Shown: one piece after another, positions 1 through 64,000 of the stretch
Layout of the letters: every line of letters starts with the position of its first letter
Numbering within the stretch: position 1 is the stretch's first letter
From: Asterias amurensis
Taxonomy: Eukaryota; Echinodermata; Asteroidea; Forcipulatida; Asteriidae
NCBI RefSeq assembly: GCF_032118995.1
Contig: NC_092649.1
Span: 27,525,927-27,589,926, forward strand
Direction of reading: 5' to 3'
DNA: 64,000 nucleotides
Notes under the pieces: model-generated
Database searches by the model: none
Told to the model about the DNA's origin: nothing
Seen by the model: the letters and a program-made list of their open reading frames with translations, nothing else
Position numbers and translations under genes: made by a program

Positions 1-198
1 AAATGTGACAGACAGTCAGTGATTCTTTAGTTGAATCCATCTTAGATCACACCCCACCCATGATGACCACACCCTCTTCTTGATCAAAATAAGCCGAAGA
101 CTTTGCCTCCTTTACACAAGTATAATCTTTTCCTAAAAACAAAGCAAACAGGCCTGTGTTCATGAAATAAATAATCATGATAAGACTAGAGTGCTTAC

Positions 199-280
199 CT
201 CTTCCTGTTTCTTGAACATGTCCAACTCTCCCTGTACCCTGTAAGTGGTTTCAAAGCTTCCTTGGTAGAGTCTTCAGCAT
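199..280 (-). CDS. possible internal exon of an unrecognised gene
   Basis: An 82-bp segment on the minus strand sits between a good acceptor (AATAATAACAG) and a good donor (AGAG then GTAAGC). Only the frame that needs one base from the preceding exon is open throughout; it starts AEDSTKEALKPLTGY. That phase fits the possible first exon at 3515-3458, which ends with one spare base. I do not recognise the protein, and no other exon is visible before the window ends. It is not part of INTS13, whose stop codon lies at 5845-5843. Chance pairing of splice-like sites remains quite possible. Confidence 0.25.
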
Positions 281-964
281 CTGTTATTATTAGACAGTCA
301 AAATACTATGAAAATAAAGGCCTATTATGAAAATTAAAAAAAGGATGGAGAGCTTAATATTTCCGTTTAATACCAAAGTTGTTATGAAATACAGCAGAAA
401 TACAATTAATGAAAAATGCTTAAAATTTAGCAGCAAAATCAAGTTTAAAGGGAATTACTAAAAATATTAACAAATAGACCTAATCGCACTCGTTAATCGG
501 CCGTCCTGCAGGAGATCTCATATCTTTTCCCACTGGTCAGACAAGAGCTTTGTCAGGGTTTTCTTTTGTTACTATGCGGTTTGGCAGTCGTTCAAACTCA
601 TTCTCTTCCTTCCTCCATGCTTCAACCAAACAATTATCTTCAAAAACTGAAGATTCATCAAAAAATGTCACTGCATTTCACCTTGATGGAAAGGGAAACA
701 AAATCTCCCAAAGAATTTTCTGAAAAGGAAGAAGCGGTTACAAAGACTTATTGGCTACTCTAACTAGTGGGTTATTGCCATTAAAAGCGTTTACAGAGCT
801 ACTAACAAGGTTTAAACCAGTTTGTATCTCTAATTAAACAACACTCAGCACTTCCAGCGAACAGTACTGATTGCTTGGTGCAGAGTTTGTTAGTCAAAAA
901 TAGGCCGGTACCGAGTTTGTATAGGGTCCACATTTCGGGTGTCGAGCGTGTGCCAGGCCCATGT
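281..964. other. gene-free stretch, nothing recognised
   Basis: AT-rich DNA with short open frames that look like chance. I saw no splice pairs, RNA gene or clear repeat here. Confidence 0.5.
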
Positions 965-1440
965 TTGCAGAGTGCGTAGTTTGCAGGGTGACAAGTTTGC
1001 AAAGTGCTTTTGCAGGGTGCCGAGTTTTCAAAGGCCCAAGGGGCAAGTTTTGCAAGGTGCCGAGTTTGCAAAGTGCTTTCGCAGGGTGCCGAGTTTTCAA
1101 AGGGGTAAGTTTGCAAGGTGTCGAGTTTGCAAAGTGCTTTTCCAGGGTGCTGCGTTTGCAAAGTGCCAAGTTTGCAGGGTGCTGCATATTTGCAAAGTGC
1201 CAAGTTTGCAGGGTGCTGCATATTTGCAAAGTGCCAAGTTTGCAGGGTGCTGCATATTTGCAAAGTGCCAAGTTTGCAGGGTGCTGCGTTTGCAAAGTGC
1301 CAAGTTTGCAGGGTGCTGCATATTTGCAAAGTGCCAAGTTTGCAGGGTGCTAAATTTGCGAAGTGCCATGTATGCAGGGTGCCGAGTTTGAGTGGTGTCG
1401 AGTTTGCAAAGTGAAATGTTTTTAGGGTGCTAAGTTTGTG
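965..1440. repeat. minisatellite, AGTTTGCAGGGTGC-type units
   Basis: A tandem array of roughly 14-17-bp half-units alternating TTTGCAAAGTGC and AAGTTTGCAGGGTGC. From about 1156 to 1350 these combine into six near-identical 30-34-bp units, some carrying an extra GCATAT. The flanks are degenerate copies. The unit contains few stop triplets, so several frames on both strands stay open for 90-237 codons. Those are by-products of the repeat, not genes. Confidence 0.93.
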
Positions 1441-1445
1441 AGGTC

Positions 1446-2572
1446 CTGATGTGTATTGCCTGTGCCTAGGCAGAAAAATTAGCTTGACAAAAAACATGAT
1501 GTAGGTATGTGACAAAACACACGCACAGCAATCATGAAAGTGTACAGAGCCTCGTTTTCAATGTTTACGTCCGTGCACAAATTCGGGCTTGCGCGGATCA
1601 CATTGGCAAAAAGGTGCCCTAACAATCACCCTTTTAATGACGTATAAGTTATTTTTAGAAAAGTACACAAGTTATTATGACGTAGAGCACATCTCAATGA
1701 TTATGGAAAACAAATCGATTTGCTCAGAAAGTATGTGAATCTTGGGTCGTTGCACTTTCAGTGGGACTGAAATATTTTGTACAAAACGGCAGTCAAGTAG
1801 TCAACAAAGTCGTATTTTTTTTCATTGAAGGAGCAAAAACTAACTCTTGCCACCTTGAAATTGATGTTTAGTGAGTAATTTTGAGTTGAAATGTGAAGTT
1901 TAAAAGCAATTTGTGGTTGCATTCATATTTTTTTTTGAGCCGTAAAAAAAAAAAAAAAAAAATCAATCGCAACATTAAATTCATGTCACAAAGGTAAAAA
2001 ATCGGCCGAGAATGGTACTATTTTTAACAATTATATTGATGTTTTTACACCATCTTACTTGATCCATGGTTTCTTGAATATGTCTTTATTTGAAAACTGT
2101 TAATATTTTGTCAGAATCCTTGTTCAAAAGTACGATGTTTGTAGATATTAAATTGACTTTAAAACTAACAATACACATGGAAAATGTAGTGGGCGGCCAT
2201 TTTGTGGTCACATGACAGTAATGCCTCTTCCTGATTGGATGAAAGTCAATATCTGACTGTTAACAAAGTCAGCTGTTTTTTTTAAGTGTTTTTAATCGTA
2301 TTTAATTGTAACTAGGAGGTCCCCCCCACCCCTGTCAATAATAACAGTAATATTAATAATAATTAATAAATTTAAAGAAATTAATAAACGAATAAATTTA
2401 AATAATTTAAATTAAAAACAATTTTTTTTTTTTTTTTTAATACTCAGTCAGAATAGATTATATTTAAAAGAAAATGAAGAAAAATTACATGGAACAAAAA
2501 TACCAAATAGCAGAGTAAGGCTTTCATAACTAAGTATAAAACAACTTGTAAGTTAAGTTTGATCCTGATGCA
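1446..2572. other. gene-free AT-rich stretch
   Basis: Low-complexity A/T runs (near 1946-1963, 2283-2290 and 2422-2440) and ordinary AT-rich sequence. No exon, RNA gene or inverted repeat was recognised. Confidence 0.5.
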
Positions 2573-2682
2573 ATGGTGGGTAGTGAGGTGGGCGGTGGGA
2601 ACGCCGGGTGGGTCTTTCTGGCAGTTGGTGGGTGGATAAGTTTGTAGGCTGACAGGCAGTTGGGTGGGTGGGTTTTCAACTG
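2573..2682 (+). repeat. G-rich low-complexity tract (GGTGGGT repeats)
   Basis: Repeated GGTGGG and GGGTGGGTGGG runs lie on the plus strand in otherwise AT-rich DNA. The spacing of the G-triplets would permit G-quadruplex folding, which is an inference only. Confidence 0.6.
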
Positions 2683-3457
2683 ATGATTTAATTATTACTG
2701 TTTAATGTTATTAAGCCTATTCTAAGCTTTCCATTGATACCAAATTCATGAAAACTGAACAAGAAATAAGAAAACAACAACATTTCTGGTAGATCTTTTA
2801 TTCACATCATTTCGGTCACAAAGTCCGATTCACTTTTGTGTTGTTTTCAATGGAAGTCCATTGGACGCTAATTAGGCTAATTAGGCGACACAAAAAAAAT
2901 AAATAACTTTCTTATTACTGGTCTGAGAAAGATGATCTTGGTGTCATTTGAAAGGTCTCTTCAAGAGCTTTCCAGCAGTTTCAGTTTCATTGAAATCCAT
3001 TAACTTTTCATTTTTTTGTCACATACCTACATGATTGATAGCCAAACACACAGTCACAGCATGGTCACAGCCACAGCTACTTTGTGCAGGGAAAAAACAG
3101 CAGAGCTGAGTTGACTTAAACATTGCGACATACATGTACAAGAAATAAATACGAAAGAAGTTTCAGCTTCCTCCACCAGGTAATGATATGAAAATATGTG
3201 GTTAAAAATTGTTTCAACCTTACACGCCTGGAGGTCTGGACCCGGTCGCGTACGCAAGTCGCAACGAATGGAGGCGTGGTCTGTACCGAACCGAGTGACA
3301 CTCACACACAGCTAACTCCATGCTCACACAACAACCAAGTTCACGGCCAGTCTTCAGTCAAAAACAGCACAAATTCACCAGTTTATATATTATCAACAGC
3401 ATGCACGTACATTTCCTATTAATATACTGTACTTTCTAAAGTTTAATGTTCGCTTAC

Positions 3458-3515
3458 CTTTGTTTTTCCCGACATTTTTGAGTTCCATCTCCTCCCCTCT
3501 GACCGTCCGCAGTCG
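3458..3515 (-). CDS. possible first exon of a gene lying left of INTS13
   Basis: On the minus strand, start codons at 3488 and 3475 are followed by a strong donor (AAAG then GTAAGC, exon end 3458). From 3488 the peptide is MELKNVGKNK and ends with one spare base, matching the phase of the possible exon at 280-199. From 3475 it is MSGKTK with no spare base, and exon 280-199 would then stop after ten codons. Upstream DNA (3520-3640) is more CG-rich than its surroundings, as expected for a promoter. The product is not recognised and the link between the two exons is unproven. Confidence 0.3.
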
Positions 3516-3519
3516 TCAC

Positions 3520-5229
3520 TTTTGCAAAATTCCAAACACGCGGTTTATGTTTATTCTCGACAACAGAGGGCGCTAAACCTCCAGTTATTTATTTCATCGT
3601 GTCGCCCCGCCCCCCCCCCCCCCAACGTCTCTTTTAATAAACAAACCGCACTGGTTTTTAACCAAATCCAATATTATCTGATTATCTGCAAACTTTCAAC
3701 TTGAGTAAACAAAATTAACGTTTGAGCTACCTCCATGCTCTTTGCTACAACCAATCTGGTTTTGGTCTGCATTTATGGCTTTCCATAGTTTTTCAACCTG
3801 TGGGGGGGGGGGGGGGGCAAGCAGTGGGTGAAGAAAAAGGAAGGCTCAATTAAAGCCATTTGATAAACAATGTCTGTGCATCCAAACTGGTTATTGGGTC
3901 CAGGATCAGAAAAAACAATTCAATTATTTCTAAATTTTAATGCTCAGACGGAACACTTTGTGCATTTTTTGTTGTAATTTAGCGATAACAATAGTGTGTA
4001 ATAATAAGGCCAAGTTGCAGAGTTACGATGTCTCTTTTTCCTTTTCTTTTTTTACATTTTGTACATATTTTTTATTTTATTTTATTTATTTGTTAGTTAT
4101 TTATTTATTTTTTAATTATTCTTTTTTTTTTTTGGGGGGGGGGAATGGGAGGGGTTTTGGGGACGCTCGGGGTCAGGTGGCAACTGGTTTTGGGTTCCAT
4201 GAACTGCAAAATGTTCCTTTAACCTGATTAGGTCCTTTTTTAAGCCATGGCTTCAGCTTAAGGTCTGTTTTTGGGCTCCGGCATTGGTGCCATTGAATAT
4301 GTATTCAGACAGGTCCAAATTCTAACAAAAACTATGTACTAAAATTGCAAGGAATACAAGAAGTTTATTTACATATTCACAGTTTATCAAAAATGTTATA
4401 AATCTGACACCCTTCACTAGTATTTTAAGACTTTACATAAACATATTTGTTATGAGAATTAATAACCGTATTTAGCGCTTTGTATCAATTCGAAAATTAA
4501 AAGGCGCTTATTATTATTATTATTTTTAAACTATGTGAGGGTTCATTGCTTAACCTTTAACAACACAAATAATCCAGACTACAAGTTTGTTGGATGCAGT
4601 ACCATACCATTGACCTAAACCAGACAGGTTGACTAACCACATGGTTTAACTACCCATATGGTTCAATGTTTGAACAAAGAGGGAGGCTGTGTATTGGGAG
4701 AGTTGTGAGACCTTACAGAAGACATTCTTTGGTCCAATGTACGCATACAGGGTGCCAGACTGGACTGTACATAGCTTTGTGCTACCTTTGGACTGAAAAA
4801 TGGCGTCCATCAAATCCTAGAGCAACTTCGAGTGTGCACCACGGTTAACTAAAGGTTGACCATTTGCACTCGAACCCCAGGCTGGTCAATCATTGGTTGA
4901 CTACATTTTGAACCAGCCCCATGAGCATGGTTTCTTCCGTGGTCCCAATGGCTTGTTCCATGCTTACATGTGTCAAGTGCAAAGGGGAACCAGTGACACT
5001 ATAGCGAAAGTGACTGGGCTTCCAAACCAGTCGTTTGAGTTTCAATGCTGGTCAGTAGTCGACTAAAATGTGCACCCTCGAACTTGCTCCAAGCTTACAC
5101 TACCTACATGGTTGAACTTACCAAACTATTATTTTATGAACACCTGACCGTGACATAAACAACAGCTAAATGCCAGTCACAAGCAATGAAAATGGCATGA
5201 AATTTTGGCCAGTTAACAGGCAGTGACAT
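3520..5229. other. gene-free stretch with C- and G-homopolymers
   Basis: Contains a poly-C run near 3607-3624, poly-G runs near 3801-3818 and 4133-4142, and T-rich DNA. AAAGGCGCTTATTATT at about 4500 resembles the 3' tail shared by SINEs and LINEs in this window. No gene recognised. Confidence 0.5.
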
Positions 5230-5315
5230 GAGCTTTTCATAGCTGTGTTTTGATTGGTTAGGGTGATGTTGGTGCAATCACCTCGGACCAATCAAAACAC
5301 AGATATGGAAAGCTT
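5230..5315. repeat. 86-bp imperfect hairpin
   Basis: AGCTTTTCATAGCTGTGTTT on the left is matched in reverse complement on the right (AAGCTTTCCATATCTGTGTT), and both arms continue into TGATTGGT. The arms are about 38 bp with a very short loop. It looks like a small palindromic MITE just downstream of INTS13. Confidence 0.75.
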
Positions 5316-5842
5316 ACTTTTGGTCATCTGCATGCTGTGTCCACGTGTGTATTATTGATACAAAACACAATAACGTACATGCACGTGCAAATACTTGCGT
5401 GCATGTACTTGCATGTAATGTTGGTGTAAAATTTGACTGCGAAGTCAATGTATGTGAAGTCAATGTAGGTGAAAGTTGAAGATACACGACAGCTGGAGGC
5501 CAGTCTCTGGCGTTATTCATGAGCCTCGAAGTTTGACCTCAGATGTTCAGGGTAGTGTGAAATAAGCATGCTATTTTCGAGCTTAAGCACAATTTGTGCT
5601 TAAGCAGCTCAAGGAAATTGGCCCCTGGTGCTTCTGGTACACAAAGTAAGCACCCTTGTTTCCTCAGGCTTGCAGGCTAGAGAGTTTTAAGTTTACTTAT
5701 GAGGCATCCTTCGTTTCATAACCAGAAGTATAAAATAAAACAATACCCTAAATCTGTCAAGTTGGACATGTTGAGTTAAGTCTCTCCCTTCACGTTAAAT
5801 AAAAACCAGTCTTCAGGGTTCAGTCTTCGAGGATGTTCCGTG

Positions 5843-8800
5843 TCATGATGTCCTCTCCTTCTTAACTTCTCCATTTGTGCTGAAATCATTAACGACAAAG
5901 TCGACTGTCTGTAAGACGAGCTTGGAAGCTACACGATCTCGGTCGATACATTTTTTTTCTTCAAAACACCCAAGGCCTGTGCACATTTCACTGATTCAAT
6001 TACAACCAGACAGGGCCCAATTTCATGGCTCTGCTCACCGTAAGCAAAGAATCGACGCTTACTGAAGCAGGTAATTCCTTGATTACGCCAAGCCCCGAAC
6101 CATTTCACAGAACAACTGTCTGTAAAGTCTGAGGAATTCAAATTCAACCGGTAACTTATGACTTAGTAAGTGAAAGTCATTGTACCAGACATTATTCAAA
6201 CTCACAAATGGTTTAGGCCTCGTCTGGAACAGCGACTACGGCTACAGATACGGCTAGATCGCGCGTATCTGCCAGTGATCTAGCCGCAGCTGTAGCCAAA
6301 GCCGCTGTTTCGGACACGGCCTTACTGTCCTGGTGTGAACAGTTCTAAAAATACTAAATTTTAGGAAGCACTTATCAGAGTTTATGCAGCAAGAGGTATG
6401 TTATCCCTTCCCAGTGGACAGTATTTTTGTATTTTAGTCTTTCTTACAGACACAGGACACTATTGGTAATTGTCAAAGACCAGTCTTCTCACTTAGTGTA
6501 TCTCAACATATGCATAAAATAACAAACCTGTGAAATTTGAGCTCAATTGGTTGTCGGTGTTGCGAGATAATAATTAGAGCCTTCAAGAAAGACTCTGCTA
6601 GGGTCGAAACGTCAGGCCATTAACTATTTTTTGGAGATAATAATTAAAGAAAAAACACCCTTGTCACACGAAATTGTGTGCTTTCAGATGCTTGATTTTG
6701 AGACCTCAAATTCTAAATCTGAGGTCTCGAAATCAATTTCGTTGAAACTTACTTCTTTCTCGAAAACTACGTCACTTCAGAGGGAGCCGTTTCTCACAAT
6801 GTTTTATACCATCAACCTCTGCCCATTACTCCCTACCAAGTGAGGTTTTATGCTGATAATTATTTTGAGTAATTACCAATAGTGTCTGCCCTTTATGTTT
6901 TTTCTGTAATTTTTTCTCTTTTTCTGTAATAGTATATATATTTTCTTATGCTCTGTAATTTTAAACGCAATTCAGCCTCTGGCTGCCAAGTTTGAATGTT
7001 TTTTAATCAACCAATAAAAATAAAAGCTTCAAGAACTCACCTCTCTTTTTCTTCTTTCATGAGGTTAGGGTAAAGAGCAGCGACCTTGCCTGATGATTCT
7101 GACCTCCCAGCGAACTCCGAGTGCCGCTTAGAATGAATGGTGTTGATTCGACCGCTCCATAGCGATAGCAACGACTGTGGCCCGGCTGGATCAATAAAAA
7201 AAAATTAAAAAGAACAATTAAATCCATGCTCAGTAAAAATATTAATAATAATAATAGCAATAGCCCTGTGCCAACAAACCAAAGGTCTAGCGTTAAAAAA
7301 AACCTCTGAACCCCTCTAAATAGGCTCATTTCTCTAATATCTCTTCAGTCTGCTGATGATGACCAGAGCAAGCTTGTCCAAACATTGAGACCAATCCAAG
7401 AACTGACTCCGTGGTAGTGCAGTTAAGTAGTAGTCCCAGGCGCTTATCTATACCTTCCGCCCAAGTAGTAGTTAAAAAGCAGGACAGTTCTTTCTAGAAC
7501 TGAGAAGTCTCACAAAAAATCTGAAAAATCTACTCTACGCAGTATTACAATATATAGCATGACAGTTCTCTAAAGAACAAATCTACCTGGCAAGTAGACA
7601 CAAACATGGTGTTACCGCAAGCAAAATATATATAAATATTCATATTCATAACCAAACATTCACCATGTTCATGGACAAAAATTCTTAAACTGAAAGATGT
7701 ATTTGTTGCTCATTTGCTTTATCCTTCGGTGTTATGTCTTGAGTGTATTTATGTTTTGTCCGCCCCACACTGCATACATGACCTGGGTTTTTGTGTATTG
7801 TGTGTTTTAATTGCTGAATAAAAATTGATTGAACAACAGCAAAAACAAAGTGTCTTTGCTTAAAATAGAAACAAAACACAGGTCCATGTCCTCAGGTGTC
7901 CACGTCTAAAGCCCGGATCATACTTCTGCGAATGCAAAGCGAATTTTGACATCACAGTGCTGCTGCCGCAGCGAATGTTTCGCAAGAGTTGAGCACAAGT
8001 CAACTGTTGAGAATTATTCATTGCGAATTTGTGACGTCAAAATTCGTAACGCCTGTGCATTCGCATTTGCAGCAAGTATGAACCAGAGTTTCAGTGAGCA
8101 GTTAATTCATTTTTATTTTGAATCGATGTTATGCAAAATGAGTAATCGTTTTTTTTACTATGTTCTCGTGACCCAGATGGCCATTCGATCTCAGAACTTC
8201 TACAGGTTTGTCAGTTTATGTATATGATGGACTACATGAAGTACTTACACTACCAGTAACTGTTTTGTTAGCAAAAACATTTCTGTAGTGTTCCTTTAAA
8301 CACATGCAAATATAATTCTTGAGTTCACTGACCTTTTGGTTTCCCGATAAGATCTCCAATATACATCTTCTGTTTCTTGATCGGAGGTTGATCTAAGACG
8401 CCTCGGATGTTCTCTTTGTGCATCTCTGTTTTGATGTCTGGACCGCCACTCCTGTAAAATCAGACGATTTGCGTCAGAGAACATGTCGTGAACTAGCTTT
8501 CAGGGGCGAGGTTGTATTAAAAAGGATATTCCTTAAAAATTCAAGACTCAAATGTCGAACTCTTTGTGTAGAGATGAAGCAAGGTGATTCCACAAGATGT
8601 TACATCTTAGGACTGCCCAGGATTTCTTTGTTGTTGGAAAAATGTTTCCCCGGAAACCATTGCGAGACGAATCAATTACATCGTAGATCATATAAATAGA
8701 CTCAAATCAAAGAAGTGCTCAAAATGAATGGCTTCGGATACCATTTTTGCTGGTAAATACCCAATTTTACATTTTGTTTCAAAAGGAGATTGCAAGTGTA

Positions 8801-11800
8801 ATTTGGAAATTGCGCGGTGGTTGGAAACAGAGGAAATTATTCCAGTGGTAGTAGTGCCGGGCGGGTTTTCCGGCACCGACCACTGTGCGAAGAACCCTTC
8901 AGTAACTACTTTAAAGGTACTCGACACATTTGGTAATTGTCAAAGACCAGTCTTCTCACTTGGTGTATCTCAACATACGCATAAAATAACAAACCTGAGA
9001 AAATTTCAACTCAATTGGTTGTCAAAGTTGTGTGAGAATAATGCAAGAAAAAACACACTTGTGCCACAAGATTTGTGCTTTCAGATGCCTTGGATTCGAG
9101 ACCACAGCTGAGGTCTCGAATTCAATTCAAATATTTTAGTGAGAAATTACTTCTTTTTTCAAAAACTATGTTACTTCAGAGGGAGCACGATGTTTCTCAC
9201 GATGTTTTTATACTATCAACAGCTCTCCATTGCTCGTAAACAAGTCAGTTGTTATGCTACCAATTATTTTGAGTAATTACCAAGAGTGTCCACTGCCTTT
9301 CCTTTAACCGGAAGACCTGTATGCTTGCACAACTTTCAAGGAGTGAGATCATAACTGGGGTCAAAAGCCTGGTTCATACTTACTACGAATGCTTTGTGTA
9401 AAACGAACTTGACGAAGTTGTCTGAATTGTTCACTGCGAATTTGTGATGTTTAAACTGGCATAGAATTTGCATTTGGCTTAAGGTGGTAAAATGCAGGGC
9501 AGGTAAAGCCATTCTGATCCCCAACAGTCATTCTTACATAGAGTAACATGTGAAACATGAAGCACAGCCTTCCTGCAGGCAGGATATTTGTTCCTTAAGA
9601 GTACGAGAGTTGACCCACATGTACATATGGAATAGGCTTCAATAGACCTTTATCATGGTGCAGCAATCTTGAATTTTTCCCATTGATATCAATGTAATCA
9701 AACCGAGGCAGGAAGAACAAAATAGTCTGGTTCCTGTTTTCAAAATGATTATATTAGCATTCATTAGTGTTACTTTGTGTTTCTTTTCTGCACAATTTGG
9801 TTTTTTTTGATAGGCGTTATTTATTCCATGCCACTTTTGCTATTGCCAATCTCCTTTTTTCTTATTTAATTTTTATGTGGGTTTAATGTTTTGTATATTT
9901 CCCTTTAATGTATGTAATCTTGTTGATTTTTACCTTGTAAATTCAATTGTAATTTAGCCTTTGGCTACAAATATTTGAATAAAATACCTTGAATTGAATT
10001 GAATTGAATTGAAATTTGATACAAGGAACATGACCAAGATGGAGACAGCATGATAAAGGTCAATAGATCTGAATTTAATAACAATTTTTCTGGTTTTGAA
10101 CGAGCCAATTTTGTTGGTTTTTCTAACGGAAAAAAGAAATATGAAATCAGACTTGAGTAGGAAGAATATCATGCCTGCAAAAATGCTAAGAACTACAACT
10201 GTCTACAACCGTTGAAATAAATAAAAAAAACGTTTCTCCAACTACCTATCGTTTTCCGGCCACAAAGGTTGCGTTTCCATAGCGTCAGGGTCGGTCTTTT
10301 CCACCTTGACAGTAACCCGCTCTGCTGCCCTCTTTGTTGAGGTCTTTCCAGCTTCGTCACCGGGTGGTTTACGGCAGTCCAGAATGCACTGTAAGACTTT
10401 CTCGTGGGCTGGTGACGTGGCACTGTGCGCTCGGACAAGCGTCTCTAGCTCAGACCACATCTGTCTGTACTGCTCCTCTCTGTAGACAAATATATTTTTT
10501 TTAAACATCAACCTTTCTTTTAATAATGTGTGTACGTGTGTTTAGAAATAGATTAGGCGCTGTTACTATTAGCTATGAATTGTGTTCCGCGTAATAAAAT
10601 TGGCGTACATGAGACTGGCGCGTCGTACACGCGGAAACCAGCCAGTCTTAAACAGCTCCAGCTGGTTTTTATCAACCGTTTAAACACACCCGACGTGACG
10701 AGCTCTCCACCAATAGGAATAGCGAAACTGTTTGGGGTATTTATGAATAATAAATAACACTAGGTATTTGTTTTGCATGCGCCAAATCAATCTAAACAGA
10801 TGTTCAAGGCATCTTCAACATGATATTGCACAGATGGTATTCTTATTTAACTGAAATTATACAACAAGACCGTCTTACTTGTTCATTCATTAGTTTATAA
10901 TAATTAATTATAATAATTTGGGGGCGCTAATCATCCTTACTCGCAGCTAAGAGCTGAATTGCGAAGGACGTGGCTACAACGTGTTCGAGAAGCAGGCATG
11001 CAAGGCACCTTTGGCTGCCAGCCACATCAACCCATTATGACCACGGAGCACAGCCAAGACCGAAAGTGTTTGATTTTTCCCGAGGGAGGAAAACCGGATG
11101 TTCTGGAAAACCCTCGTGGCACAGCAGAGAACCAACGCACAACTCAACTCACATATGGCCCCGTCCGCGAATCAAACCGGGGTCACCTTGGTGAGAGGCG
11201 AGCGCTTAACGCACACGCCAACCATGCCACCATTACTGGCCCGACACTAAAACTACCTGGCCTCAAGCCTGCGGTTAAGTGTAAAACTAAAGCCCTTAGT
11301 GACACTTGTGTCCCTGAGCAAGGCACTTTATTACAATTACTTCTCTCCACCAAAGGGTAAATTGGTACCTGTGAGGGCAGAGATGGTTCTTGTGATTGAT
11401 TGAGCCTAGTAGCGGTCCCCAGGGAGCTGAGATGGTTTTAAAGGAATGAATTAATGGCACAGTGACCAGGAGTAACACTGTGGGGAGTGCTTTGAGACAC
11501 CTTTCGGGTGTAAAAAGCGCTATATTAGAACTGGTTGTTATCATTGATACTAATATTCTTGAAGAAGCCAAAACTGACTCACCTCTTCGGACCTTTGCCC
11601 CTTGACCCCATAGTAGGCACTGGAAGTGGTTCATTCCTGGTTTCCATGCCAACCACGTGATAGACAGCTTTCTTACACTCTAATACCTCATCGTCTGTCA
11701 AGACCGATTTAGTGATGAGGGTAGGCAAGGGGTCTAAATGCTAGTAAATATAGGAAAGATGCAACCATTACTTCAATTCAATGTGACGTTTATTCCATAC

Positions 11801-13760
11801 TCATTTTGGAAAATAGTTGAGATTTTAACAGTACATAGAAAGGTAACAAAATCAAAAGCACATAAAATATGAGCATACAAAATTTATATGTTGTTAAAGC
11901 CATCGAACCCTTTCGGTAAACAGTATTGTCCAAGGCCCACACTTTGTGTATCACAACTTATATTTCAAATAACAAACCTGTGAAAATTTAGGTTCAATCG
12001 GTCATCGGAGTCGGGAGTAAATAACGGGAAACCCACCCTTGTATCCGCGCGTTTTGCCGTGCCATAACATGTGTTTAAAATAAATCCGTAATTCTCGCTG
12101 TCGAGAATTGATATTGTTTTACTGTTTTCTCAAAAATTAAAGCATTTCATGGAATAATATTTTAAGAGAAGTCTTTCACCACTACCTTCTATAAACCCTA
12201 TAAGTTATTTGTAAATCTGTTAACTTTTTTTTTCTTTTTTTTACCGAAAGGGTCCAACGACTTTAAAGTAAATAATAAATAAATAACCAGGAAGTAACTA
12301 TGTACAAGAGGGAGCTATTGGTGTTACATGATGTGACAACAATGTAAGAAACATTCATTTTTTACTTTGAAGTATTATGTGGTTAGGTAAAAGATTTTAA
12401 TTTGTATGCACCCAAAATTTAATCTGAGAGGCGTCACTGGAGTAACAGTTCTCAGATTGTGTATTCCCATTGCAGATTATTCTTCCTGTGTGGACATAAC
12501 TGCTCAAGATTTTCAGCAATATCTCACAAATGCTATCACCTTTACTTGTGGTCAAGTGGTTCGACTGCTGGACTTGCAATCATAGGGTTAGGTTAGAATC
12601 CTACCAAGCTAATCACTAACTTCACAATGACTAGAATAAGTACTGTCGTCTAGTTATGCACCGTTCCGGCTTTCCACTAAGCTCCACCCACCGCGCACGT
12701 GAGCAAGACACGTGTATGAACACTCCCAATGACATTCTGCACGATTCTGCCGCGCGTGCCAAATATACGCGCACGCATGACCGAGTTTGTCCGACCACAA
12801 TCATTGCTGTGATTGGTCAAGTGGGTGAACGCGCACAGTTTGATTGATAGGCCGGATCGGTTCATTGATCCGCAATTTCAAACAAACAAAATGGAATTTT
12901 CATAGGCTATTTATGGTATACGTATCAACTACTATATAGGATTGCACCAAAAAGTGGGTTCCAAATATCAAAGGTTTATATTCCCTTTATCTACTAATTT
13001 TAAAATTCAGTTTCATTTTACCCATACACACTGATGTGTGTCAGCACAGTATACTCAGTACTTTCTCCCGAGTTCTGTAATTAAATTCACAGACAAATTA
13101 CTCAGGTGGGATTCAAACCCACCCTTTGCCATTCTAGACCAGTGTCTTACCAACTAGATTGCCCGTTAGCTAGAGGCAGTTCGAACCCAATGTTTAAGCA
13201 GCGAGTACTGCCACAATTAAAAAAATGTTAAATTTACATTGGGGGATGAAGAATACCTTTTTTTGGTTTTACCCATATACAACAATGTGTAGATAGGTAA
13301 AACCAAAATAAATATTCTTTATCCCCAATGCAAATTTAACATCTATTACTATTTACATTTTAATTTTGGTAAAAATATAGAGAGTTTCCTTCAATGTGTG
13401 ACTTACCGATGGCATGTTAAAGATGATAGTGTTACTGATCACCATTGGCCAAAGTCTCGTCATCCGCTCCAGCTGGGACTTGGCTATGGGCAAAAGTCAA
13501 TCCCCAAAAGCATTGATTAAAGGATTTGGGTATTTTTGTGACAAAACACTTTGTCCACAGATTTACATAAAGCTTACACAGTTTGAAGATAATGATAGTA
13601 CATGGTTTCCCTTAAAATATTACTTGCTGAGGTGCTGTAGTTTTTGAGAAATGAATAAAGCAATATCCCCAGAGCAGGGAAAATAGAATCGTGCGGGGAT
13701 CACTGAGGGAGTCAGAGTTTTAACCATAGCAGGAGTGTAAAAGCACTTATGACTCAAGAA

Positions 13761-13797
<37 letters not shown>

Positions 13798-16700
13798 GAA
13801 GTTTTCATACTGACCTCTTTCAATCGGAGCTTCTTCTTCCGTTTCTGGTGTTGGTTGGCACGGCGCCAACCGATTCTCCCTCATAAACTCCCCGAAATCT
13901 GTAATCCGATAATCGGTCACCCGGCCGCCGCACCCCTCGCTGATGGACGGTGGGTCCTCAAGGCTGGACCTAGAGGTTGCTAAGCAGTGGAGGAAGATCT
14001 CCCCTCCGTGGCTGGCCAACATGTGGGAGATGACCTTGCTGCCAACCTTACGGGGTTGCTCTAACATCACCTGACGTCCGTTCAGGAGGAAGTTGGTCAG
14101 GCAGACAGAGTGTCGGCTGTTAACCTAAAGCATTATGTACAGGCATTTTAGATGTAGACCTTTTTTGCAAAAACCCATGACACAAGCACTAACTGTTGAA
14201 TGAGGTGCATGCTAGTCTAGCTAGCGATCAAACTTGATCGCTAGCTAGACCAGGAAGTTTGTCAAGCACATAGACTGCCGGCTGTTGACCTATTGTAAAA
14301 GGCATTATAGCCATTATGTACAGGCATTATAGATTTTTCACAAATACTCATTGCCCAAGCACACACTGTTGAAGTTATGAGGGGAAGTTAAGCAGGGAAG
14401 TTACGCAGGGAAATTTGCAAAGAAGTTACAAAGGGAAGTTCTCAAACAAATATACACAGGGAAGTAACCAAAAGGAAGCTACCATGGAAAGTATTAAAGT
14501 ATCAAATTAAGTTATCTAGGGATTTACCACCGAAACATTTAAGGTAGGATTTGAAACTTTGCATGGTGGAAATACGATATGGAAAGGTTTGCGGTAACAC
14601 CATGTAATGACTATCTCTTAATGAGTTCGGGTGGTTCCGAAAAGAACCAATGGTTTCAACTCGAATTTTAATCAGTATGCTCTAATCGTCTTCTGGAGAA
14701 AAAGGAATTTAACAAGTGAAATATCAAAGGGACATTACCCAAGGAAGTTGGAAAACCTCGGAAAACCACAGGAAGTTATTCCAAAAAAAATTATATCCAA
14801 GTTTATCCATAGAGATTCAGAAGGAAATATCAGTGAAGTTTAACACAAGGAAAATACCAAAAGGAGTTTATCTACAGCACATTGCTCAAATAATTTAACT
14901 CAAAATCTTAACCACAGAAAATTTCCAGTAAACTGTAACAAAATCTGTTTACTAAGAACAGGCTTTTCTTCTCTCTTTCACATGAAAAGAAAACCTCTTT
15001 GTTCTTCTGTTCAAAACAAAACCAAATTGAACATACCCCAACAGGTGAAACTCTGTAAGCTCCTCCGCAATGAAGCAATTCTGGAAAAGAGAAAAATCAA
15101 ACAAAGAATCAATGTGATTTGCGTATTCAAGAAGAAAGGGTGCTAAGAAGGTCGCCCTCGTTTAGTGTAGAATTTAAAAATCAAGGAACCAAAGGATAGT
15201 ACGAAAGATCAACGCAAGCAAAGGTGTGCAACTTCTGAGTTCTGTATACCAAAGCATGAACATTACCAGTACATGCATTTCGAAGTTCACATCCGGGTGT
15301 CAGTAATCATGGCTGTGGGGGACAGCCAACGGAACAGGGTGTTATTTATTGGAAATGCCCCAGCTTGAGAGTGCAGTACACTTACACTCGTTTCAGACAG
15401 GTGCACCAGAAACAATGAGGAGCGACTCTAGTCGATCTGAACGACTGCAACAATTGATCCTTCCACTTTTAGCACGTCCAGTCACTCCTTACTTTTATAG
15501 ACGTCAAACTTTTCATGTACTTAATTCAGAAATTTGTCCAAGACGCCTCTGGAGCGCCTGTCTAGAACGGCTAATTGCTCAGCCACAACACATGAAATAA
15601 AACAAATAAAAATAAAACCCAGGAAAAAAAGCCTCACCTACTGAGCTGGAGCGTGGTTGACACCACTTCAACAAGATATTGTTACTCTCTGGCGACTTTG
15701 TTACTGTGGCAACAGGCCCTTTGGTTGAGATCACCATGGTGTTTGAAGGCTCTGGCTCCGGCTGATTGGTCATGACGGATTCCAGTTTGCGTAAGTCAAA
15801 ATGCGCTTCCTTAAGGTGGAGTAGCTCCACGTCATAATTTGCCGAACTCATAGCATTTTGCTCCTCCTGGAATAAGAATTTTTAGAAATAATAATAACAC
15901 ACAGCTATCATTTTATTTTATCTCATCTGTTTTATGTGGTTGTGAAGCCAAGGACTCGCAGAAAAGCAAAGTTAAAGGAACATTACAGGATTGGTTTTTG
16001 CTAACAAAACAGTTGCTGGCATTGTAAGCACTTTATGTAATCCACCATATCCATGAACCGACACCCGTAGAAGTTTGAGAACGATTGGTCACAAGTAGAA
16101 AAAAAGGCATCAGTTAAAAATAAAATGCTCTCTGAGTGATAAACTCAAAAAACGGGAAATTGGTTTTATTTGCTTCCCATCAAATATGACATTTCAGACA
16201 GAAATATTTCAAGGGATGTTTTCTACTATCATCATTAGACCGTGCAAATCGTTGGACATTGTGTTTTGTGTCCTACAAAGAGCACCCAATTGAGATAGGC
16301 AAGGACATGTGGAGTGTCATGGCCTAGCGGTTAAAAGCACCAAACTCAAGCCCTGGCGTTTAATTAGCAGAGTTTGGGTGCAATCGACTCCCTGTTGTGA
16401 CACTGTTATCCTTAAGCAAGACAATAAACCATGATTACTTTATAAAAGTTGGGGAGGTGTAGTGCTTTCTGCTTTACCAACCAGGTAAAGATGGATGATA
16501 CCCAAGCCTACATCTGTATGGACTGTAAAAGGGCTAACTGTGTTTCAAACCCAAGAGTAGGCGGCAATGGCCCCCAGCATTGTATGTGACATCTTTACCT
16601 TCATTGGAATGCCGGTTACTGTGGTAATAGCCAAGTCGTAGTGTTTCTGTACCAGCTGAGAGAGTTTATTAGCGAGGTGCCGTCCAGCTTTGGCAGAGTG

Positions 16701-19700
16701 TATCTCAGCAGTGAGGTGCGATGATAGCACTGTGGGGGGTCTGTCCTTGACTGCTCCTTCTTTATTCGTGGGGAGGACGTTTATGAGAGTCAGTTGACAG
16801 TTGGTGATAGGTATGAGGCTGCGGGAGGATGAAAACAGTTCATAGAGTTAACAAATAGTACTTAGGCCAAATAACAAAAAATACCAGTTGGATTTTTCAA
16901 AAAAGAGGAGGATGAGGGCCGTTCTATTTACTGTTTACATTTTTTTTTTTCAAGATGGCTGCTAAGTATTTCAAATCAAACAGGCCACCAATTCTTCAGT
17001 TTGAATCAACCGCAAACTTATTTATACCTATTAGCTGCATGAGGACCTGTGTTAACACTAACACTAACAGGGTCGGATAACACTAAAAAGATTTGCTGGT
17101 AGGCATTCACTAATATTGTTTTATGAAACAGACGGTTACAAGTGTTCGAGAGCAACAAGTTAGATTCGGGAAAAGCTCCTAGGCCAGTCCTTTTGAAAAG
17201 ATGGATTTTTTTTTTTATACAAAAATCAAAAAATAGTAAAAAGTAAAAAAAAAGGATGCGGCCCCAAAAAAGGATGGGGGCGGGGACGATCAACTGTTTT
17301 TTTAAATTTATTTGGCCTTATCGAGTTCTTGACAATTTTTGCATCGTCCTTTGGGTGGGACGTAAAGCCATAGGTCCAGTGTGTTGTGTAATACATGTAA
17401 AAGAACCCAGTGCACTAATCGTAAACAAAGCGAATTTGTCCCCTTGTGTACCTGGTTTGACTATCTGTACATGTATATTGCACTACAGCACCTTGAGGTA
17501 AAACGGTGATGAAACAATCGAAACGCACAGATTTGTATGCGCAGCGCACACAGGATTGGCAAATGAACAACCTCCTTGAGGGCGCCCTACTGAACTTATG
17601 TCATGTTCATAAGGTCTATAAACTTACTTTTCATTATCTCCTGACAGCAGCAATTTATTCTGTTGTGCAATAGTATCCCGAACACACTCTATCAACATAT
17701 CACCGTGAGATTCACTGTAAAGAACAAATGCAAAACATACATGGATACAGCAGTAGGTTACCAACCAAAGCAGAATGTGGAGTAGCTTACAAGTGATTGG
17801 TTCCCTTGCCCCCCTTTTCCGCCTGGTCATGGCACCAATTAATGAACACTTCCCGAAAAATCAATTTTTTTTTATCTCTAGCTGTGCTCCGTGCTCATAT
17901 TGTCACCATTTTCATGAAAACAACACATCTCAAAGGCACTGGACACCTTTGGTTATTGTCAAAGACCACTCTTCTCACTTGGTCATGTTGGTGTATCTCA
18001 ACATGCGCATAAAATAACAAACCTGAGAAAATTTAAACTCAATTGGACGTCGAAATTGCGAGAGAATAATGGAAGAAAAAACACCCTTGTTTTATAAAGT
18101 TGTGTGCTTTCAGATGCTTGATTTCGGGACCTCAGCTGAGGTCTCACATTCAATTCAAATATTTACGTGAAAAATTACTCCTTTTTTCTCAAAAACTGTT
18201 ACTTCAGAGGGGGCCCTTTCTCACGATGTATACTATCAACAGCTCTCCATTGCTCGTTACCAAGTAAGTTTTTGTGTAAACAATTATTTTGAGTAGTTAT
18301 CATAGTGTCCATGCCTTTAAAATTACAAATTATTCATTACTACAGGACGGGGCCTGTATCTCAACAACTGCAGTTTGCATTTTCACTACGTGCCACAGGC
18401 CCAAAAAGGGCATTGTAATACGATGCAACAGAAGAGCGTAAAATGTAGGTCAAATCGCTTTTTTAGGTTTAAATAATTTTAGCATTTAAGACTCAGGCTT
18501 TTAGCGCAGGGCCACGACCCTGCCGGTTTTAAACGGCCATTTAAGAACTTGTTACTACCCTTTTATCCCCTTATTTAAAACTGTGTAAGTTTAATTTAGA
18601 ATGTGGACATTGTGTTTTGTGGCCTACAAAAAGTACCCAGACCCTTTAAGGACACGACCGGGACAATTACCTTTTAACCGAGGTGATACAGATGATGTGA
18701 CCTCTGTTGAGTACCTTCTCGCCTCCTTCCTCTTCGTTCAGCGCCGCTTGAGTCTGCAGCTGCAGATCAGTTCCTGCAGTCATCACCTCCACAGCAGACG
18801 ATAGACCGTTGAGGATGCTGGCATCGTTGCTCTTAGGGCCACGGAGGGGAGGTAAACCTGCTAGGGACACCATCAGCTACGGGAAGATCATCATCATAAG
18901 ACAACGTCAGCAATTTCACAAACAGCAAACTCATTACAAAAACCATACTTTTTGGCAAATCTGTGCTCTTACACTTGTCAGACATCAATTGAAGGCAGTG
19001 GACACTATTGGTAATTCCTCAAAATAATTATTATCATAAAACCTTTCTTGATTACGAGTAATGGGGAGAGGTTGATAGTATAAAACATTGTGAGAAACAG
19101 CTCCCTCTGAAGTGACTTAGTTTTCGAGAAAGAAGTAATTTTCCACAAATTTGATTTTGAGACCTCAAGTTTAGAATTTGAAGGTCTCGAAATCAAGCAG
19201 CTGAAAGCACACAATTCCTGTGACAAGGGTGTTTTTTTCTTTCATAGTTATCTCGCAACTCTGACCACCAATCACGCTCAAATTTTCACTGGTTTGTTAT
19301 TTTATGCATATGTTGATATACACCAAGTGAGAAGACTGGCCTGTAACAATTACCAATAGTGTCCAGTGTCTTTAAACTTACACAGTTCGAAGATAATGAT
19401 AGTTGAAAGCTTCCCTTCAAATATTACTTACTGAGGTGCTGTAGTTTTAGAGAAATAAGTGAAGCAAGTCACAAAATAGTTTTCGTCGCATCTTGCTTTT
19501 AAACTGTAAAAGCAGAGCCATAACAATGGGCCCTAGAGTTTGAGTTTGGTGCTCTTATAATCACATCCCAAACCATAGAGTTATATATAAGAACTAGAGG
19601 GCGCACGAGTGATGCTTCGTGCACAAACGCCACGGGACCGCAAGATGACAAGCGCGTCATTCTGCACGCGCGTTGAATATGAAATACATGTTTGAGGTTT

Positions 19701-21998
19701 TTTTTATTGAACGCTCACGCGATGCTGTTTGTTCAACTTACAAAATGGCCGCACAAACACACGCTGTGAGATAGCTGTTTTGTCAACTTAGAAAATGGCC
19801 GCCTGCTCGTTTACCGGGGCGCGTATATAGGCCAGTGCTCGCTCTAGTTCTTATACATAACTCTATGTCCCAAACAGACTTACCTGAGAAATATTCTGGT
19901 CCTCTTGGTTCCATGTATTGAGAGGCCTTGCCTGTGTGTCACTCGCCAAAACACTGATCTGAAACATTAAATTACAACAAAACTTCTTTGAACCCTCCTA
20001 CTCTTGTAACGCCCTCCAGTAATAACATAAAATTTATAAGGCGCACAGCATCTGAAATAGTACCATTCAAAGGCGCCGTTGTCTGAAACATCAAAATACA
20101 ACAAAATGTCTTTAAACCCCTCCTACTTGTAACATTTTCCAGCGAGTTGACCGACCACCACAAAGTAACATGAATTGTGTACAGTGACAAAATGATGCTA
20201 AGAAACTGAACAGTGTCAAATGTAATTTTAAGGGTTAACATTATTAATTTTGGTTTTATCCTTACACCGATGTTTATACTCAGTCTCCAATAAAAACATT
20301 ACCAAGCAAGACACCATTTTTTAGTTACTACCACAGTCTGAAAACCAACTTTCTTTAGTTTGTGCCAGGTACTGAATGCTTGGGCAAATCAGTCACAAGA
20401 AGTACAAGCCGGGTACACCTGACCCCTAAACCGGGTAGTGGATGCACAGGGAAAACAACAAATTAATTGCTTGCAAAAGAAGGCAGAGTAGATGCCCTGC
20501 GGGAATCTCCGAATATGTAATGTACAATGTAATGTTATGCTTTAAGTATAATATAAGTTATCACACAAGCGCGAGTGGAATATGGAAAAATATAGCGCTT
20601 CTGCGTCCCATTACCAACGAGGCCGAAGGCCGAGTTGGATATGGGACGCAGACGCGCAGACGCGCTATATTTTTCCGTATTTCCACGAGCGCGTGGGATA
20701 ACGTATTTATCTTCAAGCAAACTTGGCAAGTGACATAAAACACACAAGATGCAGGTAGTGATATTAGCCATGCAATATAGGTTTTTAAAACACACCTCTT
20801 GCTCGTTCTGTATTCTGGTTGGCTAAAACACGGTCACGTGGGATGAACTAATATAGGCTCGTGAACGCGCACGCCTGTTTTGCGGGAATAGTACCAGAGC
20901 GGGAACTAGTCTTTGCAAATAGTGCCCATGGTAACAGCGCCCTCTCTTGACTTGAACCCTAACCGTGAACAACAACTACAAAACTCCTTTTTCTGTTCTT
21001 ATTTGTTACCTCCTTGCCAGTCAATATGTGTAAAGTATCGCCACTCCATTCTGAAAATCTGATTGGAGGATTAGCGCGTACTTGAAGATAAAGCCTTTTA
21101 AAAGGAAGCATTAACACTGCATACTAAATACTTTCTGTGAATAAAATCGCAGGCAAATAACTCGAGTGGGATTTAAACCCCATTCAAATATCCGGTTAAT
21201 GGCGAATAGGTTTTCCTATCCGTAACCACGAATATCCGGTTAATTTTGGATAGTTGGCCAGCGGTATCCGAATAACAAAATTTCACTATTCGCCCAGCAC
21301 TACCCATGACCTTCACACTTCTAGAGTCAGTGTCTTACCAACTAGACCACTGAGATTGTCCGGTAGCTATTGGTGTACGGGTAAAACCCAAAATTAATAT
21401 TCTTCATCCCCAATGCAAATTCAACAAGTATATCATTGCAGTACCCGCTGCTATAACTTAGGATTTGAACTGCAGCTAGCTACCGGGCAATCTCGGTGGT
21501 CCCGTTAAGGCGGATGGTGTCTGGGAAGAAGTAGCCTTTCAGAAAGTTTGTGCGGGTTGTGCGGGTTGATGGAACAAGGAGGTTCATATAAGTACCGAGT
21601 ATACAGTGCTAACAAACATCAGTGTATCCCAGATGCAAATTTAACAAAAGAAGTTCATATTGTTTCCTCTGGTAGAAAACATCTATTAGAAACCCTTTTG
21701 AAAATTAACATTTGTTAGAAACCCTTTATTTTGGCACATAAAAATCTGTTAGAAACCCTTATGCTCTTACCAACTTTCCCTTCGGGAAGATGTCAAATAC
21801 AACCCTGCAGTACTCCAGAACGGACTCGATGCTACACGTCCACAACGACTTACAGAACGGCGCCAAGGGTATGAAACCTGTAGACCGAGTCTTGCTCAGA
21901 GCAACTACATCAAATTCAACTGGGTGTTCACATGACTCTGCAAAAAATGGCCCATGGTCCAGGACGTAGACGGTTTTGTGAGAAGCAGGGAAGGACAT
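5843..21998 (-). CDS. INTS13: Integrator complex subunit 13 (Asunder), complete, 14 coding exons
   Basis: Non-catalytic Integrator subunit. With INTS10 and INTS14 it forms a module that binds nucleic acid and the cleavage module during snRNA and promoter-proximal transcript processing; Asunder is also known for mitotic dynein recruitment. Exons: 21998-21771, 19958-19884, 18876-18671, 17714-17628, 16818-16599, 15866-15638, 15080-15037, 14124-13815, 13483-13407, 11740-11583, 10479-10246, 8451-8333, 7185-7041, 5879-5843. They sum to 2,169 nt, or 722 aa (human 706). Recognition residues: SHKTVYVLDHG, SKSLWTCSIES-like, NRGHIICIT, AGRHLA, SANYDVELLH, LEQPRKVGSKVISHML, GGRVTDYRITDFGEFMRENR, RGKGPKR. 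The C-terminal cleavage-module-binding segment (SLLSLWSGRIN, about residues 665-711) is intact. The start aligns with the human N terminus. Donors of exons 8 and 12 are the weaker GTCAGT. Intron 7 holds a copy of the start of exon 8. Confidence 0.96.
6216..6321. mobile_element. Harbinger-type MITE, 106 bp, TTA target duplication
   Basis: The arms GGCCTCGTCTGGAACAGCG and, from the other end, GGCCGTGTCCGAAACAGCG are inverted repeats that continue into CTACGGCTACAG-like and TAGATC-like inner sequence. TTA flanks both sides (6213-6215, 6322-6324). A 3-bp TWA duplication is characteristic of PIF/Harbinger; the assignment rests on that and the inverted ends. It lies just beyond the INTS13 last coding exon, within intron 13. 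Confidence 0.75.
6451..6892 (+). mobile_element. family A inverted-repeat element (MITE-like)
   Basis: Starts CACAGGACACTATTGGTAAT and ends in the inverted match ATTACCAATAGTGTCTGCC. Internally it has the family's conserved blocks (CAAAGACCAGTCTTCTCAC, a GAGACCTCAAATTC palindromic pair, CACTTCAGAGGGAGC). Five other copies lie in the window. This copy is interrupted by a 57-bp insertion at 6577-6633. It sits in INTS13 intron 13. Confidence 0.85.
6577..6633 (+). mobile_element. 57-bp Penelope-like fragment with 13-bp target duplication
   Basis: The insert carries GACTCTGCTAGGGTCGAAAC followed by GTCAGGCC. It is flanked on both sides by the identical 13-mer GAGATAATAATTA (6564-6576 and 6634-6646), a direct sign of target-primed insertion into the older family A element. 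GACTC and GGGTC can pair, and the following GAAAC-GTC resembles the hammerhead-ribozyme core carried by Penelope-like elements. The CTGATGA half of that core is not preserved. The family assignment is inference. Confidence 0.6.
7910..8087. mobile_element. MITE with CATACTTCTGCGAATGC ends
   Basis: The left end AGCCCGGATCATACTTCTGC and the right end read inward (CTGGTTCATACTTGCTGCAA) are inverted repeats that continue into GCGAATGC. The interior has paired TTCGCA and GCGAATTTGTGACGTC motifs. A shorter relative is at 9362-9485. Both lie in INTS13 introns. Confidence 0.7.
8094..8301. mobile_element. family C element, right part
   Basis: The right end (GTAGTGTTCCTTTAAA) is the inverse of the family C start, and the middle (ACTTCTACAGG, AAAACATTT, TCAGTGAGCAG) matches the copies at 15972 and 60877. 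The left end is less clear. Confidence 0.55.
8911..9301 (+). mobile_element. family A inverted-repeat element
   Basis: Same layout as the copy at 6451. It starts TTAAAGGTACTCGACACATT and ends AATTACCAAGAGTGTCCAC. It is full length by comparison with its relatives and moderately diverged. It lies in INTS13 intron 11. Confidence 0.85.
9362..9485. mobile_element. diverged MITE related to 7910-8087
   Basis: Begins AAGCCTGGTTCATACTTACT and ends with GAATTTGCATTTGGCTT. The interior keeps TTCACTGCGAATTTGTGATG, as in the better copy. Confidence 0.6.
9930..10016 (+). mobile_element. LINE 3' tail with (TTGAA)n microsatellite
   Basis: TAATTTAGCCTTTGGCTAC, then AATAAAATACC, then four TTGAA repeats. The same kind of tail appears near 6960-7020 and 38040-38090. 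This is a typical 3' end of a CR1/L2-like non-LTR element; no coding part is left here. Confidence 0.55.
11040..11535 (+). mobile_element. SINE-like element with LINE-shared tail
   Basis: Contains a tRNA-like segment (GAATCAAACCGGGGTCACC, GAGCGCTTAACGCACACGCC), then GTCCCTGAGCAAGGCACTTT, and ends TCGGGTGTAAAAAGCGCTAT. The GCGCTAT tail resembles the LINE 3' end at about 39420, as expected when a SINE borrows a LINE's reverse transcriptase. It lies in INTS13 intron 10 and ends about 50 bp from exon 10. Confidence 0.65.
11894..12268 (-). mobile_element. family B inverted-repeat element
   Basis: Ends TTAAAGCCATCGAACCCTTT and the inverse GGGTCCAACGACTTTAA. The middle has the family's CTCGCTGTCGAGAATTG palindrome and CCGCGCGTTTTGCCGTG. 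Better preserved relatives are at 34142 and 54024. Confidence 0.8.
13030..13200. mobile_element. tRNA-derived SINE fragment
   Basis: GGTGGGATTCAAACCCACCC resembles a T-arm/B-box in reverse, followed by GTCTTACCAACTAGATTGCC, an A-box-like stretch on the minus strand. The flank GCACAGTATACTCAGTACTT is shared with 21100 and 53265, so it belongs to a dispersed family. Not a functional tRNA gene. Confidence 0.55.
13764..13796 (+). repeat. (TTA)n microsatellite
   Basis: An uninterrupted run of TTA triplets ending 19 bp downstream of the INTS13 exon 8 donor. Confidence 0.95.
14215..14250. repeat. perfect 17-bp-arm palindrome with 2-nt loop
   Basis: GTCTAGCTAGCGATCAA is followed by AC and then its exact reverse complement. 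It lies exactly between the two copies of the exon-8-start duplication. Confidence 0.95.
14251..14289 (-). pseudogene. vestigial copy of the start of INTS13 exon 8
   Basis: Read on the minus strand, an AATAG acceptor-like site is followed by codons for VNSRQSMCLTNFL. The true exon 8 begins VNSRHSVCLTNFL. The frame then runs through GTC to a TAG in the adjoining palindrome, so use of this site would truncate INTS13 unless a nearby donor rescued it. Most differences from the true exon are at third codon positions (GTC/GTT, CGG/CGA, TTG/CTG, ACA/ACC). Confidence 0.8.
15972..16260 (+). mobile_element. family C element
   Basis: Begins TTAAAGGAACATTACAGGAT like the copy at 60877, followed by AACAAAACAGTTGCTGGCAT. 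The right boundary is unclear: the sequence runs into GGACATTGTGTTTTGTG, shared with 18605 and 32200. Confidence 0.6.
16313..16400 (+). mobile_element. tRNA-derived SINE head
   Basis: ATGGCCTAGCGGTTAAAAGC matches an A-box and D-arm; GGGTGCAATCGACTCCCTG stands where a T-arm would be. A close relative lies on the minus strand at 55080-55180. Not a functional tRNA. Confidence 0.65.
16870..17310 (+). mobile_element. family E dispersed repeat
   Basis: Shares long blocks with 36400-36800: CAAACAGGCCACC, TGCATGAGGACCTGTGTTAA, AACAGGGTCGGAT, TTGTTTTATGAAACAGAC and GGCGGGGACGATCAACTG. No clear terminal inverted repeats or coding region were seen, so its class is unknown. Confidence 0.7.
17350..17500 (+). 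mobile_element. SINE 3'-type fragment
   Basis: GGTGGGACGTAAAGCCATAG, GGTCCAGTGTGTTGTGTAA and GTAAAAGAACCCAGTGCAC form a block also present, diverged, at 27190-27240. The shared AAAAGAACCC(A/G)GT core marks it as a dispersed retroposon tail. Confidence 0.5.
17502..17620. mobile_element. MITE fragment related to 63344-63499
   Basis: AACGGTGATGAAACAATCGA, AACGCACAGAT, GAGGGCGCCCTACTGAA and CATAAGGTCTATAA follow the order seen in the fuller copy near the right end of the window. Only the right-hand end is kept. Confidence 0.6.
17932..18320 (+). mobile_element. family A inverted-repeat element
   Basis: AAAGGCACTGGACACCTTTG at the left and AGTGTCCATGCCTTT at the right, with the conserved GACCTCAGCTGAGGTC inner palindrome. 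It lies in INTS13 intron 3. Confidence 0.85.
18992..19375 (-). mobile_element. family A inverted-repeat element
   Basis: Orientation is opposite to the 6451 copy: AAGGCAGTGGACACTATTGG comes first beside AATAATTATTATC, and the CAGTCTTCTCAC block (reversed) lies near the right end. It lies in INTS13 intron 2. Confidence 0.85.
19575..19866. mobile_element. 292-bp MITE with ATAGAGTTAT ends
   Basis: The left end ATAGAGTTATATATAAGAAC and the right end read inward (ATAGAGTTATGTATAAGAAC) are near-perfect terminal inverted repeats that continue TAGAG. The interior is CpG-rich and holds two AAAATGGCCGC motifs. Its right end is 18 bp from the donor of INTS13 exon 2. Confidence 0.85.
19959..20149 (-). 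repeat. diverged tandem duplication at the INTS13 exon 2 acceptor
   Basis: The intron next to exon 2 (19959-20028) and 20082-20149 share TCTGAAACAT, AATACAACAAAA-like and CCCTCCTACT...TTGTAAC. The second copy keeps an acceptor-like TTTCAG at about 20081 on the minus strand but no recognisable exon 2 sequence after it. Confidence 0.7.
20548..20712. mobile_element. palindromic MITE, about 165 bp
   Basis: The arms run AAGTTATCACACAAGCGCGA and, from the right, TACGTTATCCCACGCGCTCG. Both continue into GGAAAAATATAGCGC and TGCGTCCCAT, then GAGGCCGAAGGCCGAGT forms the centre. Nearly the whole element can fold into one hairpin. It lies in INTS13 intron 1. Confidence 0.85.
21100..21500. mobile_element. 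SINE fragment split by a nested insertion
   Basis: AACTCGAGTGGGATTTAAAC and GTCTTACCAACTAGACCACT match the contiguous SINE at 13080-13170. Here they are parted by about 120 bp containing ATATCCGGTTAATGG and its partial inverse. This indicates insertion of a short element into an older SINE. Confidence 0.5.
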
Positions 21999-22034
21999 AG
22001 TTGATGGTGTCGAAATCTTCAGAGGTTGAAACAA
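21999..22034 (-). other. INTS13: INTS13 5' UTR next to a likely UTR acceptor
   Basis: Just upstream of the start codon the minus strand reads TTTGTTTTTTCAACAG, a strong pyrimidine-rich acceptor, then about 36 bp of leader. This implies a non-coding first exon further right. A candidate is the strong donor AACC/GTAAGTATCC at 25191/25190. The link is an inference. Confidence 0.45.
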
Positions 22035-22083
22035 CTGTTGAAAAAACAAAATGGAATTATTAGTACGATTATAGAATGCAAGG

Positions 22084-22305
22084 CCGTTTCAAGGGTAAAA
22101 GTAAGAACAGGCCTGTACATGTATGTTTCATTTTTGAAAGGGCAAGGGAATTAAGGCATTTTCTCCTTGGTAAAGGGTACTCTATGAGGAAATTGTTATG
22201 AGGAAATTGCAAATTTCAACTGGGGATTTCAAGGGCACCAAGGCAATGACCAAGGGGCACAGAGGCAATCACGGTGTTGCCTCTATAAAGTATAAGGCTT
22301 GTGAG
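22084..22305. mobile_element. family D element (GCCTGATACTTCA-type), diverged
   Basis: TGACCAAGGGGCACAGAGGC, TTGCCTCTATAAAG and TATAAGGCTTGTGA match the right end of the compact copy at 36084-36249. The left end resembles GCAAGGCCGTTTCAAGGG. Confidence 0.55.
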
Positions 22306-23664
22306 AAGATTCAAATAATAAACCACAAGAGAAACTGATTATTTGAAAAATATTAATGGGTTTAAAGGAAATATTTATCGGAGGGGATGGGGACTTGAAT
22401 CTGCTTTCCATAATCATGGAGATTGTCAAATTTGCTCATAATAACATGGAAAGATTGGTTCATTTTCATGGAACTTTCTATGGAATTAGGGGAGTTGGCA
22501 GCTCTGTTCCCACTTAAACTTAAATGTAAAGTGTAACTCTTCCTATTTTGTGTTATCATGAAAAATAAAGCAGAGTTTGACGGGTAGACAGATATATAAA
22601 AACCCCAAGGTATTGGAAGTTGACAAACTAGTTCCCAAGGTAGAGGAGCTCAATCTCAAATCGTGCACTTTATCTGCAGATGTCTGTGCAAATCCCAACA
22701 GTACGCTTTAATACAAGCATTAACACCCTCCTACTCAGATACGACATTCAAAACCTAACGTTTACATCCTGTTTGACACACATGCAGTACCATTTTAGCA
22801 GTGTTGATGATAAGCTGTACTACCACTCAAACCATTCAGGTAGTGTCTATGACATACATTTTGTAGTGTATGGTAACCTCGTAGCCAGGGGCAGATCGAT
22901 CAACCACACACCGCCTGGTATCACTCAATTCAAAGTCATAGAGTGGGATCCTTGATGCACCACTTACACAAATCCTCATAGGATTCTGTACCAGCTGCAC
23001 CACCATTCAAACCATTTTGGGAATCAACTGTGTGCTGTACCATTCAAAACCATTCACTTGAATGGTTTCAAATGGTGTATCAACTTATTTCAAAAAGGCA
23101 CCAATTGTAGGGAGGTTTTAATGCACAACAAACACACTCAATTTGGACATTGGTTCTGATTTTTTCAGGTGAAAATTTCACTCTTCTTGAGAAATTTACC
23201 AGGCATGATCGTACGAAACTTCATTGGAATTTGGAGCCATGTATGCATCAAGACAAATTAAGCTAAACTGGGGATGGTTGTGCCCGAAATGTGCATGTGC
23301 ATACTATTTTTAGCCGCTCTATAGATATCGTGCTTTCTTTCCCTTTTTGAAATAATCCTGGGAGGGGGCGTTATAACAATTATATGGAGTTCGAGCTTTC
23401 TTTCCCTTTTTGAAAAAATCCTTTGTGAGTGAATGTGACACTTCACTTTGTATGAAGCTTTATCTTCCAGTACGCGCTAATCCACCATTTAGATGCTCGA
23501 ACTGGAGGGTGGTTTTAAAAAGCTTAAACCTACTCCCAGTTTTTAAATTGCACTCTGCATATAAATTGCATCAGGCTCCGCATACTGACAGTGCAAAAAT
23601 TACAGGATAACTTTGTGCATGCATGCTGTTTGTCACAAAATAACGTTCTGCTATATATGTTTTT
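22306..23664. other. gene-free stretch upstream of INTS13
   Basis: Contains a short run of repeated CACCATTCAAACCATT-like motifs (22820-23080) and a repeated CTTTCTTTCCCTTTTTGAAA motif near 23332 and 23395. I saw no exon or RNA gene. Confidence 0.5.
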
Positions 23665-25090
23665 GGATAACTTTCCGTATGGTGCCACCACTTTTTCACT
23701 CATTTTTACAAAAAGGGATATCTCATTGAGGTAAATTAGATACTATTACTATATTATTTCATATCGAATGAGAAAGTGGTGGCGCCATACGGAAACTTTT
23801 CCATTGTTTGAGCATAAGTGACCTACTACTAGTATCGTAGGAGGTCCTGTTTTCGAGGTGTCCCTTAAATCGTGGCAAATCTTTTACCTCTCTGTGCGCG
23901 ATGTAAACAGTCCCTAGATACAAATTATGTGGTTTTATTTGCCAAGCAAAGAGTCTCCTCTCCCGTGACCAAAACTTAGAAACAGAAAAGGCTCCACTGG
24001 ATATTTGCACTAGTAAATGCAAAAAGTTTGATATTTTAGGCATTTCTACAAGGTACAAAAATATGTCATAATGTTGAGGCCATATCAAAAATATTTGCAC
24101 ACCAAAAGTTTCATCAAACACTATTTCAATTCAAAATTCATGATGATCAAATCATGTGACTGAATATTTTGCTGAGCATTCTGGGAAAAAAATACAGAGG
24201 CTTAAAGACGCCATGTGCCTTATATCATTTTCTAATATTTTTGGAGATTTTTTTTTTAACCCTCATATCAATATTATTATTAATATTAAAATTTAAACGA
24301 TCAGCTTGTTGATTCAATTATAATTGCTTATATCTGCTTTATTATAAATTTTAAGAGAGAACAAACAGAAAAAAATAAGTAAAAATCAGATTTGAAAGCC
24401 AATGATTATTCACACTTTTTATTAAATTATTTATTTTTGTTATTTTTTGCAAATTACCATGGTAATTTTAAAATTTCATTAAAAAATATTTTTAATAAAA
24501 CGAAGACAACTGCTGGCTATAGAGTCATACACAGAGTCTCAAAGAACACTTGTAGTCACTGTAGATGTTTCTTCCATGTATGGCTTCACCGGGAAACCAT
24601 GCTTTCTTGTTTGCCGTGAAAACAGGAAAAATTCAAAACAAATGGGGCCATTTGAAGTCATCGAAGATCGGTGTGTAGTGTGAACATTTCAATGTCCATC
24701 AAGTTTTAATATATGTTTGCATACTTCATATTAACGAAGGGCATCAGTTGATATAAGGCATCATTATTTTTTCCCCAATTCAAAGAAAAAGGCATAATAG
24801 CGTGAAAACTGGTTAGGGGAGGACACAACAACAAGAAACTTTATTCTCAGCATATGATGAAGTCTGCAAAATACAGACTGTGCATGACGTGAGTAAACTG
24901 CAGAGCATCTGTCACAGGTGGAACTTGCACAGTCTTTCGGTAAATGGGAATCGAAGCTGTTTTGGATTTCGAAAACGTGTGATTTATGAAATCTGAGGGG
25001 CGAATTTATCCCTTTTTGTAAAAATGGGTGAAATTTTTAAAAGGTGGTGGCGCCATACCCATATAGTGCCATCCATACGGATGGTTATCC
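23665..25090. mobile_element. 1.4-kb DNA transposon-like element with terminal inverted repeats
   Basis: The left end begins GGATAACTTTCCGTATGGTG. The right end read inward begins GGATAACCATCCGTATGGAT and rejoins the left arm at GGCGCCACCAC and CATTTTTACAAAAAGGGATA. A second internal GTGGTGGCGCCATACGGAAA (about 23778) makes the left end a hairpin in itself. A 120-codon open frame at 24121-23759 matches nothing I know and overlaps that hairpin. No transposase is visible, so it is probably non-autonomous. Confidence 0.7.
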
Positions 25091-26639
25091 GAATATTTAT
25101 TTATAATCCTGACACTGACAGCATACTGTAACTGTGTACTCTCCTCATCTGTCATAAACCACAGGACATGCAAAACAGAAGGATACTTACGGTTCGTAAA
25201 CTGTCGGCTGACTGACTGCATAGACTGAGAATGGGATACACAATTCACTCCCACACCACACTGACCATGCTGACTGTAGTACTCTCTCCTCATCAACTCT
25301 CTCCTCAACAAATGACGGTAGTACTAGTAGATTAGTTAAGAACCTCCTTCCTTCAGTCGTTTCACAACCAGAAACTCTAGTTGTTGGTGTCTTCACATAC
25401 AATGACGCACCCGAAGGAACCTCCGAGATCTGTTCTTAAAATTCACAAGGAAAAACCAGAATATAATCCCGTGAAAGTTGCCACATTACTCACAGAAAAT
25501 GTACACAAACGAAAACGGGAGCACTGAACGCAAGTTACAAGGGCGCCACCAAGTGTGTAGCTAGAGTCGAATTAAAATGCCGCCCTCTTGTGTCTTCTAA
25601 AACCCAGACATTATTGCCCTTCTTGAGACTTTATTACAAAATGAAATGTTTTGGGCTGATAGTACGTTTTACACCTATTAAAGTACCATGCTCACTTTGA
25701 TTGGTTTAATTTGAAGTATTTAACCCATACACCTCAATTTTATCAAGTTGTTAAACAAAAACAGCAGCTCCATCTTAGGGTAAAAAATGCCCCCCTTTGA
25801 TTTGCGGCCCAAAATACAAATTATACATACAGTAATGCTTATCTGTTACCGTTTCTAACTGCATTCTGTAATGCTTAACGGTAATTCATCCCAATGTGTG
25901 GCCATCTCCGAACTAGTGGCTGCAGCCATAACTAGTATTCTGAGCCGTCATGTGTTCAGTTTGGACCTAGCTCCTTTGTAAAGAAACCCTGATTTAACAG
26001 TCATAGTGGCACCGTGCCGGTGGCCACATACGACCTAAACTTACTGGTGGCTGGAAGGAAAAAGTAGTCTGGCACCAGAAAAATAAAAGAGACCCTCTAC
26101 GAAATAAACCAGGCACAATCTTCAAATTTAAGAATCACCAAGTTTATTTACTCCCCATGGTTTCTTACAATTAATTGATATTTATCTCATAACATACACA
26201 AATACTCTCACAAGTAACCAAAAGTATCATTCTGTAATGAAACTCAACACAGAGACTTCTGATAACATTGTAATTTCCTTCAATTTTATCAGACAGCATA
26301 ATTTACAAGATCTTATTATTCTGAGACGGCTGGAAATACTGATGAAAATCTTTTCTTTAAAACAGAAGCAAAATGATTAAAAACCATAATGTTAATTACA
26401 GGGGTAGATCCAGAGTGGAAATGTTAATAGATCAAGGCAGCCACACGTATAGTATTTTATCAAGTCCTCCTGGGTTTATTGAGATCATCCTGAAGGATTT
26501 AAAACTTGACACTTTTGACGAGTCGTTTCTAAAACAGTCATGGTGCCTTCTCAAAACCTAATCTTGGGCTTGAGCTTCTGCTTGGGCTCTTTCACCAATT
26601 GTGTAGAAGTTGGTATTTTCCAGTGTGCTTCAATGAAGC
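25091..26639. other. upstream region of INTS13 and intergenic DNA
   Basis: Holds the candidate minus-strand donor at 25191/25190 for an INTS13 leader exon. 25500-25600 has GGGCGCCACC and GCCGCCCTCTTG, more CG-rich than the flanks and a possible promoter. The rest is AT-rich with nothing recognised. Confidence 0.35.
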
Positions 26640-26875
26640 CAGCAGCCAACTTCATGAAACCCTGGGATTAATCCTATCTCGAGTCAGGACAAGTAGTTTG
26701 TTCTAAAGGATGGGTTCAATGTAACTAGCCTCACGTCCACAGGTTAAGCCTAAGTCAGGAAGAGTTTGGTGAAATCGACGGTTTGAGCCTTTAGGTTTCA
26801 CAAAGAGATAAGAATAGTCTTTAGTCCTAAGTTAGGACTAATCCTAGCTCATTTTAAATCGACCCCAGGAGCCGA
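26640..26875. mobile_element. diverged MITE with AGTTAGGACT/GAAATCGACGG motifs
   Basis: Shares GGATTAATC, ATCTCGAGT, GGAAGAGTTTGGTGAAATCG and TTAGGACTAATCC with the compact palindromic copy at 30478-30650. Confidence 0.6.
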
Positions 26876-27169
26876 GTTTGGAAAAAGCCCAAAGTTTGGT
26901 AACAACTTTTTATTCACATGCTCGGATCTTTTTCTGTTTTTTCTCTTCCTTTTCTTCCCTGTACACGGAAATCATCAAAACAATGGAACCATCAGACATC
27001 ATAAACATCATGTTTGTTGCATTAACTAGCAAAATGGTCTTTAGACAAGTTTTGTTAGACTTTTTGTTTTTCTGTTGTTTTTTTAATCCAAAATTGATAG
27101 ATGTTCAAGTCAAGTACATAGCAGGTAAGGACACTGTACTCAAAGCTCGTCCTTCTTCGCCCTTCTAAA

Positions 27170-27425
27170 TTTGATGGGACATGAAGCTGAAGTTCCCCTG
27201 CTCGGTGTAATGCAAGTAAAAGAACCCGGTTGCACTTACCCCTGAGAGATGGGGGTTTGCCGAGGTGCTTTTGGCAATGGCTGCTGAACGATCCGCAGCA
27301 CCTTGTAGACACTTCAAGGTGCTACATAGTTATGCATGGGTCGCATAACTCATAAACTTCAAAATCCTGTCTTAAAAGGGTGTATTTTTGCTATAGATTT
27401 ATGGGTGGATATGTGCGCTATACAA
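27170..27425 (+). mobile_element. SINE-like fragment with GCGCTATACAAG tail
   Basis: TGCAAGTAAAAGAACCCGGT is the core also seen at 17400. The segment ends GGATATGTGCGCTATACAAG, the tail shared with the LINE 3' end. A-box sequence is absent, so it is 5'-truncated or of another SINE type. Confidence 0.5.
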
Positions 27426-28734
27426 GATTCCGACATATTTATTTATAACATTTCTTGAGGTCCCATATTTAAAACTTAAAAATGTGTAATTCCCTCGCTG
27501 CCTTGTTGCCAAATAAATCAAAACTATTTAACATTAAGCAAATATATGATAAGCAATAATAGTACACAGAAAGTCAGTTACTTAATTACATTAGGATTAT
27601 GGTGACTAATTGAAGACCGATACAGCATGGGACAAAATTAAAAGGGAGTTTACATGCAGTTTCAAGAAATAAAACTCAAATATTTGTTTGGCCATCAGCT
27701 TGGTTTTGTTGGGTCCCAGGTAATATTTTGCCAATTAGACCACACACATAGTTGCTGAAGCATTTCTACAATGTAAACAGTTTGTTTTTAGTAGTTCACT
27801 TTTAAGTGCATTGCCTAATTATTTTAACATATCTTTTACACTAGTGGAACATAAACTGAATTATAAGTTACGAGTAGCTACACAAATAATAGAGATTTCA
27901 ATACCTACCTGACATAAACATCATGAATGCATATGGCATTAGAAATTTTAAAAACTCAACCAGCGCAGACAGTTTCACTTTTAGTTGTTGGCACGCGCAA
28001 AGTTAATACAGGGCCGTTCTTATCGTTTTACATGGATTTAACATGTTATGTACAAATTGGTAATTCCCATATTGTAAATCATGTCTACTTTATGTAAAAG
28101 GTAAATTACAACTTCTAATTGAATGGTTCTTATCTCTTAAATAAAAAATTTAAATGAAAAAAAAAAAACATCTGCTACTGCCACAGGAACGGAGGTGTCT
28201 TTTTGATAATAAAAACACACACACACATAGCAATAATCTTTTAACAATGATTTTGATAAATGTGCAAATATTTACCTTCAGTTTTCAATCACGACCCGGA
28301 AGTTTGATAGCAGGACCGACACTAAACTCATTCCTGAAAACCTACAACACTGATCTATGCCAACGTATGCTGTCCAGGACAAAACTAAACAGTCAATGGG
28401 GGAGGGAATAAACACAAATCAAATACAACGTTCAAAATGCTACATTTTCTTTTTAGCCGTCAATATTTGTACACTGCTGTGACTGATTTACAATTGGTGA
28501 ACACAAACCATAGTCAGCATGGTTTTAAAATGGAAAAACATTCATTTGAAGATTGAGGCGATATGTTTGATGCACCAATGACCGATACCTTGGATTGTAA
28601 AACCTTGAGCCTCTTCCAATCGCCCGTTCTGGGCTCTTTTTTTGTGGGCAGACTACATGACTGATATGCAGTTGTTGTGAAGGGCTCGGCAGTCCTTGGT
28701 ACATTTGGACGGGCCCCAAGGTAATGACCAAGGG

Positions 28735-28860
28735 GCATGCTGAAGGCACCTTGCAAGGGCATAGAGGCACCTTGCAGGGCAATGGAAGCAACTTGCAGAG
28801 CAAAGAGGCACCTTGCAGGGGCATAGAGGCACCTAGCAGGGGCACTGAGGCCCCCTCAAA
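28735..28860. repeat. minisatellite, GAGGCACCTTGCAGGGGCAT units
   Basis: About five imperfect 20-22-bp units follow TAATGACCAAGGGGCATGC, a motif of family D elements. The array may therefore have expanded inside such an element. Confidence 0.75.
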
Positions 28861-29982
28861 ATGGCCTAAATCTGTGAGCTTAGTCTTGAGAATTCGCTTA
28901 TAAGCAAAGAGAATTTCCTTCAGTCACAAATGGGAAATCTCCAGGGAGAGATTGTGTGAGCCAGAACCAGATTGGAGTCCACATTTGAAAAAGTCACCCT
29001 CTGATAAATTTGTGGCCATGCACTGAGCTATCGCATGTAATTAATTGTACAAGATATGCGATAGCTGTTGAGTTGGGTTCTATCTTGTGTAATCCTGGAG
29101 TTTTCCAGGGAAGAATGCGGTTATCCCATTTACCCCTAGTAACAGGTTGCTTGATTTTGCACTACCTCGTTACCTTACTCCACAGGTGTGATGGCTCGTT
29201 GCATTGATAACCGCTAGTTGGGGTAAGATTGTTTCTATTGGGGTTGGTTTGGAGTCCTAGGTCTCGCTCAATGGTGCAGCAAGCGCAAAGAATTTAAAAT
29301 CATTCACCCTTTAAAGGGTTAAAATTTACAGATTTTGAGTCTGGTTCAATGCAGAGTACAAAAAAGAAAAATCACAGAGTCACAAACAGGGAAAGTCAAA
29401 GGCTTTGCAATTTAGTCCTGTCCTTCTTTCATTTTTTTCATTTTTTTTTTGACAGAAGAATGTCGTCCAGGCAAAAGTTTATATCATGGCAAGAGCTTTA
29501 TCACAACAATTCAAATGGCACATGCATTCTTATTGTCTCGTTTTTTGTTTTGTTTTTCATTTAACCCAAACAACCGAAAAACCCTTCATTTGATGGATTG
29601 AGTGGTTCTAAACACCCGAACGCCCCCCCCCCCTCTCCATCTAAGCATGAGGCCAGGCACCAATACCATTCAAGTACAGACATTTTGGTGTCAAGTCACT
29701 TTTGAGGGGAGCATTTTGTATATTTGGGAAAACTGATTACAGAGTTTGGGTTAAAGATTCTAAAATCATGATATCAACTTAAGTACCTGGACCAATGTGG
29801 CAGACTTCGAAATTTGGAATTCCACACCAGATGTTAGGTCTTTCCATTAAAAAAAAAGCCAAAGCCTCTCCAAGTCCCCGGATGAGTCAATTATACACCA
29901 CCCTAACACCTGTGCAAGAGCCTAGGTGCAAAGGGTGCTCTGCGGAATCTAGAAAGGGGGGGGGGGGTACTTTCTAAGAGCC
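28861..29982. other. gene-free stretch downstream of RAB7
   Basis: Includes an 11-bp perfect-arm hairpin, AGCTATCGCAT (29026-29036) with its inverse at 29056-29066. There are C- and G-homopolymers near 29624 and 29956. The right end is the RAB7 3' UTR; its poly(A) site is not obvious. Confidence 0.5.
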
Positions 29983-35054
<5,072 letters not shown>

Positions 35055-36083
35055 TTTGTTCTTTTTAGAAGAATTCCTTCAACCTGAACGGACAAAAAAG
35101 AAGAGGGTACAGTTAAAATATGTGAGTTTCTGAATGCTGAGTTGTTGAACAAAAGACCTTTGCACACTGCACTGCTGCAGATTCGCCATACAAAACCATT
35201 TTTCTCCATAAACGCATGTTCTTAAAACTATAATCAATGGAAACTAGGTTTTCAGATACAGCTTTCTCGAATGTTGAATCCGACCTAAAATAAAAACATC
35301 CGGTTTAACTCACAACAGACAACCCATTGACCTCCGTATCATTACGTAAACACACAGTGACCAATGAATAGGACAATAAACGGGATGTTAGAGTAACAGG
35401 GTCGCGTTTGCTTTAACCTCTTAAAACCAAAGATGAACCGCAATGGGTTTAACTAGTGCTGTCTGAACGCAAGAGGAACAACTTTCTACAATACAACCAC
35501 CTCGAAAGTTAAACCGGTTCGAGTCTAACTTAGTACGCTGTCTGAACATACCCAGAGTCAACAGGGTGCATGTGTCAACATGTTTGATGAAGCGTTTCCC
35601 TAAACCTTGACATCAGATACACAATGACTTCTGAATGCATTCAACATGAAGTACCTCCACATGACAATACATACAAGCCAGGCAGTCACATGTTAACCTT
35701 GATGCTTTAGAAAGCATATTGTTAAAAGATTCTTTCGTTGAACAAGAATGACAGATTTAAAGAATAATAGTCAGGGCTCTTCCAGAATAAAACAAACAAC
35801 AATTTTAAGACAAACATAAATTGGTTAAAAAGGAGGACATACTACAATGTAAGAGATCAGCGTTCTCCCATTACTGTGGTCTGCTTGTGTAATGCCAGAT
35901 AAAGCACCTGATGACCAGTCAAGATTCACTCTGAGAGATCGAACTGGCTAAATCAGTTTGAAAAGGGTTACCCTATTGAAATGTGGAACATTGAAGAATG
36001 TGATGGACTAGTAAAATGCCAAGCTAACCTGGTCGTCCTAGCCAGTAACTCAAAAAGTTCAGGACAAACCCTGTATAATGCAG
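35055..36083. other. RAB7 5' UTR edge and upstream AT-rich DNA
   Basis: 35055-35083 is leader of the first coding exon, bounded by an acceptor at 35085/35084. The rest shows no exon I can support; the donor that pairs with this acceptor was not identified with confidence. Confidence 0.45.
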
Positions 36084-36249
36084 GCCTGATACTTCATTTC
36101 TGTAAGGGCAAGGCCCTTTGGGAAAAGGTTAAGGACACCACGGCTAAGATGGAATTTTACATTTTGACTAGACTATCTCAAAGGACACCATGTGAATGAA
36201 CCAGGGGCATCAGGGCAAGTGCCTTCATTGCCTCTGTGAAGTATCAGGC
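36084..36249. mobile_element. family D MITE, 166 bp
   Basis: Starts GCCTGATACTTCA and ends TGAAGTATCAGGC, a perfect 13-bp terminal inverted repeat. Inside are GGGCAAGGCCCTTTGG and CAGGGCAAGTGCCTTC. Related diverged copies are at 22084 and possibly 28700. Confidence 0.85.
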
Positions 36250-36399
36250 ATGTAAATGTACATTATACAATACATGTATCATAGTCGCCCTGTGATTATA
36301 CACTTCAATATCAATCAATTTTGTACTGTGAATAAATATCGAAATTTCTCAAACACTTTAAACCAGTCAAATAGACAAAAAGTTGTGTTCAACATGTAA

Positions 36400-36800
36400 G
36401 GCCAAAGTAAAAAAAAATACCAGTTGATCATCCAGATTTTTCTAAATGGCCCCTTAGTATTTAAAATCAAACAGGCCACCTATTCTTCAGTTTGAACCCG
36501 TCGCAAACTTATTTTATAATTTGTTGCATGAGGACCTGTGTTAACACATTAACAGGGTCGGATTACACTAAAAAGGTTTGCTGGTTGCCTACCACTTTTA
36601 TTGTTTTATGAAACAGACTGTTACACGTGTTCGAAAGCATCACGTTAGATTTGGGAAAAGCACCTGGGCCAGTTCTTTTGAAGAGATGGATTTTTTTTAA
36701 TATTTTTTTACAAAAATCACAAAATACAAATTAGTAAAAAAAGATGTGGCCCCCAAACAGGATGCGGGCGGAGACGATCAACTGGTTTTTTAAATTTTAT
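36400..36800 (+). mobile_element. family E dispersed repeat
   Basis: Second copy of the repeat at 16870-17310, same orientation. Shared blocks include CATGAGGACCTGTGTTAACA and GGGCGGAGACGATCAACTGG-like ends. Confidence 0.7.
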
Positions 36801-37149
36801 TTACAGTTTTACTGTAAATAAAACGTGAGTTTCATCACTTTGATAAATAGCAATAGCAACTGCAAAGGGTACTGTCCTCATAACTGCTTCCTGCCATACA
36901 TATTGGTAAGAATTAAATTGAGTACTTTGAACTGCAGTAATGTACGGTTACACAAACAACCAAGTGGGAAAAAGATCACAACTATTAATTACTGTTGTTG
37001 CAGTGTTTGGAGTCAGATCAATGGTAAAGCTAACATAATCTGCACATCAGTGTACATGTGTGTCAAGAACGTAAATGTACAACGTAACATAGCCCTGGCG
37101 GCCTTACACTTTCGTTTTGTACTACAGTGACGTCCTGGACATCAGGGTA

Positions 37150-37726
37150 CATTTCTGGGGCGGAAAATTTTTACAGCTTCATAACTCAAATCTTACCTGC
37201 AAGAAAGCACTAATTTCAACAGATTCACATTCAATGGTAGCATATATTTTTCTGCGGTGGGTTTTGATCGTCATATATTCTTCACAAATCCGTCATTTTC
37301 ATGAATTAATGCAGCTCCCAATGTTAAGGAATTCCCATTTTTGTTCGTACTCTCACAGTCTGCTGTGTGTGCGCAAGACGCACGACGCGCAAATTTTGAA
37401 TTGTGTTGTTAACGCTGTGCAGTCAAGATACAGTGACCAAGAATTTTTCATGCGTCTGAGCTTGCATCATGCGCCTTGCACGCGAATGTCTACGCGTACG
37501 CACGACAACAGACAACACTGTGAGAAAACGATTGAAACAGGAATTTTTTAGCGTTGGAAGCTGCATTATTTCCCGAAAATGATGGATTTGTGAGGAAAAT
37601 ATGAGGACCAAAACCCACCGCAGAAAAATGTATGCCGCCATGGAATGTGAATCTGTTGAAATTAGTGGCTTGTTGCAGGTAAGATTTAAGTTATGAAGCT
37701 GTGAAATTTTTCCGCCCCAGAAAAGG
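37150..37726. mobile_element. 577-bp element with arms over 200 bp (foldback MITE)
   Basis: The left arm starts TTTCTGGGGCGGAAAATTTT. The right end read inward starts TTTCTGGGGCGGAAAAATTT. Both arms proceed through ACAGCTTCATAACT, CAACAGATTCACATTC, TTTTTCTGCGGTGGGTTTTG and CACAAATC to about 37370 and 37510. Open frames on both strands here (37117-37551, 37423-37641) are mirror images of each other and are not genes. About 120 bp of CpG-rich spacer parts the arms. Confidence 0.9.
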
Positions 37727-38744
37727 GCCTCAATAGTTAGGACTCTGTTCCTGTGTACAGAGAAAGAGTCCTATATAGGGCTAAACGTAACATTGATATA
37801 CAGTTGATGTACAATCATGTACAGGTCCCCACAATCATGACAATGGGATGATTCGACCTTGGCATCACTTATGGTACAGTACACTACAGTATACTGTACA
37901 TGTGTTTTTGTGTATCACTATGCATCACTGGTTTTGGGGTTCTATTTTTCCCATCCTGTAGAGTTCAATGTGTATAATAATAATTTCTTATTTGATGTCC
38001 TTTTCTTTGTTAACTTCTACATGTGCAATTCAGTTTTTAACTGCGATACATGTTTTAATAAACCATTTTTGAATTGAATTGAATTGAATAAACAAACTTT
38101 AGTCTGTTTGTTTGTTTGTTTGTGTGTTCAGTGAGGGTTTTTTGGTGGTAGGGAAGGGGGTAGAAGGTTGTTTGTGTCCTCATTTGCATGTATCTGGACA
38201 AAGCTTGATCTAAAAGTAGCTATGAAAAAAAAACAAGTTCAATGTATTACAATGGGGACAATTTTCATGCACACATTTCTGACAACTTTTGTTATGGACA
38301 TTTAGTATTAGGAAAGTTTCAGACTTTAACTGCTCCAGTCACCACGTGCCTCCTTTACATGCTTTAAGCACTAGCTGTGTCAGCAAAATGGTGCATGTAC
38401 TGTTTGCTAATGTACTCAAATCTACACCAATGTACTGGAATGGTGACAGTCAATGTGTTACAATTCTTGGTGCAGCAGCAAACTCAAAATGCCACTTACA
38501 ACATACATGTATGTATACATGTGATGAGGCAAGTTGAGTTATAAAAATCAAACATGTCTGCTACAACAATGTACACATTAGGCCTACTATGGAAAGTTTC
38601 AGTTTTGAAGTGTACATGAATGCTAACTTCATGTACATTCTGCTGATCAGAAACACCAACACTAAGAATTGATTTATTTCAAATTGATTTACTTGACAAG
38701 TTTACATATTTTAAAAGGATAGCCCCATAAATTCTTCCAATCCA

Positions 38745-38885
38745 CTCCATATCCTTGGCCCCAGTACATTTGATATCAAATTCTTTTGCCTTTAAATAAA
38801 AAAGATTGATCTGCAACGATCTGCATCATGAAACTACCGATCAAATGCTTCTGCAGTTGTAGATAGCCCTACGCCTGGATTTGTT
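38745..38885 (-). repeat. inverted counterpart of 45525-45690
   Basis: GATCTGCAACGATCTGCATC, ATGAAACTACCGATCAAATG and GTAGATAGCCCTACGCC recur in reverse complement at 45525-45690 and again in the second tandem block at 52315-52480. It is a dispersed repeat or one end of a larger unit; it immediately precedes the LINE fragment. Confidence 0.75.
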
Positions 38886-38908
38886 CAAAAAAACATCACG
38901 CGTTATTA

Positions 38909-39470
38909 AGCCTGGACGATTATTGCAACAGTCTTCTAATTGGAATCAACCAAAAACTCAAAAGGAGGCTAAATAACGTGCAACGAACAGCTGCCAGACT
39001 CATCACAAAGAAACGCAAGTTCGACTCTATCACCCCGGAACTCATCACACTTCACTGGCTCCCAATCCAACAAAGGATCGACTTCAAGGTCATCGTTCTC
39101 ATGTTCAAGGCCTTACATCAACAAGTCCCTCATTACATCATAGACATTCTGCAAGTTGGTGCTGAACGGAGACTCCTTCGGTCAAACAGCTCCTGTTCAC
39201 CATACTATGTAGTTCCAAGAACAAGTCACATCACTTTTGTCGATAGAGCCTTCTCGGTATATGGACCCAAACTCTGGAATAAACTTCCCAATCACATCAG
39301 GGACACAACATCACTCAACACATTCAAGGCACTTCTGAAAGCCCACTTGTTTCAGGAGGCCTACCATCAATGACTTTTTATTTCTTCTGTGCCTCAGCGC
39401 CTTTGAGCAAACTTTTGATTTAGGCGCTATACAAATTACGTTTGATTGATTGATTGATTGATTGATTAGG
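38909..39470 (+). mobile_element. LINE 3' fragment (CR1/L2/jockey-like), reverse transcriptase C-terminus
   Basis: An open frame ending at 39373 encodes the typical C-terminal region of a non-LTR reverse transcriptase: LDDYCNSLL, VQRTAARLITKKRKFD, ITLHWLPIQQRIDFKV, VPRTSHITF, FSVYGPKLWNKLP. It ends soon after FKALLKAHLF, as such elements do. The 3' tail AGGCGCTATACAAATTACG is followed by a (TTGA)n microsatellite (about 39449-39468). Everything upstream of the last ~155 codons is missing, the usual 5' truncation. The left breakpoint of the tandem duplication (39303) lies inside this frame. Confidence 0.88.
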
Positions 39471-40495
39471 ATGTTGAAAACAACAATGCCGATATGGATG
39501 TTGGTTTTGAAATCATCAAAATATTCTTTTTTTCAAAGACTGTACAATATTCCAGGATACGTTATTTTAAAACCACCTTTGCGTCTTTTCCAAAGAATTT
39601 CTAATAATCTGACAGGTAATTCAAGATTTGTTTGAGCGCAACCCACTTAGGCCTTAACCCATACACTTTGTATCTACGTCTTCACATCTAGACATGATGG
39701 TCTCTCTTTAGGCAGTGCCGTTCTTGAAATGTTTATGTGCTGTGTGAATATATATGACGTCAGCCTAATGTTTCTTAAAGCGCTGCCATTAGAAAGATGT
39801 TAATAAATCCATCACCTCGATCCCATGGTTATTATGCTAACTTTATTATTTACGAACTGAGTGTTGCCGTGGCCACTCGTGAGTGCGAAGCTTTAGGGGA
39901 CATTCCCTTGGCCAGAAATCACCACTTTGTCGGGAAATGTCGGATTATGGTCGGACACACAGAAAATACAGGTCAAACTACTTGCCCTCATCTGGCTTTC
40001 AACTCACTTGGGTTGGTAGTTGGTACCACCACTTACAATCATCACCTCCATTAATACATTTAAAATCCACAAAAGAGGCCATACAAAATTGTTAAAACCT
40101 GTTTCATAATCTTATCCTTGTTTTAGCTACTGGTAAACTTGGTTTTACAGTTTCAGATTCATACTAACCCTGGACGATAGCGAAAATTTTTACTGGCGAT
40201 ATATTGTCCGATACATGACGAATTATCGTGAATTTTTTTTTAAACGGAAACCCCAGGCACGGGCCCCGACTTCTCATGATCAACAGGCAAAGAATCGTGG
40301 ATGTCAGACACTTCGTACCTTAGCCACTTCGTACCCTGGACACTCCGTAACTTCGGGACACTTCGTACCGTAACCAAATTGGTCACTTCGTACTCTTGGT
40401 TGGGTATGAAGTGACCATCAGCTGAGTCACTTTGTACATTTATAAAAATGTGGGCTCCTCAATAAGGTAATGTTCGTTGAGATACAAATTAATTA

Positions 40496-40821
40496 GGGAA
40501 TAACAGTGCGAGTACCCGGTCTTCACTGCGTGGTAATGACCGGGTTTGGTGGCTGGCGCTGTTAACGGACCGAGCCAGCCACCAACCAAGGCATAGTGTT
40601 AGCCAGAGGGGTGTCTGGGTGTCTTTTGGACACCCTGTTTTTAATTTGGACACCCTGTTTCATCTGTCATTTACATGTAAATTTATTGTAGGTGAACAAT
40701 TTGGACACCCAGTTTTAAAATTTCCAGCAAATTTGGACACCCTTTTACCAAATCCTGGCTAAAACCTTGAACCAAGGTCATTACCACGCAGTGAAGACCG
40801 GGTACGAACACTGTTATTCCC
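40496..40821. mobile_element. nested MITE, 326 bp, possible 8-bp target duplication
   Basis: GGGAATAACAGTGCGAGTAC at the left mirrors GTACGAACACTGTTATTCCC at the right, and both arms continue to GGTCTTCACTGCGTGGTAAT. Flanks ATTAATTA and ATTAATAA differ at one site, which would fit an 8-bp hAT-like duplication, though AT-richness makes this weak. The middle holds four ATTTGGACACCC repeats. Second copy at 47286-47611. Confidence 0.75.
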
Positions 40822-40984
40822 ATTAATAAATACCTTTTTTAGCGAATTAAATGGCTAAAATTGTCAAAATTTTGTGACTTTTCTCTCGGCGGTACTTCCA
40901 GACATGTTCAGGGGCCATATTTGAACTTTTGATCGTTCCCATCTCTTTAGTGCGTTAACCACATTACTGATCTTTGAGACCAGT

Positions 40985-41260
40985 GACTCTTTTAAATAAT
41001 GATCTGTTCAGCGCCTTCACTGGGGTCAAAGGAGGCAAATGATTGGACGATAGCTGTTCCTTGTGCATTAAAACGCGCGCATGAGCTCGGCGTCAGTTTA
41101 TACGCGCGCACATGTTACAGGCGCGCACTCAAAATTGATACATTTTCAGCGCGTGTACGCGTAAGTGCGCGAAGTTGCAATGAAACTAACCAGGATATAA
41201 ATAAGCGTGCGATAACAGTGCAACGCGCAAGGTTTACACAATGTATGCTGATTTAGTGGC
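40985..41260. other. CGCGC-rich segment inside the foldback element
   Basis: AACGCGCGCATGAGC, ACGCGCGCACATG and AGCGCGTGTACGCG contrast with the AT-rich flanks. It is the interior of the mobile element and no gene is visible. It recurs at 47775-48050. Confidence 0.5.
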
Positions 41261-42258
41261 CACTTTTTCGCTATTTTCCAAAGCCGGTCTTTATACCACC
41301 GTTAACACTCTCACACGTGACCGGGTTTTGACCAATCAGAGACTTGAAACCGTCCAAGGTATTTATTAATAATATTTAACAATTAAAATTTGTGTTTGAA
41401 TTCTTATGTGAATGTCCTTTCTGTCCTTTTTAATGTGAATTTAATATATTGAATAAGAATGGAGGTCAATTACCGCCACAGACATCATCTTCCACCCATA
41501 TCTTTTACAGATATTTTAAATGCAAACAATCATGCAATCGTCAAAATGGCTCCTTGGTCCCAACAAAATAGTAATAATTGGTTTGATTTGCTTTTACTTC
41601 ATAATCATCCTGTCACAAAGCACAAAATAGTCATAAGCGATGCAGAAATCCAAATGAAGTACCAAGGTAGGAAGTGTCTCGTGAGAAGGTACAAAGTGTC
41701 TTGTAAAGAAGGTATGAGTGTCCAAGGTACGAAGTGTCCAAAGTCACTTCGTCACTTCGTACCTTGAAAAAGTATGAAGTATGAAGTGTCCAGGGTACAA
41801 AAGTGGCAAAGGTATGAAATGTCCTGACTCCAGGCACGTTAATGTAATTTTTGTACACGCCTTTTTTGGACAGGCAATTCTGCACAAAAGTCATCCATCA
41901 TCATTTGGTAAGCCCTGTCATGTTTCAAATTCCATAAATGTAAGGAATAAAATGAAGTATGTTGGGAGTATAGGACTTTTCTAATTGTAAGAAATTTGCA
42001 ATCAAACTTGTACCACGCATAGCGACCATTAACTTGGCGTTTTTACTTTTATTATGCATGTATTGAAGGTGGGCTGTAATTTAATGTATGCAGATTGCGA
42101 CTGTGATGAGACCGTTGCGATGTTAATTTTTTTAAAGATGTTAAAAAAAAGAGCCATTGATGATTTACACTTAGGCCTACTTAGTAAATTACAGCTCAAC
42201 AAGGACAAGGTGGGCTACTCACTGTACTCTGGTCTGTAGGACCGACAGAAAGGAGACC

Positions 42259-43524
42259 AGACAACTCGTCCGTCGGACAACTCGTCCGTGCGAACAACTC
42301 AACGGTTCAGACAACTCGACGGTTCGGACAACTCCACGGATGATTTATTCAACCATCAGACAACTCGATTTGGGACCAAGACAAGGTGACGGATGACCTA
42401 GTCGGGAGGAGGGTTGGCCGTGACTGTTGGTGGCTCAGCACGGGGCAGGAGGGGGAGTCATTTTTAGTCATTATTATACACAAAGTGTCCTGGGGACATA
42501 GTTGAACAGATGTTTCTTCAACGTATGGCTTCACTGGGACACCACCACATTTTCTTGTGATTAATAAAAGATAAATTTTATAAATACAGTGATAAACTAT
42601 AGAATCGCAGGATTAATAATACAGGAAAATTTGTGTAAACATGACACAGTTACGGAGGTCAACCGCTCAACCGTCGACTTGTCTTGGCCAACCGTCAAGT
42701 AGTTGCGATAACGTAACCCTCCTCCCGACGCCCGCCAGGCCGGAGGGTTACGAGTCTGTTTTGAGCGGAAACGGTTGATCTGGTCCAACACGTACAATTT
42801 TGACAGCTAGTCACCAGATTTGCCCCATTTTTACCACTTTCAAAAATCATGACACAAATTCTGAGGGTACGAACTTAATCCGCAATGTCTAATGCAACCT
42901 GCCATAATACTCAAAACAAAACGTGTAGTTTGTGGCAATGCGTAGGGTGCATTGTGTAGCCCGGCAACTGTGCACACATGTACATGCGGTAATAATGCAC
43001 TGTACATGATTGTACGTACAGTACTGTACACCAAGTATGTATGTGAACATGTACAGGTACATGTACTGTTGAACTACACGTCACACACGTAGAGCCGAAG
43101 CTCCGCCCCACGCAGGTTCGACATTTGAACCTGTGAATTTCGCTCCGGTTCTGGTAAGTTTTTGTCCATTTTTCTTCGAAATATTTCCTCAATGGTGTTT
43201 TGTTTTGAGGATTATGGCAGGCTGCATTAGACATTGCGGATTAAGTTCGTACCCTCAGAATTTGTGTCATGATTTTTGAAAGTGGTAAAAATGGGGCAAA
43301 TCTGGTGACTAGCTGTCAAAATTGTACGTGTTGGACCAGATCAACCGTTTCCGCTCGAAACAGACTCGTAACCCTCCGGCCTGGGCGGCCGTCGGGAGGA
43401 GGGTTACGTTATTGCAACTAACCGTCAAGCTGTCTCAAAAAGTTGAGTTGTCCGAACCGTCGAGTTGTCTGAACCGTCGAGTTGTCCGAAGTGACGAGTT
43501 GTCCGATGGACGAGTTGTCCGACA
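42259..43524. mobile_element. 1.27-kb foldback element with ACAACTCGTCCG terminal arrays
   Basis: Both ends are tandem arrays of CGGACAACTCGACGGTT-like units, inverted relative to each other. Inner arms of about 222 bp (42701-42922 and 43197-43418) are nearly perfect inverted repeats, running from GATAACGTAACCCTCCTCCC to GCCATAATACTCAAAACAAA. Between the left array and left arm is about 350 bp of other sequence. No transposase frame. Second copy at 49049-50314. Confidence 0.88.
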
Positions 43525-43608
43525 TTCGATATTCGACAGAAACAGTGTTTAGACTTAGTCAGTTAGATTAGAAATAGAATAGATAGATGAAGTGGGCATG
43601 TGACTCAC

Positions 43609-43763
43609 GTGAGGGAAGAGTTTGTACCCAGCACCAATTCTACCTCCATGCCAGCACCAAGCCCATTCTCCCCCTCGGACCAGACGGCACCGTGACACTG
43701 CATTGTCCGTCACACTTTGTCTGTATGAGGAATGAGTGTGACACCGAATACCCGTGACACCAC
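43609..43763 (-). other. possible exon or leader exon, copy 1
   Basis: On the minus strand a TTGTAG acceptor and a strong donor (CCTCAC then GTGAGT) bound 155 bp. The frame starting GVTGIRCHTHSSYRQSVTDN is open throughout. No match to a known family. It could be a non-coding leader of RAB7, an exon of an unknown gene, or chance. It recurs unchanged at 50399-50553. Confidence 0.25.
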
Positions 43764-43949
43764 CTACAACACAACACTGAATGATCCATACGTAACATAC
43801 CCACTTCCGACTACGCTAAAATGACTTACAAACAATCTAAATAAGGTTGTCTGATTGTCACAGTCATGAATAAAGCCAATGAAAACCATGCCTACCTTAT
43901 AATTACCAAGAATTGTTTAATATCAACCACTTTTCTTTGATAATTGCAC

Positions 43950-44240
43950 ACTTTTCTCTTCTTTCCACGCCTCCTCTGCTGATGTTTAGTCGGAATAAAT
44001 ACTGCATACGTTAAAAAGGAATACAGGTCACGGGACCATTTCATTCAGCTGGTACTACACTAGCGCACTGTTAAACATCGACGGGGCTAGCGTGCACCAG
44101 CGAGCGAACCCGACGTCATCGTAAGCTACTTTCACGTGAGATTTTGCGTGATTACGTTATTGACAAACTTTTCTCTGACGACGCCACTACAAAAGTAGTG
44201 TCGCAATAGAAAAAGACCGTCCATTTGCAATCATTAAACA
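43950..44240. promoter_or_regulatory. possible CpG-rich promoter segment, copy 1
   Basis: Carries GACGTCA, CACGTGAG, GGTCACGGGACC, CGACGGGGCTAGCG and GCGAGCGAACCCGACG within AT-rich DNA. Vertebrate RAB7A is a TFEB (CLEAR-box) target and lies next downstream on the minus strand, but no transcript start can be proven here. Second copy at 50740-51030. Confidence 0.25.
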
Positions 44241-44753
44241 TTTTCTGAAAATCTGTTGTTGTTGTTATCGTAGTTAAGAGCTGATCTATTTGTCTTTCTA
44301 GTTTTAGTAGGAAGAAGTAAATATTGATTCGATTGATGACACAAAAAGTTTACACGGTGATGATCAAAGCGTAAAATTTACTTATTGCGCACACTTTATG
44401 CTCGCATTATAGGCTACACTGAATTATTATAGTATTACCCCCGTTGACCAATTGTATTGGCTTGCAAGCCACTAGGCATGCAGGGCCCGTTTGTAATGGT
44501 TTTGTTGAATATTCAACATCAGGGGCGGATCGATCCAGGATTTTTTTTATTCCCCCCCCCCCAGAATGAAAGAGCACGCAAAGCCTGAACATCTGACGTC
44601 ACACTTCGAGGTTTGCGGATAAAACTAGGCACGCCAGGCAGTATTTTATTTGTCTGCACTATGAAATTGCCACTGCCGTCAATGGGATTTTTTTTTTTTT
44701 GACCGTAATTTTGTTACAGTTATTCTTAAGTGCAGTGATCAATACAACAGACC

Positions 44754-45218
44754 GCCGGTGTCGCATGCAATTATGTCCCCTATGCAATACTATCCGGGGG
44801 ACATTATTGCATATGCAATAACGTTCGCCGGACGGTTTTGCATATGCAATCGTGTCCGCCCGGACGCTGTTGCAAAATGCAATTGTGTCCGGCCGGATAC
44901 ATTTGCATATGCAGTTGTTTCCGCCCGTGCAAAACCGTCCTTGCATGCAGTACATTAAACGCCCTTGGTCGACGAAACACGTTCGCCATTTTTTCTACAA
45001 TCTAAGTGCATGTTGCGAATGACATGGGAAATATTCGGCCGTTGGGTATTCGCTGCAATACATGAATATGCATACTGCATATACATTGATTCAATGTGCA
45101 GTCATCCATGTACATGTCCGCCGGATGATTTTTGCATAGCCCCGGTCACGATTGCATATGCAAAAGTGTCCGGAGCGGACAGTATTGCATGGCGGACACA
45201 ATTGCATTTGACACCGGC
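44754..45218. mobile_element. TTGCATATGCAA palindrome element, copy 1 (465 bp)
   Basis: Terminal inverted repeats: GCCGGTGTCGCATGCAATTA and, read inward from the right, GCCGGTGTCAAATGCAATTG, both continuing TGTCC. Inside, TTGCATATGCAA palindromes alternate with GTCCGCC/GGCGGAC blocks on a period of about 32-35 bp. Two ends of such arrays flank a plain middle of about 150 bp. No coding potential. Confidence 0.85.
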
Positions 45219-45524
45219 CATTTTGATTTCGCTTTGGTGACAAAAAAAATAGTTTTCAATCGAATAAGCCTGAATGAGTGAACATTCTTGTGTGTATTTG
45301 AATAAAGCAGAGTTACGCTGTCTTGATTATGGATGAATGCCGAGTCAGGAGGGAAAACACAAATTTTATTGGAGATACCTGCCGTGAATGTCTTGTTTTT
45401 CCCTAGCCCCCTAAACTGGTCCTTTGGCCCCATCACCTTTGATATAGCATTCTTCCGCTTTTGAGAAAGTTCCCTCTCAAAAATCATTTGATTTTTACCC
45501 AAAACGTGTGATTTCCCCCCTTTT

Positions 45525-45690
45525 CTAAATCAAGGCGTAGGGCTATCTACAACTTCAGAAGCATTAGATCAGTAGGTTTCATGATGCAGATCGTTGCGGA
45601 TCGTTTTTTCTCCTTAAAAAAAAAACCAAACAAAAACAAAAAATGAAATAATTTTGTATCAAAGGTGCGAGGGCCAAGGATGGGTGGATT
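45525..45690 (+). repeat. dispersed repeat, inverse of 38745-38885
   Basis: AAGGCGTAGGGCTATCTACA, GGTTTCATGATGCAGATCGT and GGGCCAAGGATGG match the left-hand copy in reverse complement, with an extra A-rich run. It recurs at 52315-52480 in the second block. Confidence 0.75.
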
Positions 45691-45994
45691 GGACCAGTAT
45701 TTTGAGGCTAGTGTCCCCCTGTCTGCTGACCCTGCAGGTCGGTGGTGATCAATGTTTTGCACAATATTGTGGTATCAAAATACTTGCTTTTTTGACAAAA
45801 AAAATACACAGGCACGTAATATACTTTGTGGGGCACCCTTCCTTCCTCCATGCAAACACCAACGATGTGTGGGGTTTTCTTTTGTTAGTTTTTCAGTTTT
45901 GTGTGGGGGCCGTGGAGTGGAGAAGTGACGCAGATAATTATTTACTTGTATTATTTGATTTACTTAAAAGTCTGGACATCAATGATGTATTGCC

Positions 45995-46088
45995 TCATGT
46001 ACGTCTCTGATACCAGTCGATAATCCCAGCATCATTTAAGGCGTCCATCAACTCGATCTCCTTCGCTAGATCGTGCACAGACGTAGCT
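45995..46088 (-). pseudogene. truncated terminal exon of the sialyltransferase (duplication remnant)
   Basis: Copy 1 of the tandem block retains the last 30 codons and the stop of the sialyltransferase terminal exon (from [10 protein letters not shown] to WYQRRT). It is cut off at the duplication boundary after the base that ends Val344. It lacks motif S, a splice acceptor and all upstream exons, so it cannot encode an enzyme. Confidence 0.9.
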
Positions 46089-47089
46089 CAACACACAACA
46101 TCACTCAACACATTCAAGGCACTTCTGAAAGCCCACTTGTTTCAGGAGGCCTACCATCAATGACTTTTTATTTCTTCTGTGCCTCAGCGCCTTTGAGCAA
46201 ACTTTTGATTTAGGCGCTATACAAATTACGTTTGATTGATTGATTGATTGATTGATTAGGATGTTGAAAACAACAATGCCGATATGGATGTTGGTTTTGA
46301 AATCATCAAAATATTCTTTTTTTCAAAGACTGTACAATATTCCAGGATACGTTATTTTAAAACCACCTTTGCGTCTTTTCCAAAGAATTTCTAATAATCT
46401 GACAGGTAATTCAAGATTTGTTTGAGCGCAACCCACTTAGGCCTTAACCCATACACTTTGTATCTACGTCTTCACATCTAGACATGATGGTCTCTCTTTA
46501 GGCAGTGCCGTTCTTGAAATGTTTATGTGCTGTGTGAATATATATGACGTCAGCCTAATGTTTCTTAAAGCGCTGCCATTAGAAAGATGTTAATAAATCC
46601 ATCACCTCGATCCCATGGTTATTATGCTAACTTTATTATTTACGAACTGAGTGTTGCCGTGGCCACTCGTGAGTGCGAAGCTTTAGGGGACATTCCCTTG
46701 GCCAGAAATCACCACTTTGTCGGGAAATGTCGGATTATGGTCGGACACACAGAAAATACAGGTCAAACTACTTGCCCTCATCTGGCTTTCAACTCACTTG
46801 GGTTGGTAGTTGGTACCACCACTTACAATCATCACCTCCATTAATACATTTAAAATCCACAAAAGAGGCCATACAAAATTGTTAAAACCTGTTTCATAAT
46901 CTTATCCTTGTTTTAGCTACTGGTAAACTTGGTTTTACAGTTTCAGATTCATACTAACCCTGGACGATAGCGAAAATTTTTACTGGCGATATATTGTCCG
47001 ATACATGACGAATTATCGTGAATTTTTTTTTAAACGGAAACCCCAGGCACGGGCCCCGACTTCTCATGATCAACAGGCAAAGAATCGTG

Positions 47090-48620
47090 GATGTCAGACA
47101 CTTCGTACCTTAGCCACTTCGTACCCTGGACACTCCGTAACTTCGGGACACTTCGTACCGTAACCAAATTGGTCACTTCGTACTCTTGGTTGGGTATGAA
47201 GTGACCATCAGCTGAGTCACTTTGTACATTTATAAAAATGTGGGCTCCTCAATAAGGTAATGTTCGTTGAGATACAAATTAATTAGGGAATAACAGTGCG
47301 AGTACCCGGTCTTCACTGCGTGGTAATGACCGGGTTTGGTGGCTGGCGCTGTTAACGGACCGAGCCAGCCACCAACCAAGGCATAGTGTTAGCCAGAGGG
47401 GTGTCTGGGTGTCTTTTGGACACCCTGTTTTTAATTTGGACACCCTGTTTCATCTGTCATTTACATGTAAATTTATTGTAGGTGAACAATTTGGACACCC
47501 AGTTTTAAAATTTCCAGCAAATTTGGACACCCTTTTACCAAATCCTGGCTAAAACCTTGAACCAAGGTCATTACCACGCAGTGAAGACCGGGTACGAACA
47601 CTGTTATTCCCATTAATAAATACCTTTTTTAGCGAATTAAATGGCTAAAATTGTCAAAATTTTGTGACTTTTCTCTCGGCGGTACTTCCAGACATGTTCA
47701 GGGGCCATATTTGAACTTTTGATCGTTCCCATCTCTTTAGTGCGTTAACCACATTACTGATCTTTGAGACCAGTGACTCTTTTAAATAATGATCTGTTCA
47801 GCGCCTTCACTGGGGTCAAAGGAGGCAAATGATTGGACGATAGCTGTTCCTTGTGCATTAAAACGCGCGCATGAGCTCGGCGTCAGTTTATACGCGCGCA
47901 CATGTTACAGGCGCGCACTCAAAATTGATACATTTTCAGCGCGTGTACGCGTAAGTGCGCGAAGTTGCAATGAAACTAACCAGGATATAAATAAGCGTGC
48001 GATAACAGTGCAACGCGCAAGGTTTACACAATGTATGCTGATTTAGTGGCCACTTTTTCGCTATTTTCCAAAGCCGGTCTTTATACCACCGTTAACACTC
48101 TCACACGTGACCGGGTTTTGACCAATCAGAGACTTGAAACCGTCCAAGGTATTTATTAATAATATTTAACAATTAAAATTTGTGTTTGAATTCTTATGTG
48201 AATGTCCTTTCTGTCCTTTTTAATGTGAATTTAATATATTGAATAAGAATGGAGGTCAATTACCGCCACAGACATCATCTTCCACCCATATCTTTTACAG
48301 ATATTTTAAATGCAAACAATCATGCAATCGTCAAAATGGCTCCTTGGTCCCAACAAAATAGTAATAATTGGTTTGATTTGCTTTTACTTCATAATCATCC
48401 TGTCACAAAGCACAAAATAGTCATAAGCGATGCAGAAATCCAAATGAAGTACCAAGGTAGGAAGTGTCTCGTGAGAAGGTACAAAGTGTCTTGTAAAGAA
48501 GGTATGAGTGTCCAAGGTACGAAGTGTCCAAAGTCACTTCGTCACTTCGTACCTTGAAAAAGTATGAAGTATGAAGTGTCCAGGGTACAAAAGTGGCAAA
48601 GGTATGAAATGTCCTGACTC
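47090..48620. mobile_element. CACTTCGTACC foldback element, second copy
   Basis: Duplicate of 40300-41830 by the segmental duplication rather than by a new insertion; it includes the nested MITE at 47286-47611. Confidence 0.8.
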
Positions 48621-49048
48621 CAGGCACGTTAATGTAATTTTTGTACACGCCTTTTTTGGACAGGCAATTCTGCACAAAAGTCATCCATCATCATTTGGTA
48701 AGCCCTGTCATGTTTCAAATTCCATAAATGTAAGGAATAAAATGAAGTATGTTGGGAGTATAGGACTTTTCTAATTGTAAGAAATTTGCAATCAAACTTG
48801 TACCACGCATAGCGACCATTAACTTGGCGTTTTTACTTTTATTATGCATGTATTGAAGGTGGGCTGTAATTTAATGTATGCAGATTGCGACTGTGATGAG
48901 ACCGTTGCGATGTTAATTTTTTTAAAGATGTTAAAAAAAAGAGCCATTGATGATTTACACTTAGGCCTACTTAGTAAATTACAGCTCAACAAGGACAAGG
49001 TGGGCTACTCACTGTACTCTGGTCTGTAGGACCGACAGAAAGGAGACC

Positions 49049-50314
49049 AGACAACTCGTCCGTCGGACAACTCGTCCGTGCGAACAACTCAACGGTTCAG
49101 ACAACTCGACGGTTCGGACAACTCCACGGATGATTTATTCAACCATCAGACAACTCGATTTGGGACCAAGACAAGGTGACGGATGACCTAGTCGGGAGGA
49201 GGGTTGGCCGTGACTGTTGGTGGCTCAGCACGGGGCAGGAGGGGGAGTCATTTTTAGTCATTATTATACACAAAGTGTCCTGGGGACATAGTTGAACAGA
49301 TGTTTCTTCAACGTATGGCTTCACTGGGACACCACCACATTTTCTTGTGATTAATAAAAGATAAATTTTATAAATACAGTGATAAACTATAGAATCGCAG
49401 GATTAATAATACAGGAAAATTTGTGTAAACATGACACAGTTACGGAGGTCAACCGCTCAACCGTCGACTTGTCTTGGCCAACCGTCAAGTAGTTGCGATA
49501 ACGTAACCCTCCTCCCGACGCCCGCCAGGCCGGAGGGTTACGAGTCTGTTTTGAGCGGAAACGGTTGATCTGGTCCAACACGTACAATTTTGACAGCTAG
49601 TCACCAGATTTGCCCCATTTTTACCACTTTCAAAAATCATGACACAAATTCTGAGGGTACGAACTTAATCCGCAATGTCTAATGCAACCTGCCATAATAC
49701 TCAAAACAAAACGTGTAGTTTGTGGCAATGCGTAGGGTGCATTGTGTAGCCCGGCAACTGTGCACACATGTACATGCGGTAATAATGCACTGTACATGAT
49801 TGTACGTACAGTACTGTACACCAAGTATGTATGTGAACATGTACAGGTACATGTACTGTTGAACTACACGTCACACACGTAGAGCCGAAGCTCCGCCCCA
49901 CGCAGGTTCGACATTTGAACCTGTGAATTTCGCTCCGGTTCTGGTAAGTTTTTGTCCATTTTTCTTCGAAATATTTCCTCAATGGTGTTTTGTTTTGAGG
50001 ATTATGGCAGGCTGCATTAGACATTGCGGATTAAGTTCGTACCCTCAGAATTTGTGTCATGATTTTTGAAAGTGGTAAAAATGGGGCAAATCTGGTGACT
50101 AGCTGTCAAAATTGTACGTGTTGGACCAGATCAACCGTTTCCGCTCGAAACAGACTCGTAACCCTCCGGCCTGGGCGGCCGTCGGGAGGAGGGTTACGTT
50201 ATTGCAACTAACCGTCAAGCTGTCTCAAAAAGTTGAGTTGTCCGAACCGTCGAGTTGTCTGAACCGTCGAGTTGTCCGAAGTGACGAGTTGTCCGATGGA
50301 CGAGTTGTCCGACA
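49049..50314. mobile_element. ACAACTCGTCCG foldback element, second copy
   Basis: Duplicate of 42259-43524, carried along by the segmental duplication. Inner arms at about 49491-49712 and 49987-50208. Confidence 0.88.
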
Positions 50315-50398
50315 TTCGATATTCGACAGAAACAGTGTTTAGACTTAGTCAGTTAGATTAGAAATAGAATAGATAGATGAAGTGGGCATGTGACTCAC

Positions 50399-50553
50399 GT
50401 GAGGGAAGAGTTTGTACCCAGCACCAATTCTACCTCCATGCCAGCACCAAGCCCATTCTCCCCCTCGGACCAGACGGCACCGTGACACTGCATTGTCCGT
50501 CACACTTTGTCTGTATGAGGAATGAGTGTGACACCGAATACCCGTGACACCAC
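50399..50553 (-). other. possible exon or leader exon, copy 2
   Basis: Unchanged copy of 43609-43763 with the same acceptor and donor. Confidence 0.2.
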
Positions 50554-51543
50554 CTACAACACAACACTGAATGATCCATACGTAACATACCCACTTCCGA
50601 CTACGCTAAAATGACTTACAAACAATCTAAATAAGGTTGTCTGATTGTCACAGTCATGAATAAAGCCAATGAAAACCATGCCTACCTTATAATTACCAAG
50701 AATTGTTTAATATCAACCACTTTTCTTTGATAATTGCACACTTTTCTCTTCTTTCCACGCCTCCTCTGCTGATGTTTAGTCGGAATAAATACTGCATACG
50801 TTAAAAAGGAATACAGGTCACGGGACCATTTCATTCAGCTGGTACTACACTAGCGCACTGTTAAACATCGACGGGGCTAGCGTGCACCAGCGAGCGAACC
50901 CGACGTCATCGTAAGCTACTTTCACGTGAGATTTTGCGTGATTACGTTATTGACAAACTTTTCTCTGACGACGCCACTACAAAAGTAGTGTCGCAATAGA
51001 AAAAGACCGTCCATTTGCAATCATTAAACATTTTCTGAAAATCTGTTGTTGTTGTTATCGTAGTTAAGAGCTGATCTATTTGTCTTTCTAGTTTTAGTAG
51101 GAAGAAGTAAATATTGATTCGATTGATGACACAAAAAGTTTACACGGTGATGATCAAAGCGTAAAATTTACTTATTGCGCACACTTTATGCTCGCATTAT
51201 AGGCTACACTGAATTATTATAGTATTACCCCCGTTGACCAATTGTATTGGCTTGCAAGCCACTAGGCATGCAGGGCCCGTTTGTAATGGTTTTGTTGAAT
51301 ATTCAACATCAGGGGCGGATCGATCCAGGATTTTTTTTATTCCCCCCCCCCCAGAATGAAAGAGCACGCAAAGCCTGAACATCTGACGTCACACTTCGAG
51401 GTTTGCGGATAAAACTAGGCACGCCAGGCAGTATTTTATTTGTCTGCACTATGAAATTGCCACTGCCGTCAATGGGATTTTTTTTTTTTTGACCGTAATT
51501 TTGTTACAGTTATTCTTAAGTGCAGTGATCAATACAACAGACC

Positions 51544-52008
51544 GCCGGTGTCGCATGCAATTATGTCCCCTATGCAATACTATCCGGGGGACATTATTGC
51601 ATATGCAATAACGTTCGCCGGACGGTTTTGCATATGCAATCGTGTCCGCCCGGACGCTGTTGCAAAATGCAATTGTGTCCGGCCGGATACATTTGCATAT
51701 GCAGTTGTTTCCGCCCGTGCAAAACCGTCCTTGCATGCAGTACATTAAACGCCCTTGGTCGACGAAACACGTTCGCCATTTTTTCTACAATCTAAGTGCA
51801 TGTTGCGAATGACATGGGAAATATTCGGCCGTTGGGTATTCGCTGCAATACATGAATATGCATACTGCATATACATTGATTCAATGTGCAGTCATCCATG
51901 TACATGTCCGCCGGATGATTTTTGCATAGCCCCGGTCACGATTGCATATGCAAAAGTGTCCGGAGCGGACAGTATTGCATGGCGGACACAATTGCATTTG
52001 ACACCGGC
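51544..52008. mobile_element. TTGCATATGCAA palindrome element, copy 2
   Basis: Identical to 44754-45218 through the segmental duplication. Confidence 0.85.
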
Positions 52009-52784
52009 CATTTTGATTTCGCTTTGGTGACAAAAAAAATAGTTTTCAATCGAATAAGCCTGAATGAGTGAACATTCTTGTGTGTATTTGAATAAAGCAG
52101 AGTTACGCTGTCTTGATTATGGATGAATGCCGAGTCAGGAGGGAAAACACAAATTTTATTGGAGATACCTGCCGTGAATGTCTTGTTTTTCCCTAGCCCC
52201 CTAAACTGGTCCTTTGGCCCCATCACCTTTGATATAGCATTCTTCCGCTTTTGAGAAAGTTCCCTCTCAAAAATCATTTGATTTTTACCCAAAACGTGTG
52301 ATTTCCCCCCTTTTCTAAATCAAGGCGTAGGGCTATCTACAACTTCAGAAGCATTAGATCAGTAGGTTTCATGATGCAGATCGTTGCGGATCGTTTTTTC
52401 TCCTTAAAAAAAAAACCAAACAAAAACAAAAAATGAAATAATTTTGTATCAAAGGTGCGAGGGCCAAGGATGGGTGGATTGGACCAGTATTTTGAGGCTA
52501 GTGTCCCCCTGTCTGCTGACCCTGCAGGTCGGTGGTGATCAATGTTTTGCACAATATTGTGGTATCAAAATACTTGCTTTTTTGACAAAAAAAATACACA
52601 GGCACGTAATATACTTTGTGGGGCACCCTTCCTTCCTCCATGCAAACACCAACGATGTGTGGGGTTTTCTTTTGTTAGTTTTTCAGTTTTGTGTGGGGGC
52701 CGTGGAGTGGAGAAGTGACGCAGATAATTATTTACTTGTATTATTTGATTTACTTAAAAGTCTGGACATCAATGATGTATTGCC

Positions 52785-55700
52785 TCATGTACGTCTCTGA
52801 TACCAGTCGATAATCCCAGCATCATTTAAGGCGTCCATCAACTCGATCTCCTTCGCTAGATCGTGCACAGACGTAGCTACGTGAGGCCGTTGGTAGTCCG
52901 CATCGTAGTAGTAAACCGAGTACATCAGCTGATAACCCATACCGAAGACTTGTACTCTGTCACAGCCTGCGTGCAATGCAGTGAACAGCATCAGGGCGCC
53001 GGTGCTCGGACGGTAGAAGCTCGATAACTCAGAATTCCCCATCCAACTAATATAATGTGAAAAGCAGAGTAAAGTGTTGTTTCACCGACACGAGTCAAAC
53101 TTAGAGAGTGTGACCGTAAGCGGCTTGTATATAAGTGTAATTTCCAAAGTTTTGCGAATTGGGCATGTCTTCAAACGGGAATTTAATGCTCATCGAGTCT
53201 CTGATAAGTTGCATCGGGGATAGAATATTCATTTGGGTTTTATACCTCTAAACTAAGATGTATGTTAGCACTGTATACTCGGTACTTTCATGGTAGTTTC
53301 CCGATCGATCTGCACAGTCAAATCTTGTTTTCCAAAGTCACTATAAAATCCAAGATGGCCGCTTTCCCCATGCCCTGACTAACAGAACCAATGGCGAGCG
53401 TTCCCACCCAGGTCAAAGTAAAGATCGACATCCTCTGAATTTTATACTTCCAAAAGTTCCCACACTGTTAATGATTTTAAAAAGAAGAAGAACATTTAAT
53501 TCCGTATTATTTTGTGCAGACACATTCTTCTAGAGTTACTGGAATTCATGCACACAATGAACGTAATTTAGAGGCGATCCTCCAGCTATTGTGTTAATAA
53601 CGCATTGTGTCCGACGTGGACTACACGCTATTTTTTCAACCATTGTATCCATCCGCATTGTGTCCAGAGTCCTAGAGCAAAGAGCATGGTTCTTACATTC
53701 TTTGGACGTATCTGATGAAATCTGGATGTAAGATCCGCACGTCTGTTGCACTGGCATGTATCTTGGGTTCCCAGCCATTCACAACTCTTTTGATGTACAC
53801 GTAGTCGTTATGACGACACGGTATGAATACGTACTTAATCCCCTTTGTATCAAAATAAGAAAAGGGGAAAAGTCATGGATAGTGAAGGGGCTTCTTACTA
53901 TAAAACACAATCCGTCACTCATTGACGCTCACAAGGTGCTTTAACTACTATTTTCCTGCAAGATATGTGGAACTACGTTTGAACTATGAGTCCTATTCAT
54001 GTATTTTCTTTTACAAAGCACAATTTAAAGCCATTGGACCCTTTCGGTTCAGAAAAAAAAAAGTTCACAGATTTACAAATAACTTACAGGGTTTACAGAA
54101 GGCAATGGTGAAAGACTTCTCTTGAAATATTTGTCAATGAAATGCTTTACTTTTTGAGAAAACAGCAAAACAATATAAATTCTCGTTAACGAGAATTACG
54201 GATTTATTTTTAACACATGTCATGAAACGGCTAAACGCGTGGAAACAAGGGTGGAGTTTTCCGTTGTTTTCTCCCGACTCCGATGACCGATTGAGCCTAA
54301 ATTTTCACAGGTTTGTTATTAATTTGATATAAAAGTTGTGGTACACAAAGTGTGGGCCTTGGACAACACTGTTTACCGAAAGGGTCCAATGGCTTTAAAT
54401 GGTTTATAGTGTGTGCTGTGGCGCAATATGCCGCCAATCAAACCAGGGGCACCGGTGTCGCCGGCAATTATGTCCTCTATATGCATTACATACCATGCGG
54501 AGGACATTATTGCATATGCAATAATGTCCGCCGGAACGTTTTGCATATGCAATCGTGTCCGCCCGGACGCTGCTGCATAATGCAATTGTGTCCGCCAAGG
54601 CACATTTGCATATGCAATTGTGTCCGCCCCGTGCAAAACCGTCCTTGCAGTAAATTAAACGTACGCAATTTTTTACAAGCTAAAGTACATGTCATTAATG
54701 ACATGGGAAATGTTCGGCCGTTGGGTATTAGCTGCAATCATAAAATACGTGAATATTCATGCTCCATATTATATTTATACGTCGTCACTTCAGTGCATGC
54801 ACGCTCGCGCCTGGAGGTAGCCAGTCGCGCGCACATACATGTACATGTCCGCCAGACGCCTTTTTGCATAGCCCCGGAAATGATTGCATATGCAAAAGTG
54901 TCCGGAGCGGACAGTATTGCATGGCGGACACAATTGCATCTGACACTGGGCAAACACTTTCCTTTGCCAGTGCACTGGTTATTACACGTGCGTTATACAC
55001 AACACACGGGACCAACAGCTTTACGTCCCATCCATCCAAGGACGAATCATCCTTAAAGTGTGTTGCTTTAAATACACGGGTGTCAAGACTCTCGAACCCA
55101 CACTCTGCTGATGATCAGAAACACCAGAGTTCGAATCCAGTGCTCTTAACCGCTAGGCCACGACACGCCAAATAGCTATACCATGGAGGCAGCTAATAGC
55201 CGACAGTGGCGGAGGGTTTCCCCAAATGATCAAACACTACTTGTAACACACTTGTTTTCTTATCGTACAGAAGACAGGCCTACCCGCCTGAAATCCCCTA
55301 TAAAGATTTCCTGAGACTCCCATCCAAGAACACAATGAAGACACAATAGGTATACACCATGCTTTATACTAAAGTCATGGAGGAATTCTTCCTCCATGCT
55401 TTAGTCAAGCACCGTGACTTTTTTATGGAGGGTCAATTTGTGTATCTTTGGCTTTAGCTTCACGCGGCGGCGGCACCCCCAGATGTCACGCTGCATATAG
55501 TCTTTATTCGTGCATGATGTCTGGGGTCGTGCTTGATATCTGGGGGTGCCGCATGCGCCTTGACTAAAGGCTATCCTCAGCTCCCGCCCGTCATCTCCGA
55601 GGCCAGTGCAAATTTTGGAGATGTAGACGAAATTGTGCCAATGGTCACTATCCTACTCTAAAAAATACTGACAAAAACAAACCCAAACACCCGCACCACA

Positions 55701-58642
55701 ACAACAACAGCACAAACAGCTTAGCAGTAGGAGCAGCACGAGAACGAGAATACACAACAATTCAGCAGTAGCAGCAACAGTAGTACATAACATCAACAAC
55801 GAGGGCGAGAACGAACAACTACACAACATCAACAATACATTGTTGTTAATAATCATACTCAAAATGACCTTAATTTTGAAACTACTCTTTTGACGTTTTT
55901 GAAGGATTACGGCTGCCACCTCCCGCGACCATTTTGTGAAGAATCCGTAAATTTACTAGATATTTTCACTCATTTTGTAGAAAATTAAAAAGTCTTTCCT
56001 ACAAAACCTACTTTATCTGTTGGAACATCTCTCTTGTCCATGTTTTGTAAAGACCTGTCGTAGAAGAAGTAGTGGGTGGTTCGATTCCCAACATCAACTT
56101 CGTGGCCTCTACGAATGGCATTGTTCAACCTATCAAAATAATGTGCACTCGTTATTATAATCATTCAATCAACGTGAACAATTTGTATTGATTTTCAACA
56201 TAAAAAAGCCAGCTAAATGCTGTTCGGCAGTTTGTCAGAATTACTGTCCATCAGAGAGGCATTATTCAACATCAAATAATTTGCTCATGAAGACGTGCAG
56301 AGTATACGCTTCCAAATGTCGAGATCAAACCGGCTCAAAGCAAACACTCCCGCAAAAGAGATGATTTACACACCCGCAAGTTTACTATATTTCTGTATAG
56401 TTTCTTCATACAGAGAGGATTTGATGTCTCTGCTTACCTGAAAACCATATGATGGTCATCGATTTCCCTGCCTCTTGCCGAGCCGTTTAAGATCCCTCCA
56501 TTTCCGACTACTGCGCAGCGAATGCACGACGGGCGGAACTCACCGTCCGGAAACTCAAAAATGGATTCGGGGGCGGGAAACAAACTTAAGATTCGAGCCA
56601 AATCTGCAACACCCACGCGGAAAAATGGAAGGGATCAAAATGGTATTTCATTATAAATATTTGCAAAAAATAGTTAATGGCCTGACGTTTCGACCCTAGC
56701 AGAGTCTTTCTCTTTTAGCCTTCGAGAAAGACTCTGCCAGGGTCGAAACGTCAGGCCATTAACTATTTTTTGCATTTATACTCTCGGTCCATTTGGTTGG
56801 TAAGTTGTTTGCAACAGCTAATTCTATTTTCTCAAAAATATTTGTGTTCACTATATAGTTGTTGGTACAGTGAATATTGGGCCACCGCCCTTTATGATGG
56901 ACCCCCACAGTTAACAGCCTCCAATTGAACTGCCACAGTTCCCAATTGAGCGGCCTTATAGAAACAACAAACGTGAAGCACCCTTTACCGTCATAGGAAA
57001 GGGATGGTCTCATCTTGAGGCCATACGGGATCGAAAACCTTTGGAGTCTTCTGTACTCTGACTGGTCCACAAGTTCTTCACTCATTAGCATCTGAATCTC
57101 CGGGTGATATTTTCCCGCTAATGTCCAATCGGCATCTTTCATCTTCAGCTGAAGGGATAACGGGCATGTCTGAAAAAGGGGTAATAACTTCACTTATTTC
57201 TTTGTCAAAGTATTAGACTAATGATACTTGGAGCCAATTAACATTCATTTGAATTTGTAGACACTGGACACGTTTCGTAATAGTTACTCAAATAGCATAA
57301 ACACTTACATGGTAAACGAGCAACGGAAAGCTGTTGATAATACAAAACATCATGAGAATCACTAAAATATGTTAATCTTTAAAGGGCTTTAGGCCTGAAG
57401 CCTTTCTTAAGCATCTGAAAGCACACCAATTTGTGCATCGGGTATTTTTCCTTTCTTGCAACTCCGATGACCAAAATTGAGCACATTTTTCACAGAGTTG
57501 TTATTGTCGTATATAATCCATATTGGGATACAAAACTGATCTTGAAATCATCGTGTCCAGTGCCTAACAACAGAACAACGCGAGTTAACTACACAAACCG
57601 ATGTTCTGAAAGCTGGATTTGTTCTGAAGGTGTGGTCACGAAGTAGCTTGAGATTTCCCGGGTCTTCATTCGGTATAAGTATAGTTAAATAGTCCCCCCT
57701 TGTCGTTCTAGTGACTCCACTGGATTTGGAGAACAACTGAGGTGGTGTGGAAGGTGTGCTGAAATAAACAGTAGAAACAAAGGTTATTGAAATTTTGCAG
57801 TGTACTATACGGATTCCTATAGAGACCACAGCCTTATTTTCGAGAACCAGATACAGCAAATCGGACTATATAACCTGTATGTGGTGGATCGAGAATCATG
57901 AACGGCGGGGGGTGGGGTTGTTCACTTCAAGCTTCCGTATACTGGACTATTATTCAAGAAGTCTTGCTTTAACCGAAACTATTTTAGTTTACCTTTTTAA
58001 CAGCTGGATATTGTGGTCATTCAATCTGCTCAATCTCCTGCGTAAAAACAAAACATTTTAGGAGAATGTTCTAAATGATCACTGTTGTACCGTAAGTGAC
58101 AGAGAGTATCGATCCCTAATGTTACCAGTAGTACTTCATCATGTAGGCCTACAGAAGTAATCCTCTAAAGAATTCACGCAATAAAGAAACGGTGGGTTGG
58201 CGGTGGCGTGGGGGGCGGGGCGAGGGACGGTGACGCGCGGGACTTAACGAGCAGAACAATCCCAGGAAAGATAGCGCCAAATATATATTTTTTCAGTTTG
58301 TAGGATTCAATCATTCGGGTATGTTGGAACATGTATATACAAGTCTAGAAGGTAAAAGTTTTGTAGTTGTATCCGAGCAAGACTCCCCCAATTTGAACCA
58401 TTGAAGTACTCATTCGCCCGGAGATGAGATACAACTCTAAAATGCTCCGAGTTTTCCCGGCCAATTTTAAGCAAAATATGACTGACGACCAACACTGCCA
58501 GTTTCGAACTGGGGATGCTCAACATAGGCCTATACTATGATTGAACTTACCATGCATTCAACCGTGGGCCATAATAAACAACTGCAAGTGTAACGCACAA
58601 TACAATGACGAAGACTCCTTCAACACACTTTGAAGTCGTCAT
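52785..58642 (-). CDS. ST6GalNAc I/II-like alpha-2,6-sialyltransferase, complete, 7 exons
   Basis: Golgi type II membrane glycosyltransferase of family GT29, expected to move sialic acid from CMP-Neu5Ac to O-6 of GalNAc on O-glycoproteins. Exons: 58642-58551, 57758-57599, 57169-56989, 56603-56438, 56129-56012, 53842-53697, 53046-52785; 1,125 nt, 374 aa, the length of human ST6GALNAC2. Residues 1-8 are cytosolic and about 9-24 ([16 protein letters not shown]) form the signal anchor. Sialylmotif L starts near [16 protein letters not shown] (171-186) and runs to [10 protein letters not shown]. Motif S is [20 protein letters not shown] (298-317), motif III YYYD (333-336), motif VS HDLAKE (349-354). 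Cys316 and an L-motif Cys can form the family's conserved disulfide. The exon 2 donor (GTTTGT) is the weakest call. Acceptor specificity among ST6GalNAc enzymes cannot be read from sequence. Confidence 0.94.
54024..54400 (+). mobile_element. family B inverted-repeat element
   Basis: TTTAAAGCCATTGGACCCTT mirrored by AAGGGTCCAATGGCTTTAAA. It lies in intron 5 of the sialyltransferase, about 50 bp from the TTGCATATGCAA element. Confidence 0.88.
54449..54951. mobile_element. TTGCATATGCAA palindrome element, diverged third copy
   Basis: Independent insertion of the same family as 44754-45218: ends ACCGGTGTCGCCGGCAATTA and, read inward, GCCCAGTGTCAGATGCAATT. The TTGCATATGCAA and GTCCGCC blocks are kept in the same order, with scattered substitutions and a changed middle. 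A 234-codon open frame across it is a by-product of the repeats. It lies in sialyltransferase intron 5. Confidence 0.85.
55080..55180 (-). mobile_element. tRNA-derived SINE head
   Basis: On the minus strand GTGGCCTAGCGGTTAAGAGC is an A-box region and GTGTGGGTTCGAGAGTC a B-box region, close to the copy at 16313. It lies in sialyltransferase intron 5. Confidence 0.7.
56651..56780. mobile_element. inverted pair of Penelope-like GTCGAAACGTC fragments
   Basis: Two copies of the fragment found at 6577 stand head to head, forming a 130-bp hairpin: AATGGCCTGACGTTTCGACC on the left and GGTCGAAACGTCAGGCCATT on the right, with AGAGAAAGACTCTGC-like inner arms. It lies in sialyltransferase intron 3. The class is inferred from the GAAAC-GTC box only. 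Confidence 0.6.
57255..57565 (-). mobile_element. family A element, strongly diverged
   Basis: GACACTGGACACGTTTCGTA and the inverse AATCATCGTGTCCAGTGCC mark the ends. GCATCTGAAAGCACACC and ACTCCGATGACC survive inside. This is the oldest-looking copy. Its right end reaches close to exon 2 of the sialyltransferase. Confidence 0.7.
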
Positions 58643-59769
58643 GGGGAACTTGTCAAGAAAACCGTTTCCAAAGACCCAAATTTCAAGATTAGTTCGTCAA
58701 TATAACCATTATGAAATATATAAAATATTGTAGCCTACTGCGTGCATTCTATGAATCATGCTTGAAAGTGCATGTCGCCAACCTGTACACTCGCAGCCAT
58801 GTTTTGGTGGGTATAAAGTCCATCAGGTAATGTTTGCATATAATCTAAATAAAAATTATATGCACCACAATATTATAACAATGTAGGGCGGGAATGGAAA
58901 CTAAAGAGCCCGTGGCGGTTTTTTTATACTTCGAATAAACGAAGGAATTGCGAAGGATCAATCTTGTCACTGGTGTTGTCCTATTTACCAAGGTTTACCA
59001 AGCTTGTTTGATTTGTTCATCAGGGTGTTTTAAAATGTCCAAATCAAACTAGGCGAGGCATGATTGTCTGACACAGGACCAGTTTGAGGGCATTTTGAGC
59101 ACACTGTAATAGCTTTCGTACTATGAAGGCATCACTTTCAAACTGTCTTGATGACCCAGAGCCGACCATAATCGAAAAAGAAGGGAATGTAGTTGGATTT
59201 AAGTCCATCGGATCAGCGGATATCAATGCAGTAGCAGACACAGATATTTTCTACTTTCCTTGCAATTAGACTTGGCAGGCAGAAACGCATTAAGAAGCAT
59301 TAAAACGCATTCAAAAGAAAGACCGCGAGTTTGACTGCAGGTGCAAGTGGCAGGAGATTCTGCCCCCCGTATGGCGAACTGTGTACAAACTTCTTCTCTT
59401 CTCACAACCCCTGGGCCAAGACATGAGTAGTCTTCAACAGAGGAGACTGTTTCAGACATACAGCCTGAATAGTTACAGTTTTACCATCTCCTAAAGATGA
59501 TCAGAGCATACTGATCGAAACCTCGAGTTGTAAAATAACACAACCAGTTTTGTGTAGAACTACCACAACCAGACAGAGTGTAGATTATTTTCACTCACAA
59601 AAAATCTTATCACAGTGTTGCATTTCCAACAAATACAAGTAATCGGGGAAACAGTTCATCACTGTACCAACAATAGATCGATTTATTCAGCCCCTGATAA
59701 AAAAAACATGATCAATTCTATTGAGCAACAATATGCTCAATGTTAGATTTTTTTTTTAAAGTCCTTTTA
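58643..59769. other. upstream region of the sialyltransferase gene
   Basis: Presumed promoter and leader of the gene starting at 58642, but no initiator or TATA element can be defended. No exon recognised further right to 59769. Confidence 0.4.
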
Positions 59770-59880
59770 AAGGTGGTATGTTGTGGCAGAGTGGTCCAGT
59801 TCACCAGAACAAAGCTCTGGTGTCCTTAGAAGTAGTGTGGGTTCAAATCCCATTCATGACACTTGTGCTAATTACTTCGT
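59770..59880 (+). mobile_element. tRNA-derived SINE
   Basis: TGTTGTGGCAGAGTGGTCCA (A-box-like), CTCTGGTGTCC, and GTGTGGGTTCAAATCCCAT (B-box-like). The same family as 30245-30400. Loss of pairing in the acceptor-stem region argues against a live tRNA. Confidence 0.65.
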
Positions 59881-60876
59881 AAATAGCACAAGGGAGGTGG
59901 TGCATTCTGCTCTACCAGCTTGGACGTAGTGGCTGATGCACATGCCTTCATCCTTGAACTGTGGAGGTGGTAAACCCTGTTTCTGCCCCTGGAGTAGGTG
60001 GCAGGGGCTCGGAGTGAGAGTTGATTTGGGTCTACAGCCCAAATCAGTGAAGTGTAGCCCTCACCTTGAAGTGGCCTTCCAACATTGTGATGTTAGTGAA
60101 ATCTTATATAATATAGCACACAATCAAATGAGTAATCTAACGTCAATCTTGAAAAATGCCGCTGCTTATTCCGCTCTAATGAAAAAAAAAGTGTCAGGAC
60201 CTGGATTCGAACACACACTCTGATAAGTCAACTCAACCATCAAAATTTGAGTTTGTTTTGCTCTAGACAACTCGTCCACAATGCACCATTCATTACAATC
60301 ATTTTCGTCAATGGAGAAAAACATTATGTTTTGCTTCAATCAAATAATTACAATTATGAATATCTGCTGTCAATTTGTGCAATAATAACCAACCTGCATA
60401 ACATCACAATCAACACCCCCCCCCCCCAAAAAAAAAGCCCCTGTAAAACAATATTTTAAAAAATGGACTCACCAACACACCATCATAAAATTTGAATTAC
60501 ATGTTTTTGTTTCAAGTTGAAACAATTACAGCACCCTTAAAATGGAATCGCCAGCACACTACCAAATAACTGTTTTGATACTTATTGACAAAATAGCCAC
60601 AGTTGGAAGTTAACGAATCAACAACGACGACAACAACAACAGCAACTTGTCATTGTAACATGATAAAACAATCCGGTGAACTTTTGTTGTTTGGAATTTG
60701 GATGTAACAATGAAGACACTAAGGGATAACAAAAGGGGGAAAAAGGAAACAAAGGAAATCGCTAATGCATTATATCAAAGTATTTGCATAATTATCAACA
60801 GCTGCAAGTGCTACCCACTAAATAAGATTTTAAGGTCATAAGATTATCAGTATGAACCAAATTGTTGACCCATCCT
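59881..60876. other. gene-free stretch with SINE remnants
   Basis: GGACCTGGATTCGAACACAC at about 60196 is another reversed B-box remnant. There is a C/A homopolymer at 60416-60436. Nothing else recognised. Confidence 0.45.
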
Positions 60877-61169
60877 TTAAAGGAACATTACAGAATTGGT
60901 AATAACAAAATTTGTCTAAGATCACAGCTTTACATAAAACTTACACGGTCTAATGATGATGAAAGTACTCAACATCCCTTGAAATGTCATATTTGTAAGA
61001 AATAAATCAAACTAATTTACCATTTAGAGTTTAACGCTCAGTGAGTGTCTGTGTGTTGATGTAAAACAAAATGTGTAATCTGTTTTTCACTTATTTCTAG
61101 TGGCCCAGAAGGCTGATCGATCCCAAACTTCCACAGGTACCAAAACCAATTCTGTAATGTTCCTTTTAA
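60877..61169. mobile_element. family C MITE, 293 bp
   Basis: TTTAAAGGAACATTACAGAA at the left and TTCTGTAATGTTCCTTTTAA at the right form clear terminal inverted repeats; both continue to TTGGT. This is the best-preserved copy of the family. Confidence 0.85.
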
Positions 61170-62432
61170 GTCTATTTGATGAATATGGGACTTGATAGAA
61201 AAGCTGTGTGTTATGATGTGACCACAATGGAACTTGTTGTACAACAAAAATATCACAATTCATATCCTAATAGACTATAACTGTTTCAAAATATTTCAAG
61301 TACACATAACCAATCACACTATACAAGTTTCAAACATTGAAATTAACATCAATACTAGAACAAGAATTATTTATATACTATGAAATTTACAACTTTTCAA
61401 AAAACAACAACAATTTACCACATACAGACAATGATTCACAATAAATTATGAGTTGATTTGTAAATGCAAGACTTCAAGAAACAAATAAATAATGTGATAT
61501 TTGGCATTCAGTTGAACATGACACAGAAATAACATTGTATAATTGTTATTAAATATTTACAGATTATAATTTTTTTTACTGATGACATAAAGTTCTTCTG
61601 CATGACGCATAAGTTACTCCACAAATATAGCAGCAAGCAAAGTCTTCAGCCTCTTTTATACAAATATTTACTGCTTTGAGTGTTGTGGTTAAAACTACTA
61701 CTCCCGAGGTGATCTCCGGTGCAAGAGTTTTAACCATAGCACAAGTAAAAGCAGTCAATATTTGTTATGTAACAGACTATTTATCATCCTCGTACACATA
61801 ACGTTTGTTAGAGCATCACAACACAGATGCACAACTGATTGGGTTCGAGGTGGGTAAAAGACATCTTGGTACCGCGCGCACCATGTAATAGTCTTTATTA
61901 TAAGCCCCATCATATAAAGAATCCTCTAATCTGATTGGTTAAAAATGGAGTCATGGAAATAGCTATGACCCCTTTTTCTATCAAGATGAAGTCATAGATG
62001 ACTATGCCCGGGGCATAGTGCCCATAGTTCGCAGACGACCTTTCACCGTTGTAGTCAGTGTTGTTGATTAGAAAAATCTTTAATCACTTTATAAAAGAAA
62101 TATTGACTGCTTAATAATTGGGGCACAGTTAAAATTATAGGCCCTCGGTGATGCCAAAACCATGGCTAATTATAAAAAAATTAGGACCAAGTCACTAATC
62201 TTTCATTCCCAGTCATGAATGCTCTTTTCTGTTTAACTGTGTACAAATGAAGGAACAACTGTAATTACACTTCAATTTTTTTTATATAGCTTTCAATTTC
62301 TGTCCTAAGGTCAAACTGAATGTGACACTCAATGATTGTGCAAATGCACGTGCAGTATAAGTCTCTCCATTAAGAACTATGTTGTGATTGCGTTTCGCTT
62401 TAATACCCGTGTAAGCTTGCATTCAAAGACAG
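61170..62432. other. gene-free AT-rich stretch
   Basis: Holds a short self-complementary stretch near 61935-62030 (TGGAGTCATGGAAATAGCTA and GATGACTATGCCCGGGGCAT). No gene or clear element. Confidence 0.45.
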
Positions 62433-62945
62433 TATGGCTACGAGGGCCAATTGCGCTATAACCAACTGGTCTTAACAGCTCCAGCTATTATATCTTTAAC
62501 AGCCGTTTAATACCAGGTAGACATGGTCACGTGACCACCTTCCAACAAACAGGGCGGCTTAAACTGTGCTAATTAATGATCTGGTGGTTTATATGGCTAC
62601 GAGGGCCAGTTCCACTAAAACCAACTGGTCTTAACAGCTCCAGCTATTATATCTTTAACAGCCGTTTAATACCAGGTAGACATGGTCACGTGACCACCTT
62701 CCAACAAACAGGACGGCTTAAACTGTACTAATTAATGGTCTGGTGGTTTATATGGCTACGAGGGCCAATTCCACTATAACCAACTGGTCTTATATGTCTT
62801 TATCAGACGTGTAATACCAGGTAGACATGGTCACGTGACCACCTTCCGACAAATAGGACTGCTTATTAAAAAAACTGTATTAATTAATGATTTGGTGGTT
62901 TATATTCTTAAACTGTATTAATTAATGATCTGATGGTTTATATTC
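62433..62945. repeat. satellite-like tandem repeat, 159-bp unit
   Basis: Copies start at 62433, 62592 and 62751 with TATGGCTACGAGGGCCA; the third has lost about 20 bp and a partial fourth follows. Units 1 and 2 differ at only a few bases. Each full unit holds CAACTGGTCTTAACAGC and the perfect 12-bp palindrome GGTCACGTGACC (62525-62536, 62684-62695, 62829-62840). Confidence 0.95.
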
Positions 62946-63343
62946 TGTGCATAAAAAACAACTTCTTGAACTACTTAAAATACAACCAGTCCAGTAAACC
63001 CATTTCTGCCTGACTGGTCACAGGACAAAATATCGTTGAGGCATGGAATTACATGGAGGCCACGGAGGGCAATCAGTATGCAGAGTAATTGGCATTATCT
63101 GTGGAAGGTATGTGCGCTAAAGGCATAGCTAAGAAATAAAAATGAGGAAATTGGCTGACCAGCTAAAAAGTTGCATGCCTGACTAGTAAAGACAGTGTAT
63201 AGAAAGAGGCCAACTTATTGTTCATCAACAAATTTCCCCCCGAGGTAGATGTAACTGCTTACTACAGGAAGTCCCACAGTTAGGCAGCTATGGGTTTACC
63301 CCTCGAGTATTTCAGGGGTGTGGTTTTGCAATCGTTACCAAAA
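62946..63343. other. gene-free stretch
   Basis: AT-rich DNA downstream of the right-hand sialyltransferase gene; nothing recognised. Confidence 0.45.
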
Positions 63344-63499
63344 ATAGACCTTATGCATTGACGTCATCCAGCCGCCATCTTTGAGGTCAAACGGTGACGA
63401 AACAATCGAAACGCACATAGATTGGCCAATGAGCAACCTTCTTTTGACCTCAATGCGGGGGCGCCGTATTGAAATGACGTCATGTGCATAAGGTCTATA
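63344..63499. mobile_element. 156-bp palindromic MITE with ATAGACCTTATGCA ends
   Basis: ATAGACCTTATGCATTGACG at the left and the inverse end ATAGACCTTATGCACATGAC at the right. The interior has TTTGAGGTCAAACGG and GACCTCAATGCGGGGGCGCC. A partial relative is at 17502-17620. Confidence 0.8.
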
Positions 63500-63652
63500 G
63501 TTTTGATCAAAGGCCAATGATCAACCAATAGCAAGTTCAACCCAAACAGTTATTGCTTTTGGCTGCAAAAACGTACCCACAGCACCAATTCTGTATAGGA
63601 CTGTTTTCAAATAAACAATTTAATTTAAAACAATAAATTAACATACACACTT

Positions 63653-63923
63653 TTAATGGAAGTAGCTGTAGATTCCACGCTTGTACCAGTCTATGGCGCC
63701 AATTCTATCTAGGCCTTTCAATATCTTCAACTCACTTTTCGTGTCGTGGCTAACCTTGTCCATTTTGAAGTGGCGGAATTTTTGGTCGTAATAGTACAAG
63801 GTAAAGTTGTCATTGTAGCCCATCCCGTAGATGCTGACCTTATCACAGCCGGAATGGAGAGCTGTGGAAAGCATGATGGTTCCTGTGGTGGGACGGAAGG
63901 ATCCCATTGGACTGTTCACCCAG
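63653..63923 (-). CDS. last exon of a second ST6GalNAc-like sialyltransferase (gene cut by window end)
   Basis: The acceptor (CTTTTGACAG) is followed by an 89-codon frame to a stop. It has the GT29 C-terminal motifs: motif S SFRPTTGTIMLSTALHSGCD, then VSIYGMGY, motif III YYYD, motif VS HDTKSE, and IDWYKRG near the end. It enters in the same phase (one base) at the same Trp codon as the last exon of the gene at 52785-58642, so the two are tandem paralogues. They clearly differ outside the motifs, so the gene duplication is old. Upstream exons lie beyond the window. Usual length suggests about 375 aa for the whole protein. Confidence 0.92.
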
Positions 63924-64000
63924 CTGTCAAAAGTTAACAAAAACATCATAATGTTATAGCGCCATCTATAGTGAGTGAAGGGTTCCCAACTTGGCACTTA

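Follow-up and report, generated by a model that had tools for sequence, protein, structure and literature searches.

Tandem duplications of polymerase theta type are known from helq-1 C. elegans, where, in the accessible part of the report (PMC8654963), they span ~100 bp to 10 kb and carry microhomology with occasional templated insertions. In wild-type worms, the same part of that report indicates, such duplications are rare, and microhomology marks their joints more than insertions do (PMC8654963). Adjacent copies may also be false: the heterotype and homotype assembly duplications described in the available sections of PMC9516828 lie side by side, one copy with a partial exon, whereas a true allele-specific tandem duplication in the same source comprises two copies on one contig without a gap and rested on haploid read depth. 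The locus described here, on scaffold C2 of Asterias amurensis, resembles the worm duplications in consisting of direct repeats of a size within ~100 bp to 10 kb, yet it is a single natural event and is large compared with the worm median of ~1 kb (PMC8654963, accessible part). It shares adjacent copies, one of them with a partial exon, with the false duplications, but unlike them has no gap, no allelic differences and a new 4-bp joint. With the allele-specific example it shares two copies on one gapless contig, although the starfish case is built on sequence alone. We consider it very probable that one tandem duplication, very young and closed by homology-free end joining, accounts for the locus.

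The window, that is, the whole 64,000-nucleotide stretch of DNA analysed (C2:27525927-27589926), holds copy A of the duplicated block at 39303-46088 and copy B at 46093-52878, each 6,786 bp long; positions below are those of the window, and a strand is given where one is assigned. The initial annotation had claimed that these two intervals match without difference in any stretch it compared and had advised a full base-by-base alignment for the exact identity. This comparison bore the claim out, with 6,786 of 6,786 bases equal and no indel. The identity ends exactly at the block limits and extends on neither side, and no other self-match in the window comes near the block in length, the runner-up comprising 527 aligned columns at 74.6%. 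Four stretches of the block (39303-40302, 40250-41800, 42200-43580 and 44900-46088; 5,068 of the 6,786 bases, the parts 41801-42199 and 43581-44899 lying outside) were searched against the genome of 491,506,623 bases in 23 contigs. Among the best 40 candidates per search, each stretch returned two full-length matches, namely copies A and B. The copies stand head to tail around a single new joint and between outer boundaries that look ancestral, which is the arrangement of a simple tandem duplication.

Repeats nested within repeats, also reported by the initial annotation, are indeed seen in the block. An element whose ends carry a 16-bp repeat in inverted arrays (40306-41741) holds a common inner element (~40770-41387) that is 94-97% identical to all 38 other places scored among the best 40 candidates. 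A second, whose terminal inverted arrays are built of a 17-bp repeat (42260-43522), holds the element at 42700-43420, whose 224-bp inverted arms agree at 97%. A repeat with 32-bp subrepeats (44754-45220) is related to 54452-54952 at 74.6%, and its right part (44900-45220) is 81-84% identical to all 38 other places scored among the best 40 candidates. The earlier description of these relatives as older and diverged stands for some matches, which go down to 70%, but not for the whole range, which reaches 100% with many matches at 93-100% (best 40 candidates per search). Five same-strand copies of the ~40770-41387 inner element lie at C4:5.37-5.94 Mb and all match from position 527, a common start that suggests a larger dispersed duplication. 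Elsewhere in the window, we observed a 159-bp unit in three tandem copies (62433-62905; matches at 87%) and a tRNA-Ser (cga) called by ARAGORN at 55077-55168 (-), either a gene or a repeat.

The left breakpoint, at 39303, falls within the 3' part of an element at 38917-39467 (+) that we take to be a LINE from the look of its protein; a Pfam search of the C-terminal piece gave no reverse-transcriptase match. This part is overlapped by an open reading frame (38867-39373) and ends in a (TTGA)n tail (39442-39467), and it is 97.6-100% identical over the aligned parts in the five copies compared (L004-L008). Its last 165 bp form the start of copy B (46093-46257, +), where the joint cuts the element off. 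Genome-wide, we found 19 occurrences of the exact 34-base pattern that begins at the breakpoint, and the upstream LINE sequence continues in 17 of these, copy A included; the occurrences lacking an exact continuation are copy B and C17:4680792. Outside the window, the LINE thus runs through the breakpoint site in 16 of 17 exact occurrences, which gives copy A a left edge of ancestral appearance. One further LINE copy (L004:1501-1664), outside the 17 counted occurrences since it is without the first base of the pattern, is 100% identical to block bases 2-165 and is 5'-truncated one base from the breakpoint, probably by coincidence. In view of this near-fit we considered 3' transduction by a LINE, or a hotspot of 5' truncation at 39303, and set both aside; 16 of the 17 outside occurrences cross the site, so that a hotspot finds no support.

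The right breakpoint, at 52878/52879, falls within a valine codon of an open frame at 52785-53081 (-), the last exon of a GT29 sialyltransferase gene (PF00777, 7.5e-15; stop at 52785-52787). The open frame runs for 98 codons and, at 41% identity (39/95), can be aligned across the breakpoint position to the last exon of a neighbouring paralogue (63653-63997, -), which itself matches the human-type ST6GalNAc2 chain 6apj_A at 3.7e-6. An ancestral state is likewise suggested for the right edge of copy B by the open exon and by the paralogue's alignment across the site. In copy A, by comparison, an exon remnant of 30 codons plus a stop is left (45995-46088, -), and this 30-codon piece searched alone against Pfam gave no family match. 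Two likely upstream exons of the same gene lie at 56434-56607 (-; PF00777 positions 28-84; C2:27582360-27582533; one TAA within the match) and at 56039-56155 (-; PF00777 positions 75-113; C2:27581965-27582081). PF00777 positions 114-188 have no listed match in this C2 gene, and we therefore speak of an intact last exon, not of an intact gene. The last exon remains whole because copy B still adjoins its upstream part, so the duplication would leave this exon unbroken and add, through copy A, a 30-codon exon fragment and repeats. A perfect 12-bp palindrome, ACGTAGCTACGT, spans 52871-52882 in the exon, with the right breakpoint 2 bp from its centre; this is a post hoc observation, and a distance of at most 3 bp from the centre of such a palindrome applies to 0.68% of the positions in the window. 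Genome-wide, we counted 88 exon-level PF00777 matches, some of them with internal stops; clusters of these matches lie on C16 (8.35-8.52 Mb), C13 (20.79-20.87 Mb) and C2.

Between the two copies, the only new joint carries a 4-bp filler, CAAC, at 46089-46092; genome-wide, a 25-base pattern across this joint has a single occurrence. Of the 117 self-matches listed, the 90 longest include none between the two breakpoints, and the joint shows no homology and contains a filler, so that homologous recombination between end repeats was rejected. With outer boundaries that look ancestral and only the inner joint new, the locus is built like a single tandem duplication sealed by end joining. The filler together with the two bases before it and the three after it reads CTCAACACA, which is also found 11 bp inside the block start. 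Such a 9-nt match was equalled in 32 of 2,000 simulations with random fillers and in 37 of 2,000 with random breakpoints, a figure (1.6-1.9%) that is weak and post hoc. The filler may have been templated from nearby, and our preferred reading is a short templated insertion of polymerase theta type, a pathway that a single joint may suggest but does not prove. On C14, matches to the POLQ-helical domain and to DNA polymerase A share a strand and are separated by ~12 kb; read regardless of introns, and with stops in two of the three helical matches, they indicate that the starfish probably has theta-type end-joining enzymes.

In the mechanism that we propose, the event would have started from a break or a failed strand-annealing intermediate. 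The right end of the block, in the sialyltransferase exon, would then have been joined to the left end, in the LINE, on the sister or homologous chromatid. End joining without homology would presumably have closed the joint, and the filler would be a short copy of sequence lying 11 bp inward of the left end, of the kind made by polymerase theta.

We examined whether the duplication could be an assembly error, in which two haplotypes, or the same reads twice, were laid in series. Suspicion is raised by the perfect identity and by a block roughly half as long as a read: the accessible part of the assembly report gives 11.15 Gb of HiFi reads (22.68x, mean 12.51 kb), assembled with hifiasm and purge_dups to a QV of 48.51 (PMC10625585). 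The heterozygosity of A. amurensis, according to the part of PMC11090083 available and measured in another individual, is 0.96%. At that level, ~65 differences would be expected between two haplotypes of the block and none was seen (Poisson probability ~5e-29), an expectation that presumes average local heterozygosity and the same level in the sequenced animal and that local homozygosity would weaken. Two haplotypes in series are very unlikely for this reason; false heterotype copies would differ at the heterozygosity level, whereas here 0 of 6,786 positions do. The window contains no N, and hence no assembly gap separates the copies; at QV 48.51, 0.19 assembly errors are expected in both copies together. 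The four filler bases are absent from both flanks and should stem from some read; because assemblers copy read sequence, they point to reads that contained the joint. At 13,576 bp the array exceeds the average HiFi read length, and the exact copy number therefore rests on overlaps. We consider an assembly error unlikely. Of the two origins that the initial annotation had left side by side, an assembly duplication of two haplotypes finds no support in these results, while a very recent segmental duplication is favoured by the exact identity, the one new joint and the ancestral-looking outer boundaries. The duplication looks real, recent and ordinary.

Perfect tandem copies of kilobase size are not everywhere in this genome, as indicated by a survey that gives no rate. 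In 60 kb of C12 (L053-L058; hits of at least 150 bp), no perfect repeat was listed; minisatellites came closest among the tandem repeats, with a 430-bp overlap at 98.8% as the largest. The 52 loci analysed (182,357 partly overlapping bases; L001, L002, L009 and L010 excluded as copies of the window) contained one perfect direct repeat of 963 bp (L049, with a part in L042). The other repeats in these loci were short-period arrays or aligned over less than 400 bp, including a perfect 278-bp overlap (L027, the same place as L044) and the long arrays of L030. Visual inspection showed that none of the strongest outside matches (38, 38 and 38 places plus 41 pieces) had an identical same-strand neighbour within 20 kb. 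The 963-bp repeat (L049:3181-4143 and 4838-5800; C16:8,402,181-8,404,800) has its copies 694 bp apart in a sialyltransferase cluster; each copy matches a sialyltransferase exon, with one TAA in the match, and the repeat appears to be a second very young duplication in such a cluster. In addition, L030:1-1066 is a long minisatellite of 10-bp period adjoining a sialyltransferase match in an open frame of 1,768 residues.

With no difference in 6,786 positions, the 95% upper bound on the divergence of the copies is 4.4e-4, or 4.6% of the reported heterozygosity. In the absence of gene conversion, the duplication would therefore be some twenty times or more younger than a typical allele pair. Zero differences also fit recent gene conversion, and an older tandem duplication could have been held identical by conversion or unequal exchange, as tandem copies readily convert; however, conversion tracts should leave unconverted edges, and here the identity reaches both very ends, so that we regard an older, converted pair as highly unlikely. 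Harder still to credit is a joint derived from an extrachromosomal circle or a chimeric molecule of the block that the assembler built into the chromosomal sequence: such a circle, of 6,790 bp, would carry exactly the observed joint, but circle reads would have to reach a depth comparable to that of the chromosomal reads in a 22.68x library, and we saw no independent sign of them. That the block is a mobile element inserted beside itself, as its richness in repeats and the short spacer might suggest, is barely credible, given that its ends are the interior of a LINE and the interior of an exon, that neither an inverted repeat between the ends nor a target-site duplication is visible by eye (flanks AGGG, CAAC and ACGT), and that the four stretches searched had no further full-length match among the best 40 candidates per search. 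The block was accordingly rejected as a transposon: terminal repeats and target-site duplication were sought by eye and same-ended copies elsewhere with the four stretches, and none was found.

A single, very young tandem duplication therefore remains our reading. A neutral variant so young is expected to segregate still, which makes a heterozygous carrier likely; the duplication is probably a segregating variant, perhaps heterozygous in the sequenced animal. A real duplication in the heterozygous state would give each assembled copy ~0.75 of the flank depth, with junction reads at about half depth. The initial annotation had proposed a read-depth test distinguishing normal from half depth, which does not foresee the 0.75 outcome; a third outcome needs to be added, as a duplication so young should often be heterozygous.

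For the sialyltransferase family, a further reading, which we hold to be rather unlikely, is that a gene array is growing here: a segregating duplication without a changed base would lie beside a sialyltransferase gene pair, its breakpoint near an exon palindrome, and the exon fragment might be expressed or act as donor sequence for conversion. Otherwise, the locus is one structural variant in one animal and not a new kind of element, and it offers a clean case in which a young, real duplication may be told from an assembly error by its ancestral edges, its new joint and an identity far above the allelic level.
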